Made by a program: the position numbers and the translations under genes. Shown piece by piece: positions 1-64,000 of a stretch of DNA of 64,000 bases (the stretch's first letter is position 1; each line of letters begins with the position of its first letter). The DNA is from an uncultured Mycobacteriaceae bacterium (GTDB lineage Bacteria > Actinomycetota > Actinomycetes > Mycobacteriales > Mycobacteriaceae). Location of the stretch: contig CADEGF010000003.1 in NCBI GenBank assembly GCA_902826815.1, forward strand, positions 1 to 64,000, in the 5' to 3' direction. The notes under the pieces are model-generated. The model was not told the origin of the DNA, did not search any database, and saw only the letters and a program-made list of their open reading frames with translations.

Positions 1-48
1 ACCAGCGGATACCTCTACTTGGCCACCAGCGGGTACTTTTTCACGGCC
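1..48. repeat. Two tandem imperfect 24-bp repeats at the left edge
   Basis: Positions 1-24 and 25-48 are two adjacent copies of a 24-bp unit that agree at 18 of 24 bases; both begin ACCAGCGG and end GGCC. Tandem repeated transposase-binding units of this kind lie at the ends of IS21-family insertion sequences, and the next gene inward (83-368) is a broken gene, so an element end is plausible. The rest of any element would lie outside the window, so this identification is an inference. Confidence 0.4.
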
Positions 49-82
49 ACGGACAACTGCGGGTCCCGGCACTCAACCGCGT

Positions 83-368
83 TCACCGATTGGCGGCCAG
101 CACAGCGGCGAGCCCTTCTTGTAGATCCTTGACGAAATATTCGGGAACCTCCATCGACGGGAAAATGTCCCCCGGTTTCGGGCGACCTCCATCGGACGAT
201 CTGTCGGAACCGTTCCTGTGCCCAGGCGCGCGGATACTTCTCTATGTCGCGCGGATATTGGGTGATTGCTGACGGGACGTCGACCCGAAGTTCGGGGTCG
301 AAAGAGTTGATACCGCCGTGACGTTCGTAGTAAATGCGGGCCGACGATGCGCCGGTCCGCGTCAGCCA
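83..368 (-). pseudogene. Epoxide hydrolase C-terminal remnant, frameshifted
   Basis: The minus strand encodes the end of an alpha/beta-hydrolase epoxide hydrolase. A segment around WLTRTGASSARIYYE is followed by a run of prolines and aromatics and by GGHFPV, the motif that carries the catalytic histidine. The frame then shifts by one base near 155-158: the expected continuation MEVPEYFVKDLQEGLAAVL is in another frame and ends at a stop at 83-85. Sequence upstream of about 368 does not match the family, so the N-terminal two thirds, with the nucleophile, is missing. It lies directly after the RES toxin gene. It is a decayed gene and cannot encode an active enzyme. Confidence 0.75.
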
Positions 369-469
369 AGTCGACCCCGCCGCTACCGCCGGTCCCCCAC
401 CATCGGGTTGCGAACATCCAAGCCTGGAGGGCATCGGGAAGGCCCGATCAGCTTCCGGAGCCAGATTGT

Positions 470-1024
470 CTAAAGAGGCCGATTTAGGCTCTTGGCTGCC
501 GCGACAACGGCTGGGTGGTCGAGGTTCAGATGCTCAAGTTCGACGAGCTTGGGCCGTTCCCAACTGGCGATCACGGTCCAAGTTGGCCGATGGAAGGACC
601 ACCACTGCACCGCCTGCCATTTTCGGTCATCAATGGCAGGAGAATGCTGAGACCAGATCCGGTGCGCCCACTCCGAAGTGACTGCCAGGTTACGAGTGAC
701 GATCTGTGTCGGTCGAAGCCCTAGCTCTACTAGGCGGTGCAGATGATCAAGATCGCAAATGCGCAGATCGTCGGGCAGTTCGTACACCCCGAGCGTCTTC
801 CGTGCGCCGGGTACTGCCGGAAAATCGAACATTGAGTCGACCCAGCGCGACAGGTTGCCGAACGCTTCGCCGCACGCGGCTTCGGATTGGCGGCCCACGT
901 ACCACACGTAATAGTCGGGGTGATCAGCCCGACCGCCGCGCTGCGGGCGGTGTTCATACAGCGGATGCCCTGGCTCGCCGAGCGGAGCCGTTTCAAGGTA
1001 GGGGAAGACGCGATATACCAGCAC
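470..1024 (-). CDS. RES-domain toxin of a RES-Xre toxin-antitoxin pair
   Basis: The 184-residue product has the RES-domain layout: an N-terminal YRVFP segment, a central WYVGRQSEAACGEAF stretch with the Ser/Glu pattern for which the family is named, and a C-terminal region without membrane segments. RES toxins such as MbcT and ParT act in the cytoplasm by degrading or transferring ADP-ribose from NAD+; that activity is family knowledge, not shown here. The GTG start follows the stop of the upstream antitoxin gene with no gap, so the two are translationally coupled, antitoxin first. The reading frame is complete, unlike most neighbouring genes. Confidence 0.82.
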   Translation of the reverse strand: MLVYRVFPYLETAPLGEPGHPLYEHRPQRGGRADHPDYYVWYVGRQSEAACGEAFGNLSRWVDSMFDFPAVPGARKTLGVYELPDDLRICDLDHLHRLVELGLRPTQIVTRNLAVTSEWAHRIWSQHSPAIDDRKWQAVQWWSFHRPTWTVIASWERPKLVELEHLNLDHPAVVAAAKSLNRPL

Positions 1025-1486
1025 TCACGCCGCCCCGCCCCACATCTCTGCGTCGAGCGTTTGAAGAACCCGAGCGGCTCCTTCGGTAACTAGAACATCG
1101 AGAGGTCGGGCTCCCCCGAGGAAGGCGTTAGCGCTTTCCATCCAGATGCGCGCTGACTCGCCACCCCATACCAAGCGCGCCCGCGAATACACATGTTCTA
1201 GATCAATTAGGGCCGGAGCTGCGGCGGGGCCAGGACGCTCTTCACCTGATGCCCATCGGGAAGTCTGTGATGGGCTGACACCAATCAACTTCGCCAGCTG
1301 TGCACGCGAGAACACGTTTGCGAGGTACAGGACCCGCTGTTTAGACAAGGGATCGTCAGCGGCGACCCGGCCCCTCCGCGCAGCCCCGATCACGGCCCCC
1401 TTCGCGGCGGGCGCCCTCTTCACCGGAGCTCTGACGGCCACCTTCTTTGACGCACCCTTGGCGCCGCCCGCCTTCTTTGTAGTCAT
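1025..1486 (-). CDS. Xre/MbcA/ParS-like antitoxin of the RES pair
   Basis: The 153-residue protein starts with about 35 residues rich in Lys and Ala, a disordered basic tail. A helix-turn-helix follows around VFSRAQLAKLIGVSPSQTSR, and then the C-terminal domain typical of antitoxins that cap RES toxins (near GGARPLDVL). It should bind and neutralise the RES toxin encoded immediately downstream and repress the operon. A TAGAGT box (1498-1493) lies 6 nt before the ATG, so the mRNA may be leaderless. The order antitoxin-toxin with zero spacing is the standard arrangement. Confidence 0.82.
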   Translation of the reverse strand: MTTKKAGGAKGASKKVAVRAPVKRAPAAKGAVIGAARRGRVAADDPLSKQRVLYLANVFSRAQLAKLIGVSPSQTSRWASGEERPGPAAAPALIDLEHVYSRARLVWGGESARIWMESANAFLGGARPLDVLVTEGAARVLQTLDAEMWGGAA

Positions 1487-1492
1487 ATCACC

Positions 1493-1498
1493 ACTCTA
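1493..1498 (-). promoter_or_regulatory. Possible -10 box of the RES-Xre operon
   Basis: On the minus strand, TAGAGT matches the actinobacterial TANNNT -10 pattern. It lies 6 nt upstream of the antitoxin ATG, the spacing at which transcription would start at or next to the start codon (leaderless mRNA). No Shine-Dalgarno sequence fits in this gap. This is pattern-based. Confidence 0.4.
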
Positions 1499-1560
1499 CC
1501 CAATTTTTTTCGTGGGCTGCGACGCTGCTACGTATCGGGGAAGCAAACGCCAAATTCGTC

Positions 1561-1982
1561 TCACTCCTCATTTGTGCGCAGTTCCCAGCGCTGCATGCCG
1601 AGTGCATCCGCAAGGTTCCGCTGCAGTGCAACGCCGGACGGCAGCGACCGCCAAAATATGGTCACCTCGGCGATCTTGCCGTCCGCGTCGAGCAGGACGT
1701 ACAACATTCCGTTGACCGCGGCGTCTCCGACTTGCAGCTGGTAGAACGCCGCGTGGTGCGTGTCGCCGCTGAGGACCTCCATATAGGTGTCGTCGACCGC
1801 CAGTCTGTGACGGTCTGGATGGTTTCCACGGCGGCCTCACGTCCGGTGATTTGCTCGCCGAGCGGGCCGTAAAACACCACATCCTCGGCGAGCAAACGGG
1901 TGAGGGTGTCTTTGTCTGCGCCGTCGTGAATGCAGTCGACGAAAAACTCCAAGGTGTCGCGGTGCGGGGCGAACGTGGTCAT
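1561..1982 (-). pseudogene. SnoaL/NTF2-like protein gene with a frameshift
   Basis: The gene starts at an ATG at 1982 with a good GAGGAG ribosome-binding site, and reads as a small NTF2-fold protein (HRDTLEFFVDCIHDGADK, then LLAEDVVFYGPLGEQITG). At about 1795-1805 the family pattern leaves the first frame. The continuation with TYMEVLSGDTHHAAFYQL and LYVLLDADGKIAEVTIFWR is in another frame and runs to a stop at 1561. A one-base change would join the two halves into a protein of about 140 residues. It is either a recent pseudogene or a sequencing error. Proteins of this fold bind small hydrophobic ligands or act as small isomerases/hydrolases; no substrate can be named. Confidence 0.7.
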
Positions 1983-2020
1983 GGTTACTCCTCGTAATGC
2001 GTGAGATTTGGTCGGTAGGC

Positions 2021-2965
2021 CTAGGCCGTCAGCCGGCCGGAGAAGTAATGGCCGTTGTCCAGATCGGCGAGCAGGTTGGGCTGAGCGGGTTCCCAGCCGA
2101 GGGTCTGGCGCGTGATGAGGTTGGTCGCCGGGAGGTCCATCGTGACCGGATACGCGAGGAACCCGAAGTATCCCGGCAGCATCAATACGTCCACGGGAAC
2201 GCTCACAACGGGCACGCCCAGACGGCTACCAATGGCCTCGGCGATCTCGCGGAACGGGATGCCCGCGTCCTCAATCGCGTGCCAATATCTGCCAGCCGGA
2301 CCCTTCTCCAGCGCCAAGCGGAACAAGGAGGCGACATCGCGGATGTGCACGGCGCCCCACAGGTTCGCGCCGTCTCCGGGGTAGCCGGCAAAGCCCTTCT
2401 CCTTCGCTAGCGCGATCAGCCCCGGGAGGAAGCCGGCACTATCGGTCGGGCCGTGCGCGATGGTGGGAAACCGCACGATCGAAGACCGCACTCCCCGCTC
2501 GGCGAGGCCGACTACGGCGGTCTCCACGGCGTTACGGAACCGCAGGGTGCCCGTGTACTCATCGCCGCTGGGAAGGGCCGGGTCGTCCTCGGTGGCCGGT
2601 CGGCCCAGGTTCCCGGGCGAGGCCATACTGCCCGCCGCGACCAGCGGCTTTCCGGTTCCGGCGAGTGCCTCGCCGTATGCGAGCATGACTGGGAGCTCCG
2701 CGGCGGTCACGGCGTCGATCCCGCCGGACGGAAGCAGGTCTTGCCTGTGCGCGACGTGGATGACGCCGTCGGAGTCCGCGGCCGCCTCCTTCAGCCCGTC
2801 GAGATCCTCGAGGCTGCCGCGACGCACCTTCGTGCCGAGCGCGGACAGGGCCGCCGCGGCCCTGTCCGACCGGGCCAGGCCGGTGACCTCGTGCCCGGCG
2901 GAGATGAGTTCGGGGATGATGTACGAACCGGAATGGCCGGTCCCGCCGGTGACGAAAACGCGCAT
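2021..2965 (-). CDS. NAD(P)-dependent epimerase/NmrA-like SDR
   Basis: The 314-residue product begins with MRVFVTGGTGHSGSYI, the glycine-rich GxxGxxG nucleotide-binding loop of extended short-chain dehydrogenases. Later segments (DSDGVIHVAH, RSSIVRFPTI, WGAVHIRDVASLF) fit the NAD-dependent epimerase/dehydratase family. The open frame extends upstream to 3241, but the ATG at 2965 is chosen because the Rossmann loop starts there, and AAGGAC lies upstream. It is the second gene of a two-gene minus-strand unit behind the F420-type reductase (37-nt gap) and probably shares its MarR-controlled promoter. The substrate is unknown. Confidence 0.8.
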   Translation of the reverse strand: MRVFVTGGTGHSGSYIIPELISAGHEVTGLARSDRAAAALSALGTKVRRGSLEDLDGLKEAAADSDGVIHVAHRQDLLPSGGIDAVTAAELPVMLAYGEALAGTGKPLVAAGSMASPGNLGRPATEDDPALPSGDEYTGTLRFRNAVETAVVGLAERGVRSSIVRFPTIAHGPTDSAGFLPGLIALAKEKGFAGYPGDGANLWGAVHIRDVASLFRLALEKGPAGRYWHAIEDAGIPFREIAEAIGSRLGVPVVSVPVDVLMLPGYFGFLAYPVTMDLPATNLITRQTLGWEPAQPNLLADLDNGHYFSGRLTA

Positions 2966-3002
2966 GTGACTGTCCTTTTGAGAGTAGGTGGTGCGGGTGC
3001 GC

Positions 3003-3635
3003 TCAGCTGAGAACGCTGACGCCGAGGGAAAAGTTGGTGTGCTTGACGGAATGGTTGACGAGGCCCAGCTGCAGCAGGGCGGCGTTCTCCAGTGCCCGCG
3101 CCATTGGCAGCTGCCCGGTGTCCATCGAGCGCAGTCCCAGGCTCTCGATGAACGCCGACACACGTGCCTTTGCCTGCGCGTCGTCGCCGGCGATGAACAC
3201 ATCCAATGGGCGACCCTCGGCTGTGCCGGCCGCCAGAACATCGGAGAACAGGGTGTTGAACGCCTTCACGACATGCGCGCCTGCGGGGGCGGCCTTGGCG
3301 ATCTCCTGCGCGCCGGAACTGCCCTCGGGAGTGACAAAGCCCTTGAAATCGGGGGTGATGGGGTTGGTGATGTCGACGATGACCTTGCCGTCTAGTGCGT
3401 CCCCGTACTCGCCAACCACCGCCGCCGCGCTGGCGTACGGCACGGCGAGGATAACGATGTCCCCGGCCGGGGTGGTGCAGGCCGTCCCGACGGTGGCGCC
3501 GCCGAATGTGGCGGCCAATTCGTTGGCTTTGGCCGGGTCGCGGCCGATGATCTCGACTGCGTTGCCGCCGGCGAGCGCCCGTACGGCCAGGGCGCTGGCC
3601 ATGTTCCCCAGGCCGATGATGCTGATACTGCTCAT
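3003..3635 (-). CDS. NADPH:F420-oxidoreductase-like protein
   Basis: The 210-residue protein starts with MSSISIIGLGNMASALA, the N-terminal Rossmann motif of the F420-dependent NADP oxidoreductase family. IIGRDPAKANELA, DIVILAVPYASAAAVV and VVKAFNTLFSDVL are further family blocks. Members pass hydride between NADP(H) and F420 or reduce unknown substrates; the exact partner cannot be read here. It is the first gene of a minus-strand operon with the epimerase, and it is divergent from a MarR regulator across an 86-bp region with GGTTGA/TCAACC operators, so it is probably a direct target of that MarR protein. Confidence 0.8.
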   Translation of the reverse strand: MSSISIIGLGNMASALAVRALAGGNAVEIIGRDPAKANELAATFGGATVGTACTTPAGDIVILAVPYASAAAVVGEYGDALDGKVIVDITNPITPDFKGFVTPEGSSGAQEIAKAAPAGAHVVKAFNTLFSDVLAAGTAEGRPLDVFIAGDDAQAKARVSAFIESLGLRSMDTGQLPMARALENAALLQLGLVNHSVKHTNFSLGVSVLS

Positions 3636-3650
3636 GACGTGTCCCGTCTC

Positions 3651-3709
3651 GGTTGACGATCAAAAAGGTTGACGTCTCAACCATACGCAGAATTGATGAT
3701 GCGTCAACC
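3651..3709. promoter_or_regulatory. MarR-type operator cluster (GGTTGA / TCAACC)
   Basis: The region between the reductase and the marR-like gene contains GGTTGA-N4-TCAACC (3667-3682), an exact dyad. An outer GGTTGACG at 3651-3658 is mirrored by CGTCAACC at 3702-3709. MarR proteins bind dyads of about this size, and repeated half-sites flanking one full site suggest cooperative binding that controls both divergent promoters. Confidence 0.65.
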
Positions 3710-3721
3710 AATCGGGGTAAC

Positions 3722-4189
3722 ATGGCGGCCGTGGAACCGAACTGGCTGAACGCTCGTGAAGACCGCGCCTGGGGCGCCTTCGTACACGCGCATCAACAGA
3801 TCGAGGCTCATTTGAGCCGTCGCCTGCAGGCATCGGGCCTGTCCGGGTCCGACTACGAGGTCCTGGCGTTGCTGTCGGCTCTCGACGGAGACCGCATGCC
3901 CGCGCACGCTCTGTGCAACGCACTGGGCTGGGAGAAGAGCCGTCTGTCCCACCATCTGCGGCGCATGCAGAAGGACGGGCTGATCAGCCGAGAGCCCAAC
4001 CCCAACGACGCCCGCAGCACCATGGTCTGTCTGCTGCCGGCTGGCCTCGCCGCGATCGAGAAGGCGGCACCGAAGCACGTGGAGGACGTCCGCCGGAACT
4101 TCATCGACCTGTTTACCCCGGCTGAGCTCGACACGCTCGCCACCCTCAACGAACGAGTCCTGCACCACCTGGCCACAGGGGACGACTAG
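3722..4189 (+). CDS. MarR-family transcriptional regulator
   Basis: From the ATG at 3722 the protein has 155 residues. The winged helix-turn-helix lies in the middle (SDYEVLALLSALDGDRM, then ALCNALGWEKSRLSHHLRRM) and the wing contains LISREPNPNDARSTMV, all typical of MarR. An upstream in-frame ATG at 3653 would add 23 residues encoded by the operator region and is rejected. The gene is divergent from the F420-type reductase/epimerase operon and likely represses that operon and itself, with release by a small-molecule ligand. Confidence 0.88.
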   Translation: MAAVEPNWLNAREDRAWGAFVHAHQQIEAHLSRRLQASGLSGSDYEVLALLSALDGDRMPAHALCNALGWEKSRLSHHLRRMQKDGLISREPNPNDARSTMVCLLPAGLAAIEKAAPKHVEDVRRNFIDLFTPAELDTLATLNERVLHHLATGDD

Positions 4190-4247
4190 TAAGTCTCCGT
4201 TTTGTGCTGTGCCCCAACGCTTTACGCCGGAGAATCGTACTGCCCCG

Positions 4248-4589
4248 TTACGGTGTAGCGGTGTTCCACGGATTCACCGCATCGACACCGGTGTCGACGA
4301 AGTCATCGACATTGCGTGTCGCGAGTCCGAGGTTCCAGTGCGGCAGATTGCTGCTATCTGCGCGTCCGCATCGTGATCGGGCGTCCGGCAGCTTCTCGGG
4401 AGGCCACGATTTCAGCGTAGTGATTCGTCGCCTGCGCATCGAACGGCAGAATCTGGTCCCGAAAATCTTCCGGGAGCGTCCCTCGACTGTGGCGAATAGC
4501 TCCCGCTTGCGCCGGCTGTCCGGCAACCGGGCAGACTCTGATGCCTTCCGCCTCAACTCCGAAACAACGTTGGTGTCTAGGACGATCAC
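4248..4589 (-). pseudogene. VapC-like PIN toxin, multiply frameshifted
   Basis: The frame opens with a GTG at 4589 and MIVLDTNVVSELRRKASES, a correct PIN-domain start with the first catalytic Asp. The remaining PIN blocks are scattered over frames: RDQILPFDAQATNHYAEIVA and ASREAAGRPITM are out of frame, around 4380-4470, and the end reverts to the first frame with a TRNVDDFVDTGV-like ending. The middle of the domain, including the second acidic residue, is missing. The toxin should therefore be dead. Its start overlaps the antitoxin stop (GTGA), as in intact vapBC operons. Confidence 0.75.
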
Positions 4590-4834
4590 CCGCCAAACTC
4601 CGCGGCTCGTGAGCGCTCGGTTCGGTTCGGCAGTTCGAAGTCCGCGGCTCCAGCGACGCCCGAGAACCGCTGTCGAATGCGCGTCCCCATCCCAGGACCA
4701 TTCAGCGGGCGCTCCAAGACAGCCCGCAAGATCTCCCGCACCTCGGATTCCATGGAGCGGCCGTGCTCCGCGGCGCGGACACGCAATGCAGCCTTGAGGT
4801 CATCATTAAAATCGCGAATTGTCAGGGTTGCCAG
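4586..4834 (-). CDS. VapB-like antitoxin, apparently orphaned
   Basis: The 82-codon frame gives (L/M)ATLTIRDFNDDLKAALRV, then RAAEHGRSMESEVREIL, the ribbon-helix-helix N-terminus and the AAEHGRSME block of FitA/VapB antitoxins. The expected ATG of the ATLTIRD start is CTG (4834-4832) with TGA just before it; AGGAGG sits 4 nt upstream, so CTG initiation or an internal GTG (near 4786) are the options. The C-terminal third is normally toxin-binding. The partner VapC downstream is destroyed, so this antitoxin has no obvious target in cis. Confidence 0.65.
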   Translation of the reverse strand: MATLTIRDFNDDLKAALRVRAAEHGRSMESEVREILRAVLERPLNGPGMGTRIRQRFSGVAGAADFELPNRTERSRAAEFGG

Positions 4835-4899
4835 TCACCCTCCTATCCAGTGCTGTCATCGCACTCAATGCTAGAAGTCTCCAGCGATAGATCAGCAGC

Positions 4900-5110
4900 C
4901 AGAGATCGAGAACGATGCGCAGTGCCGCATCGACGCGGCGCATCTCGTCGAACCAAAGCTGGCGGCACGAGCCGACGCGAACGTTGGCGCAACAAGCCAT
5001 GTCGACAGCGGCAGTTGATCTGACTGGACGACCACGGCGTAGCGGGAACGGGACTGCTCGTGACCGCGACTCCCCCGCGGGGCATGCAGCTGAAAGACCT
5101 CACCACGCAC
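4900..5110 (-). pseudogene. MazF/PemK-like toxin remnant with internal deletion
   Basis: On the minus strand a GTG at 5110 opens VRGEVFQLHAPRGSRGHEQ, followed by SRYAVVVQSDQLPLSTWLV and APTFASARAASF, the N-terminal half of a MazF-type ribonuclease. The frame then changes and jumps directly to FDEMRRVDAALRIVLDL, the C-terminal helix of the family, so the middle of the toxin is deleted. A preceding frame ending LPNELRDMETLRAW overlaps the toxin start and looks like the tail of its antitoxin; the rest of that antitoxin is missing, and the serine hydrolase gene starts at 5155. It is not in any intact frame. Confidence 0.7.
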
Positions 5111-5154
5111 GCAGCGTCTCCATATCGCGCAACTCATTGGGCAAAGGAGTGACC

Positions 5155-6330
5155 ATGTTAGAGAGTGGACCGGGTGGACGTCTTCGGAAAGTTACTCACG
5201 TCCAGCCAGATGCGCTTCACGTGGCCGAGTCGGTGACGTTCATGCCATCACTGCAGCAGAAGATCCAAAGCGTGCTCGACGAACTCGTTGATGCCGGAGC
5301 CGAAACCGGCTTGCAGGTTGCCGTTTACCACCGTGGCGGCCTTGTGGTCGACGGCGTCGCCGGCGTCGCAGACGGCCAGACCGGGCGCAGGGTGACGTCG
5401 CAGACTCCGTTCTTCAGCTTCTCTGCCGGCAAGGTCATGACATCAACGATCGCTCACCTACTCGTCAGGACCGGTGCCGTCGGATACGACACACCATTGG
5501 TCGCCGTGTGGCCGGAGTTCGGTACCCACAGCAAGGCAACTGCGACTCTTCGACACGTGCTCACCCACTCGGTTGGCGTGCCGGCGATGCCTCAGTCCAT
5601 CGGCCCTGCCGACCTGCCTGACTGGTCGCGGGTCTGCACCGCGATCGCCGACGCCGAACCACTGTGGCGACCCGGGACCAAGACGGGGTACCACTCGTTC
5701 ACCTTCGGCTTCCTTGTCGGCGAGCTCGCACGCCGGGCCACGGGCAAACCGATGCGGCAACTCTTACACGAGTGGATCATCGAGCCCCTAGGAATCGACG
5801 ATGGTCTCTATTTCGGTGTGCCCCAGGCTGATTTAGCCCGGCTGGCACGACTCGAAGACGCCGCACCGCGCCCGGTCGCCCCACCTGACCGCGATGCCAT
5901 TCTTGCGCCCTGGGAACTGCAACCGACCGCGGCCATGGGCAACAGCCCTGAGATCCTGCAAGCGGACATCCCGTCGGTCGGCACCTTCACCGCGCGGGGA
6001 GTCGCTGCCATGAATGCCGCGGTCCTCGACGGTCGGCTCATCGATTCAGACCAGCTCCAGGCGGTGACGGCCGCAGCCTTCGAGGGCAAAGACCAGGTCT
6101 TCGGCAACCATGCACGGCTGGCCCTGGGCTATCCGCTCGGCCGACTCGGTGCTCGACCGAACGAGGCGCCTACCGCTTTCGGCTGGGTCGGTGGTGGCGG
6201 GAGCTACGTCTATGCCGATCCCAAGACCGGCACCTCCTTCGCCATGACCAAGACCCGGCTGACTCCCCACTTCAACACCGCACAACGACTGGCAGACCTA
6301 ACCGCCGCCGAGATAGATCCAGCTACTTGA
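5155..6330 (+). CDS. Beta-lactamase-fold serine hydrolase (class C/EstB type)
   Basis: The 391-residue protein has the serine beta-lactamase/esterase signature S-A-G-K at 90-93 (SFSAGKVMTS), a YHS at about 179-181 in place of YxN, and a glycine-rich WVGGGGSYVY near the C-terminus where KTG/HTG usually sits. Such proteins are esterases, lactonases or amidases more often than true beta-lactamases. There is no signal peptide. The ATG at 5155 is preceded by AAAGGAG at good spacing; an ATG at 5242 (MPSLQQK) is an alternative that matches the usual family start. It stands alone between toxin remnants and the convergent methyltransferase gene. Confidence 0.85.
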   Translation: MLESGPGGRLRKVTHVQPDALHVAESVTFMPSLQQKIQSVLDELVDAGAETGLQVAVYHRGGLVVDGVAGVADGQTGRRVTSQTPFFSFSAGKVMTSTIAHLLVRTGAVGYDTPLVAVWPEFGTHSKATATLRHVLTHSVGVPAMPQSIGPADLPDWSRVCTAIADAEPLWRPGTKTGYHSFTFGFLVGELARRATGKPMRQLLHEWIIEPLGIDDGLYFGVPQADLARLARLEDAAPRPVAPPDRDAILAPWELQPTAAMGNSPEILQADIPSVGTFTARGVAAMNAAVLDGRLIDSDQLQAVTAAAFEGKDQVFGNHARLALGYPLGRLGARPNEAPTAFGWVGGGGSYVYADPKTGTSFAMTKTRLTPHFNTAQRLADLTAAEIDPAT

Positions 6331-6375
6331 GCATCCATACCAGAGAGACTCCGCGCGTCCACACCCTCCTGCCCG

Positions 6376-6487
6376 CCGATGAAAACGGCCGGATCGAATA
6401 TGGCGGGTTATCAGTAGAATTCGCCGTATTATGCTGCACCCCAATTGTTTTCATCGGATTGCGGCGCCGGCCTCCGTCGTGCAGCAT
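6376..6487. repeat. Interlocked inverted repeats between convergent genes
   Basis: CCGATGAAAAC (6376-6386) is repeated in perfect inversion at 6447-6457. ATGCTGCAC (6431-6439) is repeated in perfect inversion at 6479-6487, where the second arm ends at the stop codon of the methyltransferase gene. The arms interlock, so both stems could form only as a pseudoknot, or one at a time. The region lies between two convergent genes and is less GC-rich than its surroundings. It could be a bidirectional terminator or the scar of a small element; no transposase is present. Confidence 0.4.
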
Positions 6488-7785
6488 CAACGAGAGCCGG
6501 TCCGCGACCGCAGGAGATCGGTGCGGGTGGCGGGAATCCCGCTGCGGCCGCGCTCATCACATTTGACCGCCAGAATCTGGTTGATCCCGAGCCGGTTGGC
6601 AGAGAACGCCAGCGCCGATCCAGCCATGTAGAGCCGCCAAATCCGTGCCCGGCCAGCGCCGCTGAGGTTGACTGCCTCCGCCCAGTTGTCTTCGAGATTG
6701 CCAACCCAGGCCCGCAGTGTCAGCGCGTAGTGTTCGCGCAGCGACTCGACATCGCGCACCTCGAAGCCCGCTCCCTCGAGCGCGTCGATCATTTGCGCCA
6801 TCGGTTCGATTTCTCCGTCAGGGAAGACGTAGCGATCGATGAAGGACGTCTTGGAGAACTCCGTCGGTTTGCCTGGTCGGCGCGAGATGGCGTGGTTGAG
6901 TAACCGCCCCTGAACGCGCAGGAGCCCAAACAGTTGGTCGGCGTAAACGGGTAGCATCGCCGCCCCGACATGTTCTGCCATACCGATGCTCGAGATCGCG
7001 TCGTAGGGCCCGTCGGTGACGTCACGGTAATCCTGGACGCGGATGTCTACCGACTCAGCTACGCCCTCCTCGGCCATCCGCTTATGTGCATAGTCCGCCT
7101 GCGCGCGAGACAGGGTGACGCCGACGACCTGCACTCCGTAGTTGCGGGCGGCGTGCAACGCGAACGTCCCCCACCCACAGCCAACGTCAAGGACGCGCAT
7201 CCCGGCGGCCAGGCCGAGCTTGCGAGCCACCAGATCACACTTGGCGTACTGTGCCGCGTCCAGGCCGCCGTCCGGCTGCTCCCAGTACCCACACGAGTAC
7301 GTCATCGAGTCACCCAGTACCAGGCGATAAAAGTCGTTGCCGACGTCATAGTGGTGGCTCACCGCCGCGGCGTCGCGACGCTTGTCGTGCCGGTGCCCAC
7401 GGCCTAGTTTGGCTTCTGCGCTCGGCGGCTTTGGTGGCGGGCCGATAATGCCAAGCCGCAGTATCGTTTTCGCCAAGGCTTTCTTTGTCTCGGTATCGAT
7501 GCGTACGCCAGGGCCGCGGGTGGGATCCGACATCTGCTCCAGGACTTCCATTCCGGCGAGCAGGTCCCCTTCAATCTCGATGTCGCCGGACACGTACGCA
7601 CGGGCGAACCCCAGTTCGTTAGGAGCCCAGAGTAAACGTCGCAAACCTCTGCGGTTGTTGAACTTCAGCGCCCACGGCGCATCCGGTGGCCCGGCCCGAC
7701 TGCCGTCCCAGGCCTTGATCGCGACCGGAGCCTCTGCGCTCACCGAAGCGCCGACCAACGGCGCCAGCGTTTCAGCAACTGTCAT
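6487..7785 (-). CDS. UfaA1/CfaS-like SAM-dependent fatty-acid methyltransferase
   Basis: The 432-residue protein carries the cyclopropane-fatty-acid-synthase domain in its C-terminal half: SHHYDVGNDFYRLVLGDSM (143-161), the SAM loop LDVGCGWGTFALHAA from about 199, and a C-terminal WVGNLEDNW region. The N-terminal half (ELGFARAYVSGDIEIEGDL) matches the longer UfaA1/TmsB branch rather than the roughly 290-residue mycolate cyclopropane synthases. TmsB-type enzymes put a methylene on oleoyl phospholipid on the way to 10-methylstearic acid. Its usual partner, the TmsA flavoprotein reductase, is not adjacent, so a plain cyclopropane synthase role remains possible. Confidence 0.85.
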   Translation of the reverse strand: MTVAETLAPLVGASVSAEAPVAIKAWDGSRAGPPDAPWALKFNNRRGLRRLLWAPNELGFARAYVSGDIEIEGDLLAGMEVLEQMSDPTRGPGVRIDTETKKALAKTILRLGIIGPPPKPPSAEAKLGRGHRHDKRRDAAAVSHHYDVGNDFYRLVLGDSMTYSCGYWEQPDGGLDAAQYAKCDLVARKLGLAAGMRVLDVGCGWGTFALHAARNYGVQVVGVTLSRAQADYAHKRMAEEGVAESVDIRVQDYRDVTDGPYDAISSIGMAEHVGAAMLPVYADQLFGLLRVQGRLLNHAISRRPGKPTEFSKTSFIDRYVFPDGEIEPMAQMIDALEGAGFEVRDVESLREHYALTLRAWVGNLEDNWAEAVNLSGAGRARIWRLYMAGSALAFSANRLGINQILAVKCDERGRSGIPATRTDLLRSRTGSR

Positions 7786-8134
7786 CAGGCGAACCTCGGT
7801 CCGAAGCGACCATTGCGCGGGCCGAGCGGCCCGTGACCGCGTCTACCTCGTCTACCAGCGGACACCAACCTGCTCCTTTCGTGCGACGAGAGAAGGGCGA
7901 CATGGGTCTCTCGACTATCCAATATCTTGCTGGGTGCCAGCTGTGAACGTCCCGCGATCGGTGGGCGGAGTCACCCCTGATTGCCAGTCGTTGATCCGGT
8001 TCAATCTCGGCATGTGGTTCGCGCTGTGTCCGGGTGCGGCGATCGCCGCAATGGGACGGCGTATCGGCTGGGTCGCCGCCCATCGTTTCCTCGAAAGCGG
8101 TTCATCGACGGGCAAACTCGTACTCCAACCCTGA
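7786..8134. other. 349-bp stretch with no assignable gene
   Basis: No frame here shows a convincing complete protein. The plus-strand frame ending at 8134 closes with AAHRFLESGSSTGKLVL, which resembles the C-terminus of zinc-type quinone oxidoreductases (the pattern HRxLESGxxxGKxVL). Nothing upstream in that frame matches the family, so at most it is a fragment. The segment fits the decayed character of the surrounding region. Confidence 0.3.
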
Positions 8135-8287
8135 TCACCGCCCACCCAGCGGCCGAGGCTCGGGATCGTCGCGCGCTACGTGCGGACCTACGGAAAGCTC
8201 TGTCAACGTTATCGCGCTAAACGCCGATTCGTCGGGGAGCACGGTTGGGTCGGCTATCTGGCCGAGGAGGATCACCGTAGAGGTGTA
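8135..8287 (-). pseudogene. Second VapC-like PIN toxin remnant
   Basis: The minus-strand frame reads YTSTVILLGQIADPTVLPDE followed by SAFSAITLTELSVGPHVARD. This is the N-terminal third of a VapC toxin whose usual start is LDTSxVIxL. The first catalytic Asp appears as Tyr, there is no good start codon, and the frame ends at 8135 before the second half of the PIN domain. It is a relic. It lies 220 bp from the intact MazF gene. Confidence 0.6.
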
Positions 8288-8509
8288 CGCGAGCGCGAAT
8301 CGATGCAGGAATCGAATCCCAAGTACGGTTGCTGCTGGTTCTCGCACCACTAGTCGAGCAACCCGAGATCACCTGGTTCACCGTCCTGCTGAACAGGCAG
8401 CGGCGCCTTAGGTTCAGTGAATAGCAGCGCCGCAAAGGATTTCGACTGTCCTATCGTCTCGGTCAAGCTCAGCCTGAACCAACCGTCGCAACGAGCCGAT
8501 CACTGGGCA

Positions 8510-8845
8510 TCATAAATCGAGGACGAAGCGCAGCGCTTGGTCAATGGGTTGTAGCTGTTCTGGGCCAATCATTCCCTGGCGAGATGACAGTCGTTCGACG
8601 GAGACCACTCGCAGTTGGTCGCAGCCAGCGTATGAGGTGTGGTCAAGCCCGCTGCTTGCTGGCTCAAGCTCGACGTGGCTTCGCAGGCCGTAACCAGCGG
8701 TCGTGATCGGGACGACGACCACAAGGCCGCCCGGTCCGTTGCTGAGAATGTCGATCGACACCACCACCGCCGGGCGGCGAAAGGCCGGCTCGTGTCCGAC
8801 TGGATGGCCGAGATCGACGTAGTAGACCTCGCCTCGATAAATCAA
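8510..8845 (-). CDS. mazF: MazF/PemK-family endoribonuclease toxin
   Basis: The product reads LIYRGEVYYVDLGHPVGHEP, then RRPAVVVSIDILSNG and LVVVVPITTAGYGL, and ends with IGPEQLQPIDQALRFVLDL. These are the ordered strands and the C-terminal helix of MazF-type ribonucleases, which cut single-stranded RNA at short motifs. At about 111 residues it is full length. The start is taken as TTG at 8845 because it overlaps the antitoxin stop (TTGA) and begins at the first conserved strand; an upstream start at 8890 would overlap the antitoxin by 49 nt. The frame is intact, in contrast to the MazF remnant at 4900-5110. Confidence 0.85.
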   Translation of the reverse strand: MIYRGEVYYVDLGHPVGHEPAFRRPAVVVSIDILSNGPGGLVVVVPITTAGYGLRSHVELEPASSGLDHTSYAGCDQLRVVSVERLSSRQGMIGPEQLQPIDQALRFVLDL

Positions 8846-9075
8846 GCCAGTGCGTCCCACTCGCGACGCTCGGCCAGGTATTGCTCCCACAGTTCGGGGT
8901 CGTTACGCAGGCGCTGGTAGTCCCCGTTGAGCCCACGCAGGAATTCCTGCCGTTCCAAGGCGTCGATCGCTGCGTGCACGACGTCAACGACGGCGGTTTG
9001 ACGAGCCTTGGCGAGAGTATGGAGCCGCTCAGAATCGGGACGGCAGACTCGGACTGTTGTGGTCTCTGCTGCCAT
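8842..9075 (-). CDS. Antitoxin of the MazF pair
   Basis: The 77-residue protein starts AAETTTVRVCRPDSERLHTL, a short beta strand and helix typical of ribbon-helix-helix antitoxins. It continues with a helix (RQTAVVDVVHAAIDALERQE) and an acidic, aromatic C-terminal tail (LRNDPELWEQYLAERREWD) of the sort that threads into the toxin. It lies immediately upstream of mazF, with overlapping stop and start, and should neutralise the toxin and repress the operon. Confidence 0.8.
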   Translation of the reverse strand: MAAETTTVRVCRPDSERLHTLAKARQTAVVDVVHAAIDALERQEFLRGLNGDYQRLRNDPELWEQYLAERREWDALA

Positions 9076-9128
9076 GGGGCCAGTGTCGACGAAATGTAGA
9101 CATAGGGCTATTGCGATCGTCCCATGTG

Positions 9129-9284
9129 TCAGAGCTCGCCGTCGCGACGATGGCCGACTACTTCAAAGCCCTTGCGCTTGTACAACTTTAGCGCCGGATT
9201 TCGCACATGCACGTGCGTGCACATCGATTGGAGGGTCGCGGCTTTCGCGGCGAGCAAGGCGTCGACGAGCAGCGGCGGGTCATC
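9129..9284 (-). pseudogene. GNAT acetyltransferase C-terminal remnant
   Basis: The minus strand reads LVDALLAAKAATLQSMCTHV, then HVRNPALKLYKRKGFEVVG, before a stop at 9129. The segment HVRNPALxLYxxxGFE is the C-terminal acetyl-CoA/substrate block of GNAT N-acetyltransferases. The upstream half, including the acetyl-CoA-binding loop, is not found in any frame between 9284 and 9443. It is a truncated gene at the border between the decaying region and intact chromosome. Confidence 0.6.
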
Positions 9285-9442
9285 TCGACGACGAACACAT
9301 CGTCTTCCTCGTCCGCCGCTCGCAGCCGAATCATGGGGTCCGGGGACATCGGTCAAGCGTCGCAGCCGCTGCCTGGGCGCGGATAAATCCCGCCGCCGGA
9401 GGGCGTTATCGAGGAAGACAGGCCCTCTAAAGGAGAAGACAC

Positions 9443-10354
9443 ATGAGCGTGGACAGCATTTCACTTGGTACGCAGGGACTCGACGAGTTGGTTCCGTCGC
9501 GCTACGCGGTACAGGTCGGCGACATCGAGGTGTTGGTGATCAGCGACGGCGTGCTGCCGATCACCGCCAGGACACAGGCAACCAACGCCGACGCCACCGA
9601 GTACGGGCAATGGCTTGATGACAGGTTCCTGCCGCGCGACGTCCTCGACTGGCCGCTCAACGTCGTTGTGGTGCGCAGCGGCGATCGGACCATCCTCGTC
9701 GACGCGGGGCTCGGCGTGGAGTTCCCGGACTTCCCGAAGGCCGGACAGACGGTCCATCGCCTCGAAGCCGCGGGCATCGATCCCGGCGCGATCACCGACG
9801 TGGTCATCACACACATGCACATGGATCACGTCGGCGGGCTGCTCACCACGGGACTCAAGGAGCGGCTGAGCCCCGATCTGCGCATCCACGCAGCGACGCG
9901 AGAGGCCGAGTTCTGGCGGGCACCCGACTTCTCCCACACAGACATGCCCGCGCCGGTGCCGCCGACGCTGCGGCGAGTCGCCACGCAGTTCCTCGATCAA
10001 TACCACGGCCAGCTGAAGACATTCGAAACGGAGTACGAGGTCGCACCGGGCGTGCTCGTCACCCGCACGGGCGGCCACACCCCCGGACACAGCATCGTCC
10101 GGCTGGCTTCCGGCGGCGACGCGCTGACGTTCGTGGGCGACGCAGTATTCGCGCCGGGATTCGATAACCCCGAGTGGCAGAACGGCTTCGAACACGACCC
10201 GGAAGAGGCCGCCCGCGTCAGGATCGAGCTGCTGCGGGAGCTGGCGGCGACCCGCGAGTCGATGGTGGCTACCCACCTTCCGTTCCCGTCGGTCTGCCAC
10301 GTGGCGGCCGCCGGCGACGTCTTCCGGTGCGTACCCGCCACGTGGGACTACTGA
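9443..10354 (+). CDS. Metallo-beta-lactamase-fold hydrolase
   Basis: The 303-residue protein has the HxHxDH zinc signature as HMHMDHVGG at residues 124-132. GGHTPGHSIVRL and FVGDAVFAPG follow, supplying the further metal-binding His and Asp. This is the layout of MBL-fold lactonases and related hydrolases. The ATG has a strong AAAGGAGAAG ribosome-binding site 6-8 nt upstream. There is no signal peptide, so it is cytosolic. A quorum-quenching lactonase is one option, but the substrate cannot be read from sequence. Confidence 0.88.
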   Translation: MSVDSISLGTQGLDELVPSRYAVQVGDIEVLVISDGVLPITARTQATNADATEYGQWLDDRFLPRDVLDWPLNVVVVRSGDRTILVDAGLGVEFPDFPKAGQTVHRLEAAGIDPGAITDVVITHMHMDHVGGLLTTGLKERLSPDLRIHAATREAEFWRAPDFSHTDMPAPVPPTLRRVATQFLDQYHGQLKTFETEYEVAPGVLVTRTGGHTPGHSIVRLASGGDALTFVGDAVFAPGFDNPEWQNGFEHDPEEAARVRIELLRELAATRESMVATHLPFPSVCHVAAAGDVFRCVPATWDY

Positions 10355-10382
10355 CCAGGAACCGGACCAATCGCGGCGCGGG

Positions 10383-10808
10383 TCAGTCGTAGATGACGTC
10401 GAGCCCGCGCCGCGCAAGGTCGGCCATCGTTTCGCGCATTGCCTGCAACTGCTCGGGGGTATGGCCGACCCAGTCGGTCAGCTCTCCGACCACCCTCACC
10501 GGGTCACGGGTGCGGTAGGAGCGTGTCGGATTCCCGGGGTGCTTCTTGTCCGTGACGTTCGGGTCGTCCTCGAGCGGTCCGTCCGGTTCGACGATGTAGA
10601 TCCGGCCAGGGCCGTCGCCTGACGCCAGCTCCGCTCCCCACACCGCGGCATCGACTGTTTGAGTGACGTACACGTGGTTGGCCACGCGGTTGCCGTCGTA
10701 GTTCATTCGGCGGCCGGGCACCAACACGTCGCCGACCGCAAGATCTGCCTTGGTGCCGTGCAACAGCGCGCCCGATTCGTGCACGACGAAAGGCTTCGGC
10801 GTCGTCAA
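10383..10808 (-). CDS. arr: Rifampin ADP-ribosyltransferase
   Basis: The 141-residue protein is the full length of the small Arr family, which inactivates rifamycins by transferring ADP-ribose from NAD+ to the antibiotic. H17 (in LHGTKADL), Y47 (in NHVYVTQT) and D82 (in LEDDPNVT) match the key residues of the M. smegmatis enzyme (H19, Y49, D84) with a constant offset of two. GRIYIVEPDGPLEDDPN is a hallmark segment. It is divergent from the FKBP lipoprotein across about 80 bp and convergent with the MBL hydrolase. Presence of arr implies intrinsic rifampicin resistance. Confidence 0.93.
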   Translation of the reverse strand: MTTPKPFVVHESGALLHGTKADLAVGDVLVPGRRMNYDGNRVANHVYVTQTVDAAVWGAELASGDGPGRIYIVEPDGPLEDDPNVTDKKHPGNPTRSYRTRDPVRVVGELTDWVGHTPEQLQAMRETMADLARRGLDVIYD

Positions 10809-10883
10809 CTACTCCCCCTCAGTACGTGTACTCAATACCACGAGCGCATCACCACCGGCGTGAGCGACGGCGCGCAGCGGCTG

Positions 10884-10889
10884 TACGGT
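10884..10889 (+). promoter_or_regulatory. Possible -10 box of the FKBP lipoprotein gene
   Basis: TACGGT fits the TANNNT -10 pattern and lies 7 nt before the GTG at 10897, so the transcript may begin at the start codon. No Shine-Dalgarno sequence is visible. This is pattern-based. Confidence 0.35.
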
Positions 10890-10896
10890 GGCGACC

Positions 10897-11523
10897 GTGA
10901 GTTTCACTCGTATGTCTACCGTCGCCATCGCTGCGTCCGCCGCGCCGTTTGTCATGATGCTCGCCGCATGTGGCTCTGAAACCGACACGTCGTCGGCGAC
11001 CACGTCCACGTCGGCTGCTGACCCGTTCAGCGCGCCGTCGATTGCCGAGACGGCAACCGAAGCCGCAACTTGTCCATCGGCAGCGCCTGCGAGCGGCGGC
11101 ACACCCGAGTGGACCTTGCCAGGGGCCACCGGCAGCGTCGCGGTCACGGGTTCCACGGATAAGACAGCACCGCTCGTCGACGTCGAGGCGCCGTTCAGTG
11201 TGACCGAGACCCAGGTGCAGACACTGCAACCCGGCGACGGACCTGTCGTCGCCGACACGGCCACCGTTTCGGTCTGCTACATGGGCGTCAACGGACGTGA
11301 CGGCACCGTGTTCGACAACAGCTATGAGAGAGCCGAGCCCGTTGACTTCCCTCTCACTGGCGTCGTGAAGGGCTTCCAGAAGGCCATCGCAGGGCAGAAG
11401 GTCGGATCGACGGTCGGTGTCGCGATGACGTCCGCCGACGGTTACCCCGACGGCGAGCCGCGGGCAGGCATTCAGCCTGGGGACTCGCTCGTCTTCGCGA
11501 TCAAGATCCTCAGCGCTAACTGA
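10897..11523 (+). CDS. FKBP-type peptidyl-prolyl isomerase lipoprotein
   Basis: The N-terminus has a hydrophobic segment ending in the lipobox LAAC, so the protein is probably exported and lipid-anchored. A Thr/Ser/Ala-rich linker follows. The C-terminal 90 residues form an FKBP domain (TATVSVCYMGVNGRDGTVFD, FPLTGVVKGFQKAIAGQKVG, GIQPGDSLVFAIKIL), which catalyses prolyl cis-trans isomerisation outside the membrane. Starts are possible at GTG 10888, GTG 10897 or ATG 10912. The middle one is chosen because of the TACGGT box 7 nt upstream. It is divergent from arr and ends 12 bp from the convergent secreted-protein gene. Confidence 0.87.
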   Translation: MSFTRMSTVAIAASAAPFVMMLAACGSETDTSSATTSTSAADPFSAPSIAETATEAATCPSAAPASGGTPEWTLPGATGSVAVTGSTDKTAPLVDVEAPFSVTETQVQTLQPGDGPVVADTATVSVCYMGVNGRDGTVFDNSYERAEPVDFPLTGVVKGFQKAIAGQKVGSTVGVAMTSADGYPDGEPRAGIQPGDSLVFAIKILSAN

Positions 11524-11535
11524 CCTGAGGGATGT

Positions 11536-11982
11536 CTACCGCTTCAGCGACCCGGGCGGCCAGTCGTAGCCGATCTCATCGCAGATCGGCGGGATGATGA
11601 TGAGCGCCCCGCGCGGGCTGCAGAACGGCATGCCCGGCGGTGGCGACAGCGGAGCAGGCGCAGGGCCCATCGGCGGTGGCGGCGGCGCAACCTGGTGCGG
11701 TACGCCGGACCAGGGGTAGATCGTGCTCGTGTTGACGTCGACGATGCCCTCTGAGTTCCAGTACCAGTCGTGGCAGATGTTCCAGTCCCAGCTCAGCACC
11801 TGGCTACCCGGTATCGCCGGATCACCGGGGCACCAGTGGGTGCACGTCATTCCCGCGGGACAGTTCCCGCCGTTATAGCTGGGCCCCTCGGCGGCGGAGG
11901 TGCCTGCACCCAGCGTCAGACCCGTGACGGCTATGGAGCCGGCCATAACGGCGGCCGCCGCAAACCGTGAAGCTCGGCTCAT
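11536..11982 (-). CDS. Secreted proline-rich protein with WCPGDP motif (paralogue 1)
   Basis: The 148-residue product has a cleavable signal peptide (FAAAAVMAGSIAVTGLTLGA, then GTSAA) and a mature part with CPAGMTCTHWCPGDP, ICHDWYW and a proline-rich stretch (VAPPPPPMGPAPAPL) before a Cys-containing C-terminus. GGAAGGA precedes the ATG at 11982. The gene at 15308-15721 encodes a paralogue with the same Cys-HWCPGDP...W-D...CHxWYW framework. Cys pairing suggests a disulfide-stabilised exported protein. The function is unknown; this type of small secreted protein is common in mycobacteria. Confidence 0.8.
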   Translation of the reverse strand: MSRASRFAAAAVMAGSIAVTGLTLGAGTSAAEGPSYNGGNCPAGMTCTHWCPGDPAIPGSQVLSWDWNICHDWYWNSEGIVDVNTSTIYPWSGVPHQVAPPPPPMGPAPAPLSPPPGMPFCSPRGALIIIPPICDEIGYDWPPGSLKR

Positions 11983-12049
11983 TGGATTCCTTCCATCGGG
12001 CGGCGCCCCGTTGGCGTCGCCTGTGCGCCAAGTAAAAGCCGAGCGTCTT

Positions 12050-12063
12050 GCTACCGATCCCAA
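12050..12063 (-). promoter_or_regulatory. 14-bp motif shared with the paralogue at 15308
   Basis: On the minus strand TTGGGATCGGTAGC lies about 70 bp upstream of the WCPGDP secreted-protein gene. The identical 14 bp occurs at 15846-15859, about 125 bp upstream of its paralogue. It may be a shared activator or sigma-factor element, or sequence duplicated with the gene. Confidence 0.45.
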
Positions 12064-12073
12064 GAAACGGTGA

Positions 12074-13759
12074 TCAGCGAGCCGTCTGGGCCGGGCGGCG
12101 CTCGTCCCACACCGGCTGGTCGGTCTCGCGGACGGTGCCGTCCGCGGCGAATACGAGGTAGCGGTCGAACTGGCGCGCGAACCATCGGTCATGGGTCACA
12201 GCGATGATGGATCCCTCGAATGCCGCCATCCCCGCCTCGAGTGCTTCCGCGCTCGCGAGGTCGAGGTTATCCGTCGGCTCGTCGAGGAGAAGCATGGTGG
12301 CACCCGACAATTCGAGGAGCAGGATCTGCACCCGGGCCTGCTGTCCACCCGACAGGGTCTCGAATGTCTGCTCTGCCGCACTGGCGAGCTCATACCTGTC
12401 GAGCACGCGGCTGGCCGCTTCGCGTGGCAGGCCGTTGCGGTGTTCGTCGCCGTGATGCAGGACATCGAGAAGTGTGCGTCCGAGGAGGTGCGGCTGCTCG
12501 TGGGTTTGGGCGAACCAGCCCGGACGGACCCGAGCGCCGAGTCTCGCCGAGCCGGTGTGAGCAACCGAGTCCGGCGCTACATCGCCGAGCGGTAGGTGCT
12601 CGCGCTCCGGATCGGTGCCACCCGCCGCCAACAACCTCAAGAAGTGTGACTTCCCACTGCCGTTCGCGCCGAGAACGGCGACCCGCTCACCGAACCAGAT
12701 CTCCGCGTCGAACGGGCGCATCAACCCAGTGAGCTCCAGCTCTTTACAGACGACGGCACGTTTCCCGGTACGGCCACCCGTCAAGCGCATCGTCACGCGC
12801 TGCTTCCGCGCGACGGCTTCGGGAGGGCCGGCATCCTCGAATTTCTTCAGTCGTGTCTGCGCCGCCTGATAACGGCTCGCGAGTCCGTCGTTGTAGGCCG
12901 CCTTGGTCTTGTACATCAGGACCAGAGCTTTGAGCTTCGCGTGTTCCTCGTCCCAACGCCTTCGAAGCTCGTCGAGGCGTTCGAACCGGGCGGCTCGGGC
13001 GTCGTGGTAGGTGGCGAACCCACCGGGGTGCGTCCAGGCCGTGTTCCCGGCGGCGCCGAGCTCGACCGTGACGACGGCGGTCGCGGCCCTCGCAAGCAGC
13101 TCGCGGTCGTGCGAGATGAACAAGACTGTCTTTGGCGACTCGCGCAAGGCGTCTTCCAGCCACGTCTTCCCGGGTACGTCGAGGTAGTTGTCCGGCTCGT
13201 CGAGCAGCAACACGTTGTCCGGGCCGCGCAGGAGTGCTTCCAGCACAAGGCGTTTCTGCTCCCCGCCGGAAAGCGACGAGACGTCGCGCCATTTCGACAA
13301 CTCATAGGAGTCGTGCAGAGCCGCAACGGTCACGGTGTCCCACAGCACCTCGATGTCGTAGCCGCCGGCGTCCGCCCAGTCAGCCAGCGCCTGGGCATAC
13401 CTCATCTGGATTGGCTCGTCGTCGGCCTCCATCAGGGCCAGTTCGCAGGCGTCGACGGCCGCAGCTGCGTCGCGGACTCGCTGCGGTGCCGTCGCGAGCA
13501 GTAGGTCCCGCACTATGGACTGGTCGCGCACGCTGCCGATGAACTGTGGCATGACACCGATCGTGCCGCTGGTGGTGACGGTGCCCGTCTGCATCGGGAG
13601 TTCGCCTGCGATCAATCGAAGCAGTGTGGACTTGCCCGCACCGTTCGCTCCGACCAACGCGACGACGCCCCCGGCGGGCACCCGGAAGGACACGTCGTCG
13701 AGCAACGGTGTCCCGTCAGTCAACGCATATGACACCCGCGACACATCCAGGTGGCCCAT
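12074..13759 (-). CDS. ABC-F family ATPase
   Basis: The 561-residue protein has two ABC domains and no membrane segments, the ABC-F design. Domain 1 has Walker A GANGAGKST (38-46), signature LSGGEQKR and Walker B VLLLDEPDNYLD. Domain 2 has GANGSGKS, LSGGQQAR and MLLLDEPTDNLD. Between them lies a charged linker helix (ARFERLDELRRRWDEEHAKL) that reaches into the ribosome in characterised members. ABC-F proteins act on the ribosomal E site as translation factors or protect against ribosome-targeting antibiotics. Family assignment is secure; which of these roles applies is not. It is a single-gene unit. Confidence 0.9.
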   Translation of the reverse strand: MGHLDVSRVSYALTDGTPLLDDVSFRVPAGGVVALVGANGAGKSTLLRLIAGELPMQTGTVTTSGTIGVMPQFIGSVRDQSIVRDLLLATAPQRVRDAAAAVDACELALMEADDEPIQMRYAQALADWADAGGYDIEVLWDTVTVAALHDSYELSKWRDVSSLSGGEQKRLVLEALLRGPDNVLLLDEPDNYLDVPGKTWLEDALRESPKTVLFISHDRELLARAATAVVTVELGAAGNTAWTHPGGFATYHDARAARFERLDELRRRWDEEHAKLKALVLMYKTKAAYNDGLASRYQAAQTRLKKFEDAGPPEAVARKQRVTMRLTGGRTGKRAVVCKELELTGLMRPFDAEIWFGERVAVLGANGSGKSHFLRLLAAGGTDPEREHLPLGDVAPDSVAHTGSARLGARVRPGWFAQTHEQPHLLGRTLLDVLHHGDEHRNGLPREAASRVLDRYELASAAEQTFETLSGGQQARVQILLLELSGATMLLLDEPTDNLDLASAEALEAGMAAFEGSIIAVTHDRWFARQFDRYLVFAADGTVRETDQPVWDERRPAQTAR

Positions 13760-13807
13760 GCACGAGATTTTGCCCTGTCAGCGCGGTGCGGTGCACCCGC
13801 TTTTCGG

Positions 13808-14122
13808 TCAGGGCCTGAGCAGTGGCCGCAGATCGTCGAGGCGGTCGAACAGGTGCCAGATGTAGGACGACGAACCGTTCTCCCGATGGGCGTGCAGATC
13901 GGCCAGTTCGGGATCGTTGCAGTAGCCGTCGAAGGCGTCCTTCGACTCCCACTCGACGAGAATCATCACCTTGCGCGGCTCGGTATCGCCCAGCACCGAC
14001 TCGCGAAACTGCCCAAGGGCCACGACGCGACCGCCGTGCCTGGCCACCTCTGCCGGTGACCGCTTCGAATACGCCAGGTACTCGTCGCGGCTGGCGATAT
14101 CGAAGAGGTTGAGCGCATACAT
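13808..14122 (-). CDS. DUF1330-type dimeric alpha-beta barrel protein
   Basis: The 104-residue protein reads MYALNLFDIASRDEYLAYSK, GGRVVALGQF and MILVEWESKDAFDGYCNDP, the pattern of small DUF1330/EthD-like ferredoxin-fold proteins. ATG at 14122 follows AGG at 5-nt spacing; a GTG at 14128 is also possible. It lies just upstream of and in the same direction as the ABC-F gene, with about 50 bp between. The function is unknown. Confidence 0.72.
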   Translation of the reverse strand: MYALNLFDIASRDEYLAYSKRSPAEVARHGGRVVALGQFRESVLGDTEPRKVMILVEWESKDAFDGYCNDPELADLHAHRENGSSSYIWHLFDRLDDLRPLLRP

Positions 14123-14207
14123 CGTCACCTGCGCGACGGTACCTGGGCGTTGCTGCTTTCAAGGGAATTAGTGATCGAGCTGCCCGTTTCGCGGTCGATA
14201 ATGGGTG

Positions 14208-14852
14208 ATGTCCGCGGTGGTCGAATGCACACTCGTCGAGAAGGCGATTCAGCGGGCCCGATCGTTGGTGTCCCCGCACGGCGCCCATCCGCAGACCGTC
14301 GCGCTTGGTGATGTCGGAAGCGCGGTCCGCTCGACGAACGTCACTACCCAGATGACGAGTGGCTCGCCGGGCGCACTCATCAACGCGCATAAGGCCGTCG
14401 CGATTCGAAACGCGGCCTCGCTGGGAATGGCTGGGCGAACCGACGATGAGTTGCAGACAGAGGCGGCGACGGCGGCAGCACTCACCCGAAGCGGCGCAAG
14501 ACGTATGGACGTGATCGCCGGTCACACGCAGGCGACTCTGCAAGCGGGAGCGGCAGCGATATCGCCTGCGGCTCAGCGTGCCGTCTTGAATGCGCTACGC
14601 ACGCAGCTTTCCCATGCAACGGAGGTCGTCCACGCCATCGGGCGCCAGGGCGCCGACCTCGCACGACGCGTAGAAGCGCTTGACTACGGTTTTGCGACCG
14701 CGCCGCCGCTTCTGGACCAACCGTTGCCGGAAGGGCCGATTGTGTGGTGTCTGCGCCCGAACGGGACCTTCGGTATGTATCGATGCTCGATCCTGTACCC
14801 CGATCTCAGAGTCAGTTCATATTGGAGTCCGACCGACGACACCCACGGATAA
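14208..14852 (+). CDS. Unrecognised helical protein, possible effector
   Basis: I do not recognise this 214-residue protein. Residues 1 to about 155 are Ala-rich and predicted helical (AIQRARSLVSPHGAHP, TDDELQTEAATAAALTR, LRTQLSHATEVVHAI), without a signal peptide or membrane segment. The last 55 residues differ: GPIVWCLRPNGTFGMYRCSI and YPDLRVSSYWSPTDDTHG form a compact Trp/Tyr/Cys-rich tail. A helical leader with a distinct C-terminal module is reminiscent of proteins exported by type VII systems, but no WXG or YxxxD/E signal was identified. It is followed after 29 bp by a small acidic gene with a strong ribosome-binding site. Confidence 0.6.
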   Translation: MSAVVECTLVEKAIQRARSLVSPHGAHPQTVALGDVGSAVRSTNVTTQMTSGSPGALINAHKAVAIRNAASLGMAGRTDDELQTEAATAAALTRSGARRMDVIAGHTQATLQAGAAAISPAAQRAVLNALRTQLSHATEVVHAIGRQGADLARRVEALDYGFATAPPLLDQPLPEGPIVWCLRPNGTFGMYRCSILYPDLRVSSYWSPTDDTHG

Positions 14853-14881
14853 CTGCCGATACCAGCCATTCAGGAGGAGTA

Positions 14882-15286
14882 ATGAGCGGTGAAGCCGACG
14901 ACCAAGCCGTTGATGAGCTGCATCAGTACGCCTTTGAGATGAAGCCGCAGATTCGAGCGGACGGCGACGCGTGGACGGCGTCGTATCCCGGTTCGGATTG
15001 GTCGGTGTCAGGCTCAAGCCGTGACGAAGCCCTCCAACGGCTGGGCGAAGAATTCGTTCGCAAGCAGAAGTCAGGCGATGACCCACTCGGCTACGCCGAC
15101 GACGTCTACCGTCGACACTTGCGCGAGCCGATCGATGGCATCTATGCCGTCGACAACGAGCTGTACCGCCAGTTGATCGACGCCCCGCCAGAAGAGCGCG
15201 AACGCGCGGTCCGAGAAGCGGAGCGGAGACGGCGACTAGGGCAGGAATACACGCTGGCCGACTATCGGCGCGAGTCCGCTGACTAG
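14882..15286 (+). CDS. Unrecognised small acidic protein, partner of the upstream gene
   Basis: The 134-residue protein begins at an ATG with AGGAGGAG 2-3 nt farther upstream than usual. It is very rich in Asp, Glu and Arg. The first part (QIRADGDAWTASYPGSDWSV, then SRDEALQRLGEEFVRK) loosely resembles the HicB-type strand-helix fold. The C-terminal half is a charged helix (PPEERERAVREAERRRRLG). It is 29 bp downstream of the helical protein gene and in the same direction, so co-transcription is likely. An immunity, antitoxin or chaperone role for the upstream product is a guess from size, charge and position. Confidence 0.6.
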   Translation: MSGEADDQAVDELHQYAFEMKPQIRADGDAWTASYPGSDWSVSGSSRDEALQRLGEEFVRKQKSGDDPLGYADDVYRRHLREPIDGIYAVDNELYRQLIDAPPEERERAVREAERRRRLGQEYTLADYRRESAD

Positions 15287-15307
15287 GACGGCGGCGCTGT
15301 CTCGCGG

Positions 15308-15721
15308 TCAGCCGTTCGGGCAGCTCGTCGTCGGGAGGAACAGCGACCAGCACCATCCCGGCGGAAGTGGCGGCGTCAGGTTCGGCGGCGGTGGCGGAGG
15401 CGCAGGCGGTGCCTCGCCCTCGAAGATGTTGTGAGCCACGTTGCCCTGCCCGCTATAGACGTACCAGTAGGTGTGGCAGACACTCTCGTCCCAGACCACC
15501 GGGTAGACACGGATGTTGCCGGTTTGCACCGGCGGGTCCCCCGGGCACCAATGGCATGGACCCTCCGGGCTGTTCTCCGGGCATCCGGGCCAGGCACTCA
15601 TCGGCAGTGGGGCAATGGGCCGGGCCTGGGCGGTGCCCCCGGCGAGCCCTAGTCCGGCCATCGCGACGCCTGCCGACAACACGGCCCCGGCGATCATTCG
15701 TCTGCGCTTGTTGATGCTCAT
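15308..15721 (-). CDS. Secreted proline-rich protein with WCPGDP motif (paralogue 2)
   Basis: The 137-residue protein starts with MSINKRRRMIAGAVLSAGVA and a signal peptide ending near AQA. The mature part has CPENSPEGPCHWCPGDPP, WDESVCHTYWYVYSGQGNV and a proline run (PPAPPPPPPNLTPPLPP), closing with two further Cys. This matches the framework of the protein encoded at 11536-11982, so the two are paralogues about 3.3 kb apart on the same strand. Both have the same 14-bp motif upstream. An exported, disulfide-bonded envelope-associated protein is likely; the role is unknown. Confidence 0.8.
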   Translation of the reverse strand: MSINKRRRMIAGAVLSAGVAMAGLGLAGGTAQARPIAPLPMSAWPGCPENSPEGPCHWCPGDPPVQTGNIRVYPVVWDESVCHTYWYVYSGQGNVAHNIFEGEAPPAPPPPPPNLTPPLPPGWCWSLFLPTTSCPNG

Positions 15722-15845
15722 CTCGATGTTCCTTCGCTCGTCCCCGAACGCTGTACTTGCTATGTCGTCTCAGGCGACGTTGTTGTGACCAAATTGCGGC
15801 TCGTCGGGTTGACGAGCGTTGCGGCAAGTACACAAGCGCAGGATC

Positions 15846-15859
15846 GCTACCGATCCCAA
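15846..15859 (-). promoter_or_regulatory. Second copy of the 14-bp upstream motif
   Basis: TTGGGATCGGTAGC on the minus strand is identical to the motif at 12050-12063. It lies about 125 bp upstream of the second WCPGDP-protein gene, between that gene and the end of hrpA. Confidence 0.45.
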
Positions 15860-15871
15860 CAAATCAGTCGG

Positions 15872-18800
15872 TCATCCGCCGCTTGCGACGGCGTCGATCG
15901 CCCGGTAGATCCGCTGCTCGCTGACCGGGCGCGGCGTCCCCAGCTGCTGAGCCCACAGGCTGACCCGCAGTTCCTCGATCTGCCAGGCGATGTCGCGGAC
16001 TTCCGCGGACGCCCGCCGGGCGCTCGGCAGCGCCCGCACCAGTTCGTCGTAGGCGTCTTCGACCGCGTGCACCTGTTGCATGCGCTGCCGGTCGGCCTCG
16101 ACTCCGTGCGGCAACCGGCCGAGACGGCGTTCGATGGCGGTCAGGTAGCGGGCGAGATCGCCGAGATGGCTTCGGCCGGTGGCGGTCACGAATCCGGGTG
16201 TCAGAAGACGGTCCAGTTGTGCGCGGATGTCGTCGACGGCATCGGCTTGCCTGGCCGACGGTTGACCGGGCAGCAGCAGCTGCACCTCGTGTACCGCGGC
16301 GAGCACCTTGGCGACGCGGCCGACGATGTCCACCGTCGTCGCGGCGATCTTCGCCGACACCTGGTCGCGTAGCTTCGCGAAATCTCCTCTGGTCCAGACT
16401 GGTCCGGGCATCAGCGCGTCCGTCGCCGCGTCGGCGCAGTCCTCCAGCAGCGCGGGCAGAGACCCGTCGGGGTTGGTGCGCAGAGTCAGGCGCGTCCGGG
16501 TGTCCAGCTGCCGCTCCGCCTGCTTGACGGGCGAGGCCACACTGAGCCGCAGTAGCCGGCGGACGCCGGGCCGCATAGCGCGATCCTGTTCGACAGATGT
16601 CGCAAACACCCGCACATCGACGGTGTCGCCCGTGTCGACGAACGCGGGGTGCCCGCGAACGGCGCGTCCGTCAACCGTTCGCTCGACGGTCCGCGGAAGT
16701 TCGTCGAGATCGTCTGGCCAGCTGCGTAACCCGGTTCGTTCCAGCTCGCCGCCGACCGCATCCGTGACGGCGCTCTGAGCCGTCGTCGCCAGCTTCTCCT
16801 GCAGATCGGTGAGGTCCTTGCCCCTGGCGACCTCTGAGCCGTCGGCGGACTCAACAGAGAACGTCACGCGCAGATGCGGCGGCAACTTGTCCAGGTCGAA
16901 GGCGTCGATTGGCACCAGAACGCCAGACGCCCTGCGCAATTCGCGCTGCAGCCCCTCAAGCAACGGCTCGGCGGCCGGATCGATGCCTGCCATCACCGCG
17001 CGCGCTGTGTCGGGGGCGGGAACGAAGTTGCGGCGCAGGTTCTTCGGCAGCGAGCGGATGAGCTCGGTGACCAGCTCCTCGCGCAGCGCGGGCACCTGCC
17101 AGGCGAACTCGTCGCCCCCGAGACGTGCGAGCACGTCGATCGGAACGTGCACGGTCACGCCGTCGTCGACGGCACCGGGCTCGAATCGGTACGTCAGGGG
17201 TAGCTCGGCACCGCCCGTCTGCCAGGAGTCGGGTCGGTCGGCGCCCGCCGTGTCGCCGATGCGCAGCAGGTCGTCTCGGGTGAACGTCAACAGGTCCGGT
17301 GTCTTGTGACGCTGCTTCTTCCACCATGCGTCGAAATGTTTTGCGGAGACTGCATCTTCAGGAATGCGGCTGTCATACAACGCATAGACATCGTCATCGT
17401 CGACCAGCAGATCGCGTCGTCGGGCGCGCTCCTCCAACTCTTCCAGCTCCGCACGTAGCCGCGCATTGTCGCGGAAGAAGTGGTGCCGGGTCTGCCACTC
17501 CCCCTCGACCAGCGCGTGGCGGATGAACAGCTCGCGGGCCAGAGGCGGATCGATTTGCGCGTAGTTCACCCGGCGTCGCGTCACCAGCGGCAGTCCGTAC
17601 AGCGTCACCCGCTCGTATGCCATCACGGCCCCGCGCGCAGCGTCCCAGTGCGGCTCGCTGTACGTGCGCTGCACCAAATGGGTCGCGACGCGCTCGACTT
17701 CCTCCGGCGTAATCCGCGCGGCGGTTCGGCCGTAGAGCCTGCTGGTCTCGACGAGGTCGGCGACGACGATCCAGCGCGGCGGGCGTTTCGTGAGTACCGA
17801 ACCGGGCGCGAGCACGAACTTCGAATTCCGCGCACCCTGAAATTCGCGGGAATCGCCCTCGCGTATACCGACGTGCGATAAAAGCCCGGCGGTTACCGCC
17901 GCATGGACGCGTGCAGCGTCGGCCGGTTCGTCCTGCTCCCGGATGCCCATATCGCGGGCGATGCTGCGCAATTGTCCGGTCAGGTCCTGCCACTCGCGGA
18001 TCCGCAGATAGTGCAGGAACTCCTCGCGGCACATCCGTCGAAACGAGTTGCCGGAGCGCTCCTTTCGCTGCTCACGCAGATAGCGCCACAGGTTCAGGTA
18101 CGACAGGAAATCGGAGTTCTCGTCAGCGAAGCGGGCGTGCTTCTGGCGGGCCGCCTCCTCCTTGTCCGCAGGCCGCTCACGCGGATCCGGGATCGCAAGC
18201 GCGGCCGCCACCACGAGAATTTCTCGCACGCAGTTCTCGGCCTCGGCCGCAAGGATCATGCGGCCCAGACGCGGGTCGACGGGCAACTGCGCGAGCCTGC
18301 GCCCCAGCGGGGTGATTACGCCGTCGCCGTCGAAGGCGCCGAGTTCCTGCAGCAGCTGTACCCCGTCGCGAACGCTGCGCTGCTCCGGTGGGTCGAGGAA
18401 CGGGAAGCTCGCCATATCACCGAGCGCCAGCGCCGCCATCTGCAGGATCACGGCGGCGAGGTTCGTCCGAAGGATCTCGGGATCGGTATACCGCGGGCGG
18501 GACGCGAAGTCGTCCTCGGAGTAGAGCCGGATGCACACGCCGGGCGCGACGCGTCCGGAGCGGCCCGCACGCTGTGCGGCGGAGGCCTGCGAAATCGGCT
18601 CGATCGGCAACCGCTGAACCTTCGTCCTGCGGCTGTAGCGGGAGATTCGGGCGGTGCCGGGGTCGACGACGTAGCGGATGCCCGGCACGGTCAGCGACGT
18701 CTCCGCGACGTTGGTGGCGAGCACGACCCGGCGACCGGTGTGCGGTGCGAAGACTCGCTGCTGCTCGGCCGTCGGCAGCCGTGCGTAGAGCGGCAACACC

Positions 18801-19771
18801 TCGGTGTTCTTCAGATGGCGCAAAGCGTCTGCGGTGTCGCGGATCTCACGCTCACCGGACAGAAAGACGAGGACGTCGCCAGGCGGTTCATGCTCCAGCT
18901 CGTCGATGGCGTCGATGATCGCTTCGGTCTGATCGCGCATCTCGGTGCGCACCACTTCGTGGTCCGGATCGTCGGGATCGTCGTCGTTTGATGACGCGAC
19001 GGGCACTTCCAATGGGCGGTACCGGATCTCGACGGGATAGGTGCGGCCCGAGACTTCGACGATCGGCGCGTCGCCGAAGTGTGCTGCGAAACGCTCCGGT
19101 TCGATCGTCGCCGACGTGACGATCACCTTGAGGTCGGGCCTGCGGGGCAGCAGCTCGCGCAGATAGCCGAGCAGGAAGTCGACGTTGAGGCTGCGCTCGT
19201 GGGCCTCGTCGAGGATGAGGGTGTCATAGCGCAGCAGCCGCCGGTCGCGCTGGATCTCGGCGAGCAGGATGCCGTCGGTCATCAGTTTGATCAGCGTGCG
19301 GTCGCTGACCTGATCGGTGAACCGCACGGTGTAGCCGACGGTCTCGCCCAGCGGTGTGCCGAGTTCGTCGGCGATGCGCTGGCCGACGGTGCGGGCCGCC
19401 AACCGGCGCGGCTGGGTGTGCCCGATGGTGCCACGGATGCCCCGGCCGATGTCGAGGCAGATCTTGGGCAGCTGGGTCGTCTTACCCGATCCGGTCTCAC
19501 CGGCGACTACGACGACCTGGTGTGCGCGTATCGCGCCGGCGATCTCGTGCCGAAGCTCGCTGACGGGAAGGTCGGGGTACGTGATCGCAGGCAGCCCGGC
19601 CTGCCGGGTGGCGACAAGCGCTTCGGCCGCGACCACCTGTTCGGAGAGCCGCTGCAAGTTCTCGGGCTGTGCGCCGCGGAGGTTCTTCAACCGTCTGCCC
19701 AGCCGTGCGGCGTCGCGAACGGTCAGACCATCGAGCCGCTTACGCAGGTCGACGACGGACGGTTCGGCCAC
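15872..19771 (-). CDS. hrpA: ATP-dependent RNA helicase HrpA (DEAH box)
   Basis: At about 1,300 residues this is the full length of bacterial HrpA. Walker A GETGSGKTT lies near residue 92 and DEAH near 188 (LILDEAHERSLNVDF). SATIEPERF is motif III, and QRAGRSGRVAPGVCIRLY is motif VI, followed by winged-helix, ratchet and OB parts and a long C-terminal DUF3418-type region. HrpA is a 3'-5' helicase; in E. coli it rescues collided ribosomes. The frame opens at GTG 19807, but GTG 19771 (VAEPSVVDLRKRL) is preferred because it fits homologue starts and avoids the upstream STAS remnant. It is transcribed away from the LLM oxidoreductase gene on the same strand. Confidence 0.92.
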   Translation of the reverse strand: MAEPSVVDLRKRLDGLTVRDAARLGRRLKNLRGAQPENLQRLSEQVVAAEALVATRQAGLPAITYPDLPVSELRHEIAGAIRAHQVVVVAGETGSGKTTQLPKICLDIGRGIRGTIGHTQPRRLAARTVGQRIADELGTPLGETVGYTVRFTDQVSDRTLIKLMTDGILLAEIQRDRRLLRYDTLILDEAHERSLNVDFLLGYLRELLPRRPDLKVIVTSATIEPERFAAHFGDAPIVEVSGRTYPVEIRYRPLEVPVASSNDDDPDDPDHEVVRTEMRDQTEAIIDAIDELEHEPPGDVLVFLSGEREIRDTADALRHLKNTEVLPLYARLPTAEQQRVFAPHTGRRVVLATNVAETSLTVPGIRYVVDPGTARISRYSRRTKVQRLPIEPISQASAAQRAGRSGRVAPGVCIRLYSEDDFASRPRYTDPEILRTNLAAVILQMAALALGDMASFPFLDPPEQRSVRDGVQLLQELGAFDGDGVITPLGRRLAQLPVDPRLGRMILAAEAENCVREILVVAAALAIPDPRERPADKEEAARQKHARFADENSDFLSYLNLWRYLREQRKERSGNSFRRMCREEFLHYLRIREWQDLTGQLRSIARDMGIREQDEPADAARVHAAVTAGLLSHVGIREGDSREFQGARNSKFVLAPGSVLTKRPPRWIVVADLVETSRLYGRTAARITPEEVERVATHLVQRTYSEPHWDAARGAVMAYERVTLYGLPLVTRRRVNYAQIDPPLARELFIRHALVEGEWQTRHHFFRDNARLRAELEELEERARRRDLLVDDDDVYALYDSRIPEDAVSAKHFDAWWKKQRHKTPDLLTFTRDDLLRIGDTAGADRPDSWQTGGAELPLTYRFEPGAVDDGVTVHVPIDVLARLGGDEFAWQVPALREELVTELIRSLPKNLRRNFVPAPDTARAVMAGIDPAAEPLLEGLQRELRRASGVLVPIDAFDLDKLPPHLRVTFSVESADGSEVARGKDLTDLQEKLATTAQSAVTDAVGGELERTGLRSWPDDLDELPRTVERTVDGRAVRGHPAFVDTGDTVDVRVFATSVEQDRAMRPGVRRLLRLSVASPVKQAERQLDTRTRLTLRTNPDGSLPALLEDCADAATDALMPGPVWTRGDFAKLRDQVSAKIAATTVDIVGRVAKVLAAVHEVQLLLPGQPSARQADAVDDIRAQLDRLLTPGFVTATGRSHLGDLARYLTAIERRLGRLPHGVEADRQRMQQVHAVEDAYDELVRALPSARRASAEVRDIAWQIEELRVSLWAQQLGTPRPVSEQRIYRAIDAVASGG

Positions 19772-19788
19772 CGGAGAAACGATAGGCG

Positions 19789-20010
19789 CTACCCGCCCGC
19801 CGCCCACTCCTTGGCCTGCTCGAGCTCGTCGAGCCCGAACATGGCGAGCTCACCGGGCACCATCCACGCCATCGCGTGCACGGCATGGCCGATCCACTCC
19901 TTGTCGGAGACGGTCGCGATCCGCTTGAACGCCGAATGGTGCTCCAGCATCAGGCCGAGACCCATCGTGAGGTCTTCGGCCAGCCCGCCTGGACTATGGC
20001 TTCCATTATC
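19789..20010 (-). pseudogene. SpoIIAA/STAS-like protein, N-terminally truncated
   Basis: The minus strand between the LLM gene and hrpA encodes GGLAEDLTMGLGLMLEHHSA, then FKRIATVSDKEWIGHAVHAM and MVPGELAMFGLDELEQAKEW. This is the C-terminal half of the SpoIIAA-like STAS family (pattern xKRIAVVTDxxWxxHA, WMxPGExxxF). The first half, about 60 residues, is missing; the frame opens inside the end of the LLM gene with no good start codon. It is a truncated relic, unless a short product starts at the internal ATG near 19966. Confidence 0.6.
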
Positions 20011-20032
20011 GGCGAGCCCGCACCCAGACGGG

Positions 20033-20914
20033 CTAGTTCTGCCGCGGCGTCATCTCCGCGACAAAGGTTTCGAGGAAGTCGTTGGTGCCGATACCCCCGG
20101 CAGGCCTGATGACGAACTTCGTCAGGCCCGCCTCGATGTATTCGTCGAGCATGCGGTGCAAGGTCGGCCAATTGCTCGCGACGAGCTCCGTCGGATCGAG
20201 ATCGGGTCGTCGTTTTCGAATGGCCGCGAGGACCGGGGCGGGCAATTCACCGTCACCGACGGCGAGGTTGATTCCGTAGTGGTCGGGCTCGATCTCACGG
20301 CCCGCTTGCCCTGCAGCCGCGATGATCGCTTTGCGCGCCCGGCCCGCCTCGGCAGGAGTCAGAAAGCTGCCCAACCAGCCGTCGCCGAGGGCGCCGATGC
20401 GACGGAACGCGGCTTCCGTCGCTCCACCGATCCAGATATCCAGCGGCGGAGACGGTTTCGGGAACACCTGCACGTTTCTGACGGTGAAGAATTCGCCCGC
20501 GAAGTCGACGTTGTCGTCGCGCAGCGCGATTCGCAACAGCTTCAGCGACTCGTCGAAGACGGCTGCACGCTCACCGTCGGGCACCACGAAGAGGTCGCGC
20601 TCGACAGGCAACGCCGACCGCAGGCCGAAGACGGGCAGCACGCGTTTGGGTGCGAGCGCGGACAGCGACGCCAGCTGCTTGGCGACCAACACCGGGTGAC
20701 GGCCAGGCAGCACCGCCACAGAGGTGCCCACCTTCATTCGCGTCGTGCGCGCGAGCGTGTACGCCATCCCGACGAACGGGTCGACCAGATCCGAGTAGAC
20801 CAGCTCGGAGAACCAGAGCGAGTCGACATGCGCTGCCTCGAGGTAATCGACGATCTCGGCGAGCTGCTCGGGACCGCGGTCCGCCCCGAGCCCGACTCCG
20901 AAACGGATCTTCAC
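20033..20914 (-). CDS. LLM-class F420-dependent oxidoreductase
   Basis: The 293-residue protein begins MKIRFGVGLGADRGPEQLAE and contains VDSLWFSELVYSDLVDPFVG, RTTRMKVGTSVAVLPGRHPV and PLDIWIGGATEAAFRRIG, the ordered blocks of the luciferase-like TIM-barrel family, in the subgroup annotated as F420-dependent in mycobacteria. Members use reduced F420 to reduce or oxidise varied substrates. No partner gene is adjacent, so the substrate is open. It precedes the STAS remnant and hrpA on the same strand. Confidence 0.85.
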   Translation of the reverse strand: MKIRFGVGLGADRGPEQLAEIVDYLEAAHVDSLWFSELVYSDLVDPFVGMAYTLARTTRMKVGTSVAVLPGRHPVLVAKQLASLSALAPKRVLPVFGLRSALPVERDLFVVPDGERAAVFDESLKLLRIALRDDNVDFAGEFFTVRNVQVFPKPSPPLDIWIGGATEAAFRRIGALGDGWLGSFLTPAEAGRARKAIIAAAGQAGREIEPDHYGINLAVGDGELPAPVLAAIRKRRPDLDPTELVASNWPTLHRMLDEYIEAGLTKFVIRPAGGIGTNDFLETFVAEMTPRQN

Positions 20915-21070
20915 ACGCGCCTCCTCGGCTCAAGGGTGTACCCACATCGCAACACGCGATGGGCGCCGTTTGTGCCGAAGGCGTGCCTCTACTGCTGCGG
21001 GATGCCCGTGTACTCCGGGTTCGGCGGTACCGCCAGCGCGATGCCGAGCGCAGATTCTTATGCCGACGAA

Positions 21071-21076
21071 TACGCT
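21071..21076 (+). promoter_or_regulatory. Possible -10 box of the MOSC gene
   Basis: TACGCT fits TANNNT and lies 6 nt before the GTG at 21083, as in leaderless actinobacterial promoters. It is the main reason for choosing this start. Confidence 0.35.
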
Positions 21077-21082
21077 GTGTCC

Positions 21083-21751
21083 GTGGGATCTGTGTTGTCG
21101 GTGAACCTCGCACGCGTCCGTCCGAACCCCGATGCGCCGTCGAGGCGGACCGGTATTGACAAGGCGCCTGCTGATGACGAGGTCATGGTGCGCGCGCCGG
21201 GCCCGATGCGAAGTGGTCTCGGCAGCGGCCTGGTCGGTGACACCATCGGTAACCAGAAGCTTCACGGCGGCGACGACCAAGCCGTCTATGCCTATGCGCG
21301 CGAAGACCTCGACCGCTGGGAAGCCGAACTCGCCCGTCCGCTGATCAACGGCATGTTCGGCGAGAACCTCACCACGTATGGAATCGACGTCACCGAGGCA
21401 CGAATCGGCGACCGCTGGCGTATCGGGAGCGACGGGCCGCTGCTGGAGGTCTCCGCGCCCCGCACTCCATGCCGTACCTTCTCGGCATTCCTGCAACTGG
21501 ACAACTGGATCAAGACGTTTACCCACGCGGCGAAACCCGGCGCGTATCTTCGGGTCGTCTCACCTGGCCCGGTGCGCGCAGGAGACGCGATATCAATCGA
21601 GTACCGCCCCGACCACGATGTGACGATCGGCCTGGTATTCCGCGCCAAGATGTCGGAGCCGGATCTGCTGCCGCACTTGTTGACGGCCGACGCGCTCTCA
21701 TCTGAACTCAAGGCCTACGCGCGTCGCCGTATCGGCGCGAACGAAGCCTGA
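21083..21751 (+). CDS. MOSC-domain protein
   Basis: From the GTG at 21083 the protein has 222 residues: VGSVLSVNLARVRPNPDAPS, DTIGNQKLHGGDDQAVYAYA, INGMFGENLTTYGIDVTEAR and the Cys-containing SAPRTPCRTFSAF. These are the YiiM-type MOSC blocks, with the conserved cysteine that binds sulfur or molybdopterin-type ligands. An upstream in-frame ATG at 21041 is possible. YiiM-like proteins reduce N-hydroxylated compounds in E. coli using the molybdenum cofactor. The gene is followed by a strong hairpin. Confidence 0.85.
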   Translation: MGSVLSVNLARVRPNPDAPSRRTGIDKAPADDEVMVRAPGPMRSGLGSGLVGDTIGNQKLHGGDDQAVYAYAREDLDRWEAELARPLINGMFGENLTTYGIDVTEARIGDRWRIGSDGPLLEVSAPRTPCRTFSAFLQLDNWIKTFTHAAKPGAYLRVVSPGPVRAGDAISIEYRPDHDVTIGLVFRAKMSEPDLLPHLLTADALSSELKAYARRRIGANEA

Positions 21752-21756
21752 CGACC

Positions 21757-21794
21757 AAGGTGCCCGGTCGACGATGAATCCGACCGGGCGCCTT
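21757..21794. terminator. Bidirectional hairpin terminator
   Basis: AAGGTGCCCGGTCG (21757-21770) pairs with CGACCGGGCGCCTT (21781-21794) as a 14-bp stem with one T-G wobble and a 10-nt loop. It begins 6 bp after the MOSC stop codon and lies 20 bp from the stop of the convergent small secreted-protein gene, so it probably terminates both. It has no U-tract, which is usual in mycobacteria. Confidence 0.75.
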
Positions 21795-21814
21795 ATGGTT
21801 TGCGTCATCTGTGA

Positions 21815-22054
21815 TCAGCGGCAGCCGCACTCATCGCAATGCATGCCGCCGCCGCAGTGCGATGCCTTCGCGAAATTCGGACCACTGCCGAGCTGATCCT
21901 GGCCGCTGAACGGGCGACTGTGTGACGCCGCCGCGGCAGCAGGATTGGACGCATCCGTTGCCGCCGAAGCCGGTGCCGCGAACGCCATCACAGGTGCTGC
22001 GGCGATGGCCGCCCCTGCGAAGATGCCTGCGGCGAACCTCTTGATATCGGTCAT
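21815..22054 (-). CDS. Small secreted Cys/His-rich peptide
   Basis: The 79-residue product has a signal peptide (FAAGIFAGAAIAAAPVMAFA, then APASA), a low-complexity Ala/Ser stretch and the tail HCGGGMHCDECGCR. The ATG has a strong GAGGAG ribosome-binding site. The mature peptide is about 45 residues, with four Cys and two His packed into the last 14, which suggests metal binding or a disulfide knot. I do not recognise the family. It is convergent with the MOSC gene and divergent from the Ddn-like reductase. Confidence 0.72.
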   Translation of the reverse strand: MTDIKRFAAGIFAGAAIAAAPVMAFAAPASAATDASNPAAAAASHSRPFSGQDQLGSGPNFAKASHCGGGMHCDECGCR

Positions 22055-22210
22055 GATTTCTTCTCCTCAATCGTAGACAGGGCGCGTTGCCTGGTTTGGT
22101 GTAATGCCCTGTCTGCGTTGAAAGTACGTATATCGCACCGACGGTTCCCGGTTGTGCGGGTAACCGGGACTAAAGCGTGTTCCGCTGCTTTTGCGCGTTA
22201 AGCTCAAGCC

Positions 22211-22678
22211 ATGTTCCGCGACGTCATCAGCGCCGTTCAGCGGTGGAACTACCGCGGCGGGCGGCCCAGTGTGACGGCGCGTGTCTGCAATCGGCTCAGC
22301 GCGATCGCGTTCGCGGCGGGCATCGGTCCGAGTCACGCTGCCACGCTCGAAGTTCGAGGCCACAAAACCGGCCGGCTGATCTCGCTTCCCGTCGTCGTCG
22401 CCGACTACCAGGGTGGTCGGTACCTGGTGGCCATGCTCGGTCAGAAGACCAAGTGGGCGCGCAACCTACGCGCCGACGAACATGCCGTTCTGCTCATGCG
22501 GAGAAGACGCGAGGAGGTCGCGTTGGTCGAGGACATCTCGAGCGACCGCGCTGCGGTCTTGCGCCGGTATCTGGAGCTCGCTCCCGGTGCCCGCCCGTTC
22601 TTTCCCATCGACCGCCATGCGCCCGTGGCCGCATTCGAACGGATTGTCGACGACTACCCCGTCTTTCGGGTTGTCTGA
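22211..22678 (+). CDS. Ddn-like F420-dependent nitroreductase-family protein
   Basis: The 155-residue protein has LEVRGHKTGRLISLPVVVAD, GGRYLVAMLGQKTKWARNLR and a short basic C-terminal half, matching the deazaflavin-dependent nitroreductase family (split-barrel fold). The GRLxSLPV and WxRNLxA blocks line the F420 pocket in this family. Mycobacterial members reduce quinones and activate nitroimidazoles; which reaction applies here is unknown. Its 3' end overlaps the convergent DUF4383 gene by 25 bp. Confidence 0.83.
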   Translation: MFRDVISAVQRWNYRGGRPSVTARVCNRLSAIAFAAGIGPSHAATLEVRGHKTGRLISLPVVVADYQGGRYLVAMLGQKTKWARNLRADEHAVLLMRRRREEVALVEDISSDRAAVLRRYLELAPGARPFFPIDRHAPVAAFERIVDDYPVFRVV

Positions 22679-23109
22679 TCGACCGTGCGAAGATCGGCGA
22701 GCGAATTTTTCAGGCCGCCGTCGAGCCGGATCTGTATCAGCGCAACGGCGATCATCACCGCCGAGGTCACCAGGTGAACCACCGCGTCTGTGATGTTGTT
22801 GGGAAACGCGAAGATGTAGGCGACCTGGTTGGAGAAGAACGCCCAGATGCCGGGCAACGCTCCCCCGACGGCGGCGATCAGCAGATAGAGCACCGACCAC
22901 GACTTTCGCAGGGCGAACACCACTCCCGGCGCGAACAACGCGAAACCGGCGACGGCGTGCCAGCCGTTGTAGTCCATTCCCATCACGACTGCGGTCGGCG
23001 CGTCAGGACCTGTCGCAAAGCTTGGTTCGAGGATGAACCCGATGATCGACTGAATGAGGTGAAACGCGGCGATGATCAGCAGTGCGATCTGGGCGAAACT
23101 CCACTTCAT
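22654..23109 (-). CDS. DUF4383-type membrane protein
   Basis: The 151-residue protein has four hydrophobic segments (IALLIIAAFHLIQSIIGFIL; WHAVAGFALFAPGVVFAL; VLYLLIAAVGGALPGIW; VVHLVTSAVMIAVALIQI) and matches the DUF4383 family of small actinobacterial membrane proteins. GGAGGTG precedes the ATG at 23109. The open frame extends upstream to 23568, but that part is GC-rich noise. The function is unknown. Confidence 0.78.
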   Translation of the reverse strand: MKWSFAQIALLIIAAFHLIQSIIGFILEPSFATGPDAPTAVVMGMDYNGWHAVAGFALFAPGVVFALRKSWSVLYLLIAAVGGALPGIWAFFSNQVAYIFAFPNNITDAVVHLVTSAVMIAVALIQIRLDGGLKNSLADLRTVDQTTRKTG

Positions 23110-23230
23110 GGGCACCTCCGGATGCCTTATCGGTAGTGCTACGGCGAATACTACGCTCGGTAGTAGACATTGCCAATATCCACATCGGAATTCGGGCTCA
23201 CCGTCCTGATCGAGGCGATATGCATCCGGC

Positions 23231-23579
23231 ATGCCCAGCGAGGCATTCATCGACCCCGGAAAACGGACCCTGGTCCTGACCGCCTTCCCCGCGGAGGCGG
23301 CGCCGGCGCCGTCTTCGGCCCCCAACCGCTCGCCGCGCCGGATTTCTCGCCGCTGTTCACCGGTAACTTCCGCCAGGCGGTGGGCCCGTTCCTGAGGCGT
23401 GGAGTCATCAGCAACATCACCGGTTTCTTGTCCGACACCAGCCCGCCTGTGGACGCGGTGGATCAGGAGACGGCCGCGGCCCAGCAGGCCGCCGATGCGG
23501 ACAACGCCGCGATTGTTGCCGAGGCTTTCCTGCGGAGCTGGGATGACGCGGAGACAACTTGTGTGCACCGCCGCAGATG
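23231..23579 (+). pseudogene. Probable nucleoside-phosphorylase-family remnant
   Basis: The ATG at 23231 opens PSEAFIDPGKRTLVLTAFPA, which looks like the start of a purine-nucleoside-phosphorylase-type protein. After about 35 codons the frame changes to a C-terminal block (FSPLFTGNFRQAVGPFLRRG, then VDQETAAAQQAADADNAAIV and AEAFLRSWDDAE). The 200 or more residues expected between them are missing, so the gene has an internal deletion plus a frameshift. The family call rests on the first block and is tentative. It lies just upstream of the osmoprotectant transporter operon. Confidence 0.4.
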
Positions 23580-23653
23580 AACGTCGGCCACTGATCCCGG
23601 CTGGTTTCGCTGACGCCCGTTGTGGGAACGTGGTGGGAACCAGGCATCAAGAA

Positions 23654-23671
23654 GGCCGGCGCAGGCCGGCC
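23654..23671. terminator. Short GC hairpin before the ABC operon
   Basis: GGCCGGC (23654-23660) and GCCGGCC (23665-23671) form a perfect 7-bp stem with a 4-nt loop. It lies after the phosphorylase remnant and 32 bp before the first permease gene, so it may end transcription from upstream or form part of the operon leader. Confidence 0.4.
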
Positions 23672-23702
23672 GTATAGACGCATATGGGGGGCTTGCCACG
23701 CC

Positions 23703-24350
23703 ATGGGCTTCGTCGAGTTCGTCTCGGACCGCTGGCCGGTTCTGTCGTTCCTCGCCTATCAGCACATGAGTCTGGTTGTTCAGACGCTCGTGCTGGCCAC
23801 CGTGATCGCCCTCGTCATCGGCGTGGTGATCTACCGTTCGCCGGTCGGGGTCGCGGTCGGCAACAGCGTCACCGCCGTCGGCCTGACGATCCCGTCCTAC
23901 GCCCTGCTCGGCGTCCTGGTCGGCATCGTCGGTCTCGGCGTGGTGCCCTCGGTGATCCTGCTGGTGTTCTTCGGCATCTTCCCGATCCTGCGCAACGTCG
24001 TCGTCGGGCTCAACGGTGTCGACAAGACGCTCATCGAATCGGCACGCGGTATGGGGATGAGCAGGTTCGCCACTCTTCTTCGCCTCGAGCTGCCGCTTGC
24101 GTGGCCGGTCATCATGACCGGTGTCCGCATCTCGGCGCAGATGCTGATGGGTATCGCCGCCATCGCGGCGTACGCGCTCGGGCCGGGCCTCGGCGGCTAC
24201 ATCTTCTCGGGCATCTCCCGCATGGGAGGGGCCAACGCAACCAACTCCATCGTCGCTGCGACGGTGGGCATTCTGATATTGGCGGTCATCTTGGACACGG
24301 TTCTGAATTTCGTCACTCGTCTCACCGTCCCTAGGGGGATTCGTGTCTGA
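23703..24350 (+). CDS. Osmoprotectant ABC transporter permease (first)
   Basis: The 215-residue protein has five or six membrane segments and the permease EAA-type loop ESARGMGMSRFATLLRLELP, which contacts the ATPase. It matches ProW/OpuCB-type permeases for glycine betaine, carnitine or choline. It is the first gene of a tight four-gene operon: its end overlaps the ATPase start by 8 bp. It corresponds to one of the ProW/ProZ pair of M. tuberculosis; which one is not decided. Confidence 0.9.
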   Translation: MGFVEFVSDRWPVLSFLAYQHMSLVVQTLVLATVIALVIGVVIYRSPVGVAVGNSVTAVGLTIPSYALLGVLVGIVGLGVVPSVILLVFFGIFPILRNVVVGLNGVDKTLIESARGMGMSRFATLLRLELPLAWPVIMTGVRISAQMLMGIAAIAAYALGPGLGGYIFSGISRMGGANATNSIVAATVGILILAVILDTVLNFVTRLTVPRGIRV

Positions 24351-25509
24351 ATCAGAACCCACCGGCGGCGCCAGGATTCTCCTCGATGGCGTGACGAAGC
24401 GGTACGACGCGCAGAGCCAGCCCGCCGTCGACGACATCACCATGGAGATTCCCGCAGGCGAGATCGTCATGCTGGTCGGACCTTCGGGGTGCGGCAAGAC
24501 CACCACCATGAAGATGATCAATCGGCTCATCGAGCCGTCGAGCGGACGCATCCTCATCGGCGACGACGACGTGACCAAGCGCGACCCCGACCAACTGCGG
24601 CGCCACATCGGCTATGTGATCCAGGGGGCGGGGCTGTTTCCGCACCTGACCGTCGGCGACAACATTGCGATCGTGCCGCGGCTGCTGAAATGGGACAAGA
24701 AGCGCACCGCTACCCGCATCGACGAGCTGCTCGACCTCGTCAGCCTCGATCCTTCGCAGTACCGGAACCGCTATCCGCGCGAACTGTCGGGCGGGCAGCA
24801 GCAGAGAATCGGTGTCGCACGAGCGCTGGCCGCTGACCCGCCGGTCCTGTTGATGGACGAACCGTTCGGCGCCGTCGACCCCATCACCCGTCAACGGCTG
24901 CAGGACGAGCTGCTGCGGCTCCAGGAGGAGCTGCGCAAAACCATCGTGTTCGTCACGCACGACTTCGACGAAGCCGTGAAGCTCGGCGATCGGATCGCGA
25001 TCCTGCAGACCGGCTCGAAGATCGTGCAGTACGACTCCCCCGAACGCATCCTCTCCGAACCCGCCGACGACTTCGTGCGCGGTTTCGTCGGCGCGGGCGC
25101 CGCCCTCAAGCAGTTGACCCTCACCCGGGTACGCGACGTCGATCTGCATGAGGCCGCCGTGGCCAGGGTTGGCGGCGACCCTTCACAAGCCATTGCAGCC
25201 GCGCGGGCACTGGACCGCGAGCACGTCATCGTTCTCGACGACCAGGACCGGCCGCGGCGGTGGCTGTCGCTGGCCGAGCTCGAGCGACCGGATGCGCTCG
25301 GCACGGTCGCACGCGATGAGGACCTGGAGGTGGTCAACGTCGCATCGACGCTCAACGACGCCCTCGACGTGATGCTGACGTCGTCGCACGGCGTCGTGGT
25401 GGTGACCGGCAGGCGCAGCAGCTATCAGGGCGTGGTCCGGGTCGAGACCATCATGGATGCGATGAGCGACCTTCGGCACAGCGAGCAGCCGACAGGGACG
25501 GCTTCGTGA
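24343..25509 (+). CDS. proV: Osmoprotectant ABC transporter ATP-binding protein
   Basis: The 388-residue protein has Walker A GPSGCGKTT, the Q-loop VIQGAGLFPH, signature LSGGQQQR, Walker B VLLMDEPFGAVD and switch His in FVTHDFDEA. The C-terminal 120 residues (DLHEAAVARVGGDPSQAI onward) have the form of paired CBS domains, which sense ionic strength in OpuA-type transporters. The start is GTG at 24343. It couples ATP hydrolysis to uptake of compatible solutes through the two permeases encoded on either side. Confidence 0.92.
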   Translation: MSESEPTGGARILLDGVTKRYDAQSQPAVDDITMEIPAGEIVMLVGPSGCGKTTTMKMINRLIEPSSGRILIGDDDVTKRDPDQLRRHIGYVIQGAGLFPHLTVGDNIAIVPRLLKWDKKRTATRIDELLDLVSLDPSQYRNRYPRELSGGQQQRIGVARALAADPPVLLMDEPFGAVDPITRQRLQDELLRLQEELRKTIVFVTHDFDEAVKLGDRIAILQTGSKIVQYDSPERILSEPADDFVRGFVGAGAALKQLTLTRVRDVDLHEAAVARVGGDPSQAIAAARALDREHVIVLDDQDRPRRWLSLAELERPDALGTVARDEDLEVVNVASTLNDALDVMLTSSHGVVVVTGRRSSYQGVVRVETIMDAMSDLRHSEQPTGTAS

Positions 25510-26294
25510 CGTTGGTCAGCGACGAACCCGACACTGCCGCAGGCAGTTCCGAGTCGGGCGGCAAGAGCGGTCGGCTCGGGGTCGGCCGGCTTGTGCTTCA
25601 GCCGATGCTCTGCCTGCTGGTGGTGGCCGGTGCCCTTCTCTACGTCAACGGCGCCGACGTGTCGGAGACCGAACGGCGTTCCCTCGCGGTGCCGCAACTG
25701 CTGACGCATCTCCGCGAGCACATGACCGTGAGCCTTGCCGCCACCCTGCTCACGTGTGCGGTGGCGATCCCGCTCGGAATCGCGTTGACCCGCGGGCGAC
25801 TTCGGCGCTACTCGAAGCCGATCATCACCGTCGCCGGCTTCGGTCAAGCGGCGCCGGCGATCGGATTGATCGCGCTGGGCGCCGTGCTGTTCGGCATCGG
25901 CACGGTCGGCGCAGTCGTCGCGCTCACCGTCTACGGCGCGCTGCCGATCGTCGCGAACACCGTCACCGGCCTTGACGGCGTCGACCCGCGTCTGGTCGAG
26001 GCGTCTCGTGGCATGGGCATGTCGTCGTGGTCGACTCTGTTCCGGATCGAGCTTCCGCTGGCGCTACCCGTGATCGTGGCCGGCGTCCGCACCGCACTCG
26101 TCCTCATCGTCGGCACGGCTGCACTCGCGTCGTTCACCGGTGCGGGCGGTCTCGGACAGCTGATCACCACAGGCATCAAGCTGCAGCAGACGGTGACGCT
26201 GGTCGTCGGTGCTGTCCTAGTGGCCGCGCTCGCGCTGTTCATCGACTGGTTGGCGCGGGTGGCCGAGATCGTCGCCGCGCCCAAGGGGCTCTGA
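25506..26294 (+). CDS. Osmoprotectant ABC transporter permease (second)
   Basis: The 262-residue protein has an N-terminal cytoplasmic stretch of about 30 residues, six membrane segments and the coupling loop EASRGMGMSSWSTLFRIELP. It starts with a GTG overlapping the proV stop (GTGA). It pairs with the permease encoded at 23703 to form a heterodimeric channel, as ProW and ProZ do. Confidence 0.9.
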   Translation: MTLVSDEPDTAAGSSESGGKSGRLGVGRLVLQPMLCLLVVAGALLYVNGADVSETERRSLAVPQLLTHLREHMTVSLAATLLTCAVAIPLGIALTRGRLRRYSKPIITVAGFGQAAPAIGLIALGAVLFGIGTVGAVVALTVYGALPIVANTVTGLDGVDPRLVEASRGMGMSSWSTLFRIELPLALPVIVAGVRTALVLIVGTAALASFTGAGGLGQLITTGIKLQQTVTLVVGAVLVAALALFIDWLARVAEIVAAPKGL

Positions 26295-26298
26295 GGCC

Positions 26299-27267
26299 AT
26301 GACCGTCACGCGACGCAGCCGCGCACTGGCGATGGCGGGTGTCTTGATCGCCGGACTCGTTGCCGGATGTGGCCTGCAGTCGGCCAGCGGGGCCATCCTC
26401 GAGGCGCGGCCCGGCGCGATCCAGCATTACGACTCGCTGAAGGACGTCGAGCTGACCGTCGCCGCGAAAGACTTCACCGAGCAACTGATCCTGGGAAACA
26501 TGTTTTCCACGGTGCTCGCCGCGGCGGGCGCCGAGGTCACCAACCTGACCAACATCCCAGGCAGCTTCGGCGCGCGGCATGCGATGACGAGCGGGCAGGC
26601 CAACATCACACCGGAGTACACCGGGACCGGATGGATCAACTATCTCGGCAACGAGAATCCGGTGAAAGGTGAAGAGGCGCAATATGAGGCGGTCAAGGAT
26701 GCCGATGCCGAGAACGGGCTGACCTGGCTGCCGCCCGCCCCGATGGACGACACCTATGCGTTTGCGATCCGCGAGTCGGAAGCTCAACGGCTTGGAATCA
26801 GCAAGCTGTCGGACCTCGCCAAGCTCGACAAAGACGATCTGAGCTTCTGCGTCGAAAGCGAATTCGCCAATCGCAACGACGGATTCGTGCCGATGCTCAA
26901 GACCTACGGGCTGACGCGGGAAAGGCTCGGGCGGGTCACCAACCTGGATACCGGCGTCATCTACACGGCCACCGCCGACGGGCAGTGCAACTTCGGCGAG
27001 GTGTTCACCACCGACGGGCGCATTCCCGGCCTGAAGCTCAAAGTGCTCGAGGATGACAAGGCGTTCTTTCCGCACTACAACCTTTCGGCAGTGGTCAACT
27101 CCAAGGTGCTCGAGGACAATCCGGAAATCGCCGACATATTCGCGCAATTGAGTCCGAAGCTGACCAACGAGGTCATGCTCGACCTCAACGCCAAGGTCGA
27201 CACCGGCGGAGAAGACCCCGCGATCGTCGCGCGCGAATGGTTGGTCAAGGAAGGCCTGCTGACCTAG
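26299..27267 (+). CDS. proX: Osmoprotectant substrate-binding lipoprotein
   Basis: The 322-residue protein has a lipoprotein signal peptide (lipobox VAGC at about residue 22-25). The mature domain is of the OpuAC type: VAAKDFTEQLILGNMF, DITPEYTG-like ANITPEYTGTGWINYLG, and DLSFCVESEFANRNDGF. It binds quaternary amines outside the membrane and delivers them to the permeases. Starting 4 bp after the second permease gene, it closes the operon permease-ATPase-permease-binding protein. Confidence 0.9.
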   Translation: MTVTRRSRALAMAGVLIAGLVAGCGLQSASGAILEARPGAIQHYDSLKDVELTVAAKDFTEQLILGNMFSTVLAAAGAEVTNLTNIPGSFGARHAMTSGQANITPEYTGTGWINYLGNENPVKGEEAQYEAVKDADAENGLTWLPPAPMDDTYAFAIRESEAQRLGISKLSDLAKLDKDDLSFCVESEFANRNDGFVPMLKTYGLTRERLGRVTNLDTGVIYTATADGQCNFGEVFTTDGRIPGLKLKVLEDDKAFFPHYNLSAVVNSKVLEDNPEIADIFAQLSPKLTNEVMLDLNAKVDTGGEDPAIVAREWLVKEGLLT

Positions 27268-27302
27268 GCACGTCTAGCGCGGTAGCCCTTGACGAAGCCA
27301 TG

Positions 27303-27674
27303 ATGGACGGTATGGAGTCGACCCGGCTGGATCGGTGGTTGTGGGCGGTCCGGCTGACAAAGACCAGGCCCGACGCCGCTGCCGCATGCCGTGGTGGGCA
27401 TGTCCGGGTCAACGACCGGCAGGCAAAACCGTCGACGACGGTATCCCCCGGCGACGAGGTGCGGGCCCTCGTCGGAAATACCACGCGGATAGTCGAGGTG
27501 GTCCGGGTGATCCAGAAGCGGGTTGGCGCCGCCGATGCCGTGACCTGCTACCTCGATCGAACGCCCCCACCGCCTCCGACCCCCGTCTCGGTGGCGCCCC
27601 GTGATCGCGGGGCCGGGCGGCCAACCAAGCGGGACCGTCGACTTCTGGAGAAGTGGCGCGCTGGCCTGCGCTGA
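27303..27674 (+). CDS. S4-domain RNA-binding protein, Hsp15-like
   Basis: The 123-residue protein has an N-terminal S4 domain (STRLDRWLWAVRLTKTRPDA, CRGGHVRVNDRQAKPSTTVS, GDEVRAL) and a basic C-terminal tail ending in RRLLEKWRAGLR. Hsp15 homologues bind free 50S subunits carrying nascent chains after heat shock. The start can be 27303 or the ATG at 27312. It lies 35 bp after proX and may be partly co-transcribed with it, but functional linkage is not expected. Confidence 0.85.
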   Translation: MDGMESTRLDRWLWAVRLTKTRPDAAAACRGGHVRVNDRQAKPSTTVSPGDEVRALVGNTTRIVEVVRVIQKRVGAADAVTCYLDRTPPPPPTPVSVAPRDRGAGRPTKRDRRLLEKWRAGLR

Positions 27675-27701
27675 CAGCGCAGCCGGCCCTACAGTCGTGA
27701 C

Positions 27702-28421
27702 GTGGCGCAGACCAGCCCGGCCGGAGACACGATCCGGCTAGCCGCCGACGTCGTCGGAGATACCGTCGGACAGCTCGAGCGCCGGATCCATGCGCGTTTC
27801 GGCGAGCGCGGCCTCACCAAGGCCGCTCGTGACCTCGGTGGTCTCGTCGTCAGGGTCAAGCGCGAGGCAGGCGAGTCGCGAGATCGCCTGCGACGCATGA
27901 CGATCAGCGCGCGTCTCACGGGCATCGTGATAATTGCGGCCACCGTGATCGCGCTGGCCTTCAGCCCGCGCTCAGCGGTCGTCGAGGGGCTGGCCGAAAC
28001 CACCGACTGGGTTCCGCTCGTCGAAAGTGTGATCAACGATCTGGTGTTCGCTGCCATCGCGGTGGTGTTCCTGTGGGCGTTTCCCGAACGCCTGGAACGC
28101 CGTTCGCTGTTGCGGCTACTTCACCGGCTGCGATCGTTTGCCCACGTCATCGATATGCATCAGCTTTCGAAGGACCCAGAACAGGTCAGTCCGACATACA
28201 CCCCGACCGCGGCGAGTGTCCCGCACGGCCTGGACGCCGACCAGCTCTACCACTACCTCGACTACTGCTCGGAGATGTTGAGCCTGACAGCCAAGACGGC
28301 GGCCCTGTGCGCCGAACACAGCACAGACGGCGTCGTGCTCGAGACGATCTCCACGATCGAGAACCTGACGACCGACCTGTCGAACAAGATCTGGCAGAAG
28401 ATCTCGCTCCTGCCGCGCTGA
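27702..28421 (+). CDS. Membrane protein of unknown function with two TM segments
   Basis: The 239-residue protein begins at GTG 27702. About 65 residues of charged, probably helical N-terminus precede two hydrophobic segments (LTGIVIIAATVIALAF and DLVFAAIAVVFLWAF). A cytosolic or external C-terminal domain of about 125 residues follows (LRLLHRLRSFAHVIDMHQLS, DADQLYHYLDYCSEMLSLTA). I do not recognise a characterised family. It follows the Hsp15-like gene by 27 bp in the same direction. Confidence 0.72.
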   Translation: MAQTSPAGDTIRLAADVVGDTVGQLERRIHARFGERGLTKAARDLGGLVVRVKREAGESRDRLRRMTISARLTGIVIIAATVIALAFSPRSAVVEGLAETTDWVPLVESVINDLVFAAIAVVFLWAFPERLERRSLLRLLHRLRSFAHVIDMHQLSKDPEQVSPTYTPTAASVPHGLDADQLYHYLDYCSEMLSLTAKTAALCAEHSTDGVVLETISTIENLTTDLSNKIWQKISLLPR

Positions 28422-28529
28422 CATACCGGTTCCTACGCTCTTAACCAGGGCGAAAGCGAACCACGGCCACAATTAGGCAGTCCGCAGGTTAGGCTGGGCG
28501 GGGTCGGTCGAGAGGTTCGGAGAGCTTTA

Positions 28530-28829
28530 ATGGTGAATGTGAAGCGCGGCGTCCTGGTTTTCGCTTGTGCTGTGGGCTTCGTCGCGGCGCCGTTGGTGGT
28601 CGCCTCGCCTGCCTCAGCCGATTGCCCATGGGGCACCAAGCAGACCCGCTTCGACGGCGTCTGCATCAGCGGCGCAGGCGGCGGCCCTGCGCCGATCATT
28701 CCCGTTCCTCCTCCGGCTGGAGGCGGTGCGAAGATCGTCAACAACCCGAACGGCTTCGACACGGTCAACGGCGTTCCCTGTACCCCCGAGCATTACGGGG
28801 TCTGCTACGGAATGGCCCAGAACGGCTGA
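28530..28829 (+). CDS. Small secreted protein
   Basis: The 99-residue protein has a signal peptide (VLVFACAVGFVAAPLVVASP, then ASA) and a mature part of about 68 residues with four Cys, a Gly/Pro-rich middle (SGAGGGPAPIIPVPPPAGGG) and the tail CTPEHYGVCYGMAQNG. A TAGGCT -10-like box is at 28490-28495 and GGAGAG precedes the ATG. The family is unknown; it resembles the many small disulfide-containing exported proteins of mycobacteria. Confidence 0.75.
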   Translation: MVNVKRGVLVFACAVGFVAAPLVVASPASADCPWGTKQTRFDGVCISGAGGGPAPIIPVPPPAGGGAKIVNNPNGFDTVNGVPCTPEHYGVCYGMAQNG

Positions 28830-28982
28830 TCCACCCAGTGGCTCGGCGGCGGGCCTACTCGCACCTGACTGCGTCGATTTCGCCGTCCCCCGGCGGCCAC
28901 GCATCGCCGCACACCCACCCCATCTGCGGGTGACATTCAGCCGGGTCGAGTTTTCATAGCACGGTTCGTTACTACAGCGCGC

Positions 28983-29363
28983 TCAGTGGGTCGGGTCAAT
29001 CAGGTTTCGGAAGCTCGCCGCCGGATATACCGACGCACCTGCACCCCGGACCCGTTCGACGAGGCCGCCATCCGACGTCACCACCGTCACGTCCTGCGGA
29101 GCATCGTCGGCCTGGACGAGCCGGACGATCTCGTCGTCGGCCGAGTTGGCGGCGGCCCGCGGCGCGTGCGCTATCTCGATCACCGACGAGACGATAGGCG
29201 GCGACGGCGGCCGCTCGAACACCACCGTCACGCGGTGCTCTGTCGAGGCCCAATGCTCGAGACGATCGACAAGCGTGGCCATCGCGCTCCGCCGGTCCTT
29301 CCACCAGCCGTCGGGCCTGCTGCCGATGACATTCATCGCGTCGACTATCCAGCGCTGAGTCAT
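28983..29363 (-). CDS. NYN/PIN-fold ribonuclease-like protein (YacP type)
   Basis: The 126-residue protein reads RWIVDAMNVIGSRPDGWWKD at the start, then NSADDEIVRLVQADDAPQDV and VVTSDGGLVERVRGAGA. The acidic residues in VDAMN, ADDEI and SDGGL form the PIN/NYN metal site, so nuclease activity is likely. It is the third gene of a minus-strand operon after ArsR and SRPBCC genes, with ATGA overlap to the SRPBCC gene. Confidence 0.82.
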   Translation of the reverse strand: MTQRWIVDAMNVIGSRPDGWWKDRRSAMATLVDRLEHWASTEHRVTVVFERPPSPPIVSSVIEIAHAPRAAANSADDEIVRLVQADDAPQDVTVVTSDGGLVERVRGAGASVYPAASFRNLIDPTH

Positions 29364-29797
29364 TCCTCGCCCAGTGCGGCGGCGAGCTGCTCGCAGGTAA
29401 GTGTCCAGCCGCCGTCGAAGCTCTGGAACTCCTCCGGCGGAAGCAGTGAGTGCTCGATCGACATGAGGGTCTCGTCATCACCGACCGCCTCGAACGCGAC
29501 GTTGACGATGCTTTCCATCGTCGGATCCGGCCAGTTCGAGTTGGACCACGTGAGCCGCAGCAGGCGCGGGCGGTCGATGGTGAGGAACTGGCCCGTGATC
29601 AGGACACGCGTGCCCTCATCGTCGACATCGAGGCGCCATATCCCGCCGACGTGCGGCTCGACGGTGACGTCGACGACGTTGACGGGGCGGGGACACATCC
29701 ACTCCTGCAACGACTCCCGGTCGAGCCATTCGTCGAACACGACGTCCGGCGCCGCGGGCATCACACGCTGAACCCGCACAGTCGCCGTTTCCGTCAT
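29360..29797 (-). CDS. SRPBCC (AHSA1-like) domain protein
   Basis: The 145-residue protein starts at the ATG at 29797 (TETATVRVQRVMPAAPDVVF) and contains DEWLDRESLQEWMCP, VEPHVGGIWRLDVDDEG and SLLPPEEFQSFDGGWTLTCE, the blocks of the AHSA1-type START-like fold. Such proteins bind hydrophobic ligands and often sit beside an ArsR regulator, as here: the start overlaps the ArsR stop by ATGA and the stop overlaps the NYN gene start. The ligand is unknown. Confidence 0.85.
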   Translation of the reverse strand: MTETATVRVQRVMPAAPDVVFDEWLDRESLQEWMCPRPVNVVDVTVEPHVGGIWRLDVDDEGTRVLITGQFLTIDRPRLLRLTWSNSNWPDPTMESIVNVAFEAVGDDETLMSIEHSLLPPEEFQSFDGGWTLTCEQLAAALGEE

Positions 29798-30126
29798 CGG
29801 CGGTTGCCCTTCCTGCGCAGTCTCGCCGAGAGGGCGTCGGCACGTGTGGACCAGAACTCCGACTGCTCGGTTATCCACCGCTGGGCCACGGTCAAACCTT
29901 CCGGCTGCAGCGACAACCAGTGCTCACGGCCACGCACGTCCCGCCGCACCAGGCCTGCCGCCTCCAGCACGCCGACATGGCGCGACACACCCGCGAAGGT
30001 CATCGGCAGCGGCGCAGCCAAATCGGAGATGCGGGCGTCGCCCTGTCGCAGCGTCTCCAACAGCCATCGTCGGGTCGGATCGGCGAGCGCGCCGTACGCG
30101 CGGTCCAGAACCTGATCTTCAACCAT
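29794..30126 (-). CDS. ArsR-family transcriptional regulator
   Basis: The 110-residue protein starts at the ATG at 30126. YGALADPTRRWLLETLRQGD, RISDLAAPLPMTFAGVSRHV and GVLEAAGLVRRDVRGREHW form the ArsR winged helix; there is no metal-binding Cys motif, so the signal is not a soft metal. The C-terminal WITEQSEFWSTRADALSARL helix is typical of the SRPBCC-linked subgroup. It heads the ArsR/SRPBCC/NYN operon and probably acts on the dyad at 30172-30189, which it shares with the divergent DUF899 operon. Confidence 0.87.
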   Translation of the reverse strand: MVEDQVLDRAYGALADPTRRWLLETLRQGDARISDLAAPLPMTFAGVSRHVGVLEAAGLVRRDVRGREHWLSLQPEGLTVAQRWITEQSEFWSTRADALSARLRRKGNRR

Positions 30127-30171
30127 ATTGTTGACTATAACGGCCTCCCATGATCTGCTGGACGAAAGTTG

Positions 30172-30189
30172 TTCAACTGAAATGTTGAA
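30172..30189. promoter_or_regulatory. ArsR-type operator dyad
   Basis: TTCAAC-TGAAAT-GTTGAA is a perfect 6-6-6 dyad in the 96-bp space between the ArsR gene (starting at 30126) and the DUF899 gene (30223). Its position allows control of both promoters. Confidence 0.65.
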
Positions 30190-30222
30190 TGATTTGGTGG
30201 TGGCCCGACGACAGGAGATGGC

Positions 30223-30921
30223 ATGCAGACGCCTCCGATTGTGTCGGCGCAGGAGTGGGAGGCTGCGCGGCAGGAGATGCTCGTCAAGGAGAAGGAACAC
30301 ACCAGGGCGCGCGATGCGCTTGCCGCGATGCGCAGGCGAATGCCGTGGACAGCGGTGGAGAAGTCCTACGAGTTCGACGGTCCCGACGGCAGAGTCGGCC
30401 TGCTCGACCTGTTCCACGGGCGACGCCAGTTGATCGTCTACCGCGCCTTCCTGGACCCAGGAGTGCACGGATGGCCCGAGCACGGGTGCGTCGGCTGCTC
30501 GTTGATGGCCGACCACGTCGGCAATCTTGCACATCTGAACGCCCGCGACACCACGCTCGTCTACGCATCTCGCGGTTCGCAGGCAGACGTCGCGCGGATC
30601 AAGGCCCGAATGGGTTGGGATCACCCGTGGTACACCATCGTTCCCGGACCTGAAGGGGCCTTTGACACGGATTTCGGTGTGGACGAATGGCACGGCACCA
30701 ACGCGTTCATCCGCGACGGCGATCGGATATTTCGGACCTACGTCATCGACAGCCGCGGCGACGAGGTGTTCGACAACACCTTCCACTTCCTGGACATGAC
30801 GGCACTGGGCAGGCAGGAGACCTGGGAGGACTCCCCAGAAGGTTATCCGCAGACCAAGCCCTACGAATGGTGGCGCTGGCACGACGATTACGGCGATAAC
30901 GACTCCATGCCGAAGGAGTGA
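30223..30921 (+). CDS. DUF899 thioredoxin-fold protein (first copy)
   Basis: The 232-residue protein matches the DUF899 family: WEAARQEMLVKEKEHTRARD, GLLDLFHGRRQLIVYRAFLD, the C-x2-C of HGCVGCSLMADHVGNL, and the ending TWEDSPEGYPQTKPYEWWRW. The fold is thioredoxin-like and the CxxC suggests redox chemistry, but no activity is established. AGGAG precedes the ATG. It is the first of three genes in a plus-strand operon that also contains a second DUF899 protein. Confidence 0.87.
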   Translation: MQTPPIVSAQEWEAARQEMLVKEKEHTRARDALAAMRRRMPWTAVEKSYEFDGPDGRVGLLDLFHGRRQLIVYRAFLDPGVHGWPEHGCVGCSLMADHVGNLAHLNARDTTLVYASRGSQADVARIKARMGWDHPWYTIVPGPEGAFDTDFGVDEWHGTNAFIRDGDRIFRTYVIDSRGDEVFDNTFHFLDMTALGRQETWEDSPEGYPQTKPYEWWRWHDDYGDNDSMPKE

Positions 30922-30925
30922 CCCG

Positions 30926-31594
30926 ATGTTCGAAGTCGAACCAAGAGAGGTTGCCGGGATCTATCGAGAGGCGATGGATCGGATCACGTCGTTGGTTAGC
31001 GGTCTGGACGACGACCGGCTGGAAACCACCGTGTCGGCCTGTCCCAAGTGGTCGGTGCGTGACGTGGTGGCACATCTTGCGGCCGTGGCCGACGACTGGG
31101 GCCGAGGGCGTTTGACGGGTGCGCCGACCGAGGAACAGACAGCGGAGCAGGTCGCCCGGTTCGATGGCCACGACCTCTCTGAGATCGTCAGCGCGTGGAG
31201 CGTGGCGGCCGCTCACCTGAGCCACCTGGCCGTAACCGAATGCCTGGAACCACCGATCGGTGATGTTGCGGCCCATGAACACGATATCCGCGCCGCGTTG
31301 GGCAGGCCGAGCGCCCGTGACTCCGACGCAGTTAACTACTCGTCGGACCGCCTGCTGAAGAACCTTCGGACGCCGGTGCCGCTGCATGTGACAGTGGAGG
31401 ACGCCGAGTATCGCAGCGGCCCCGACGATGGCGCCGAAATACGGCTCCGCACCACACGATTCGAGGCGCTGCGCTGGCGAACGGGCCGGCGCAGCCGTGC
31501 GCAACTCGCGGCGATGGACTGGTCAGATGACCCGGAACGGGTACTCGATCACCTGTACATATTCGGCCCGGCAGAAACCGACATCGTCGAATAG
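30926..31594 (+). CDS. Maleylpyruvate-isomerase-like DinB-fold protein
   Basis: The 222-residue protein starts with IYREAMDRITSLVSGLDDDR and contains CPKWSVRDVVAHLAAVADDW and DVAAHEHDIRAALG, the histidine pattern of the TIGR03083/mycothiol-dependent maleylpyruvate isomerase family, a four-helix DinB-type metal-binding fold. Members often act on mycothiol conjugates. It starts 4 bp after the first DUF899 gene and ends 15 bp before the second, so all three are one transcription unit. Confidence 0.83.
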   Translation: MFEVEPREVAGIYREAMDRITSLVSGLDDDRLETTVSACPKWSVRDVVAHLAAVADDWGRGRLTGAPTEEQTAEQVARFDGHDLSEIVSAWSVAAAHLSHLAVTECLEPPIGDVAAHEHDIRAALGRPSARDSDAVNYSSDRLLKNLRTPVPLHVTVEDAEYRSGPDDGAEIRLRTTRFEALRWRTGRRSRAQLAAMDWSDDPERVLDHLYIFGPAETDIVE

Positions 31595-31609
31595 CCCAAA
31601 GGGGGAAAC

Positions 31610-32374
31610 ATGAAAAGTGACTCACCACATCGTGATTCAGTCAACGGTGCACCGACGCCGGCGACCGTCGACCGAGCGACCTTCGAAGCCGAAATCGAGA
31701 GCCTGCGCGTCCGGGAGAAGGCGCACATCCGGCAGGGCGACGCGATCGCCGCGGCCCGCCGGGCCTTGCCCATGGTCGAGGTCGACGCCAGCCTCGAGCT
31801 GATCGGGCCCGACGGACCGGTCACGCTGCTGGACGCCTTCGACGGGCGACGCCAGCTGCTGGCCTATTACTTCATGTGGAACGCCGGCAAGTCCGCGCCC
31901 GACCAGTGCGAAGGCTGTACGTGGGTCACCACGCAGGTGCAGGAGCTCGGCTACCTCCACTCCCGCGACATCACCTATGCGGTCTTCTGTCAGGGGCCGT
32001 ACGAGGAAGGCGCCCGCTACCGCGACTTCATGAATTGGCATGTGCCGTGGTACTCGGCACTCCCCTCACTCGACGAGCTTCTCGTCGGCCGCACCGCGGG
32101 GATGATGCACATCGTTTGTTACCTACGCGGCGACGGCGACCGCGTCTACGAGACGTACTGGACGACGATGCGCGGCGTCGAGGCGATGGATAACAGCCTC
32201 GCACTGATGGATCTCACGGTGTACGGACGCCAGGAGCCCTGGGAGGACTCCCCTGCGGGCTGGCCGCAGAAGTGGATCGTCGACGGCTCCAACACGCGGA
32301 TCGACGGGCGCCCCATCCCGCAATGGTCGCGCCTCGACGCCGGCCGTTCGGACGACCTCAGCGGCGTGCGTTGA
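31610..32374 (+). CDS. DUF899 thioredoxin-fold protein (second copy)
   Basis: The 254-residue protein is a paralogue of the one encoded at 30223. It has LRVREKAHIRQGDAIAAARR, LLDAFDGRRQLLAYYFMWNA, C-x2-C in QCEGCTWVTTQVQELGYL, and WEDSPAGWPQKWIVDGSNTR. Two divergent DUF899 copies flank the DinB-like gene. Shared operon structure suggests that the two act on related substrates or as partners. The function is unknown. Confidence 0.86.
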   Translation: MKSDSPHRDSVNGAPTPATVDRATFEAEIESLRVREKAHIRQGDAIAAARRALPMVEVDASLELIGPDGPVTLLDAFDGRRQLLAYYFMWNAGKSAPDQCEGCTWVTTQVQELGYLHSRDITYAVFCQGPYEEGARYRDFMNWHVPWYSALPSLDELLVGRTAGMMHIVCYLRGDGDRVYETYWTTMRGVEAMDNSLALMDLTVYGRQEPWEDSPAGWPQKWIVDGSNTRIDGRPIPQWSRLDAGRSDDLSGVR

Positions 32375-32430
32375 GACTGCGCTGACGGCGGGGCCTACTC
32401 GCACTTCTTCACCGCCATTGCAGCGCGAAA

Positions 32431-33348
32431 TCACCCTCTGACTCGGATGACGGTCTTGCCGTGCTTCCGTTGGGCCGGGTCGAATGCCGAAGGCGCATCC
32501 GTGAGTGGAAACACAGCTCCGACAACGGGATTCAGCACATCTTCGCGCAGCCTCTGTTCGAGTTCGGCGAGCTGAGTGCGGTCGGGTTCGACGATGAAGA
32601 ACACCGCGCGCCCGTCTTGCGGCTGCACCCGTGGCGGCTCCGCGATCGTGACGAGCGCGCCGCCCGGACGCACCAGTTGCGCTGAGCGGTCCAGAATCTC
32701 GCCCCCGAGGACGTCGAAGACCACATCCACCTCCCCGATGTCCTCGAGCCGGTCCTGCTGCAGGTCGACGAACGTATCGGCGCCCATGCCGAGCACCGCC
32801 TCCCGGTGAGCTGTCCGGCCGCTGCCGATCACCCGCGCTCCCGCCGCCCGCGCCAGTTGCACCGCTATCGAACTGACGCCGCCTGCCGCGCCGTGGATCA
32901 GCACGGTCTGTCCCGCAGCGAGTTGCCCGTGATCGAAGAGGCCCTGCCATGCCGTCAACCCCGGCATCGGCAGCGCGGCCGCCGCCACAAGGTCGATACC
33001 TCGCGACAGCGGGGCGAGGTTCCGCGCCTCCACCGCAACGTATTCCGCGAGCGTGCCGTTGCGGGCCCAGTCGGTCAGCCCGTAGACCCGCTGGCCGACC
33101 TCCAGCCCCGTCGTGCCATAACCCAACTCGGCGACGACCCCGGAGACCTCGTGCCCGGGGATCGTCGGCGTTCTGTCCCGCCCTGCCCTATCGGTCCAGG
33201 TTCCCGGCCACTCGAGTTCGTCGGGGGTGAACGAAGCCGCGTGCACTTCGACGATGACGTCGTTTTCCGCCAGATGCGGATACGGCATATCGGTCAGCGC
33301 AAGCCCGGAGATCCCTGCGGCGCGGTCACTCGCTACGACTGCTCTCAT
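32431..33348 (-). CDS. Zinc-type quinone oxidoreductase / alcohol dehydrogenase (MDR)
   Basis: The 305-residue protein has the MDR layout: an N-terminal GroES-like part (PGHEVSGVVAELGYG), then the Rossmann fold (AAGQTVLIHGAAGGVSSIAV) and a C-terminal block ending AQRKHGKTVIRVRG. Zinc ligands are absent, so it belongs to the NADPH:quinone reductase branch. Its ATG overlaps the stop of a broken cupin gene (ATGA), showing they were once an operon, divergent from the LysR regulator encoded at 33674. Confidence 0.86.
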   Translation of the reverse strand: MRAVVASDRAAGISGLALTDMPYPHLAENDVIVEVHAASFTPDELEWPGTWTDRAGRDRTPTIPGHEVSGVVAELGYGTTGLEVGQRVYGLTDWARNGTLAEYVAVEARNLAPLSRGIDLVAAAALPMPGLTAWQGLFDHGQLAAGQTVLIHGAAGGVSSIAVQLARAAGARVIGSGRTAHREAVLGMGADTFVDLQQDRLEDIGEVDVVFDVLGGEILDRSAQLVRPGGALVTIAEPPRVQPQDGRAVFFIVEPDRTQLAELEQRLREDVLNPVVGAVFPLTDAPSAFDPAQRKHGKTVIRVRG

Positions 33349-33591
33349 CGCACATCCTCGTTCCGGTTCGGCTTGCGACGGAGGTGATCGCGTGCCGCGA
33401 TCTCCTCCGGTTCCAGCATGGCGACCATGTCAACGCCTGGCGCGCAGATACACACCGCGATGAACCGGCGCCAGCCCGGCGTCTGCCGGCGGGACTTCGA
33501 CGAGTTGCGTCATGGCATGGGCTCCAGAGGGAATCCGCGGAGGGGTGACCTCGAGGAGGTCGGTGATCTTGGTGTTTCCTGCGGCAATCAT
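33345..33591 (-). pseudogene. Cupin-domain protein with internal deletion
   Basis: The minus strand begins MIAAGNTKITDLLEVTPPRI, then PSGAHAMTQLVEVPPADAGL, a cupin N-terminus. Near 33455 the frame shifts and a C-terminal segment (FIAVCICAPGVDMVAMLEPE, then EIAARDHLRRKPNRNEDVR) follows directly. The metal-binding barrel between them (HxH...E...H) is missing, so the protein is dead. The tail overlaps the quinone reductase start, which preserves translational coupling. Confidence 0.6.
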
Positions 33592-33644
33592 GCCTCCATG
33601 ACACCAGCGATCAACCATCACGTCCAACGAATGACTGCGATCTG

Positions 33645-33658
33645 TTTCATCTACGAAA
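33645..33658. promoter_or_regulatory. Putative LysR-type operator
   Basis: TTTC-N6-GAAA (33645-33658) lies 15 bp before the LysR gene start, in the divergent space with the cupin/quinone reductase unit. It is a short dyad of LTTR-box type. Confidence 0.35.
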
Positions 33659-33673
33659 TCGATAGACTGAGGC

Positions 33674-34564
33674 ATGGAACTGCGCCAGCTGGAGTACTTC
33701 ATCGCGGTCGCGAGCGAGATGAACTTCTCTCGGGCCGCCCAGCGCGTTCATGTCGTTCAATCGGCGCTGTCGACGTCGGTCGGCAAGCTGGAGAAGGAGC
33801 TCGGCGTCGAACTGTTCGATCGGTCCAAACAGCAGATCAAGATCACGCCCGCGGGCGAGTTGTTTCGCGAGCACGCGCGGCGGGTGATTCAGACTGCCCG
33901 ACTGGCCAAGGACTCGGTGAGCGACTACCGCGGTGAGCTGACCGGCACTGTAGATCTCGGATCTCTCGTGTCGTTCGGCAGACTGAACGTGGCGCAGGTG
34001 TTGGGCGAATTTCACCGACGCTACCCATTCGTTCGAATCCGGTTGCGGCAGAGCCAGACCGGCTCGACGGCGTACCTGTCGGCGATCGGCGACGGATCGC
34101 TCGACCTCGCGTTGGTGTCCTCCCCCAGCCGGATCCCGTCCCGTGTCGAGATGCGGCTGATGGCCGAGGAGCCGATGGTGTTCGTCTGTCGGCCCGATCA
34201 CCGGTTGGCGCAACGCGACAACGTGGCTATCACCGATCTCGCCGAGGAAGACCTCATCGGCTTCCCCCTCGAATTCGGGCTGCGCCGCCTGGTCGAGGAT
34301 GCCTTCGCTGCCGCAGGCGCGACCGCCCGCACGCCGTACGAGGTCGCACTCGAGTATTCGGTTGGCGCCGATCTCGTGCGACACGGGCTCGGCAGCATCT
34401 TCATGCCTGCGAGCGAGGCCGGGCGCTTCCCCGATCTTCGCGCTGTCACCGTTCGCCCTGCCGTGACGTGGCGGATCTACCTCGCTTCGGCGCCGCAACT
34501 CGGCCCCGCGAGCGCGAGGCTCGCCGAAATGCTCGTCGAAGCGGTCAGCGCGCCCCGCGGATGA
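33674..34564 (+). CDS. LysR-family transcriptional regulator
   Basis: The 296-residue protein starts MELRQLEYFIAVASEMNFSR, AAQRVHVVQSALSTSVGKLE, the LysR DNA-binding domain. The remaining 200 residues form the periplasmic-binding-like ligand domain (GTVDLGSLVSFGRLNVAQVL onward). It is divergent from the quinone reductase unit, the classical LysR arrangement, so that unit is the likely target. It overlaps the convergent amidohydrolase gene by 20 bp. Confidence 0.9.
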   Translation: MELRQLEYFIAVASEMNFSRAAQRVHVVQSALSTSVGKLEKELGVELFDRSKQQIKITPAGELFREHARRVIQTARLAKDSVSDYRGELTGTVDLGSLVSFGRLNVAQVLGEFHRRYPFVRIRLRQSQTGSTAYLSAIGDGSLDLALVSSPSRIPSRVEMRLMAEEPMVFVCRPDHRLAQRDNVAITDLAEEDLIGFPLEFGLRRLVEDAFAAAGATARTPYEVALEYSVGADLVRHGLGSIFMPASEAGRFPDLRAVTVRPAVTWRIYLASAPQLGPASARLAEMLVEAVSAPRG

Positions 34565-36305
34565 GACGGCCGGGACGGGCGCCGGTGTCGACGCCGCCGC
34601 GCCGTGTCACGACCCCGTTCACGATCGTCGCTGAGTAACCCGACGCCCCCTGGACCAGACGCTGACCGCCTGCGGGCAGGTCGTAGGCCATCCGCGCGGG
34701 GTGCAGCGTCAGGGCACTCATGTCGATGACGTTGACGTCGGCCCTCTTGCCGACCTCGATGACACCGCGATCGGAAAGCCCGAACAGTTGCGCGGTGTCG
34801 TGAGACTGCTTGCGCACCACGAATTCCAGAGGAAGTTTGTCGCCTCGGTGGCGGTCCCTGGCCCAGTGCGTGAGCAGGAACGTGGGGTACGAGGCGTCGC
34901 AGATCATGCCGCAGTGCGCGCCGCCGTCGGAGAGGCCCGACACCCCTGCAGGGTGAGTCAGCATCTCCCGGATCGCGTCGTGATTGCCGTAGTAGTAGTT
35001 GTAGAATGGCAACATCAGCATCGCGCCTGCATCGGCTTCAAGCATCAGGTCGTACAGCGTCGACAGCGGGTCCTCGCCGCGTTCGGCGGCGATCTTCTCG
35101 ACGGCCCGATCGGGGGTCGGTTCGTAGTCGGGTGGATCGCCGAGCGCATAGATGCGGCCCAGCGAGTATTGAACGAGCGCGAACATGTTGTCGAACAACA
35201 GTTTTGGATCCGGCGGCAGATCATCCTCGGCGAGAATCGCCGCCCTGACGGCGGGCTCGGCCAGACGCTGCGCCAACTCCTCTCGGCTGTACTCGGCCTT
35301 CAGGCGACGGAACGTCGGACGATGGGTGAACGCATGGTGGCCGGGGAAGCCGAACAGCATGCCGAACGGTCGCGCGGCGATCTGGGGATACAGCTCACTG
35401 CCCGCCGCATGGGCCGCTGCGGAGATGTCGAGTTGTTCGCGCCAGAGGTCGGGCGCCGCGTCGACCTGGATCATGCCGAATGAGATCGGGCGGTCGATCT
35501 CCGCGCCGAGGCGCTGCATCCACTCCAGCTCCTTCTTCGGCGCGATGATGTCCTCGCCTGCGACCCCCTGCGGCGCCAGCTCGAAGACGGCACGCCCACC
35601 CGCGGCCATCGCCCGGCCGAGGCCGAACAACTCATCCTCTGCGGCATAGGTGCCGGGAACCGGTTCGCCGTCGATGGCCCGGTGACCGAGCGTGCGTGAC
35701 GTCGAGAAACCCAATGCGCCCGCCTCGATTCCCTCCTGCACGATGCGTGCCATGGCCGCGATGTCCTCGGGGGTGGCCGGCTCGTTGCGGGCTCCGCGGT
35801 CACCCATCGCATAGGCGCGAACCGCGCCGTGGGCGATCTGGCTGCCCACGTCGATCGCGAGATCCTGTTTCTCGATGACGTCGAGGTACTCCGGGTAGCT
35901 CTCCCAGCCCCACGAAATGCCTTCGGTGAGCGCGGTGCCTGGTATGTCCTCGACCCCCTCCATCAGACCGATCAGCCAATCCTCGGAGCCCGGCCGTACC
36001 GGTGCGAAGCCGACGCCGCAGTTGCCCGCGACGACGGTGGTGACGCCGTGTCCGCTCGACGGCTCCAGCAGGCTGTCCCAGCTGACCTGTCCGTCGTAGT
36101 GGGTGTGAATGTCCACGAAACCCGGCGCGACGATCCTGCCTGTGGCGTCGATCGTCTCGGCCGCATCGCCTTCCAGCGGCGGGTCGCCCGCGCCGCGACG
36201 GTGGATCTCGACGATCTTGCCGTCCTTGATCGCCACGTCGGCCTGGAATCGGTCCGCACCCGTGCCGTCGACGACGGTTCCGTTTTTAATCTTGAGGTCG
36301 AACAC
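34545..36305 (-). CDS. N-acyl-D-amino-acid deacylase-like amidohydrolase
   Basis: The 586-residue protein has the amidohydrolase start [20 protein letters not shown], the metal motif [20 protein letters not shown], and the later [10 protein letters not shown] and [20 protein letters not shown] blocks. These match the D-aminoacylase branch, which hydrolyses N-acyl-D-amino acids or related amides with a metal centre. It starts with GTG at 36305, divergent from the Rieske oxygenase gene across a perfect TGTAAC-ACC-GTTACA dyad, so the TetR regulator encoded at 37745 probably controls it too. Confidence 0.85.
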
Positions 36306-36350
36306 GATTACTCCCTAACAACTGGCGTGTCAGCCGCTACCGTGGGTCAA

Positions 36351-36365
36351 TGTAACACCGTTACA
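36351..36365. promoter_or_regulatory. TetR-type operator palindrome
   Basis: TGTAAC-ACC-GTTACA is a perfect 15-bp palindrome midway between the divergent amidohydrolase and Rieske oxygenase genes. A TetR gene is translationally coupled to the oxygenase gene, which makes it the obvious binder. Confidence 0.7.
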
Positions 36366-36398
36366 GACCGCTGGCGCTGGATCTTCGAAGGGCCAATC

Positions 36399-37748
36399 GT
36401 GACGCATACAGTGCAGGCCGGCACCGCAGTCGGCAACCCCGCTCCCTCTCGCAGGGAGGACGCGATCGGACCGCCGCCCGCCAGCCCGACGCTGGTGCCT
36501 GCCGACCGCTACCGCTCTCCGGCGTTCGCGCAACTCGAGGTCGACCGGATGTGGCCGAAGGTGTGGCAGGTCGCCTGCACCGTCGACCACGTCGCCGAGC
36601 CCGGCGACTACTTCGAGTACCGCTGCGGTCCCTACTCGGTTCTGGTGGTTCGCGGCGACGACGGTGAGCTTCGAGCTTTCCAGAACGTGTGCCGACATCG
36701 CGGCAACTCACTGTGCAATGGCGCCGGTTCGGAATTGCGGGAGTTGAAATGCGGATACCACGGCTGGACCTGGGACCTGTCAGGGGCGCTGAAGCGAGTG
36801 CCCAACCGAAAGGGATTCGGCGCGCTGCACATGTCGGAATTCCCTTTGCTCGCAGCGAAAGTCGACACGTGGGAACGATTGGTCTTCGTTACCCTCGATG
36901 TCGAGGCGATGCCGTTGAGCGACTGGCTCGAGTCGGTGCCGGAGGATATTGCGTGGTGCTCGCTGGGTGACTTCCGTTGCTACGCCACCATCACCGTCGA
37001 TGTGGATGCCAACTGGAAGACGATCGCAGACGGCTTCAGCGAGACTTATCACATCCAGACGCTGCATCCGGAGTTGCACAGGTGCATGGACGATGTCTAT
37101 GCACCACAAGTGATCTGGGGACGCACCGGCAAATCCGAGCAGGTCTACGGCGTACCCAGCCCGCAGATCAAGGAGCCGCTCACCGATGCAGACGTGTGGG
37201 ATGCCTACGTGACGACTCAGGGTGCGCTGATGGGGGTCGCCGAAGACACCCCTGTCCCGGCCGATCGCCTGCCAGGGCAACCGATCTCCGACGTGATAGC
37301 CGAGCGCACGAAGGCCTTCGCAGGAGAACGTGGTGTCGACTTGAGCTGGGCGTCGACCGATCAGGTGATGCGGTTGCATCAATACAACGTCTTTCCGAAC
37401 ATGTCGCTGCTGACCAACGCCGATCACATGACTGTGCTGACCGCTCGCCCAGGGCCTGATCCGGATCGGGGCGAACTGGTGATGATCCTGTGGACGCGGA
37501 TGGCGCCGGGAGCGCCGCGGATCAAACCGACCGATATGAGGGTGACGGCCGAAGAAGCGCATCCCGGCCTGGTGCTGACCCAGGACATCGCCGTGCTCGC
37601 GGGCCTGCAGCGCGGCCTTCAGCAGCCAGGGCTCACCCACCTGACGCTGTCCAACGAGGAGCGTCGGGTGATCAACATGCACCGCAACCTCGAGCGCTGC
37701 CTGGATCTGCCGGAGTCCGAGCGGATGACCGGAGGTGAGAGCCCGTGA
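36399..37748 (+). CDS. Rieske non-heme iron oxygenase, large subunit type
   Basis: From GTG 36399 the protein has 449 residues. C98-x-H100 and C118-x2-H121 (CRHRG... CGYHGWTW) bind the Rieske [2Fe-2S] cluster. ADGFSETYHIQTLH carries the Asp and His ligands of the mononuclear iron that activates O2. This is the alpha-subunit design of aromatic-ring and other hydroxylating oxygenases; reductase and ferredoxin genes are not adjacent. The 3' end overlaps the TetR start (GTGA). Pairing with an amidohydrolase suggests breakdown of an acylated or aromatic amide, as an inference. Confidence 0.88.
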   Translation: MTHTVQAGTAVGNPAPSRREDAIGPPPASPTLVPADRYRSPAFAQLEVDRMWPKVWQVACTVDHVAEPGDYFEYRCGPYSVLVVRGDDGELRAFQNVCRHRGNSLCNGAGSELRELKCGYHGWTWDLSGALKRVPNRKGFGALHMSEFPLLAAKVDTWERLVFVTLDVEAMPLSDWLESVPEDIAWCSLGDFRCYATITVDVDANWKTIADGFSETYHIQTLHPELHRCMDDVYAPQVIWGRTGKSEQVYGVPSPQIKEPLTDADVWDAYVTTQGALMGVAEDTPVPADRLPGQPISDVIAERTKAFAGERGVDLSWASTDQVMRLHQYNVFPNMSLLTNADHMTVLTARPGPDPDRGELVMILWTRMAPGAPRIKPTDMRVTAEEAHPGLVLTQDIAVLAGLQRGLQQPGLTHLTLSNEERRVINMHRNLERCLDLPESERMTGGESP

Positions 37749-38377
37749 AGCAACCGCTGGACGCCGAGACGATTCTCGACACCGCGGCGCGCCTGATCGA
37801 ACTCGACGGCGTGGACGCGTTCACCATGCGCGGTCTCGCCGAGGAACTGGACGTGGCCGTCACCTCGATCTACTGGCACATCGGCGGCAGGGACAAACTG
37901 TTCGACAGCCTGGTCGATCGGCTGCTGAGCCAGATGGCGCACCTGCCCGTCGAAGGCGAGACGCCCGTCGATCGCATTGCTTCACTTGCCCGTTCGCAGC
38001 GAACGCTACTGATCGAGCGACAGCATCTACTCGCGATCGCACACGAGCGCGACCGGACCCCGTTGCTGTTCCTGCCGATTCAGCAGATGCTGGCCGCAGC
38101 GCTGTCAGAAGTCGGTGTCACGGGAACCGACGCGGCGCTCATCCTGCGCGCGATACAGGTGCATGTGATCTCGTCGGCCGTCATGCAGTTCTCGGCCGTC
38201 CGTGGTGCCAAGCACGACGAAGAGGACCCCTCACTGTGGAGCGAGGACTGGCCCGACCGGGCGCTCGTCGAGGCGCTGCAGTCCCCGACCGACTACGACG
38301 CGGTCTTCGGCTACGGACTCAACGCTCTTCTGGCGCCGCTGCGGAGTCGCTCCTCCGACGTGGCCGCCGACGGGTAG
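37745..38377 (+). CDS. TetR-family transcriptional regulator
   Basis: The 210-residue protein starts KQPLDAETILDTAARLIELD, then VDAFTMRGLAEELDVAVTSI and YWHIGGRDKLFDSLVDRLL, a standard TetR helix-turn-helix. The remaining helical part would bind the ligand. It starts with GTG overlapping the oxygenase stop, so the regulator is made with its target, and it probably binds the palindrome at 36351-36365. Its 3' end overlaps the convergent membrane-protein gene by about 59 bp. Confidence 0.88.
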   Translation: MKQPLDAETILDTAARLIELDGVDAFTMRGLAEELDVAVTSIYWHIGGRDKLFDSLVDRLLSQMAHLPVEGETPVDRIASLARSQRTLLIERQHLLAIAHERDRTPLLFLPIQQMLAAALSEVGVTGTDAALILRAIQVHVISSAVMQFSAVRGAKHDEEDPSLWSEDWPDRALVEALQSPTDYDAVFGYGLNALLAPLRSRSSDVAADG

Positions 38378-38729
38378 CACCCCACAGCCCGACACCGATG
38401 CCGACGACCGCGCCCCCGAGACCGATCATCTGCTGCGATCGTTTCATTTCGTGGTGCACGCTCATCCCGCCGAGCAGGTCCGCCGCGTCGGCGCCTCCCG
38501 ACGCAAGGAACCAACCGCGAGTGTTCTTGCCGCGCACCGCCGACGACATCAGCAGGCCGCCGATCAACGCATCGCGGTAACCCATCGACCGCAACAGCAG
38601 CTGTGCCGTCGGCGCCGGTTCGTCGGGATCACCCCACAGCCGATTCGCGCGGAGCGGGTCGACGAGAAACGAGACGCCTGACGCAAAGCGGATACCCCCG
38701 ACGACGAGGGCTGCGCGGTCCACGGACAT
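38319..38729 (-). CDS. Small membrane protein, DUF4267-like
   Basis: The 136-residue protein has hydrophobic stretches (LVVGGIRFASGVSFLV, GYRDALIGGLLMSSAV, MIGLGGAVVGIGVGLWGA) and an Arg-rich C-terminus. The arrangement is like the DUF4267 family of small membrane proteins. The last 19 codons overlap the TetR gene on the other strand. The function is unknown. Confidence 0.62.
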   Translation of the reverse strand: MSVDRAALVVGGIRFASGVSFLVDPLRANRLWGDPDEPAPTAQLLLRSMGYRDALIGGLLMSSAVRGKNTRGWFLASGGADAADLLGGMSVHHEMKRSQQMIGLGGAVVGIGVGLWGATRRRPRRRSDSAAAPEER

Positions 38730-38739
38730 GGCAAGCAGC

Positions 38740-40128
38740 TTAAAGCGTCGTCGTCGAGGCGTGCGCAGCGCGCGCGATCGCGTCGGCCGACCGGTCGATA
38801 TCGTCGTCGGTCGTCGCCCAGTTCGATACCGAGACGCGAAGCACGTACTGCCCGTTCCAGGTGGTGCCGCCGAGCCAGCAGGTTCCGTCGCGTTGGACGG
38901 CGGCGACCGCGGCCCTGTTGGCGTCGTCGCCGCCCGGCAGCTGGATCAGCACCTGGTTGAGCACGACGTCGTTGAGGATATGCGTGCCGGGAATCGCCGC
39001 CAGCCGTTCGGCCATCCGCCGGGCACCGGCGCAGTTGCGGTCCACTATTTCGGCCACCCCGGCCCGGCCCAGTGACCGTAGCGCGGCGTAGATCGGCACG
39101 GCCCGTGCGCGTCGTGAGCTCTCGGGGACGTAGTTGGTGCCGTCGCGTTGGCCTGCATCGGCCACCAGGTATGGGCCCGCAAGGCTCATCGCGGCGATAT
39201 GGGCATCCGCATCGGCGACGATTGCCATGGCGCCGTCGTACGGCACGTTCAGCCATTTGTGCGCGTCGATCGCCCACGAGTCGGCACGATCGACGCCCTT
39301 CGTCAGGTGCCGAAGCGACGGCGTCGCCGCGGCCCACAGCCCGAACGCTCCGTCGACATGCAGCCAGGCGCCGTGTGCGGCGCAGGCTTCGGCAATTGGT
39401 TCGAACGCGTCGAACGCGCCGGTGGCCACGTTGCCCGCTTGTGCGCACACGATCGTCGGGCCGGAAGACCGGGCCAGCGCGTCGTCCAGCGCGTCGGGAC
39501 GCATCCGACCCTGGTCGTCGGCGGCGACGCGAACCGCTGTGTTGCCCCCCAGGCCGAGTAGGCGCAGCGCGGTGTCGATGGTCGCGTGGGCCTGTTCACC
39601 GCACAAGATGCGGATCGGCGGTGCACCGATGAGCCCGTCGCCCTCGACGTCCCAGCCTGCCTTCGCGAGTACCGCGTGACGTGCGGCGGCCAGGCATGTG
39701 GTGTTGGCGCCCTGCCCTCCGGTGACGAACCCGACGCTGGCGCGGGCGGGCAGTCCGAGTACGTCGACCGTCCACGCCGACGTGATCTCTTCGATGGCGG
39801 CGGCCGCGGGAGACAGTGCGTGAAACGCGGAATTCTGGTCCCAGGCCGAGACCAGCCAGTCCGCGGCCAGCGCGGCGGGCAATGCACCGCCGATCACGAA
39901 GCCGAAGTGGCGGGGACCGGCGGTGGCCACGAGACCGGGTTCCACGCCTGCCGCCAGCGCGTCGATGACGGCAGTCGGGTCCTCGCCGTGCTCCGGCAGT
40001 GGGCCGCCAAGCGCGTCGCGAACCCCGGCGGCGTCGACGCGGGCGGCCACCGGCCGGTCGTCGAGGCTATCGAGGAAATCGCGTGCGTGCTGTGCGGCGG
40101 CGGACAGACCTGCGGTGCGATCGTGCAT
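38740..40128 (-). CDS. PLP-dependent decarboxylase (group II type)
   Basis: The 462-residue protein follows the aromatic/glutamate decarboxylase group: GGALPAALAADWLVSAWDQN, FVTGGQGANTTCLAAARHA, the PLP-binding Asp in WLHVDGAFG (about residue 259), and the Schiff-base Lys in AIDAHKWLNVPYDG (K291). It removes the alpha-carboxyl of an amino acid, giving an amine, or runs a related aldehyde-forming reaction. It is the last gene of a three-gene operon with a flavoprotein (25-bp gap) and a FAAL. Such a context suggests an amine or amino acid joined to a fatty acid. The substrate cannot be assigned. Confidence 0.85.
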   Translation of the reverse strand: MHDRTAGLSAAAQHARDFLDSLDDRPVAARVDAAGVRDALGGPLPEHGEDPTAVIDALAAGVEPGLVATAGPRHFGFVIGGALPAALAADWLVSAWDQNSAFHALSPAAAAIEEITSAWTVDVLGLPARASVGFVTGGQGANTTCLAAARHAVLAKAGWDVEGDGLIGAPPIRILCGEQAHATIDTALRLLGLGGNTAVRVAADDQGRMRPDALDDALARSSGPTIVCAQAGNVATGAFDAFEPIAEACAAHGAWLHVDGAFGLWAAATPSLRHLTKGVDRADSWAIDAHKWLNVPYDGAMAIVADADAHIAAMSLAGPYLVADAGQRDGTNYVPESSRRARAVPIYAALRSLGRAGVAEIVDRNCAGARRMAERLAAIPGTHILNDVVLNQVLIQLPGGDDANRAAVAAVQRDGTCWLGGTTWNGQYVLRVSVSNWATTDDDIDRSADAIARAAHASTTTL

Positions 40129-40153
40129 GGGAAAAGCCTATCTACGCAAAGGT

Positions 40154-41338
40154 TTACAGTCCGAACTGGTCGGCGATGACGCCGAGCCAGATCGAAGCGG
40201 CGTCGATCGCCACCTTCTCGCTGATGAAGGCGTGCTGGGTGCCGGTGTAGATGTCGCGGAACGCCCGCTCGAGCCTGCTGCCTTCGCGGATCGAGCTGGT
40301 GCCCGCGACGAGATGGGCCCACTCGGCGCACCCGCGTGCGATGTCGGTCGCGTACACCGCGGCCGCGCGCATGTCCGCCCGCAGCGTCGGGGTCAGGTCT
40401 TCGCCTGCGGCGACCGCGGATTCCGCAGTGGTGAACGCGTCGAGCACGAGCAGGCGGGCGGCGCGCCACGCCGAAACGTGGTGCGCCAGACCCTTCTGGA
40501 AGGTCGGGCGGCTGGCCAGCGACGCCATATCGCTCATCCGGAACTTGGTGGCCGCGAGCTCGGCAACGTCGTCGAGCATGCTCTTGGCCACGCCGAGTGC
40601 CCAGGACGCGTGGCCCGCGGCCGTGACGGGCATCAGCCCCATGCGGGTGGCAGGCGAACTCCCCCGCATCGGCTCGCGGGAGAACAGTCTGAACGTGCGG
40701 CGCGCGGGCACGAATAGGTCCGTAGCGCTGTAGTCATAGGAGCCAGTTCCCTTGAGGCCCTGGACGAACCAGCCGTCGTTGAACGAGATCTCCTCCCGCG
40801 GCACCACCGCCACCTGCATATCGGGGATGCCCTCGGCGATCCAGCGCATCTCCCCGTTGTCCATCGGGAAGAAGCCTGCGGCGACGTATTCCGAATGACC
40901 GGTGCCGGAGCCGAAGCTCCAGGAGCCGGTCAACTGGTAACCGCCGTCGACGACGGTGCCCTGGCCGTTGGGAAAGAACTGGCCGCCCATCGTGACCCTG
41001 TTGTCGCGGGCGGTGAACACCTCAGCGAAGCCATCGTCGGGCAGATAGGCCGCGGCGGCGAACGAGGACGGCAGATTAGCGATACCGACCCAGCCGAACG
41101 AGCCGTCCTGCCAGGCCATTTCGATCCAGGTCTCGATCATCTCGGTGAACGACGGTTCGACACCGCCCGCCGCGACCGGGTTGAAGGACGACATCAGCCC
41201 GCAGGACCACATCGCTTCGACGATCGCCGGGGTGAGTGTGCGGCCGCGTTCGGACTCTGCGGCTTCGGCGGCAACGAGGTCGCGCATTCCGCGCGCCAAT
41301 CCGACGACCCGGTCGGGCGCTTCGGCTATCGACGTCAT
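40154..41338 (-). CDS. Acyl-CoA-dehydrogenase-fold flavoprotein (HsaA-like)
   Basis: The 394-residue protein has the helical N-terminal part (LMSSFNPVAAGGVEPSFTEM), the FAD-contacting GGYQLTGSWSFGSGTGHSEY segment and a C-terminal helical bundle (GTSSIREGSRLERAFRDIYT). The catalytic base of classical dehydrogenases is not obvious. The pattern is closer to the HsaA/DszC flavin-dependent monooxygenases, which hydroxylate aromatic or N-containing substrates using reduced flavin. It lies between the FAAL and PLP decarboxylase genes with gaps of 34 and 25 bp. Confidence 0.82.
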   Translation of the reverse strand: MTSIAEAPDRVVGLARGMRDLVAAEAAESERGRTLTPAIVEAMWSCGLMSSFNPVAAGGVEPSFTEMIETWIEMAWQDGSFGWVGIANLPSSFAAAAYLPDDGFAEVFTARDNRVTMGGQFFPNGQGTVVDGGYQLTGSWSFGSGTGHSEYVAAGFFPMDNGEMRWIAEGIPDMQVAVVPREEISFNDGWFVQGLKGTGSYDYSATDLFVPARRTFRLFSREPMRGSSPATRMGLMPVTAAGHASWALGVAKSMLDDVAELAATKFRMSDMASLASRPTFQKGLAHHVSAWRAARLLVLDAFTTAESAVAAGEDLTPTLRADMRAAAVYATDIARGCAEWAHLVAGTSSIREGSRLERAFRDIYTGTQHAFISEKVAIDAASIWLGVIADQFGL

Positions 41339-41372
41339 CTGCCGACCCTAGCGGCGGCGGGAGCGTCGCGCT

Positions 41373-43199
41373 TTAGCTTCCGAACGCGCCACTTAGATAC
41401 TCAGCCCGGCAGGCCCGCCGGGCCAGCTTGCCGCTCGTGGTGCGCGGGATCGCTCCCGCGGGGACGAGGAGCACGTCTGCGACGGAAAGACCATGTCGTC
41501 GAGCCACTTCAGCGCGGACTGCTGCGACGGCGGGAGCCGGGTCGGCGCGGCGGGTACCCGATGCCCGTTCGGCGACAATAACCAGTTCGCCTGCGTTGGA
41601 CGTGAACGCGGCGACATACCCGCGGCGCACCATCGGCGACGCCTCCGCGACGGTGATCTCGATGTCCTCCGGGTAGAGCCGCCGATCGTCGATGACGATG
41701 AGGTCGGCGATGCGTCCGGTGACGTAGAGCTCATCGTCGAGGTAGAACCCCAAGTCGCCCGTGCGCAGCCACGTTGCGTCGGCCGGGACGCCGTGCGCGT
41801 GGCTGTGTTCGGTTGCGTTCGAACGCAGAACCGCACCGAACGCCTGCCGTGTTTCATCGGGACGTGCCCAATAACCCCGGCCCACGTTGTCACCGTGCAC
41901 CCAGATCTCGCCGACTCGCCCGTCGGCAAGTTCAGTGCCCGCATCGGGATCGGTGATGACGCACCATTGACTGCGGGCGATCTGACCACATGACACGTGT
42001 TCCGTGGCGACAGGACTGTCGGCGGCGACGCGCACCGCCTCGCCCCTCTCCAACCTGCCGCTGTCGAGGTGGGCCACTGTCGGAGCGGCGGTCGGCGCGA
42101 TGGTGGAGACGAACAGGGTCGCCTCGGCGATGCCGTACGACGGCTTGATCGCGGTCGGCGGCAATCCGTAGGGCGCAAACGCAGTGTTGAACGCGTCGAT
42201 CGCACTGGGGCTCACCGGTTCCGACCCGAGAATCAGCACCACATTGCTGAGGTCCACGTCATCGCCGTTGGCAGGCACGCCGCGTTGGGCGGCGTACTCA
42301 CACGCGAAGTTCGGTGCGGCGGTCACGACGCGACCGGTCCGTGACGCCGCAGACAGCGCGTGGATCCAGCGCTCGGGTCGGCGAATGAACGCCGCAGGCG
42401 ACATCAGCGTCGAGTGTCCGCCATACACGGTGGGAAAGCCGATCATCGAGAGACCCATGTCGTGGTAGAGCGGTAACCAACTGCACCCGTGTGTGTTTCG
42501 GTCGAGAAGGTCGATGGACAGGATCATCTGAATTAGGTTGGTGCCGACCGCCCTGTGGGTGATCTCCACGCCGACGGGATCGCGCGTGGAACCCGAGGTG
42601 TACTGCAGATGGGAGATGTCCAGCGCGTCGACGTGAACCGGTACCAACGCATGCCCGGCCGAATCAGGGACATCGTCGACGGCGACCACATGTGGCCTCG
42701 GTGTGTGTCCGATCTCGGTGAGCGCGGCCTCGACGGCAGCCGACGCCGCCGACGTCGTGAGGACGACGGCCGGGCGTGAGTCGTGCAGGGCGATCGCGAG
42801 CCGTTCGGCGTGACCTTGCATCTCGGGTGCGAACAGCGGTACCGCGACGGTCCCGGCCTTGATGGCGGCGAAGAAGCCCGCGACGTAGTCGAGGCCCTGC
42901 GGAGCCAGCACCGCCACCCGATCGCCCCGCGAGGTGAACCGCTGGATCTCCGCCGCGATCGCGCGCATCCGCGTACCGAGTTGGGTCCAGGTCAATTCGT
43001 CGACGTAGCCGTTCTCCGCGCGGGTGTGGTCCAGGTAGCGGTACGCCACGGTGTCCCCGACGTTGGCGATGTTGCGCTCGATGAGCGAAATCAATGTGAT
43101 GTCGGACGGCAGCGCGATGTTGCCTGCCGCGTCGAGCACGTCCTCGATCTGCCACAGGCCCTCGCGAACGGGGGTCGTGAACGCTACTTCGGTACCCAT
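41373..43199 (-). CDS. Fatty-acyl-AMP ligase (FAAL, FadD type)
   Basis: The 608-residue protein is an adenylate-forming enzyme of the FAAL group: YTSGSTRDPVGVEITHRAVG (P-loop), SWLPLYHDMGLSMIGFPTVY, AAPNFACEYAAQRGVPANGD, and the C-terminal PRTTSGKLARRACRAEYLSG. FAALs make fatty-acyl-AMP and pass the acyl chain to an acyl carrier or NRPS/PKS domain instead of CoA. No carrier protein or PKS/NRPS gene is in this window. The ATG at 43199 is 48 bp from the divergent ligase region, over two palindromes. It heads the three-gene operon with the flavoprotein and the PLP decarboxylase. Confidence 0.9.
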   Translation of the reverse strand: MGTEVAFTTPVREGLWQIEDVLDAAGNIALPSDITLISLIERNIANVGDTVAYRYLDHTRAENGYVDELTWTQLGTRMRAIAAEIQRFTSRGDRVAVLAPQGLDYVAGFFAAIKAGTVAVPLFAPEMQGHAERLAIALHDSRPAVVLTTSAASAAVEAALTEIGHTPRPHVVAVDDVPDSAGHALVPVHVDALDISHLQYTSGSTRDPVGVEITHRAVGTNLIQMILSIDLLDRNTHGCSWLPLYHDMGLSMIGFPTVYGGHSTLMSPAAFIRRPERWIHALSAASRTGRVVTAAPNFACEYAAQRGVPANGDDVDLSNVVLILGSEPVSPSAIDAFNTAFAPYGLPPTAIKPSYGIAEATLFVSTIAPTAAPTVAHLDSGRLERGEAVRVAADSPVATEHVSCGQIARSQWCVITDPDAGTELADGRVGEIWVHGDNVGRGYWARPDETRQAFGAVLRSNATEHSHAHGVPADATWLRTGDLGFYLDDELYVTGRIADLIVIDDRRLYPEDIEITVAEASPMVRRGYVAAFTSNAGELVIVAERASGTRRADPAPAVAAVRAEVARRHGLSVADVLLVPAGAIPRTTSGKLARRACRAEYLSGAFGS

Positions 43200-43215
43200 A
43201 CCCCCAGTCTAGATT

Positions 43216-43241
43216 ACTGTAACCGACAGTTTCACTAACTG
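43216..43241. promoter_or_regulatory. Two overlapping palindromes in the FAAL/ligase divergent promoter
   Basis: ACTGT-AACCG-ACAGT (43216-43230) and CAGTT-TCACT-AACTG (43227-43241) are both perfect 5-5-5 dyads that share four bases. They fill the space between the FAAL start at 43199 and the acyl-CoA-ligase gene. They look like paired operator sites for one TetR- or GntR-size dimer each and could switch both units together. No regulator gene is adjacent. Confidence 0.65.
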
Positions 43242-43283
43242 ACGGATGTGGTCATGGTCACGCGCATCGGAGAAGATCGGCGG

Positions 43284-44840
43284 GTGACCGAGCCCCGGCC
43301 GACCGTGCCCGCACTCCTTGCCCGATGTGTGACGGAGTTCGGCCGACAGACGTACGTCGTGAGCCCCACCGACCGGCTGACCTACGAGCAGGCCGAGCAT
43401 CGGTCGGCAGACCTCGCGCGCTGGCTGTTGAGCCAGAACGTCGGCAAGGGCAGTCGGGTTGGGCTGTTCTTTCCCAACGGTGTCGAGTGGGTCGTGTGGT
43501 GGCTTGCGGTGTCCCGCATCGGCGCGATGGCCGTGCCGCTCAGCACGATGTATGCACCCGCGGAGCTCGCGAAAGTGGTGCGGCTTGCCGACATCGGCGT
43601 GCTCGTGGCCCCTGCCAGGATGGTGAAGATCGACGTCGCGGAGCGGCTCGAAGCCGCCATGCCCGAGCTGACCGATCAGACGGGCGACACGCTTTTCCTG
43701 CGTGCAGCCCCGTACCTGCGACGCATCGTGCTGACCGCCGACACCGACCGGAGTTGGGCAGTGCGATGGAACGCGAGCTCCACCGCCCTTGCACCGCAAG
43801 ACATTCTGGCCGCCGTCGAAGCAGAGGTGTCACCAGCCGACCCTGCCGTGATGGTGCACACCTCCGGCTCGACCGCCGACCCGAAAGGGGTCGTCCACAC
43901 CCACGGCACCCTGGTCCGGCAGACGTCGACGTGGCCCGCCGCGATTCGGACCGTCACCCGTGCAGGGTCTTCGGCGTCATCGGCCACCATCCTGTGTGCC
44001 ATGCCGTTCTTCTGGATCGGCGGGCTGCTCGCCACCACGGGAGCGCTGCACGAGCACGTCACCCTGCTGGTCGTCCCCCGGCTCGACGCCGGAGCCGCGC
44101 TCGAGCTCATCGAGCAGGAACGAGCAACCGGGGTTGTCGGGTGGCCGGCCTTCACCCAGCGGTTGCGCGAGCACCCGACATTCGCCAGCCGCGATCTCGC
44201 CAGCGCACCGATGCTCCGGGACGGGCCATTGGATATCGCGATGACCGATGTCCCCGACGGGTTCCCGGTGCACCGCACCATGTCTGAGACCGCAGGCGGA
44301 TTCGCGTACACGGAAATGCGAATCGTCGACGACGGCGGCCAACCGGTGCCCGATGGCACCGTTGGCGAGCTGCTCATCCGTGGCATCGGGGTGATGTCGG
44401 GCTACAACAAGCGCGAACGCTACGAGACGTTCGACGCCGACGGCTGGTATCACACCGGTGACCGGGTATACCGGGTCGGAGGCGATCCGCGGTTGTTCTA
44501 CGTCGGGCGCACAAGTGAACTCATCAAGTCGGCCGGGGCGAATGTGTCGCCGCTGGAGGTCGAGTCGGTGATCGAACAATTCGGCGAAGTCGCGCAGTGC
44601 GTGGTCGTCGGAATCGACGACCCGGTACGGGGCGAGCAGGTCTGCGCTGTCGTGGTACCTGCCGTTGCCGAGATCGATATGGCATCGGTCGCCGCGCGAA
44701 CGCGTGAGCAGTTGTCGGCATTCAAGGTGCCGACCAGGTGGGTGCTGGCGACGAGTGATCAGATTCCGACCCTGCCGAGCGGAAAGCTGAACCGGAAAGG
44801 GCTACGGGCGCTGGTGGTCGACGGAACGTTGGGACGCTAG
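43284..44840 (+). CDS. Class I adenylate-forming enzyme (acyl-CoA synthetase type)
   Basis: The 518-residue protein has VMVHTSGSTADPKGVVHTHG (P-loop), the YHTGDRVYRVGGDPR region, VGRTSELIKSAGANVSPLEV (hinge) and the catalytic Lys in LPSGKLNRKGLRAL. It activates a carboxylic acid with ATP, probably for CoA thioester formation. GTG 43284 is preferred because GGAGAAG lies 8 nt upstream; the frame also opens at GTG 43248 and ATG 43254. It is divergent from the FAAL operon across shared palindromes, suggesting use in the same pathway. Confidence 0.86.
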   Translation: MTEPRPTVPALLARCVTEFGRQTYVVSPTDRLTYEQAEHRSADLARWLLSQNVGKGSRVGLFFPNGVEWVVWWLAVSRIGAMAVPLSTMYAPAELAKVVRLADIGVLVAPARMVKIDVAERLEAAMPELTDQTGDTLFLRAAPYLRRIVLTADTDRSWAVRWNASSTALAPQDILAAVEAEVSPADPAVMVHTSGSTADPKGVVHTHGTLVRQTSTWPAAIRTVTRAGSSASSATILCAMPFFWIGGLLATTGALHEHVTLLVVPRLDAGAALELIEQERATGVVGWPAFTQRLREHPTFASRDLASAPMLRDGPLDIAMTDVPDGFPVHRTMSETAGGFAYTEMRIVDDGGQPVPDGTVGELLIRGIGVMSGYNKRERYETFDADGWYHTGDRVYRVGGDPRLFYVGRTSELIKSAGANVSPLEVESVIEQFGEVAQCVVVGIDDPVRGEQVCAVVVPAVAEIDMASVAARTREQLSAFKVPTRWVLATSDQIPTLPSGKLNRKGLRALVVDGTLGR

Positions 44841-44859
44841 CCCGCTCCGATCCGCTGAC

Positions 44860-46266
44860 TCAGTAAGCCCGGGCAACGTAGGCGACGACATCTGCGTCGT
44901 CGGGGGCGTCGGGTAGCCCCCCGTCTCCCGACTGCAAGCATCGCACTGTGACGCCGCCCGCAGCCAGGTGTTCTTCGCCCGACGCCCCGACCGCACTCCA
45001 CGGCACGCGCGCGACGCCGGTTGCAGCGACGTCGCTCACCTCGTCGAGCGTCGCGCAGTCGGAGATGACCGAATCCCGTCGTCGCGTCGCCGCCTCGAGC
45101 ATGTCCAGCTGCACGCGATCGGTCAGGCGCACCACGTCATCGGCGACGCTGTGCAACGCCACCGTGCTCTTTTCCCTGGTGTCGCGGCGGTACAGGACCG
45201 CGGCATCGTCGGCGATCTCGCGCGGGCCGACCTCCACCCGGATCGGCACACCCTGCAGGTCCCACTCGGTCGCGCGCCAGCCGAAGCTCTGCTCGACATC
45301 GTCGTCGAGCCGCACCCGCACGCCGCGCCTGCTGAGTTCGTCGACCAACGCGGAAGCCGCGCCGACGACGCCGCCGTCGGCGTCTCTGATGACGACGACG
45401 ACGGCTTGAATCGCTGCCACCGCCGGTGGCAGCACGAGCCCGAAGTCGTCGCCGTGGCACATGATCAGGCCGCCGAGCATCCGGGTGGACGAACCCCACG
45501 ACGTCGTCCAGCACAGTTTTCTTGCGCCGTCGGCCGTCGAGTAGGTGATGTTGAAGGCCTTACTGAATCGCTGACCCAGTTCGTGCGAGGTGCCCATCTG
45601 CAGGGCCTTTCCGTCGCGCATGACCCCTTCGCACGTCATCGTGTTTGAGGCGCCAGCGAACCGTTCCCTTGCGGTCTTGCAGCCGACGATCACCGGTATG
45701 GCCAGCACGTTGCGCATGAAATCCTGGTAGACGTCGCGCAGGATTCTGCATGCGTACTGCCGCGCATCGGACTCGCCGGCGTGGGCCGTGTGACCTTCCT
45801 GCCACAGGAACTCCGTGGTGCGCAGGAAGATTCGCGGCCGCATCTCCCATCGCACGACGTTCGCCCACTGGTTGAGAAGCAGTGGCAGATCGCGGTAGCT
45901 GTCGACCCACTTGGCCATGTACTCCCCGATGACGGTCTCGCTCGTCGGCCGGATGGCGAGCGGCTCGGTCAACTCCTTGCCGCCGCCATAGGTCACGACG
46001 GCGAGCTCAGGACTGAAGCCCTCGACGTGTTCGGCCTCGCGTTCGAAGAAGCTCATCGGCATCAGCAGCGGGAAGTACGCATTCTGCGCTCCTGCGGCCT
46101 TGATCCGCTGGTCGACCTCCGCCTGCATCCGCTCCCAGATCGCGTAGCCGTACGGGCGGATGACCATGGTGCCGCGGGCCGGTCCGTTCTCGGCGAGCTT
46201 CGCCTTGGTGAGCACGTCCTGATACCACCGTGGAAAGTCGTCCTTCTGACCAGTCAAGACCGCCAT
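44860..46266 (-). CDS. proS: Prolyl-tRNA synthetase, archaeal/eukaryotic-type short form
   Basis: The 468-residue class II synthetase has RPTSETVIGEYMAKWVDSYR, RTTEFLWQEGHTAHA, QMGTSHELGQRFSKAFNITY and TTSWGSSTRMLGGLIMCHGD, and ends in a C-terminal Tyr (VAYVARAY). That is a mark of the archaeal/eukaryote-like ProRS group without the editing insertion of the roughly 580-residue bacterial enzyme usual in mycobacteria. The C-terminal zinc Cys cluster of archaeal forms is mostly lost (only one Cys in VRCLQSG). It attaches proline to tRNA-Pro. As a probable second ProRS, it could be an antibiotic-resistant or stress version. It is convergent with the acyl-CoA ligase gene. Confidence 0.88.
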   Translation of the reverse strand: MAVLTGQKDDFPRWYQDVLTKAKLAENGPARGTMVIRPYGYAIWERMQAEVDQRIKAAGAQNAYFPLLMPMSFFEREAEHVEGFSPELAVVTYGGGKELTEPLAIRPTSETVIGEYMAKWVDSYRDLPLLLNQWANVVRWEMRPRIFLRTTEFLWQEGHTAHAGESDARQYACRILRDVYQDFMRNVLAIPVIVGCKTARERFAGASNTMTCEGVMRDGKALQMGTSHELGQRFSKAFNITYSTADGARKLCWTTSWGSSTRMLGGLIMCHGDDFGLVLPPAVAAIQAVVVVIRDADGGVVGAASALVDELSRRGVRVRLDDDVEQSFGWRATEWDLQGVPIRVEVGPREIADDAAVLYRRDTREKSTVALHSVADDVVRLTDRVQLDMLEAATRRRDSVISDCATLDEVSDVAATGVARVPWSAVGASGEEHLAAGGVTVRCLQSGDGGLPDAPDDADVVAYVARAY

Positions 46267-46317
46267 CAGCGTGACGTTACGGAGCCGGGCGGGGTGAAGT
46301 CGCGCGGTTTTTCGTGA

Positions 46318-47154
46318 CTAGTTCAGCGTCGCCTCGACGAAATAGCCTCGCGGCACATCGGGCACATCCATGGGTACCGCGGGCGCAAACCACCGATTCC
46401 ATCGGTTGCCCTGCTCGGCGATGTCGGTGACCACGGCCTTCCAGCCGTGACGTTCGGCCAGCTCCCCCGGTTCGTCGGTGCCGAACCGCCACGGTGAGCC
46501 CTGCGCGGCCATCTTGTTCAGGAGCGGCGTCATCGCCGGTGATTCCAGCAGTGACTTACCGACGATGTCGTACAGCACAGTCGAATTCGGCGCTGACAAC
46601 GCGTTCACGCGGTCGAACAAGGTGCGCACGGCGCTCTCGTCGAGGTACTGAAGCAGGCCCTCGATCAACCAGACCGCCGGTTTACGCGCGTCGAAGCCTG
46701 CGGTCGTCAGTGCTGCCGGCCAATCGTCGGCCAGGTCGACCCCGATCGCCACCCGGCGACACCGCGGCTGATCGTCAGCGAGGATGTCCGCCTTGGCTTC
46801 GATGACCGCCGGTTGGTCGAGTTCGTACACGGTGGTGTCGTCGGGCCAGGCGAGTCGGTAGGCGCGCGCATCCATTCCTGCCGCCAGTAGCACCACTTGT
46901 CTGGCCGCGCCCGCCGCGCGCCGCAGTGCGTCATCGAGGAAGCGCGTGCGCACGACGATCTGAACCGTCGACTGCTCGCCCGCTTCCGCGATCGCTGCGG
47001 CAAGAATCGCCCTGCCGGTCTCCCCTGCGAGTTTGTCCGCATAGGGGTCGATGAAGAGTCGGTCTTCGCGGGTTGATTCGTTCGCGCGGATCGCCGCCAC
47101 CAGCAGCCCGGTGCTCGCCACCGCTGCGTTCCCTTTGTCCATGCGACCAATCAT
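46318..47154 (-). CDS. SAM-dependent methyltransferase, TIGR00027 family
   Basis: The 278-residue protein has STGLLVAAIRANESTREDRL, FIDPYADKLAG, VVRTRFLDDALRRA, VVLLAAGMDARAYRLAWPDD (SAM motif) and VWLIEGLLQYLDESAVRTLF. This is the TIGR00027/class I methyltransferase family, which is greatly expanded in mycobacteria. ATG 47154 is used; ATG 47142 (MDKGNAAV) is equally good. The substrate is unknown. It is downstream of the AraC gene in the same direction. Confidence 0.85.
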   Translation of the reverse strand: MIGRMDKGNAAVASTGLLVAAIRANESTREDRLFIDPYADKLAGETGRAILAAAIAEAGEQSTVQIVVRTRFLDDALRRAAGAARQVVLLAAGMDARAYRLAWPDDTTVYELDQPAVIEAKADILADDQPRCRRVAIGVDLADDWPAALTTAGFDARKPAVWLIEGLLQYLDESAVRTLFDRVNALSAPNSTVLYDIVGKSLLESPAMTPLLNKMAAQGSPWRFGTDEPGELAERHGWKAVVTDIAEQGNRWNRWFAPAVPMDVPDVPRGYFVEATLN

Positions 47155-47203
47155 CGACCTTGGACACGGCGGCAGGCTTGGATATTTTTGCGGCTCGCGT
47201 GAT

Positions 47204-48052
47204 TTACGGTGCGGTGGCGACGTCGACGTGGCTGGGCAGCCAGGAACGGCGTTGGAGGTACTGCGTCGGGGTGATGGCGGTGAACGACCGAAACTCGCGA
47301 ACGAAATGGGACTGATCGAAGTAGCCGAGGTCGGCGGCGATGGTGGCGCCTTGCGTAGCCCCGGCATCAAGCAGTTCTAGGGCGGCCTGCAGTCGTCGCA
47401 CCTGCTGGAAAGCCTTCGGAGCGAGGCCCACCTCCGCCCGGAATGCCGCAGCCAACCTTCGTGGCGAGAGCCCGGTCATAGTCTGCGCGCGCGAGACTCG
47501 CATAGACGGGTCTCGCGCGATGGCGCCAAGCACGGCCGCTACCCCGCGATGCGGTTCGCTCGACTGATGTTCAAGGCGGTCAAGCAGAAATGACTCGACA
47601 AGCTGCACCCGGCGGGTGGGTGACGGCGTTGCGATCAGCCGTTCGTGGAGAGCGGAGCCCTGCCGACCCCACAGGTCGTCGAGACCGACACAGGCATTCT
47701 CCAAGTCTCCCAACGGAATTCCCACGAACGGTAAGGCACCGGCTGGCCGGAAATGGATGGTGAGGACCGCTTGTGCAGCGTCAATGCGAGTGACGTAGGA
47801 GGCGGTGCCTGCGCCGGCGATGAAGGCGGGCGGCACGTGCAGCCGCGTCCGACCGCCGGCCGCGTAGAAGTCGACGCGCGGCCTGCCGCTGACGTCGATG
47901 ATCACCGTCGCCGCCCCGCGCGGAAGCGCTCGACTCCTGTGCGGGCTGCCCGCGTGCTGCCAGTAGCCGAAGAACTCGATGTGGTTCGCAAGCGCACGTC
48001 GCGGCCGATACAGCTGCGGTCCCGCGCCGGGAGATGCGTTCACTCGATCCAT
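47204..48052 (-). CDS. AraC-family transcriptional regulator
   Basis: The 282-residue protein has an N-terminal ligand-binding part (VPPAFIAGAGTASYVTRIDA) and the C-terminal double helix-turn-helix (MTGLSPRRLAAAFRAEVGLA, IAADLGYFDQSHFVREFRSF, TAITPTQYLQ). Genes nearby on the same strand are a SnoaL-like gene 22 bp upstream and the methyltransferase 49 bp downstream, which could be its targets. Confidence 0.88.
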   Translation of the reverse strand: MDRVNASPGAGPQLYRPRRALANHIEFFGYWQHAGSPHRSRALPRGAATVIIDVSGRPRVDFYAAGGRTRLHVPPAFIAGAGTASYVTRIDAAQAVLTIHFRPAGALPFVGIPLGDLENACVGLDDLWGRQGSALHERLIATPSPTRRVQLVESFLLDRLEHQSSEPHRGVAAVLGAIARDPSMRVSRAQTMTGLSPRRLAAAFRAEVGLAPKAFQQVRRLQAALELLDAGATQGATIAADLGYFDQSHFVREFRSFTAITPTQYLQRRSWLPSHVDVATAP

Positions 48053-48074
48053 GGTGGCGCAGCCGCGGGCGCCG

Positions 48075-48518
48075 TCAAGGGGTGAGGTCGCGCAGCGCTG
48101 TTCCTGTCGCGAAATCGATCGGTACCGATACCTGGTCGTGCGTGATCAGCCAGGTGCCGTCAATCTTCCGGAATCCTAATGTCGCACGTACCCACATGCC
48201 GGTCCTGGTCCCGTCTTTCATCGTTCCGCTGATCCGGTTCAGGCTGTGGGTGAATGCCACATCGTCGCCGACGGCGATTGTGAGGTCGTGCACCTCATAG
48301 CTGAGCGGACGTCGGTGGGCCGCGAATACCGCTTCCCAATTTCGCCGCTTGGCCTCGATTCCCAGGTGCTGTAGCGGGGGCTCGAAATCGAAGGACACGA
48401 CGTCGCGCCCGTAGGATGACATCGCGGTTTCGAGGTCGTGAGCCGCGATGGCCGACGCCAGCCGATCGATTCGAGCCCGAATGTCTGCCTCACCGGGATC
48501 GGATCGGCCGCCAGCCAT
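48075..48518 (-). CDS. SnoaL-like/DUF4440 NTF2-fold protein
   Basis: The 147-residue protein reads IRARIDRLASAIAAHDLETA, RDVVSFDFEPPLQHLG, DDVAFTHSLNRISGT and GTWLITHDQVSVPID, the cone-shaped NTF2/SnoaL fold found in small hydrolases, isomerases and ketosteroid-binding proteins. Its start overlaps the RipD stop (TGATG), so translation is coupled to ripD. The ligand is unknown. Confidence 0.82.
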   Translation of the reverse strand: MAGGRSDPGEADIRARIDRLASAIAAHDLETAMSSYGRDVVSFDFEPPLQHLGIEAKRRNWEAVFAAHRRPLSYEVHDLTIAVGDDVAFTHSLNRISGTMKDGTRTGMWVRATLGFRKIDGTWLITHDQVSVPIDFATGTALRDLTP

Positions 48519-49057
48519 CAGGCGATGACCCGAACCAGGTACGGCGCCATGTTGGCGGTACGCACCGGCGAGACCGTCACCACCGGGTCGCCGGCCTCCA
48601 GCATCTGATTGTTGCCGAGGAACATCGCCACGCTCTGGTTCCCGCCTGCGCCGTAAAAGATCAGGTCGCCGGGAAGGGCCTGCTGCGGCAGCACCTTGCG
48701 GCCTGCGTTGTACTGCGCGCCGGACGAACGCGGCAGCTTCACGCCGACGCCGGCGTATGAATACAGCATCAGGCCGGATGCGTCGAAGCCGACGGTGCTC
48801 GCCATCGGGTCCAATCCGACGACGTGGCCCTGTCGGTCGAGACCGAGCGCGTTGTCCGTCGGGCCGCTGCCGCGGGTCGGACCGTTGGAGTCGCCGCCAC
48901 CGAACGAGAACGGAACACCGCGCTGCGCAAGGCCACGCGCGATCACGTACTGGACCAACTGCTGGTTGCTCAGTGGCCGAGTGGAATCGGCGAGCGCCAG
49001 ACCCGGCGTCGCCATCAACACGGCAAGGCCGACCACCAAGGCGTAAATGCGTTTCAT
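48518..49057 (-). CDS. ripD: RipD: catalytically degenerate NlpC/P60 peptidoglycan-binding protein
   Basis: The 179-residue protein has a signal peptide (IYALVVGLAVLMATPGLALA) and an NlpC/P60 domain. The catalytic Cys is replaced by Ala (FDASGLMLYSYAGVGVKLPR) and the catalytic His position is Ser (GGNQSVAMFLGNNQML). The same Cys-to-Ala and His-to-Ser changes define RipD of M. tuberculosis, which binds peptidoglycan but does not cut it. The start is the ATG at 49057; the frame continues upstream to 49549 without coding character. It is probably wall-associated and followed by the SnoaL-like gene with overlapping stop/start. Confidence 0.88.
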   Translation of the reverse strand: MKRIYALVVGLAVLMATPGLALADSTRPLSNQQLVQYVIARGLAQRGVPFSFGGGDSNGPTRGSGPTDNALGLDRQGHVVGLDPMASTVGFDASGLMLYSYAGVGVKLPRSSGAQYNAGRKVLPQQALPGDLIFYGAGGNQSVAMFLGNNQMLEAGDPVVTVSPVRTANMAPYLVRVIA

Positions 49058-49231
49058 GCGAGTTTTCACTTTCTTCGATTCACCGCGACCACATCGGGCG
49101 ACCCGTTGATGACGGAAGTCGCCACAGCTACTTTGACAAACTGCGCTGCCAGGGGCCATCTGCAGCACGGCACATCGCCAATGAGAGGCCGTACCGTGAC
49201 GAAAAGGTGATCGACGTGCTTGCATAACGCG

Positions 49232-49618
49232 GTGAGCGAGTTCTTTCCCTACCGATTCGACAAGCGCTTCACGCCGATGTGGCTCGGTGGTGGTGCGTTG
49301 CCGTGGCGCGACGGCGTCACCGTCACCGACGACGGTCGCTTCATCGCCACCTTCGGCCTTCTCCGGGTCGACACCCCGGTCGACAACATCGCCGAAGCCC
49401 ACGTCGCCGGTCCCTACCGGTGGTGGACCGCGGTCGGTCCCCGACTGTCCTTCGCCGACGACGGACTGACTTTCGGGACCAACCCCGACGGCGGACTCTG
49501 CATCCACTTCCGCGAGAAGATCAAGCGGGTCATCGGCTTCCGCGATCACTCGGCTCTGACCGTCACGGTCGCTGATCCGCCCGCCCTTGCGGCGCTACTT
49601 CTCAGCGGCCGGGAATAG
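49232..49618 (+). CDS. Conserved hypothetical protein of unknown function
   Basis: The 128-residue protein starts at GTG 49232 (VSEFFPYRFDKRFTPMWLGG); a TTG at 49220 is also possible. It is strand-rich with Asp/Gly turns (VTVTDDGRFIATFGLLRVDT, GPYRWWTAVGPRLSFADDGL) and ends SALTVTVADPPALAALLLSG. There is no signal peptide or membrane segment. I do not recognise a characterised family. It is a single gene between ripD and the SDR gene. Confidence 0.68.
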   Translation: MSEFFPYRFDKRFTPMWLGGGALPWRDGVTVTDDGRFIATFGLLRVDTPVDNIAEAHVAGPYRWWTAVGPRLSFADDGLTFGTNPDGGLCIHFREKIKRVIGFRDHSALTVTVADPPALAALLLSGRE

Positions 49619-49682
49619 CGCCGCACCGGCATTGTTGACCGTTTGGTACAGAACGAACGTCCAAAGCCATGGAGGACTCAAG

Positions 49683-50396
49683 ATGACCACGATCAATCCG
49701 GAGAACAGCCAGATCATCGCGCTTGTGACGGGCGCGAACCGTGGGCTGGGTAAGCGCTTCGCCACTGACCTGCTTGCACGTGGAGCCAAGGTCTACGCCG
49801 CGGCGCGGCGACCGGAAACGATCGACATTCCCGGCGTGGTGCCCGTCCAACTGGACATCACCGATCCGGAGTCAGTGCGGCGCGCAACCGAGGTCGCCTC
49901 CGACGTGAACGTTCTCATCAACAACGCGGGTGTCTCGACGCATTCGGGCCTGCTGACGGGCGCCATGGGCGACATCCGGCTGGAGATGGAAACCCACTAC
50001 TTCGGCACTCTGCAGACGATCCGCGCGTTCGTCCCCGTTATCGAGGGCAACGGCGGCGGGGCGATCCTCGACGTGCTTTCGGTGCTGTCCTGGGTGCACG
50101 CCGCCAAGTTCGGCGCGTATTCGGCGGCCAAGGCTGCGGGCTGGGCGATGACCGATGCGATTCGGGAGGAACTCGCGCCGCGCGGTATCCACGTCGCCGC
50201 ACTGCATGTCGGCTTCATGGACACCGATATGGCCGACTTCGTGCCTGCCGATCAGAAGCTCGATCCGGCGGTGGTGGCCGCACAGGCGCTCGACGGTCTG
50301 TTCGCGGGTGAGCCAGAGATCCTCGCCGACGAGCTGACGCGTACGGTGCGCTCGCAGTTGTCGCAGCCACCTCGGGTCGCCGACTACAGCCAGTAG
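49683..50396 (+). CDS. Short-chain dehydrogenase/reductase
   Basis: The 237-residue protein has TGxxxGLG (VTGANRGLGKRFATDLLARG), NNAG (NVLINNAGVS), catalytic Ser in VLSVLSWV and YxxxK (YSAAKAA), the full classical SDR set. It is NAD(P)-dependent. GGAGG precedes the ATG. Upstream, GTTTGGTACAGAACGAAC (49640-49657) is an imperfect dyad of the kind bound by TetR regulators, but no such gene is near. The substrate is unknown. Confidence 0.87.
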   Translation: MTTINPENSQIIALVTGANRGLGKRFATDLLARGAKVYAAARRPETIDIPGVVPVQLDITDPESVRRATEVASDVNVLINNAGVSTHSGLLTGAMGDIRLEMETHYFGTLQTIRAFVPVIEGNGGGAILDVLSVLSWVHAAKFGAYSAAKAAGWAMTDAIREELAPRGIHVAALHVGFMDTDMADFVPADQKLDPAVVAAQALDGLFAGEPEILADELTRTVRSQLSQPPRVADYSQ

Positions 50397-50449
50397 TAGT
50401 TCGGACCTGGCGCATGGAAGATTCCGCACTATCGGCTAAACGTCCGCCG

Positions 50450-50455
50450 TAGTGT
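50450..50455 (+). promoter_or_regulatory. Possible -10 box of aceA2
   Basis: TAGTGT lies 6 nt before the isocitrate lyase ATG, a spacing that would give a leaderless transcript. No Shine-Dalgarno sequence is present between it and the start codon. Confidence 0.4.
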
Positions 50456-50461
50456 TGATCC

Positions 50462-52750
50462 ATGGCCATCGTCGAAGCAGATGCAGCGCCCCAGACCCCG
50501 TTCGAGCAGGATGTCGCCGCCATGCAGCGGTACTTCGACAGCCCGCGCTTCGAGGGCATCATCCGCCTCTATGCGGCCCGTCAGGTCGTAGAGCAGCGGG
50601 GCACGATCGCCACTGACTATCCGGTCGCGCGCCAGGCCGCTGAGGCCTTCTTCGACCGCCTGCGCGAACTGTTCGCCCAGCACAAGAGCATCACCACCTT
50701 CGGGCCGTACTCGCCCGGTCAGGCGGTGACGATGAAGCGGATGGGGCTCGAGGGGATCTATCTGGGTGGCTGGGCGACGTCTGCCAAGGGTTCGACGACT
50801 GAGGATCCCGGACCCGACCTCGCGAGCTATCCGCTGAGCCAGGTTCCCGACGAAGCCGCCGGACTGGTGCGCGCGCTGCTCACCGCCGACCGCAACCAGC
50901 ACTACCTGCGCCTGCGCATGACCGACGACCAACGCGCCGCCACCCCTGCCGTCGACTACCGACCGTTCATCATCGCCGATGCCGACACCGGTCACGGCGG
51001 AGATCCCCACGTGCGTAATCTGATTCGACGCTTCGTCGAAGCAGGGGTGCCGGGGTATCACATCGAGGACCAGCGCCCGGGCACCAAGAAGTGCGGCCAT
51101 CAGGGCGGGAAGGTGCTCGTCCCCTCGGACGAACAGATCAAGCGGCTCAACACCGCCCGCTTCCAGCTCGACATCATGGGCGTCCCCGGCATCATCGTCG
51201 CGCGCACCGATGCCGAAGCCGCCAACCTGATCGACAGCCGCGCCGACGAGCGCGACCAACCGTTCCTGCTCGGTGTCACCAACCTCAGGATTCCCTCGTA
51301 CAAGGCCTGCTTCTTGGCGATGGTGCGCAACTTCTACGAGTCGGGCGTCAAACACCTCAACGGGCACCTGCTCTACGCGCTGCCTGAGGGCGAGTACATC
51401 GCAGCCACCAGTTGGCTTGAGCACCAAGGCATTCTGGGGCTCATCGCCGAGGCCGTGTCGACCTGGCAACAGGACGGCGACGAGGCGGTCGACGCCCTTT
51501 TCGACAAGGTCGAGTCACGCTTCGTCGAGGCGTGGCAGAACGATGCCGGGCTGGAAACCTACGGTGAGGCGGTCGCCGATCTTCTCGAGTTCCGGGAGAG
51601 GGAGGGCGAACCGCTCGACATGAGCGCAGCCGAATGGCGCACGTTCGCGGCGACGGCGCCGCTGTATGAGGCCCGCCGAAAGGCGCAGGAGTTGCGCGCC
51701 GACGCCGGCTGGGACTGCGAGCGGGCGAAGACCTCGGAGGGTTACTACCAGCTGCGGGGCGGTATCCCGTACGCGATCGCGAAATCTCTTGCCGCAGCGC
51801 CATTCGCCGACATCCTGTGGATGGAGACGAAGACCGCGGACCTGGCGGACGCCAAGCAGTTCGCCGACGCTGTGCACGCCGTGTATCCGGACAAGATGCT
51901 GGCCTACAACCTCTCCCCGTCCTTCAACTGGGACACCACCGGCATGAGCGATGACGAGATGCGCCGATTCCCAGAGGAAATCGGCAAGATGGGCTTCGTC
52001 TTCAACTTCATGACCTATGGCGGACACCAGATCGACGGCGTCGCCGCCGAAGAGTTCGCCGGGGCGCTCAAACAGGACGGCATGCTGTCGCTGGCTCGGC
52101 TGCAACGCAAGATGCGCCTTGTGGAGTCGCCCTACCGCACGCCGCAAACTCTCGTCGGCGGTCCGCGCAGCGATGCCGCGCTGGCAGCGTCCTCGGGCCG
52201 GACGGCAACCACGAAGTCCATGGGTGAGGGTTCTACGCAGCACCAACACCTCGTCCAGACCGAAGTGCCCAAGAAGCTGCTCGAGGAGTGGCTGGCGAAG
52301 TGGGGTGAGCACTACCAGCTCGGTGAGAAGCTGCGAATTCAGTTCCGTCCGTTACGCCCTGGCGGCGAAGTGCTCGAGCTCGGCATTTACGGCAGCGGTG
52401 ACGAGAAGCTGGCCAACGTGCTCGTCGATCCCATCAAGGACCGCAACGGTCGCAGCATTCTGACTGTGCGCGACCAGAACACGTTCGCAGAGCAGTTGCG
52501 GCAGAAGCGGCTTATGACGTTGATACATCTATGGCTGATCCATCGATTCAAGGCCGACGCGGTGTATTACATCAAGCCGACCGAGGACAACATCTATCAG
52601 ACCGAGAAGATGAAGTCGCACGGCGTCTTCAGCGATGTCAACAAGGACGTGGGTGAGGTCATCGTCGCCGAGGTGAATCAGCCCCGAATCGAGGAGCTGC
52701 TTGCACCGGATCAAACCGCGCTGATGAGGTTGATCAGCAAGGAGGACTGA
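50462..52750 (+). CDS. aceA: Isocitrate lyase 2, long form
   Basis: At 762 residues this is the long mycobacterial isocitrate lyase (ICL2/AceA2, about 766 residues in M. tuberculosis relatives). The active-site KKCGH with catalytic Cys lies at 209-213 ([13 protein letters not shown]). [23 protein letters not shown] and the C-terminal [20 protein letters not shown] extension are present. It splits isocitrate into glyoxylate and succinate, the first step of the glyoxylate shunt, and can act on 2-methylisocitrate in propionate metabolism. A TAGTGT box sits 6 nt upstream. No malate synthase gene is adjacent. Confidence 0.93.
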
Positions 52751-52781
52751 ATCGGTGTGCACGCCACCGTTCGCCCTTCGT

Positions 52782-52787
52782 TAGGCT
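52782..52787 (+). promoter_or_regulatory. Possible -10 box of the 52795 gene
   Basis: TAGGCT lies 7 nt before the ATG at 52795, the same arrangement as several other genes here, suggesting a leaderless transcript. The same hexamer lies 35 bp before the small secreted-protein gene at 28530. Confidence 0.4.
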
Positions 52788-52794
52788 TGTCTGT

Positions 52795-53766
52795 ATGGGG
52801 CGGGTAAATCGGCTGATGGAACGTCGCGCCCTTCGTCGCGCGGCCGACCAGGCGCTGCTGACATCCTTGGCCAATCCGGCGTCGAGCCAGGCAGGCGGGG
52901 CGCCTGACCAGGATTTCAAGTACACCAACAGGGATTCCGAACCGGACCTGCCGCCGGTCGAGGCGCCCGACGCCGTCATTGAACCCGCCTTCGACTCTGA
53001 CTTCGAACCTGCCCTCGACTCCTCCTTCGATCACGAACCGGTGACGTCGCCGATTCCGGTGGTCCACGTCGAGGAGGCGCTTCTCCCACGGTCGGTACCC
53101 CCGTGGGAGCGAAAGGCGCCGGCCGTCGCGGCTGTCGATGCTCCCGCCGAGGCCGCTGATCTCTACGACGTCGTGCCGGACCGACCCGCCGACGCCGATC
53201 CTCACCCGACCATCGCTGCGCCTGCGGAAGTCGAGGAGCAGGCCCCGGCACCGGATCGGCCGCTGCGCGCCCGCCCCCTTTCCGAAACCGCATATGTCCG
53301 ACCGGAATTCGACTTCGCTGCCGCCAAATACCGTGATCAGCAGTGGTATCGCACGAAACCGGCCGCTGTGGTTCTCGCGGCCGCGGTCATCGCCGCTGTG
53401 TTGGGTGGCGGCTGGCTCGTCTTGCGGAGCCCCGGCACCGCGGCCGAACAGTCGTCAACGGAGGCGTCGACGAGCGCTCCGCCTGCGCCGAGTAAGGCTG
53501 TGCCGACGGCGGTTAGCGCTCCCAAACCAAAACCGGCCGCTCCGCCACCTCCTAGTCCCCCGCCGCCTCCGCCTGAGCCCACCTATTCCGCGCCTCAACG
53601 TCAATACCAACCGCGCTACACCGAACCGACCCCTGCCCAGAAGCCGCGGATCGACGTCACCAGGGCGCCGATGAGCGTCGCGCCGGTGCCGAAACCGGTG
53701 CCCGGCAGTAGCTCCGGTACGCCGGGCGAGCAACCTCGCCGACGCGGCTGCTTCGGTTTCTGCTGA
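52795..53766 (+). CDS. Single-pass membrane protein with proline-rich C-terminus
   Basis: The 323-residue protein has about 190 residues of acidic, Pro/Asp-rich N-terminus (DSDFEPALDSSFDHEP and similar), one membrane segment (AVVLAAAVIAAVLGGGWLVL), and an outer Ala/Pro-rich stalk (PPPPSPPPPPPEPTYSAP) closing with a Cys-containing RRRGCFGFC. It resembles the architecture of mycobacterial cell-division or envelope anchoring proteins, but no domain is recognised. It follows aceA2 by 44 bp with its own promoter-like box. Confidence 0.72.
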   Translation: MGRVNRLMERRALRRAADQALLTSLANPASSQAGGAPDQDFKYTNRDSEPDLPPVEAPDAVIEPAFDSDFEPALDSSFDHEPVTSPIPVVHVEEALLPRSVPPWERKAPAVAAVDAPAEAADLYDVVPDRPADADPHPTIAAPAEVEEQAPAPDRPLRARPLSETAYVRPEFDFAAAKYRDQQWYRTKPAAVVLAAAVIAAVLGGGWLVLRSPGTAAEQSSTEASTSAPPAPSKAVPTAVSAPKPKPAAPPPPSPPPPPPEPTYSAPQRQYQPRYTEPTPAQKPRIDVTRAPMSVAPVPKPVPGSSSGTPGEQPRRRGCFGFC

Positions 53767-53788
53767 GAACATCTCGTCGGGTACTTCA

Positions 53789-54544
53789 ATGACGACAGCC
53801 GCCGGTCACGCCCCGTTCCTGCTGCTCTCGATCCGCGGGGAGGACGCTGCGGCCGACGACGAATATCAGGCCATGATGCGTTTCGCCGGACTCGATGAAG
53901 ACGGCATGCACCGGATTCGCCTCACGCACAGGCCCTTAGGGCCGATCGACCTCGACGACTGGTCCGGGATAATCCTGGGTGGCGGACCGTACAACGTCAG
54001 CGATCCAGCGGATTCGAAGAGCCCGACGCAGCAGCGTGCCGAGGCCGAACTCCTGTCGCTCGTCGAGCAGATTGTCGACAAGGACTACCCGTTCCTCGGA
54101 TGCTGCTACGGCGTGGGCATGTTGGGTTCTGTCATCGGCGCGACGGTGGACCGTAGTTACCCAGAACCGGTTGCCGCCGTCACCGTCACACTGACCGATG
54201 CCGGCCGCGAGGAACCGCTGTTCGCAGAGTTGCCGGATGTTTTCGACGCGTTCGGCGGACACAAGGAGGCGGCCAGCTCGCTGCCTACCGGAGCGGTGTG
54301 CCTGGCATCGTCACCGGACTGTCCCGTGCAGGCCTTCCGAGTCGGCACCAATACCTACGCGACGCAGTTCCACCCCGAACTGGACCTGCAAGGCATCGTC
54401 ACCAGGATTGACGTCTACAAGAACCACGGCTACTTCGAACCAGAATCCGCCGAATCGTTGAAAACCGCGGCACGGCAACGGCATATCGAATATCCGCCGA
54501 CGATCTTGCGGCGGTTCGCCGAGCGATACGCCCGACCGAGGTAG
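53789..54544 (+). CDS. Class I glutamine amidotransferase domain protein
   Basis: The 251-residue protein has GIILGGGPYNVSDPAD, the nucleophile elbow FLGCCYGVGML (Cys in GCCYG) and the catalytic His-Glu in ATQFHPELD, the triad of class I GATase domains. Standing alone it resembles GMP-synthase-type GATases that supply ammonia to a synthase or hydrolyse gamma-glutamyl amides. No synthetase gene is adjacent, so the partner is unknown. It follows the membrane-protein gene by 22 bp. Confidence 0.85.
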   Translation: MTTAAGHAPFLLLSIRGEDAAADDEYQAMMRFAGLDEDGMHRIRLTHRPLGPIDLDDWSGIILGGGPYNVSDPADSKSPTQQRAEAELLSLVEQIVDKDYPFLGCCYGVGMLGSVIGATVDRSYPEPVAAVTVTLTDAGREEPLFAELPDVFDAFGGHKEAASSLPTGAVCLASSPDCPVQAFRVGTNTYATQFHPELDLQGIVTRIDVYKNHGYFEPESAESLKTAARQRHIEYPPTILRRFAERYARPR

Positions 54545-54550
54545 CGAGCG

Positions 54551-56197
54551 TCACGGCCGATAATCGGGCGTCCAGCGCACTTCGGCGATGCGTTCGGCCA
54601 GTTGTTCGTCGGTGCGCTTCGGTGCGACGCCCTCCGCGACAGCCTGCAGGCCGACGGCGAGGGCGATCCGCACCGCGATGTCGGGAACATCGTCCCAGGC
54701 CGGCAGGAGTGGCGCATTCGGATCGGTCAGCGCGGGCGACGCTTCGCCAAGGGTCGCTGCCGCAACGCGCATCATGTTGTCGGTGACCCGGGTCGCCTGT
54801 GCGGCTGTCACGGCGAGACCCATCGCGGGGAAGATGAACGCGTTGTTGCACTGGGCGATCGGATGTTCGACGCCGTCGCGAATCAACGGCGCGAACGGCG
54901 AACCCGTTGCGATCAGCGCGCGTCCCTCCGTCCATTCGTCCAACTCTGCCGGATGCGCCTCGGCGTGGCTGGTCGGATTGGACAGCGGGAAGATGATCGG
55001 TCGATCGGTCTTGGCCGCAAGTTCGCGCACGATGTCCTCGGTGAAGGCGCCTGCGGCGGTGGACAACCCGACGAGGATACCCACGTCGACATGATGGATG
55101 ACGTCGGCGAGCTGCGGGTGCCCGGACAGTCCCCAACCGCTGACCCGGTGCGCAGGCTGAGCGAACTTCCGCTGCCCCGCAGACAGATCGGTGCGGTCAT
55201 CGGTCAGCAGGCCCACCACGTCGACGACCCAGATACGCTCGGCCGCTTCTGCTTCCGACAGGCCTTGTGCCACCATCTCGCGCTGCACCATGCCCAGGAC
55301 GCCGATGCCTGCCGAGCCCGCGCCCAACATCACGACTTGTTGCTGCGCAAGTGGGCGACCTGCGACGTTCGACGCGCCGTGAAGCGCTCCGAGCGTCACG
55401 GCCGCCGTGCCCTGAATGTCGTCGTTGAAGGTGAGCAGCTTGTCGCGGTAGCGCTCCAGAATCGGCTGCGCGTGCGCGGTCGCGAAGTCCTCCCACTGCA
55501 GCAACGTGTTCGGCAAGTGCTCATGCACGGCCGACACGAACTCGTCGATGAAGGCGTAGTAGTCGTCGTCGTCGATCCGCCGGTGGCGCCAGCCGAGGTA
55601 CTGAGGATCCTCCAGCAGTTCGACGTTGTCGGTGCCCACGTCCAGGACGATCGGCAGCGTCCGTGCCGGGTCGATGCCCCCAAGCAGGATGTACAGCGAG
55701 AGCTTGCCGATCGGGATGCCCATCCCGCCGATCCCCTGGTCCCCCAGTCCGAGGATGCGCTGGCCGTCGGTCACCACGATGACATCTGGCTCGCGGTGGG
55801 GTCGGTTGTTGAGCACCTCGGCGAGGTGGTGGCGGTCGGGATAGGAGACGAACAGGCCGCGGGGCCGTCGGTAGATCTCGCTGAACCGCTGGCATGCGAC
55901 ACCCACCGTCGGGGTGTACACGATGGGCATCGTCTCGGCGACGTTATCGCGCAGAAGCCGATAGAACAGGGTTTCGTTGCGATCCTGCAGAGCGCGCAGG
56001 TAGATGTGCTTGTCGAGATCGTCACGGCGGGTGGAGAACTCGTGCCAGCTGTGCTCGACCTGCTGTGCGAGGGTCTTCTCCGCTGTCGGGAGCAGGCCCA
56101 ACAGGCCGTACTCGACACGCTCCTCGTGAGTGAACGCGGTGCCCTTGGTCGTCAGTGCGTTGAACAGCTTCGCTTGCCCCGTCAGCTCGTCGGGCAT
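54551..56197 (-). CDS. mez: NAD-dependent malic enzyme
   Basis: The 548-residue protein has MPIVYTPTVGVACQRFSEIY, the divalent-metal region LTFNDDIQGTAAVTLGALHG, the dinucleotide loop VVMLGAGSAGIGVLGMVQRE and NPTSHAEAHPAELDEWTEGR. It oxidatively decarboxylates malate to pyruvate, with NAD(P)H formed, and links the TCA cycle to pyruvate. It is convergent with the amidotransferase gene, 6 bp apart. Together with aceA2 nearby, it suits growth on fatty acids or acetate. Confidence 0.92.
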   Translation of the reverse strand: MPDELTGQAKLFNALTTKGTAFTHEERVEYGLLGLLPTAEKTLAQQVEHSWHEFSTRRDDLDKHIYLRALQDRNETLFYRLLRDNVAETMPIVYTPTVGVACQRFSEIYRRPRGLFVSYPDRHHLAEVLNNRPHREPDVIVVTDGQRILGLGDQGIGGMGIPIGKLSLYILLGGIDPARTLPIVLDVGTDNVELLEDPQYLGWRHRRIDDDDYYAFIDEFVSAVHEHLPNTLLQWEDFATAHAQPILERYRDKLLTFNDDIQGTAAVTLGALHGASNVAGRPLAQQQVVMLGAGSAGIGVLGMVQREMVAQGLSEAEAAERIWVVDVVGLLTDDRTDLSAGQRKFAQPAHRVSGWGLSGHPQLADVIHHVDVGILVGLSTAAGAFTEDIVRELAAKTDRPIIFPLSNPTSHAEAHPAELDEWTEGRALIATGSPFAPLIRDGVEHPIAQCNNAFIFPAMGLAVTAAQATRVTDNMMRVAAATLGEASPALTDPNAPLLPAWDDVPDIAVRIALAVGLQAVAEGVAPKRTDEQLAERIAEVRWTPDYRP

Positions 56198-56266
56198 GGA
56201 GGTGGTCCCTTCCGCCGGTTGCGTGCGATAGATCCCACGCTAGTGGGGTGAACACGCGGGAAACGA

Positions 56267-56539
56267 TTGGATTCGGTAATTGCCCACTTTGTCGCGCGCG
56301 CGACGCCGGTCGACGATCCGCAGGCATACCTGCGTGCGGCGATGGCCTGCACTTCGGTGAGGACACCGGCTCCGCATTCTGGCTGCGGGCGGCCAAGGAC
56401 CTGCCGTTCGATCCGGTGGCCGACATCAAGCAATGTCTACAGCGGCGACTACCCCACCTGTTACTCCGCGCCCGGTATGCCGCACGACGGCTATCTGGCT
56501 GATTTCCCCATGCGCTGCAAGGGATTCGCGCGTGACTAG
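56267..56539 (+). pseudogene. Frameshifted remnant of unknown family
   Basis: Coding-like pieces lie in two frames: SVIAHFVARATPVDDPQAYL, then, one frame over, LHFGEDTGSAFWLRAAKDLP followed by FDPVADIK, and finally, back in the first frame, NVYSGDYPTCYSAPGMPHDG and YLADFPMRCKGFARD. The middle piece resembles the N-terminus of uncharacterised mycobacterial AMP-binding proteins (HFxxxTGSxFWLxRAKxLxFDP). At least two frameshifts separate the pieces. It ends against the PaaK-like gene on the other strand. The family is uncertain. Confidence 0.45.
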
Positions 56540-57903
56540 CAGAGCGGGATGAAGCGCTTCAGCTTTCCGGTGGATTCATGGCGCTGTAGCCGGTCGACAG
56601 CACGGACGGTGACTTCGGCGTCTGGCAGCCCGTGTCGATTCAGCGCCGCCGCCGACGTGGACGCCAACGCATCCACGTCGGGATCTCCCACGACGAGAAC
56701 ATCGGCGCCGCGAGGAGTCTGATGCACCTGGTATTCGGAGACGCGAGGATCGGTGCCGAGGACGTGGCGGAACACGCTGGCCGGGATCGTGGCGGTGCCA
56801 TAGCGGAAATCGTCATCGCGTCGGCCGCCGATGTCGGCCACTCGCGCGAACGCGCTGCCGCATGAGCAAGGCCCCGGCAGCCAATCGACCCGGTCACCGA
56901 GGTCGTAGCGAATGAACGGGAACGTGCGGTTGGCGAGCCCTGTCGCAAGCGTTCGGGCGGCAGGCTCGTCGGGCCCGACCGGTGCGCCGCTCTCATCGAC
57001 GCGTTCGAGGACGACCTCGTCCTCGCAGACGTGCAGTCCCTCGCCTCGTGCGCAACCGACCGCCTGAACGCCGATCTCGGTCGAGCCCCACAAGTTGTGC
57101 ACCGGCGCACCCCATGCGTCGCGAACCGCCTGCCGATCTTCGTCGAGAAGGGGCTCCGAATTGGTGCTGACCCGAACCGGCCGGATGTCGAGGCGGCCTG
57201 CCGCTGATGCTCGGGCGAGTTGTCCGACCACGGTCGCGTAGCCGACGAGGTGAGTTGGTTGGGCGGCGGCGACCGCTGAGATGGTCTCGTCGATCGGCGC
57301 TCCCGCCGGTATCACCACGGTCTCCATCTCCGGCGCGGTAGGCACGTCGAACAACGGCGTGCTCGCGTGCGGCGGCATGCCCGCAGCCAGCACGACGAGC
57401 TTCGCCTGCGCCTGCGGTGAGCGTTGCTCTTCGCGTGCCTGCATCCGCCACGCCAAGCAGGCGATGGACACGAAGAAGTGCCAATCCCATACGTAGACGC
57501 CGCGCACACCGCTGGACCCGCCGGAGCTGAAGATCTGCTGATCGGCCGGTGTATACGAAAACCAAAGCTGGCTAGCAAGAATTCGTTCGGCGCCTGCGCG
57601 GGTGAGGTCGGGAACGGTGATGATGTCATCCCACTCGTCCTGGGCCTGTGCCTTGGTCATCATCGGCAACCGGGCCAGGTCTGCTCCTGTGACCTTCGAC
57701 GTATCGATACCGCGCAGACGCCGAGCATGAAACGGCGACCGTTCCCTGGCGTAGGCCAGCAGTGAGCGCAACCGTTCGGTTTGGTGGTATTCGATCTGTT
57801 CGCGGGTCCAGTCGATTCGGCCGATGTGATCACCCAGCGCGGCGTCGACGGCGTCGACGTGGGCAGCGCGCATGCGCTCATACGATTCCCGCGCGTCGAT
57901 CAC
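56536..57903 (-). CDS. Phenylacetate-CoA-ligase-like AMP-forming enzyme
   Basis: The 455-residue protein has IFSSGGSSGVRGVYVWDWHF (P-loop), VHNLWGSTEIGVQAVGC, FPFIRYDLGDRVDWLPGPCS and a C-terminal ATIPASVFRHVLGTDPRVSE block, following the PaaK family, which forms acyl-CoA from aromatic acids. The extra Cys pair in GPCSCGSAFARVADI is usual in PaaK-like proteins. The substrate is unknown. Its ATG overlaps the stop of the upstream proline-rich membrane-protein gene (ATGA), and its stop abuts the remnant at 56267. Confidence 0.82.
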   Translation of the reverse strand: MIDARESYERMRAAHVDAVDAALGDHIGRIDWTREQIEYHQTERLRSLLAYARERSPFHARRLRGIDTSKVTGADLARLPMMTKAQAQDEWDDIITVPDLTRAGAERILASQLWFSYTPADQQIFSSGGSSGVRGVYVWDWHFFVSIACLAWRMQAREEQRSPQAQAKLVVLAAGMPPHASTPLFDVPTAPEMETVVIPAGAPIDETISAVAAAQPTHLVGYATVVGQLARASAAGRLDIRPVRVSTNSEPLLDEDRQAVRDAWGAPVHNLWGSTEIGVQAVGCARGEGLHVCEDEVVLERVDESGAPVGPDEPAARTLATGLANRTFPFIRYDLGDRVDWLPGPCSCGSAFARVADIGGRRDDDFRYGTATIPASVFRHVLGTDPRVSEYQVHQTPRGADVLVVGDPDVDALASTSAAALNRHGLPDAEVTVRAVDRLQRHESTGKLKRFIPLC

Positions 57904-58466
57904 AGAAGCCCACCGAGGAGGCCGCCGCCGCCGTTCTCGCCTGTTCGCGGGCCTTGGTTCGGGAACGGTGCACGCGGCTCCGGCGCGACGCTGATGGGCG
58001 CCCTTGTGGTCGGCGAATTCGTGACGCCGCCCTTGGGTTCACGGGGTGACGGCGCCTGCGTCGGTTGCGGCTCAGGCACAGCCTGCTGCGTGGGCACGGG
58101 CTCGACCGTTTCGGGTGCCTCGGTGTCTACTTCCGTGGGCGCAGGTGGCGCCATGGTGGGCGGTTGGCTGGGGACGTTGGCCACCGTTGTGGGCCGCGGA
58201 GTTGGGTCGACCGGAGGATCGACAGGCCTCTGCGGTTGATTGGGCTGCTGCAACAGCAACACCGCCACCACCGCAACGGCGCCGAGTGATGCGAGGACGA
58301 ACGCGGCAAACGCCATCCGCACCGGCGATGCGCTACGCGGTTCCTCTTTATCGGGCGCGCTACTTGACCGCCCCTTGTCAGCGTCGGTGTCGTGCACCGA
58401 CTCCTCGACGTCAAGGGGCTCGAAGAGATAGTCGAACCGACTGGAGAGGCTGTCCTCTCTCGGCAT
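57900..58466 (-). CDS. Single-pass proline-rich membrane protein
   Basis: The 188-residue protein has an acidic N-terminus of about 50 residues, one membrane segment (MAFAAFVLASLGAVAVVAVL) and a Pro/Thr-rich external part (PTPRPTTVANVPSQPPTMAP) ending in a Gly-rich GGGGLLGGLL. It overlaps the PaaK-like gene by ATGA. There is no recognised domain. It resembles the protein encoded at 52795 in layout but not in sequence. Confidence 0.72.
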   Translation of the reverse strand: MPREDSLSSRFDYLFEPLDVEESVHDTDADKGRSSSAPDKEEPRSASPVRMAFAAFVLASLGAVAVVAVLLLQQPNQPQRPVDPPVDPTPRPTTVANVPSQPPTMAPPAPTEVDTEAPETVEPVPTQQAVPEPQPTQAPSPREPKGGVTNSPTTRAPISVAPEPRAPFPNQGPRTGENGGGGLLGGLL

Positions 58467-58508
58467 GGGGCGATGGTACAGGCGGCGGTATGTAGCGGTG
58501 CGCGGATC

Positions 58509-59135
58509 TCAACCGGCCGCGTTCGGCAGGAGCGCCGGACATTTGCCGTCCTTGTCGACCGCGAGTTCGAAGTGCCAGATCTCGTTCGCGTAGATCTGGC
58601 ACAGCCCGAAACGGGATCCGTTGCGGATCATCCAGGTATCGGCTTCGACCGGGCCGACGTCGACGGCCTTGCCGACGACATGATGCGAGGTGTCGGGTGA
58701 GGCGACGAACTCCCGGGCGGCCTCCACACCCCCGTAGGTCCGCACGCCATCGTCGAACAGCCGCTGTTGAAAGCCCTTGGTCCGCCAACCCGATGTGATC
58801 TCCACCTCGATGCCGTCGCCTTTGGCGCTGCGGGCCGCGTTCTGGATGGCGGTGAGCAGTGCTGGATCCAGCCACGCGATCACCGGGTTCGTGGCATCGA
58901 ACGGCGAAAGGGTCCGGCCATCGGGGAGATAGCCGCCGATGGTGTCGGTGGCGGCGCGCCCGATCGAGAACTCCTCGCCGTCGGGCGCAGGCCCGTTCGT
59001 CAGTTGGGCTGCTGGTGCGGTCATGGGCCTACTGCCCGCCGCCTGTGTTGGCGCCGTTGTCGGGTTCGGCGATGCGCAGGCGCCGAGCAACACAGTCAGC
59101 CCGATGCCTGCGACCGTCATCCTCCGCAGCGGCAT
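58509..59135 (-). CDS. VanY-like D-Ala-D-Ala carboxypeptidase lipoprotein (M15B)
   Basis: The 208-residue protein has a lipoprotein signal (lipobox LGAC at about 17-20) and an M15B peptidase domain. ITSGWRTKGFQQRLFDDG and the SPDTSHHVVGKAVDVGP motif carry the zinc His and Asp; EIWHFEL has the third zinc ligand and the catalytic Glu nearby. It trims D-Ala from peptidoglycan stem peptides outside the membrane. The start is the ATG at 59135, back to back with the phosphodiesterase-like gene (28-bp divergent gap). Confidence 0.87.
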   Translation of the reverse strand: MPLRRMTVAGIGLTVLLGACASPNPTTAPTQAAGSRPMTAPAAQLTNGPAPDGEEFSIGRAATDTIGGYLPDGRTLSPFDATNPVIAWLDPALLTAIQNAARSAKGDGIEVEITSGWRTKGFQQRLFDDGVRTYGGVEAAREFVASPDTSHHVVGKAVDVGPVEADTWMIRNGSRFGLCQIYANEIWHFELAVDKDGKCPALLPNAAG

Positions 59136-59163
59136 AGAGCAAACAATATGGCAGGCTCGCGGT

Positions 59164-60300
59164 GTGGACCTGCCGCAGCCGGACCCGAACACTCCCCATC
59201 TCGCCGATGTGGTGCCATCAGTGCTGGCGGCGATGGGTGTGGCCGGGTTCGAATCCGTTATCGACCTGCCCGGTGAAATACACGGCGCGTGCGTCCTGCT
59301 GATCGACGGCCTCGGTGCGGAACTTCTCGACGCGCATGCCGACGACGCGCCCGTGATGGCGGAGCTTCGCGGCCGGACTCTGCAGGCCGGCTTCCCGTCG
59401 ACCACCGTGGCCGGGCTGGCCGCCGTGGGCACAGGCTGCCGGTCCGGCGAACACGGAATGGTCGGTATGTCGTTTCGGCTACCCGGCGTCGGCGTCATCA
59501 ACGCGCTGCGATGGCGCCCGCACCCGTGGGGCGACGATCTCCGCAAGACCGCACCGCCGGAACAGGTGCAACAAATGGCCACCACCTTTGAGCGGGCGGC
59601 TTCGGCGGGTATTGCGGTGAACGTGGTGTCCGGCGCGGAGTTCAGCGGTTCCGGCCTGACCCGCGCGGTCCTGCGCGGCGGCCGCTACGTCGGGGTCCAG
59701 GCGCTCGGCGATCTGGGCGTAGGCGTTCGCTCCGCTGTCGCCGGAGGCGGGTTCTGCTACGGCTACCACGGCGAAGTCGATCTGCTCGGCCATCTCTACG
59801 GTCCCGGCTCGCCCGCGTGGAGGTTACAACTGCGGGAGGTCGACCGGTTGGTCGAATCCGTGGTCGAGGGGCTGCCGCCCGGCGGACTGCTCGCGATCGT
59901 CGCCGACCACGGCATGGTGGCCGCAGGCGAAGACGTCGCCGTTGATATCGACGAGTGCGCGGCTCTCCTCGATGGAGTGGCCGCGATCGGCGGAGAGCCA
60001 CGGGCCCGCCACATCTATATAGAGGACGGCGCCGCAGCAGCGGTGCTCGCCGCGTGGCGGGAGACGCTCACAGATCGTGCGTGGGTGGTGTCGCGTGACG
60101 AAGCGATCGCCGCAGGCTGGTTCGGCGGGCCGGTTCGCGACGACGTCCGGATGCGCATCGGCGATATCGTCGCCGCCGCACGCGGCACGGCGACGATGGT
60201 GCGGCGCACCGTGGAGCCGCTTGAGTCGTCACTCGTCGGTCACCACGGTTCTCTCACGAGTGCCGAGCAGAGCATTCCTCTATTGCTCGCCTACGGCTGA
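59164..60300 (+). CDS. Alkaline-phosphatase-superfamily phosphodiesterase (NPP type)
   Basis: The 378-residue protein has CVLLIDGLGAELLDAH (first metal Asp), the Thr nucleophile block FPSTTVAGLAAVGTG, IVADHGMVAAGEDV (metal Asp-His) and the final metal His in LVGHHGSLTS. This is the nucleotide pyrophosphatase/phosphodiesterase branch of the alkaline phosphatase superfamily. No signal peptide is visible from GTG 59164. It cleaves phosphodiesters or pyrophosphates; the substrate is open. The 3' end overlaps the convergent ArsR gene by 10 bp. Confidence 0.87.
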   Translation: MDLPQPDPNTPHLADVVPSVLAAMGVAGFESVIDLPGEIHGACVLLIDGLGAELLDAHADDAPVMAELRGRTLQAGFPSTTVAGLAAVGTGCRSGEHGMVGMSFRLPGVGVINALRWRPHPWGDDLRKTAPPEQVQQMATTFERAASAGIAVNVVSGAEFSGSGLTRAVLRGGRYVGVQALGDLGVGVRSAVAGGGFCYGYHGEVDLLGHLYGPGSPAWRLQLREVDRLVESVVEGLPPGGLLAIVADHGMVAAGEDVAVDIDECAALLDGVAAIGGEPRARHIYIEDGAAAAVLAAWRETLTDRAWVVSRDEAIAAGWFGGPVRDDVRMRIGDIVAAARGTATMVRRTVEPLESSLVGHHGSLTSAEQSIPLLLAYG

Positions 60301-60608
60301 TTCACCGCGTCGTGCCAGATCGTCTGAGGATGTGACGGCCGTGCGGGCGCATCGCCGTACTGCTGGATCCAGCGCTGGGCGATGTCCAGCAGCGGGTCGG
60401 CGTTGATGTAGTGCAGCTTCTCTCTACCCCGCCGCTCCGCGGTCACGAGATTGGCGGCCTCGAGGACCGCAACGTGCTTACTCACCGACTGACGCGCCGT
60501 CGTCAGGACTGCGCACAGCTCGCGCAGGCTCTGCCCGGACCTCTCGGTCAGGCTGTCGAGTAGCCGTCGCCGGCTCGGATCGGCGAGCGCGCGGAATACC
60601 TCGTCCAC
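60291..60608 (-). CDS. ArsR-family transcriptional regulator
   Basis: The 105-residue protein starts with GTG 60608 (DEVFRALADPSRRRLLDSLT), followed by LRELCAVLTTARQSVSKHVA and VLEAANLVTAERRGREKLHY, a full ArsR winged helix without metal-binding Cys. The ending IAQRWIQQYGD is typical of the SRPBCC-linked subgroup, yet no such partner is adjacent. Two tandem dyads just upstream of its start (60629-60646 and 60659-60674) suggest autoregulation. Confidence 0.86.
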   Translation of the reverse strand: MDEVFRALADPSRRRLLDSLTERSGQSLRELCAVLTTARQSVSKHVAVLEAANLVTAERRGREKLHYINADPLLDIAQRWIQQYGDAPARPSHPQTIWHDAVNQP

Positions 60609-60628
60609 CCGGCCATTTTGTCACATTA

Positions 60629-60674
60629 GGCAGCCAACGGGCTGCCTGTGCTCAAAATGCAGCCGAATGGCTGC
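60629..60674. promoter_or_regulatory. Tandem operator dyads upstream of the ArsR gene
   Basis: GGCAGCC-AACG-GGCTGCC (60629-60646) and GCAGCC-GAAT-GGCTGC (60659-60674) are two perfect dyads with the same half-site and a 4-nt centre. Their centres are about 29 bp apart, close to three helical turns. The first overlaps the likely -10 box (TAATGT on the minus strand) of the ArsR gene. They look like cooperative ArsR operators. Confidence 0.7.
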
Positions 60675-60921
60675 TTATCGGTGGTCAAGACACGTTCTTT
60701 GCTAGAACTGCAGGTTTGCGTAACGAATGCCCGCCTGCCGAGGTGTGGACGATCAACGTAGATGCGCGAAATTAATCCACGTAGCACAGCGAATCTTGAA
60801 AAATGATTGATACCAATGCATTTCCACCGCGCACATCGTTCTTGCCAACACACGCCCCGAGATCGGGTCCAATGAAATCCCTTGTATTGCAATACTGTTC
60901 AAATAACGCACAAAGTGAAAG
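60675..60921. other. AT-richer non-coding region before the NlpC/P60 gene
   Basis: This stretch is clearly lower in GC than the rest of the window and shows no protein-coding pattern in either strand. It contains the inverted repeat GTTCT-TTGCT-AGAAC (60694-60708). It probably holds the promoter of the gene at 60922 and may derive from recent transfer; a small RNA is possible but unsupported. Confidence 0.45.
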
Positions 60922-61659
60922 ATGCCACTGCATAAGCGAGTTGTGAAGGGCATCACAGAATTTCAGGGTGCAACTACAGCTCTGTTAACGTCCATCGTCA
61001 TGTTTGCTGTCGCTACCGCATCCCTGTTGACGCTCGTGCAGCAGCTGTCGGGAACGCCCTACATTTCGGGTGGGAACTCCGCAGCCGGCACTGACTGCTC
61101 GGGCCTGGTCTCCTTCGTGACCAACGCCGCCACCGGCCGACCGATCTACGGCGGTCGGTTCAATACCGGCAATATCGAAGGCGCTCTCAAGGCGAGAGGC
61201 TTCCAGTACGGGACCAAGCCCGGCGCCCTCAACGTCGGCTGGAATGGCGGCCACACGGCCGCCACGCTGCCCGACGGAACTCCCGTCTCGTCCGGCGAGG
61301 GCGGCGGAGTGAAGGTCGGCGGAGGCGGCGCATACCAAAAGCAGTTCTCCCGGCACATGTACCTCGATATGGCGCCCGCCGACGCGGCGCCTGCCCCGGA
61401 CGCGCCGCCGCCGCCCGACGTGCTGCCGCCTCCTCCAGGAGCGCCGCTGCCGCCCGAGGGCGTCATCGTCCCGGTTGGCCTTGACGCACCACTGCCGCCG
61501 CCGCCCGGAGCCCCCATGCCTCCTCCCCCAGGAGAGCTGCCGCCGCCTCCCGATGCGCCGATGCCGCCGCCGCCCGGAGCCCCGGTGCCGCCGCCCCCGC
61601 CAGGAGCCGAGCTGCCCCCGCCGCCCGGGGCACCGGTACCGCCGCCCGTCGCCGCATAA
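60922..61659 (+). CDS. NlpC/P60-like exported protein with proline-rich tail
   Basis: The 245-residue protein has a signal or anchor segment (LLTSIVMFAVATASLLTLV). A domain of about 120 residues with AAGTDCSGLVSFVTNAATG (catalytic-type Cys) and WNGGHTAATLPDGTP (catalytic-type His) resembles NlpC/P60 peptidoglycan peptidases. The last 90 residues are repeated PPPPGAP-type units. Unlike RipD, the Cys and His are kept, so it may be an active hydrolase. GTGAAAG precedes the ATG weakly. It sits after an AT-richer gap. Confidence 0.75.
   Translation: MPLHKRVVKGITEFQGATTALLTSIVMFAVATASLLTLVQQLSGTPYISGGNSAAGTDCSGLVSFVTNAATGRPIYGGRFNTGNIEGALKARGFQYGTKPGALNVGWNGGHTAATLPDGTPVSSGEGGGVKVGGGGAYQKQFSRHMYLDMAPADAAPAPDAPPPPDVLPPPPGAPLPPEGVIVPVGLDAPLPPPPGAPMPPPPGELPPPPDAPMPPPPGAPVPPPPPGAELPPPPGAPVPPPVAA
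61390..61655 (+). repeat. In-gene proline-rich tandem repeats
   Basis: Imperfect units coding PPPPGAPxP or PPPPxxPMP repeat about eight times at the 3' end of the gene starting at 60922. The DNA is a run of similar 21- to 30-bp units, prone to slippage. In the protein it is likely an extended wall-spanning segment. Confidence 0.7.
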
Positions 61660-61915
61660 GCGACCTCGCCGGTGGCGGCCCATTGCGGCCGCATGTGTGG
61701 CGAACTCACAGCGGTTTGGCCGCCGGCACACGTTGCGACGTCACGCGATGACACCTGATTGCCCGAAGGGCGGCCAGTGCATTCGCGTTGCGTAGCCACG
61801 CACAAGCTGATTGGACTTCCCGTATGAACGCGGGTGAGGGTCCGTCAATCCCGTAACCGCGTCGTGCAGAATGGTCAACGCGCCGGAAATGGCTTACAGC
61901 TTGTGACGATGCTGC

Positions 61916-62551
61916 ATGACGGGAGCAACCTTGGTCACCAATTCTGTGACTACACCAGGTCGGTTGCATTCCGGAGGCAGGCACCGAAAACAACCCCTGC
62001 ACCGTAAAGAGGTTGTAGCGCAACGGGCTTCGGTGGCCAGACGCATCGCCGTAGGTGCGGCCGCGGCCGTGACGATCGCAGTGCTCGCCTGCGCCGGGCT
62101 GATCGCGAAATGGGCGACTGACGATTCGATCCCCGTCGCAGACGCCGGGCGGTCCCCGTCGGAAACCGTGCCGGTCCAGCAGCAGCCCAACGACGTAGGT
62201 GAAGCGGTGCCCATGACCGCGGCCCCTGCGCCCTTCCCGTCCGATGACAGAGGATTCATCGATTCGTCGGCCCGCTGCCACGGCGGTCAACCCGCGTATG
62301 CAATCGGCCGTACCCCGGGATCGCTTGTCGTGATCTGCGGTGAGGAAACCGGGCAGTACGAATATCTGGGTGTGCGATTGAGCGATGCGGCCGTGTTGCG
62401 TACGAATGCCCAAACCGATTCCACACGTTCATTTGTCGCCCGCAAGTCAGGAGTTCTCTACGCGGTGTCTCCGACGGAGTTGAAGGTGACTGCCGGCAGC
62501 ACGGTGATCAAGCAAGAGCCGATGATCGAGTACCGCGAGGTGGCCCGGTAG
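61916..62551 (+). CDS. Membrane-anchored protein of unknown function
   Basis: The 211-residue protein has a basic N-terminus of about 40 residues, one membrane segment (RIAVGAAAAVTIAVLACAGL) and an external domain with two Cys (SSARCHGGQPAYAIGRTPGS, LVVICGEETGQYEYLGV) and a mostly strand pattern to the end. No characterised family is recognised. It stands alone, convergent with the DUF4333 lipoprotein gene 6 bp away. Confidence 0.7.
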   Translation: MTGATLVTNSVTTPGRLHSGGRHRKQPLHRKEVVAQRASVARRIAVGAAAAVTIAVLACAGLIAKWATDDSIPVADAGRSPSETVPVQQQPNDVGEAVPMTAAPAPFPSDDRGFIDSSARCHGGQPAYAIGRTPGSLVVICGEETGQYEYLGVRLSDAAVLRTNAQTDSTRSFVARKSGVLYAVSPTELKVTAGSTVIKQEPMIEYREVAR

Positions 62552-62557
62552 GGAGGA

Positions 62558-62848
62558 TCAGCTGGGCTTGGATTTGACGTAGAACTCCACGTTGTCGCCG
62601 TCGACCTTCGTCACCTTCATGTGGGCGGTGTATTCCTTGCCCTCGGGTCCGGTGAATTTGCAGTCGAATTCGGTTCCGACCTCTGCGTCCACGCCGGACG
62701 GGCAGGACACATCGGTCGGCTTGAACTTGGTCTGCTTCGAGACGACGTCGACGACCGACTTCGCGGCGCCTTCGGGGTCGATCTTGGAACCGCATCCACT
62801 GAGGAAGAGGGCCGACAAAACCGCCAGGATCAGCAATGCGCGTCGCAT
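62558..62848 (-). CDS. DUF4333 lipoprotein
   Basis: The 96-residue protein starts at the ATG at 62848 with a lipobox (SGCG, Cys about residue 19). Its DUF4333 domain is IDPEGAAKSVVDVVSKQTKF, DVSCPSGVDAEVGTEFDCKF, with two Cys that probably pair. The open frame extends upstream to 62941 without coding character. DUF4333 proteins are small exported proteins common in mycobacteria, with no known activity. Confidence 0.83.
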   Translation of the reverse strand: MRRALLILAVLSALFLSGCGSKIDPEGAAKSVVDVVSKQTKFKPTDVSCPSGVDAEVGTEFDCKFTGPEGKEYTAHMKVTKVDGDNVEFYVKSKPS

Positions 62849-62973
62849 CGTCGCAGTATTGCAGATCAGTAGGTACGCGACCAACGACCCCGAACCGGCA
62901 ACGCGGTTACGCCGACCGCTCCGAGCGATACGATCGGACATGATCGTCGGTAGTCCGGCGAAAGGAGTCGGTC

Positions 62974-63348
62974 ATGGCAACGGACCTGACGCTTTACCTG
63001 AACGATCAGCCTGGCGAACTCGCCCGCATCGGTGACGTTCTCGGCAGAGCCGGAGCCAACATCGCCGGCCTGTGCGCGGTGTCCTGCGGTGGCGGACAGG
63101 CAGAGGTGCACATCCTTGTCGACGATGCGACCGCAGCCTTCGAAGCGCTACAGGGCGCGGGTATCAAGATCGCCGCAGAGCAGGAGGTGCTGGTGCTGTC
63201 GATCGAGGACCGGCCTGGCGCGCTGGGCGAGATCGCACATGAACTCGGCGCAGCCCGGGTGAATCTGACGATGGCCTACCTAGCCACCAATACCCGATTG
63301 GTACTCGGCGCCGATAACCTGGCCGAGGCGAAAGCCGCAGTCGGCTGA
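62974..63348 (+). CDS. Tandem ACT-domain protein
   Basis: The 124-residue protein consists of two ACT domains: LTLYLNDQPGELARIGDVLG with ANIAGLCAVSCG, and LVLSIEDRPGALGEIAHELG with RVNLTMAYLATN. ACT pairs bind amino acids and regulate enzymes; a free-standing pair may act as a sensor subunit. The neighbouring genes are unrelated, so the effector is unknown. Confidence 0.82.
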   Translation: MATDLTLYLNDQPGELARIGDVLGRAGANIAGLCAVSCGGGQAEVHILVDDATAAFEALQGAGIKIAAEQEVLVLSIEDRPGALGEIAHELGAARVNLTMAYLATNTRLVLGADNLAEAKAAVG

Positions 63349-63349
63349 G

Positions 63350-64000
63350 CTATTTGGCGCGCTGAGCCTGTTTGAGCCGCCCCTTGGCTTCCCTGACCCG
63401 CTCGGCTGCGGCACGGCCCGCCTGCTTCGCCGCAGCATAGGCGTCGTCGATCGCGGTCAGATTGCGCTCGGCCTCGTCGAGGCGCTGCCGCATCTCGTCG
63501 CGACGCAGCCGCGCCACGGCCAGATCCGTTTGCATCGCCGACAATTCGTCATCCGCGTCGGCCTTGGCCCGCTCGGCCGAGGCAAGCGCCGTCTTCGCGT
63601 CCTCGAGTTCGCGCTTGCGCTCACGACCGTCATCGATTCGTTCGACGTCAGGTTTCTCGCGGCTCTCGGTGGACTTCGATGCGCTTCTGCCGCTGCGCGC
63701 AGTGGTGGAAACCGCTGTGGTTGCACCGAAATCACCGAAGCCAGACCAGCGTTCGGCTTTGGTCAATCGGCCGAGCCGGTCGGCCACATCGGGGTCGGCG
63801 ACGGCAGCCTGCAGTGTCCCGGTGACATCGTCGCGCAAGGTCGCCGACGAGTTGGTCACGTCCGCGCCCTCGAGGGCGGCGCCGGCGAGTTCGTCGACCA
63901 GTGACCGCTGCTCGGCGGACAACTCCCTGATCGCCGCGCCGTCCATCGCGGCGTGCGCGGCGCGCAGTCTCTCCCCCAAATCGGCAAGCGAATGTTTGGC
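63350..64000 (-). CDS. Coiled-coil protein, cut by the right edge
   Basis: The minus-strand frame continues to the window end without a start (AKHSLADLGERLRAAHAAMD near the edge), so the gene is incomplete at its N-terminus. The visible 216 residues are Ala/Glu/Arg-rich, with a long heptad-like stretch (DAKTALASAERAKADADDEL, ARLRRDEMRQRLDEAERNLT) typical of coiled coils. The N-terminal part (LAGAALEGADVTNSSATLRD) is a separate helical module. The function is unknown. Confidence 0.72.
   Translation of the reverse strand, partial: AKHSLADLGERLRAAHAAMDGAAIRELSAEQRSLVDELAGAALEGADVTNSSATLRDDVTGTLQAAVADPDVADRLGRLTKAERWSGFGDFGATTAVSTTARSGRSASKSTESREKPDVERIDDGRERKRELEDAKTALASAERAKADADDELSAMQTDLAVARLRRDEMRQRLDEAERNLTAIDDAYAAAKQAGRAAAERVREAKGRLKQAQRAK

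Follow-up and report, generated by a model that had tools for sequence, protein, structure and literature searches.

Genes and enzyme families of the locus

The window analysed here, a stretch of 64,000 nucleotides, is the start of contig C3 in the 6.87-Mb genome of an uncultured Mycobacteriaceae bacterium. Three genes on its minus strand encode a fatty acyl-AMP ligase (FAAL), a flavin-dependent monooxygenase (FMO) and a pyridoxal-phosphate decarboxylase (DC), and are followed by a gene for a DUF4267 protein (Table 1). The intergenic gaps are of 34 bp (FAAL-FMO), 25 bp (FMO-DC) and 10 bp (DC-DUF4267). A first, sequence-only reading had placed the open reading frames and the 34- and 25-bp gaps correctly, including a divergent frame at 43248-44840 on the plus strand, and profile and PDB matches bear out the enzyme classes that it named (a FAAL, a flavoprotein of DszC/HsaA type, a group II decarboxylase and an AMP-forming ligase). 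The DUF4267 gene had been overlooked. Judging from the N-termini of its orthologues, the divergent ligase is more likely to start at GTG 43284 than at 43248.

Table 1. Genes and sequence features at the locus, in window coordinates.
Feature	Position	Strand	Basis
FAAL (fatty acyl-AMP ligase), 608 aa, PRK12476 subfamily	41373..43199	-	profile and PDB search
FMO (flavin-dependent monooxygenase, oxygenase component; acyl-CoA-dehydrogenase superfamily, DszC/HsaA/Rv3094c type), 394 aa	40154..41338	-	profile, PDB alignment
DC (group II PLP-dependent decarboxylase), 462 aa; sporadic in genus	38740..40128	-	Pyridoxal_deC
DUF4267 protein, 10 bp after DC	38319..38729	-	profile search
AMP-forming ligase, divergent; frame from 43248, likelier start 43284	43284..44840	+	AMP-binding domain, orthologue N-termini
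Predicted leaderless -10 box TAGACT, 6 nt before FAAL ATG	43206..43211	-	
Predicted leaderless -10 box TAGGGT, 6 nt before FMO ATG	41345..41350	-	
Predicted leaderless -10 box TAGGCT, 6 nt before DC ATG	40135..40140	-	
Conserved imperfect dyad, possible operator at FAAL promoter; holds both palindromes of the sequence-only reading	43214..43241	.	
ProS, family-I prolyl-tRNA synthetase, second ProRS of the genome; probably outside the set	44860..46266	-	

The FAAL exceeds the cut-off of NCBIfam PRK12476 (1038 vs 922 bits) but scores below that of FadD32 (748 vs 975), although FadD32 is among its top PDB matches. Beyond the A5 motif, where an insertion would set a FAAL apart from CoA ligases, it aligns with the FadD32-like paralogues of the genome, over a region that is missing from the adjoining AMP ligase, which has a deletion of its own there. 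A short deletion directly behind the TE (A5-like) motif is common to the five aligned sequences of the AMP ligase, and the best NCBIfam match of this enzyme, the best among 25 of 107 families listed, remains under the cut-off (238 vs 476). The FadD32 of the genome is probably another copy, located on contig C4 beside a carrier-bearing frame of 1819 aa. For the FAAL, a possible counterpart lies in the FadD31/Rv1925 neighbourhood of M. tuberculosis, to judge from gene order; a literature search on the gene order of the FadD31 region found no paper.

The best profile for the FMO is Acyl-CoA_dh_2 (PF08028, 123.5 bits), with a weak match to Acyl-CoA_dh_1 (PF00441, 31.2 vs a cut-off of 22.4). Its nearest PDB relatives are, in order, Rv3094c (E 1e-34), 2or0 (a 'hydroxylase'), and then HsaA-type enzymes, XiaF, HPAH C2 and DszC. 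Alignments to Rv3094c, HsaA, HPAH C2, XiaF and DszC are nearly full-length, but the PDB E-values reach only 1e-34 to 4e-4; the protein misses the cut-off of the HsaA equivalog NF045629 (120.6 vs 450 bits) and lies far below those of the NCBIfam HPAH models. With the two-component flavin monooxygenases it has in common a W-x-(F/W/Y)-x-(S/T)-G segment and a C-terminal RD-x6-H. The latter aligns with Rv3094c, 2or0, 2rfq and XiaF, and its histidine with His351 of Rv3094c, a residue described as a proton donor in PMC9904262. The same paper reports an FMN-dependent sulfoxidation of ethionamide by Rv3094c, for which a reductase partner is thought likely. Because its structural relatives are monooxygenases and this C-terminal histidine is retained, the FMO is much more likely a monooxygenase than an ordinary acyl-CoA dehydrogenase, the identity that the sequence-only reading had itself named as fatal to its proposal.

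The DC carries a Pyridoxal_deC domain that scores over the cut-off (142 bits). In the alignment, the lysine of DAHKW, the aspartate of HVDGA and a histidine stand in their usual places, and we take these to be the residues that serve PLP. Its relatives within the class are DOPA/aromatic decarboxylases, DABA decarboxylase and 4rit, and none of the NCBIfam equivalog models reached its cut-off. The DC differs from the aromatic decarboxylases in the loop ahead of the RR pair. Its catalytic loop reads DGTNYVPESSRR, and in an alignment read by eye the tyrosine is there but shifted from what is presumably its position in the aromatic enzymes. Gene context was considered as a clue to the substrate. 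Of 21 mycobacterial loci outside the small clade that holds the window (3 of them unscored, their DC frame failing to cluster), 12 have an FBP aldolase no more than four genes from the DC, 10 an alpha/beta hydrolase and 7 an amidase, and no common neighbour was seen in more distant genomes; no substrate follows from these neighbours.

We also searched for the partners that such enzymes would use. No carrier domain (PF00550, E<=1e-5) is found in the window, while 21 matches lie elsewhere in the genome, and no flavin reductase (PF01613) occurs in the window or on contig C3, with 5 matches elsewhere. The FAAL and the FMO thus appear to depend on unlinked partners. A literature search for this combination of enzymes found no paper, and one for a FAAL with a pyridoxal decarboxylase or a lipid amine found none on topic, as judged by the listing. 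In a term search of the main text of a 2025 review on FAALs (PMC11837247), decarboxylase, monooxygenase and amine were unmatched.

Distribution and gene order in the genus

The four enzymes differ in how widely they are found among the 297 genomes of the genus. FAAL-related ligases occur in 245 (E<=1e-225), the FMO in 224 (E<=1e-30; 197 at 1e-160 among the matches listed), the AMP ligase in 90 (E<=1e-180) and the DC in 41 (E<=1e-60), 26 of these 41 at no less than 74% identity. FAAL, FMO and DC are found together in 3 of the 41 genomes with a DC: that of the window (G000), M. stellerae (G143) and M. sp. 1274761.0 (G170). Dispersal of the three genes in other species, which the sequence-only reading had named as evidence against itself, is thus largely what we observe. 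It is incomplete, because most of the clade retains the FAAL-FMO-DC order.

Outside this clade the DC stands apart. All 38 other DC loci were read (22 + 16), over about 8 kb on each side and less for several at contig ends, and none holds the FMO, the FAAL or the AMP ligase. Conversely, we read 76 FMO loci from other genomes, a sample drawn from the listed places of about 194 orthologue loci outside the clade, some FMO places being unlisted, and found no DC near the FMO in any of them. In this sample a FAAL lies 3.7-8.3 kb from the FMO in 17 loci, a loose linkage, and the AMP ligase within 1 kb of it in 11, while ProS and DUF4267 are each near the FMO in 4. In G145 and G124 the genome does have a DC relative on the same stretch as the FMO, but a distant one (50-51% identity), at about 13 and 20 kb, respectively. 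The order ProS-AMP ligase-FMO-DUF4267, with neither FAAL nor DC, is present in four loci (L135, L136, L142 and L143). ProS was considered as a further member of the set and set aside, given its presence near the FMO in so few of the sampled loci; it was likewise not found in the stretch examined in M. sp. 1274761.0.

Within the clade, FAAL and DC co-occur in all five members found, and the arrangement around them varies. In M. sp. 1274761.0 the gap between FMO and DC is 303 bp and DUF4267 was not found in the locus. In 1482268.1, a 574-aa frame with methyltransferase domains, on the opposite strand, separates FMO from DC. In M. agri the order is FAAL-DC-DUF4267, with the same genes for TetR, Rieske and amidohydrolase proteins after it; searches of this genome found neither an FMO relative (E<=1e-30) nor an AMP ligase (E<=1e-150). 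Mycolicibacterium and Mycobacterium records account for most of the highest-identity relatives of the DC, and in the DC tree the sequences of four clade members group together (99/99) within the mycobacterial DCs; 1482268.1, whose DC is split across two contigs (L188 and L214), was left out of the tree. With these separate arrangements and distributions, the window gives the impression of a mosaic whose genes each have a history of their own.

Nonetheless, between the window and M. stellerae dN/dS is 0.17 for FAAL, 0.09 for FMO and 0.12 for DC, within the range of 0.08-0.19 obtained between species for all genes tested, which is indicative of purifying selection. At such values the three genes look functional in place. 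They appear to work, though not evidently together.

Promoters and interpretation of the locus

A TANNNT hexamer stands exactly 6 nt before the ATG of FAAL, FMO and DC, the spacing seen in leaderless promoters of mycobacteria, and according to PMC3898074 this motif precedes 73% of primary transcription starts in M. tuberculosis. When in-frame alternative starts are allowed, the box is found in 22 of 27 upstream regions of DC and in all 15 of FAAL, against a background of 192 of 1212 genes drawn from a simple ORF caller; controls shifted by 10-40 nt gave 0-1 for DC and 0-3 for FAAL. If only the aligned start is counted, these figures fall to 18/27 for DC and 9/15 for FAAL, with 6 and 1 at a shift of 10 nt, these shifted boxes probably belonging to starts upstream of the aligned one. 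All five clade members have the box of DC. That of FMO is weaker (29 of 79 upstream regions, shifted controls 1-11) and is poorly conserved outside the clade. The conserved boxes of FAAL and DC argue for separate transcription starts of these two genes; as predictions, they are compatible with read-through and co-transcription. The claim of one operon, which had been drawn from the gaps, is weakened by the predicted leaderless box that each of the three genes has of its own.

Taking together the families, the gene order, the distribution and the conserved boxes of FAAL and DC, all read from sequence, we consider the locus to be a lineage-specific neighbourhood of enzymes of known families, which differ in history and probably have promoters of their own, rather than a dedicated pathway (probability of about 0.7). 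The evidence points to independent genes that became neighbours in a few species only. Within that clade, the FAAL would have ended up between the AMP ligase and the FMO, and the DC between the FMO and DUF4267; this direction of rearrangement is one that we infer, like the substrates, the regulation and the absence of a shared product. The FAAL would form an acyl-AMP for a carrier encoded elsewhere, and the facing AMP ligase would probably produce acyl-CoA, having in common with the FAAL an intergenic region and possibly a repressor site. The FMO would serve as the oxygenase in a two-component monooxygenase whose reductase is encoded elsewhere, and the DC would decarboxylate an amino acid.

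Several observations pull the other way. The 34- and 25-bp gaps permit read-through, and the arrangement has persisted under purifying selection. The single origin of the DC in the clade is consistent with one retained event. A loose linkage of FAAL and FMO exists in other loci, as does that of the distant DC relative in G145 and G124. Regarding the promoters, they are predicted leaderless ones, internal promoters are compatible with co-transcription, the FMO box is weak outside the clade, and the DC box falls to 18/27 when only the aligned start is counted.

An alternative that we regard as unlikely is that the true unit consists of FAAL and DC, perhaps with DUF4267, the amine made by the DC being acylated from a FAAL-loaded carrier and the FMO being a bystander. 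The FMO-free locus of M. agri and the constancy of the FAAL-DC pair within the clade speak for such a unit. However, no amine acyltransferase or carrier was recognised, the two genes have separate -10 boxes, and the FAAL is absent from every one of the other 38 DC loci. DUF4267, for its part, lies near the FMO in four genomes whose locus is without FAAL and DC, and is missing from the 1274761.0 locus as read here.

Quite unlikely, in our view, is the single new pathway of the sequence-only reading, in which FAAL, FMO and DC would together yield a lipid-amine or a modified fatty acid in the small clade. The short-gap order in the window and in M. stellerae, the purifying selection on all three genes and the single origin of the clade DC are what would be expected of it. 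Against it stand the 38 of 41 DC genomes in which the DC is found apart from FMO and FAAL, the separation of FMO and DC in 1482268.1, M. agri with its lack of an FMO relative, the separate conserved boxes of FAAL and DC, and a window with neither carrier protein nor flavin reductase. A bolder form, in which an amine or hydroxylamine produced by the DC and an N- or C-oxidising FMO would receive its acyl group from the FAAL product to give a new mycobacterial lipid, the extra ProRS acting as aminoacyl donor or in self-protection, strikes us as a long shot.

Least plausible of all is a scheme modelled on valanimycin, in which the DC would make an alkylamine as VlmD does, the FMO would N-hydroxylate it as VlmH does, and an aminoacyl-tRNA would come from the second ProRS, in the role of VlmL. 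VlmH is ACAD-like in nature, and VlmL supplies seryl-tRNA in the valanimycin route. In that route, valine is decarboxylated and the resulting isobutylamine is N-hydroxylated by VlmH (PMC7347517). The same enzyme classes do adjoin here, and the AMP ligase has an additional tRNA synthetase next to it, but the parallel between FMO and VlmH is drawn from enzyme class, no VlmA-like transferase was recognised, the DC-FMO pair is not conserved, and ProS was not seen in the G170 stretch. Decarboxylation followed by flavin N-hydroxylation is thus a lead at the level of class, and we rejected the parallel as a main reading because the FMO is widespread without the DC.

More generally, short gaps in mycobacteria can mimic an operon where comparison reveals recent neighbours, of which two here have their own conserved -10 boxes.

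The facing ligases and their intergenic region

A more useful lead than the proposed pathway is the FAAL that faces a divergent AMP ligase, an arrangement that is recurrent in the genus and has no carrier gene in the window. Among 18 loci picked by eye for the proximity of the two genes, and so not a random set, two (L237 and L238) have FAAL and AMP ligase face to face with nothing in between, another 11 have 2-5 genes between the facing pair, and the remaining five (L243-L246 and L249) are not divergent neighbours; no FMO or DC appears in the rows shown for these loci.

Between the two ligases, the sequence-only reading had pointed to two overlapping palindromes. Both exist (43216-43230 and 43227-43241, 15 bp each, with 5-bp arms and a 5-bp spacer) but are unremarkable in themselves, and we discounted them as evidence, since an overlapping pair of 5-bp-arm repeats is present in 363 of 2000 (18%) random 48-mers of the window. 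Four relatives nonetheless conserve the stretch that holds them, among them M. agri, whose genome is without the AMP ligase. Out of 200 shuffles, those that matched the best dyad numbered 27 for the window, 50 for M. stellerae, 97 for 1274761.0, 91 for M. agri and 2 for 1482268.1; the dyad itself is therefore unusual only in 1482268.1, where 11 of 13 pairs match over 27 bp. The conserved dyad is a possible, putative repressor site at the FAAL promoter.

FAAL facing an AMP-forming ligase

Within the genus, the arrangement of a fatty acyl-AMP ligase (FAAL) gene opposite a divergent AMP-forming ligase gene is repeated at loci of other genomes that were chosen by eye (L232-L242, L247 and L248), and neither the flavin monooxygenase (FMO) nor the group II decarboxylase (DC) is among the matches listed at these loci. 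At L232-L236 and L239-L242, the interval between both ligase genes holds genes that cluster with the AHSA1 and DUF899 genes of the window.

Features of the window discussed here
Feature	Position	Strand	Remark
Arr-type rifampin ADP-ribosyltransferase gene	10383-10808	-	Arr-ms, 160 bits
One AHSA1 and two DUF899 genes	29360-32374
Rieske oxygenase and TetR genes	36393-38377	+
FAAL/divergent AMP ligase intergenic region	43199-43284
Prolyl-tRNA synthetase, family I	44860-46266	-	above TIGR00408 cut-off

A second prolyl-tRNA synthetase

The synthetase gene adjoins the AMP ligase gene in the window and also in L061, L135, L136, L142 and L143. The same genome encodes a further ProS frame of 583 aa on another contig (C28), which matches the window protein in two partial stretches at 28-30% identity. 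The family I enzyme may be a copy that serves resistance or some other special purpose.

DC outside mycobacteria and a neighbouring gene pair

In Antrihabitans sp. YC2-6 (Nocardiaceae), a DC (L178, 8001-9368) shares 82% identity with that of the window and is positioned among mycobacterial DCs in the tree; intergeneric transfer may lie behind this.

The Rieske oxygenase and TetR genes, which overlap by 4 bp, form a further small unit; clade members, relatives that share all or part of this locus, retain the pair beside it.
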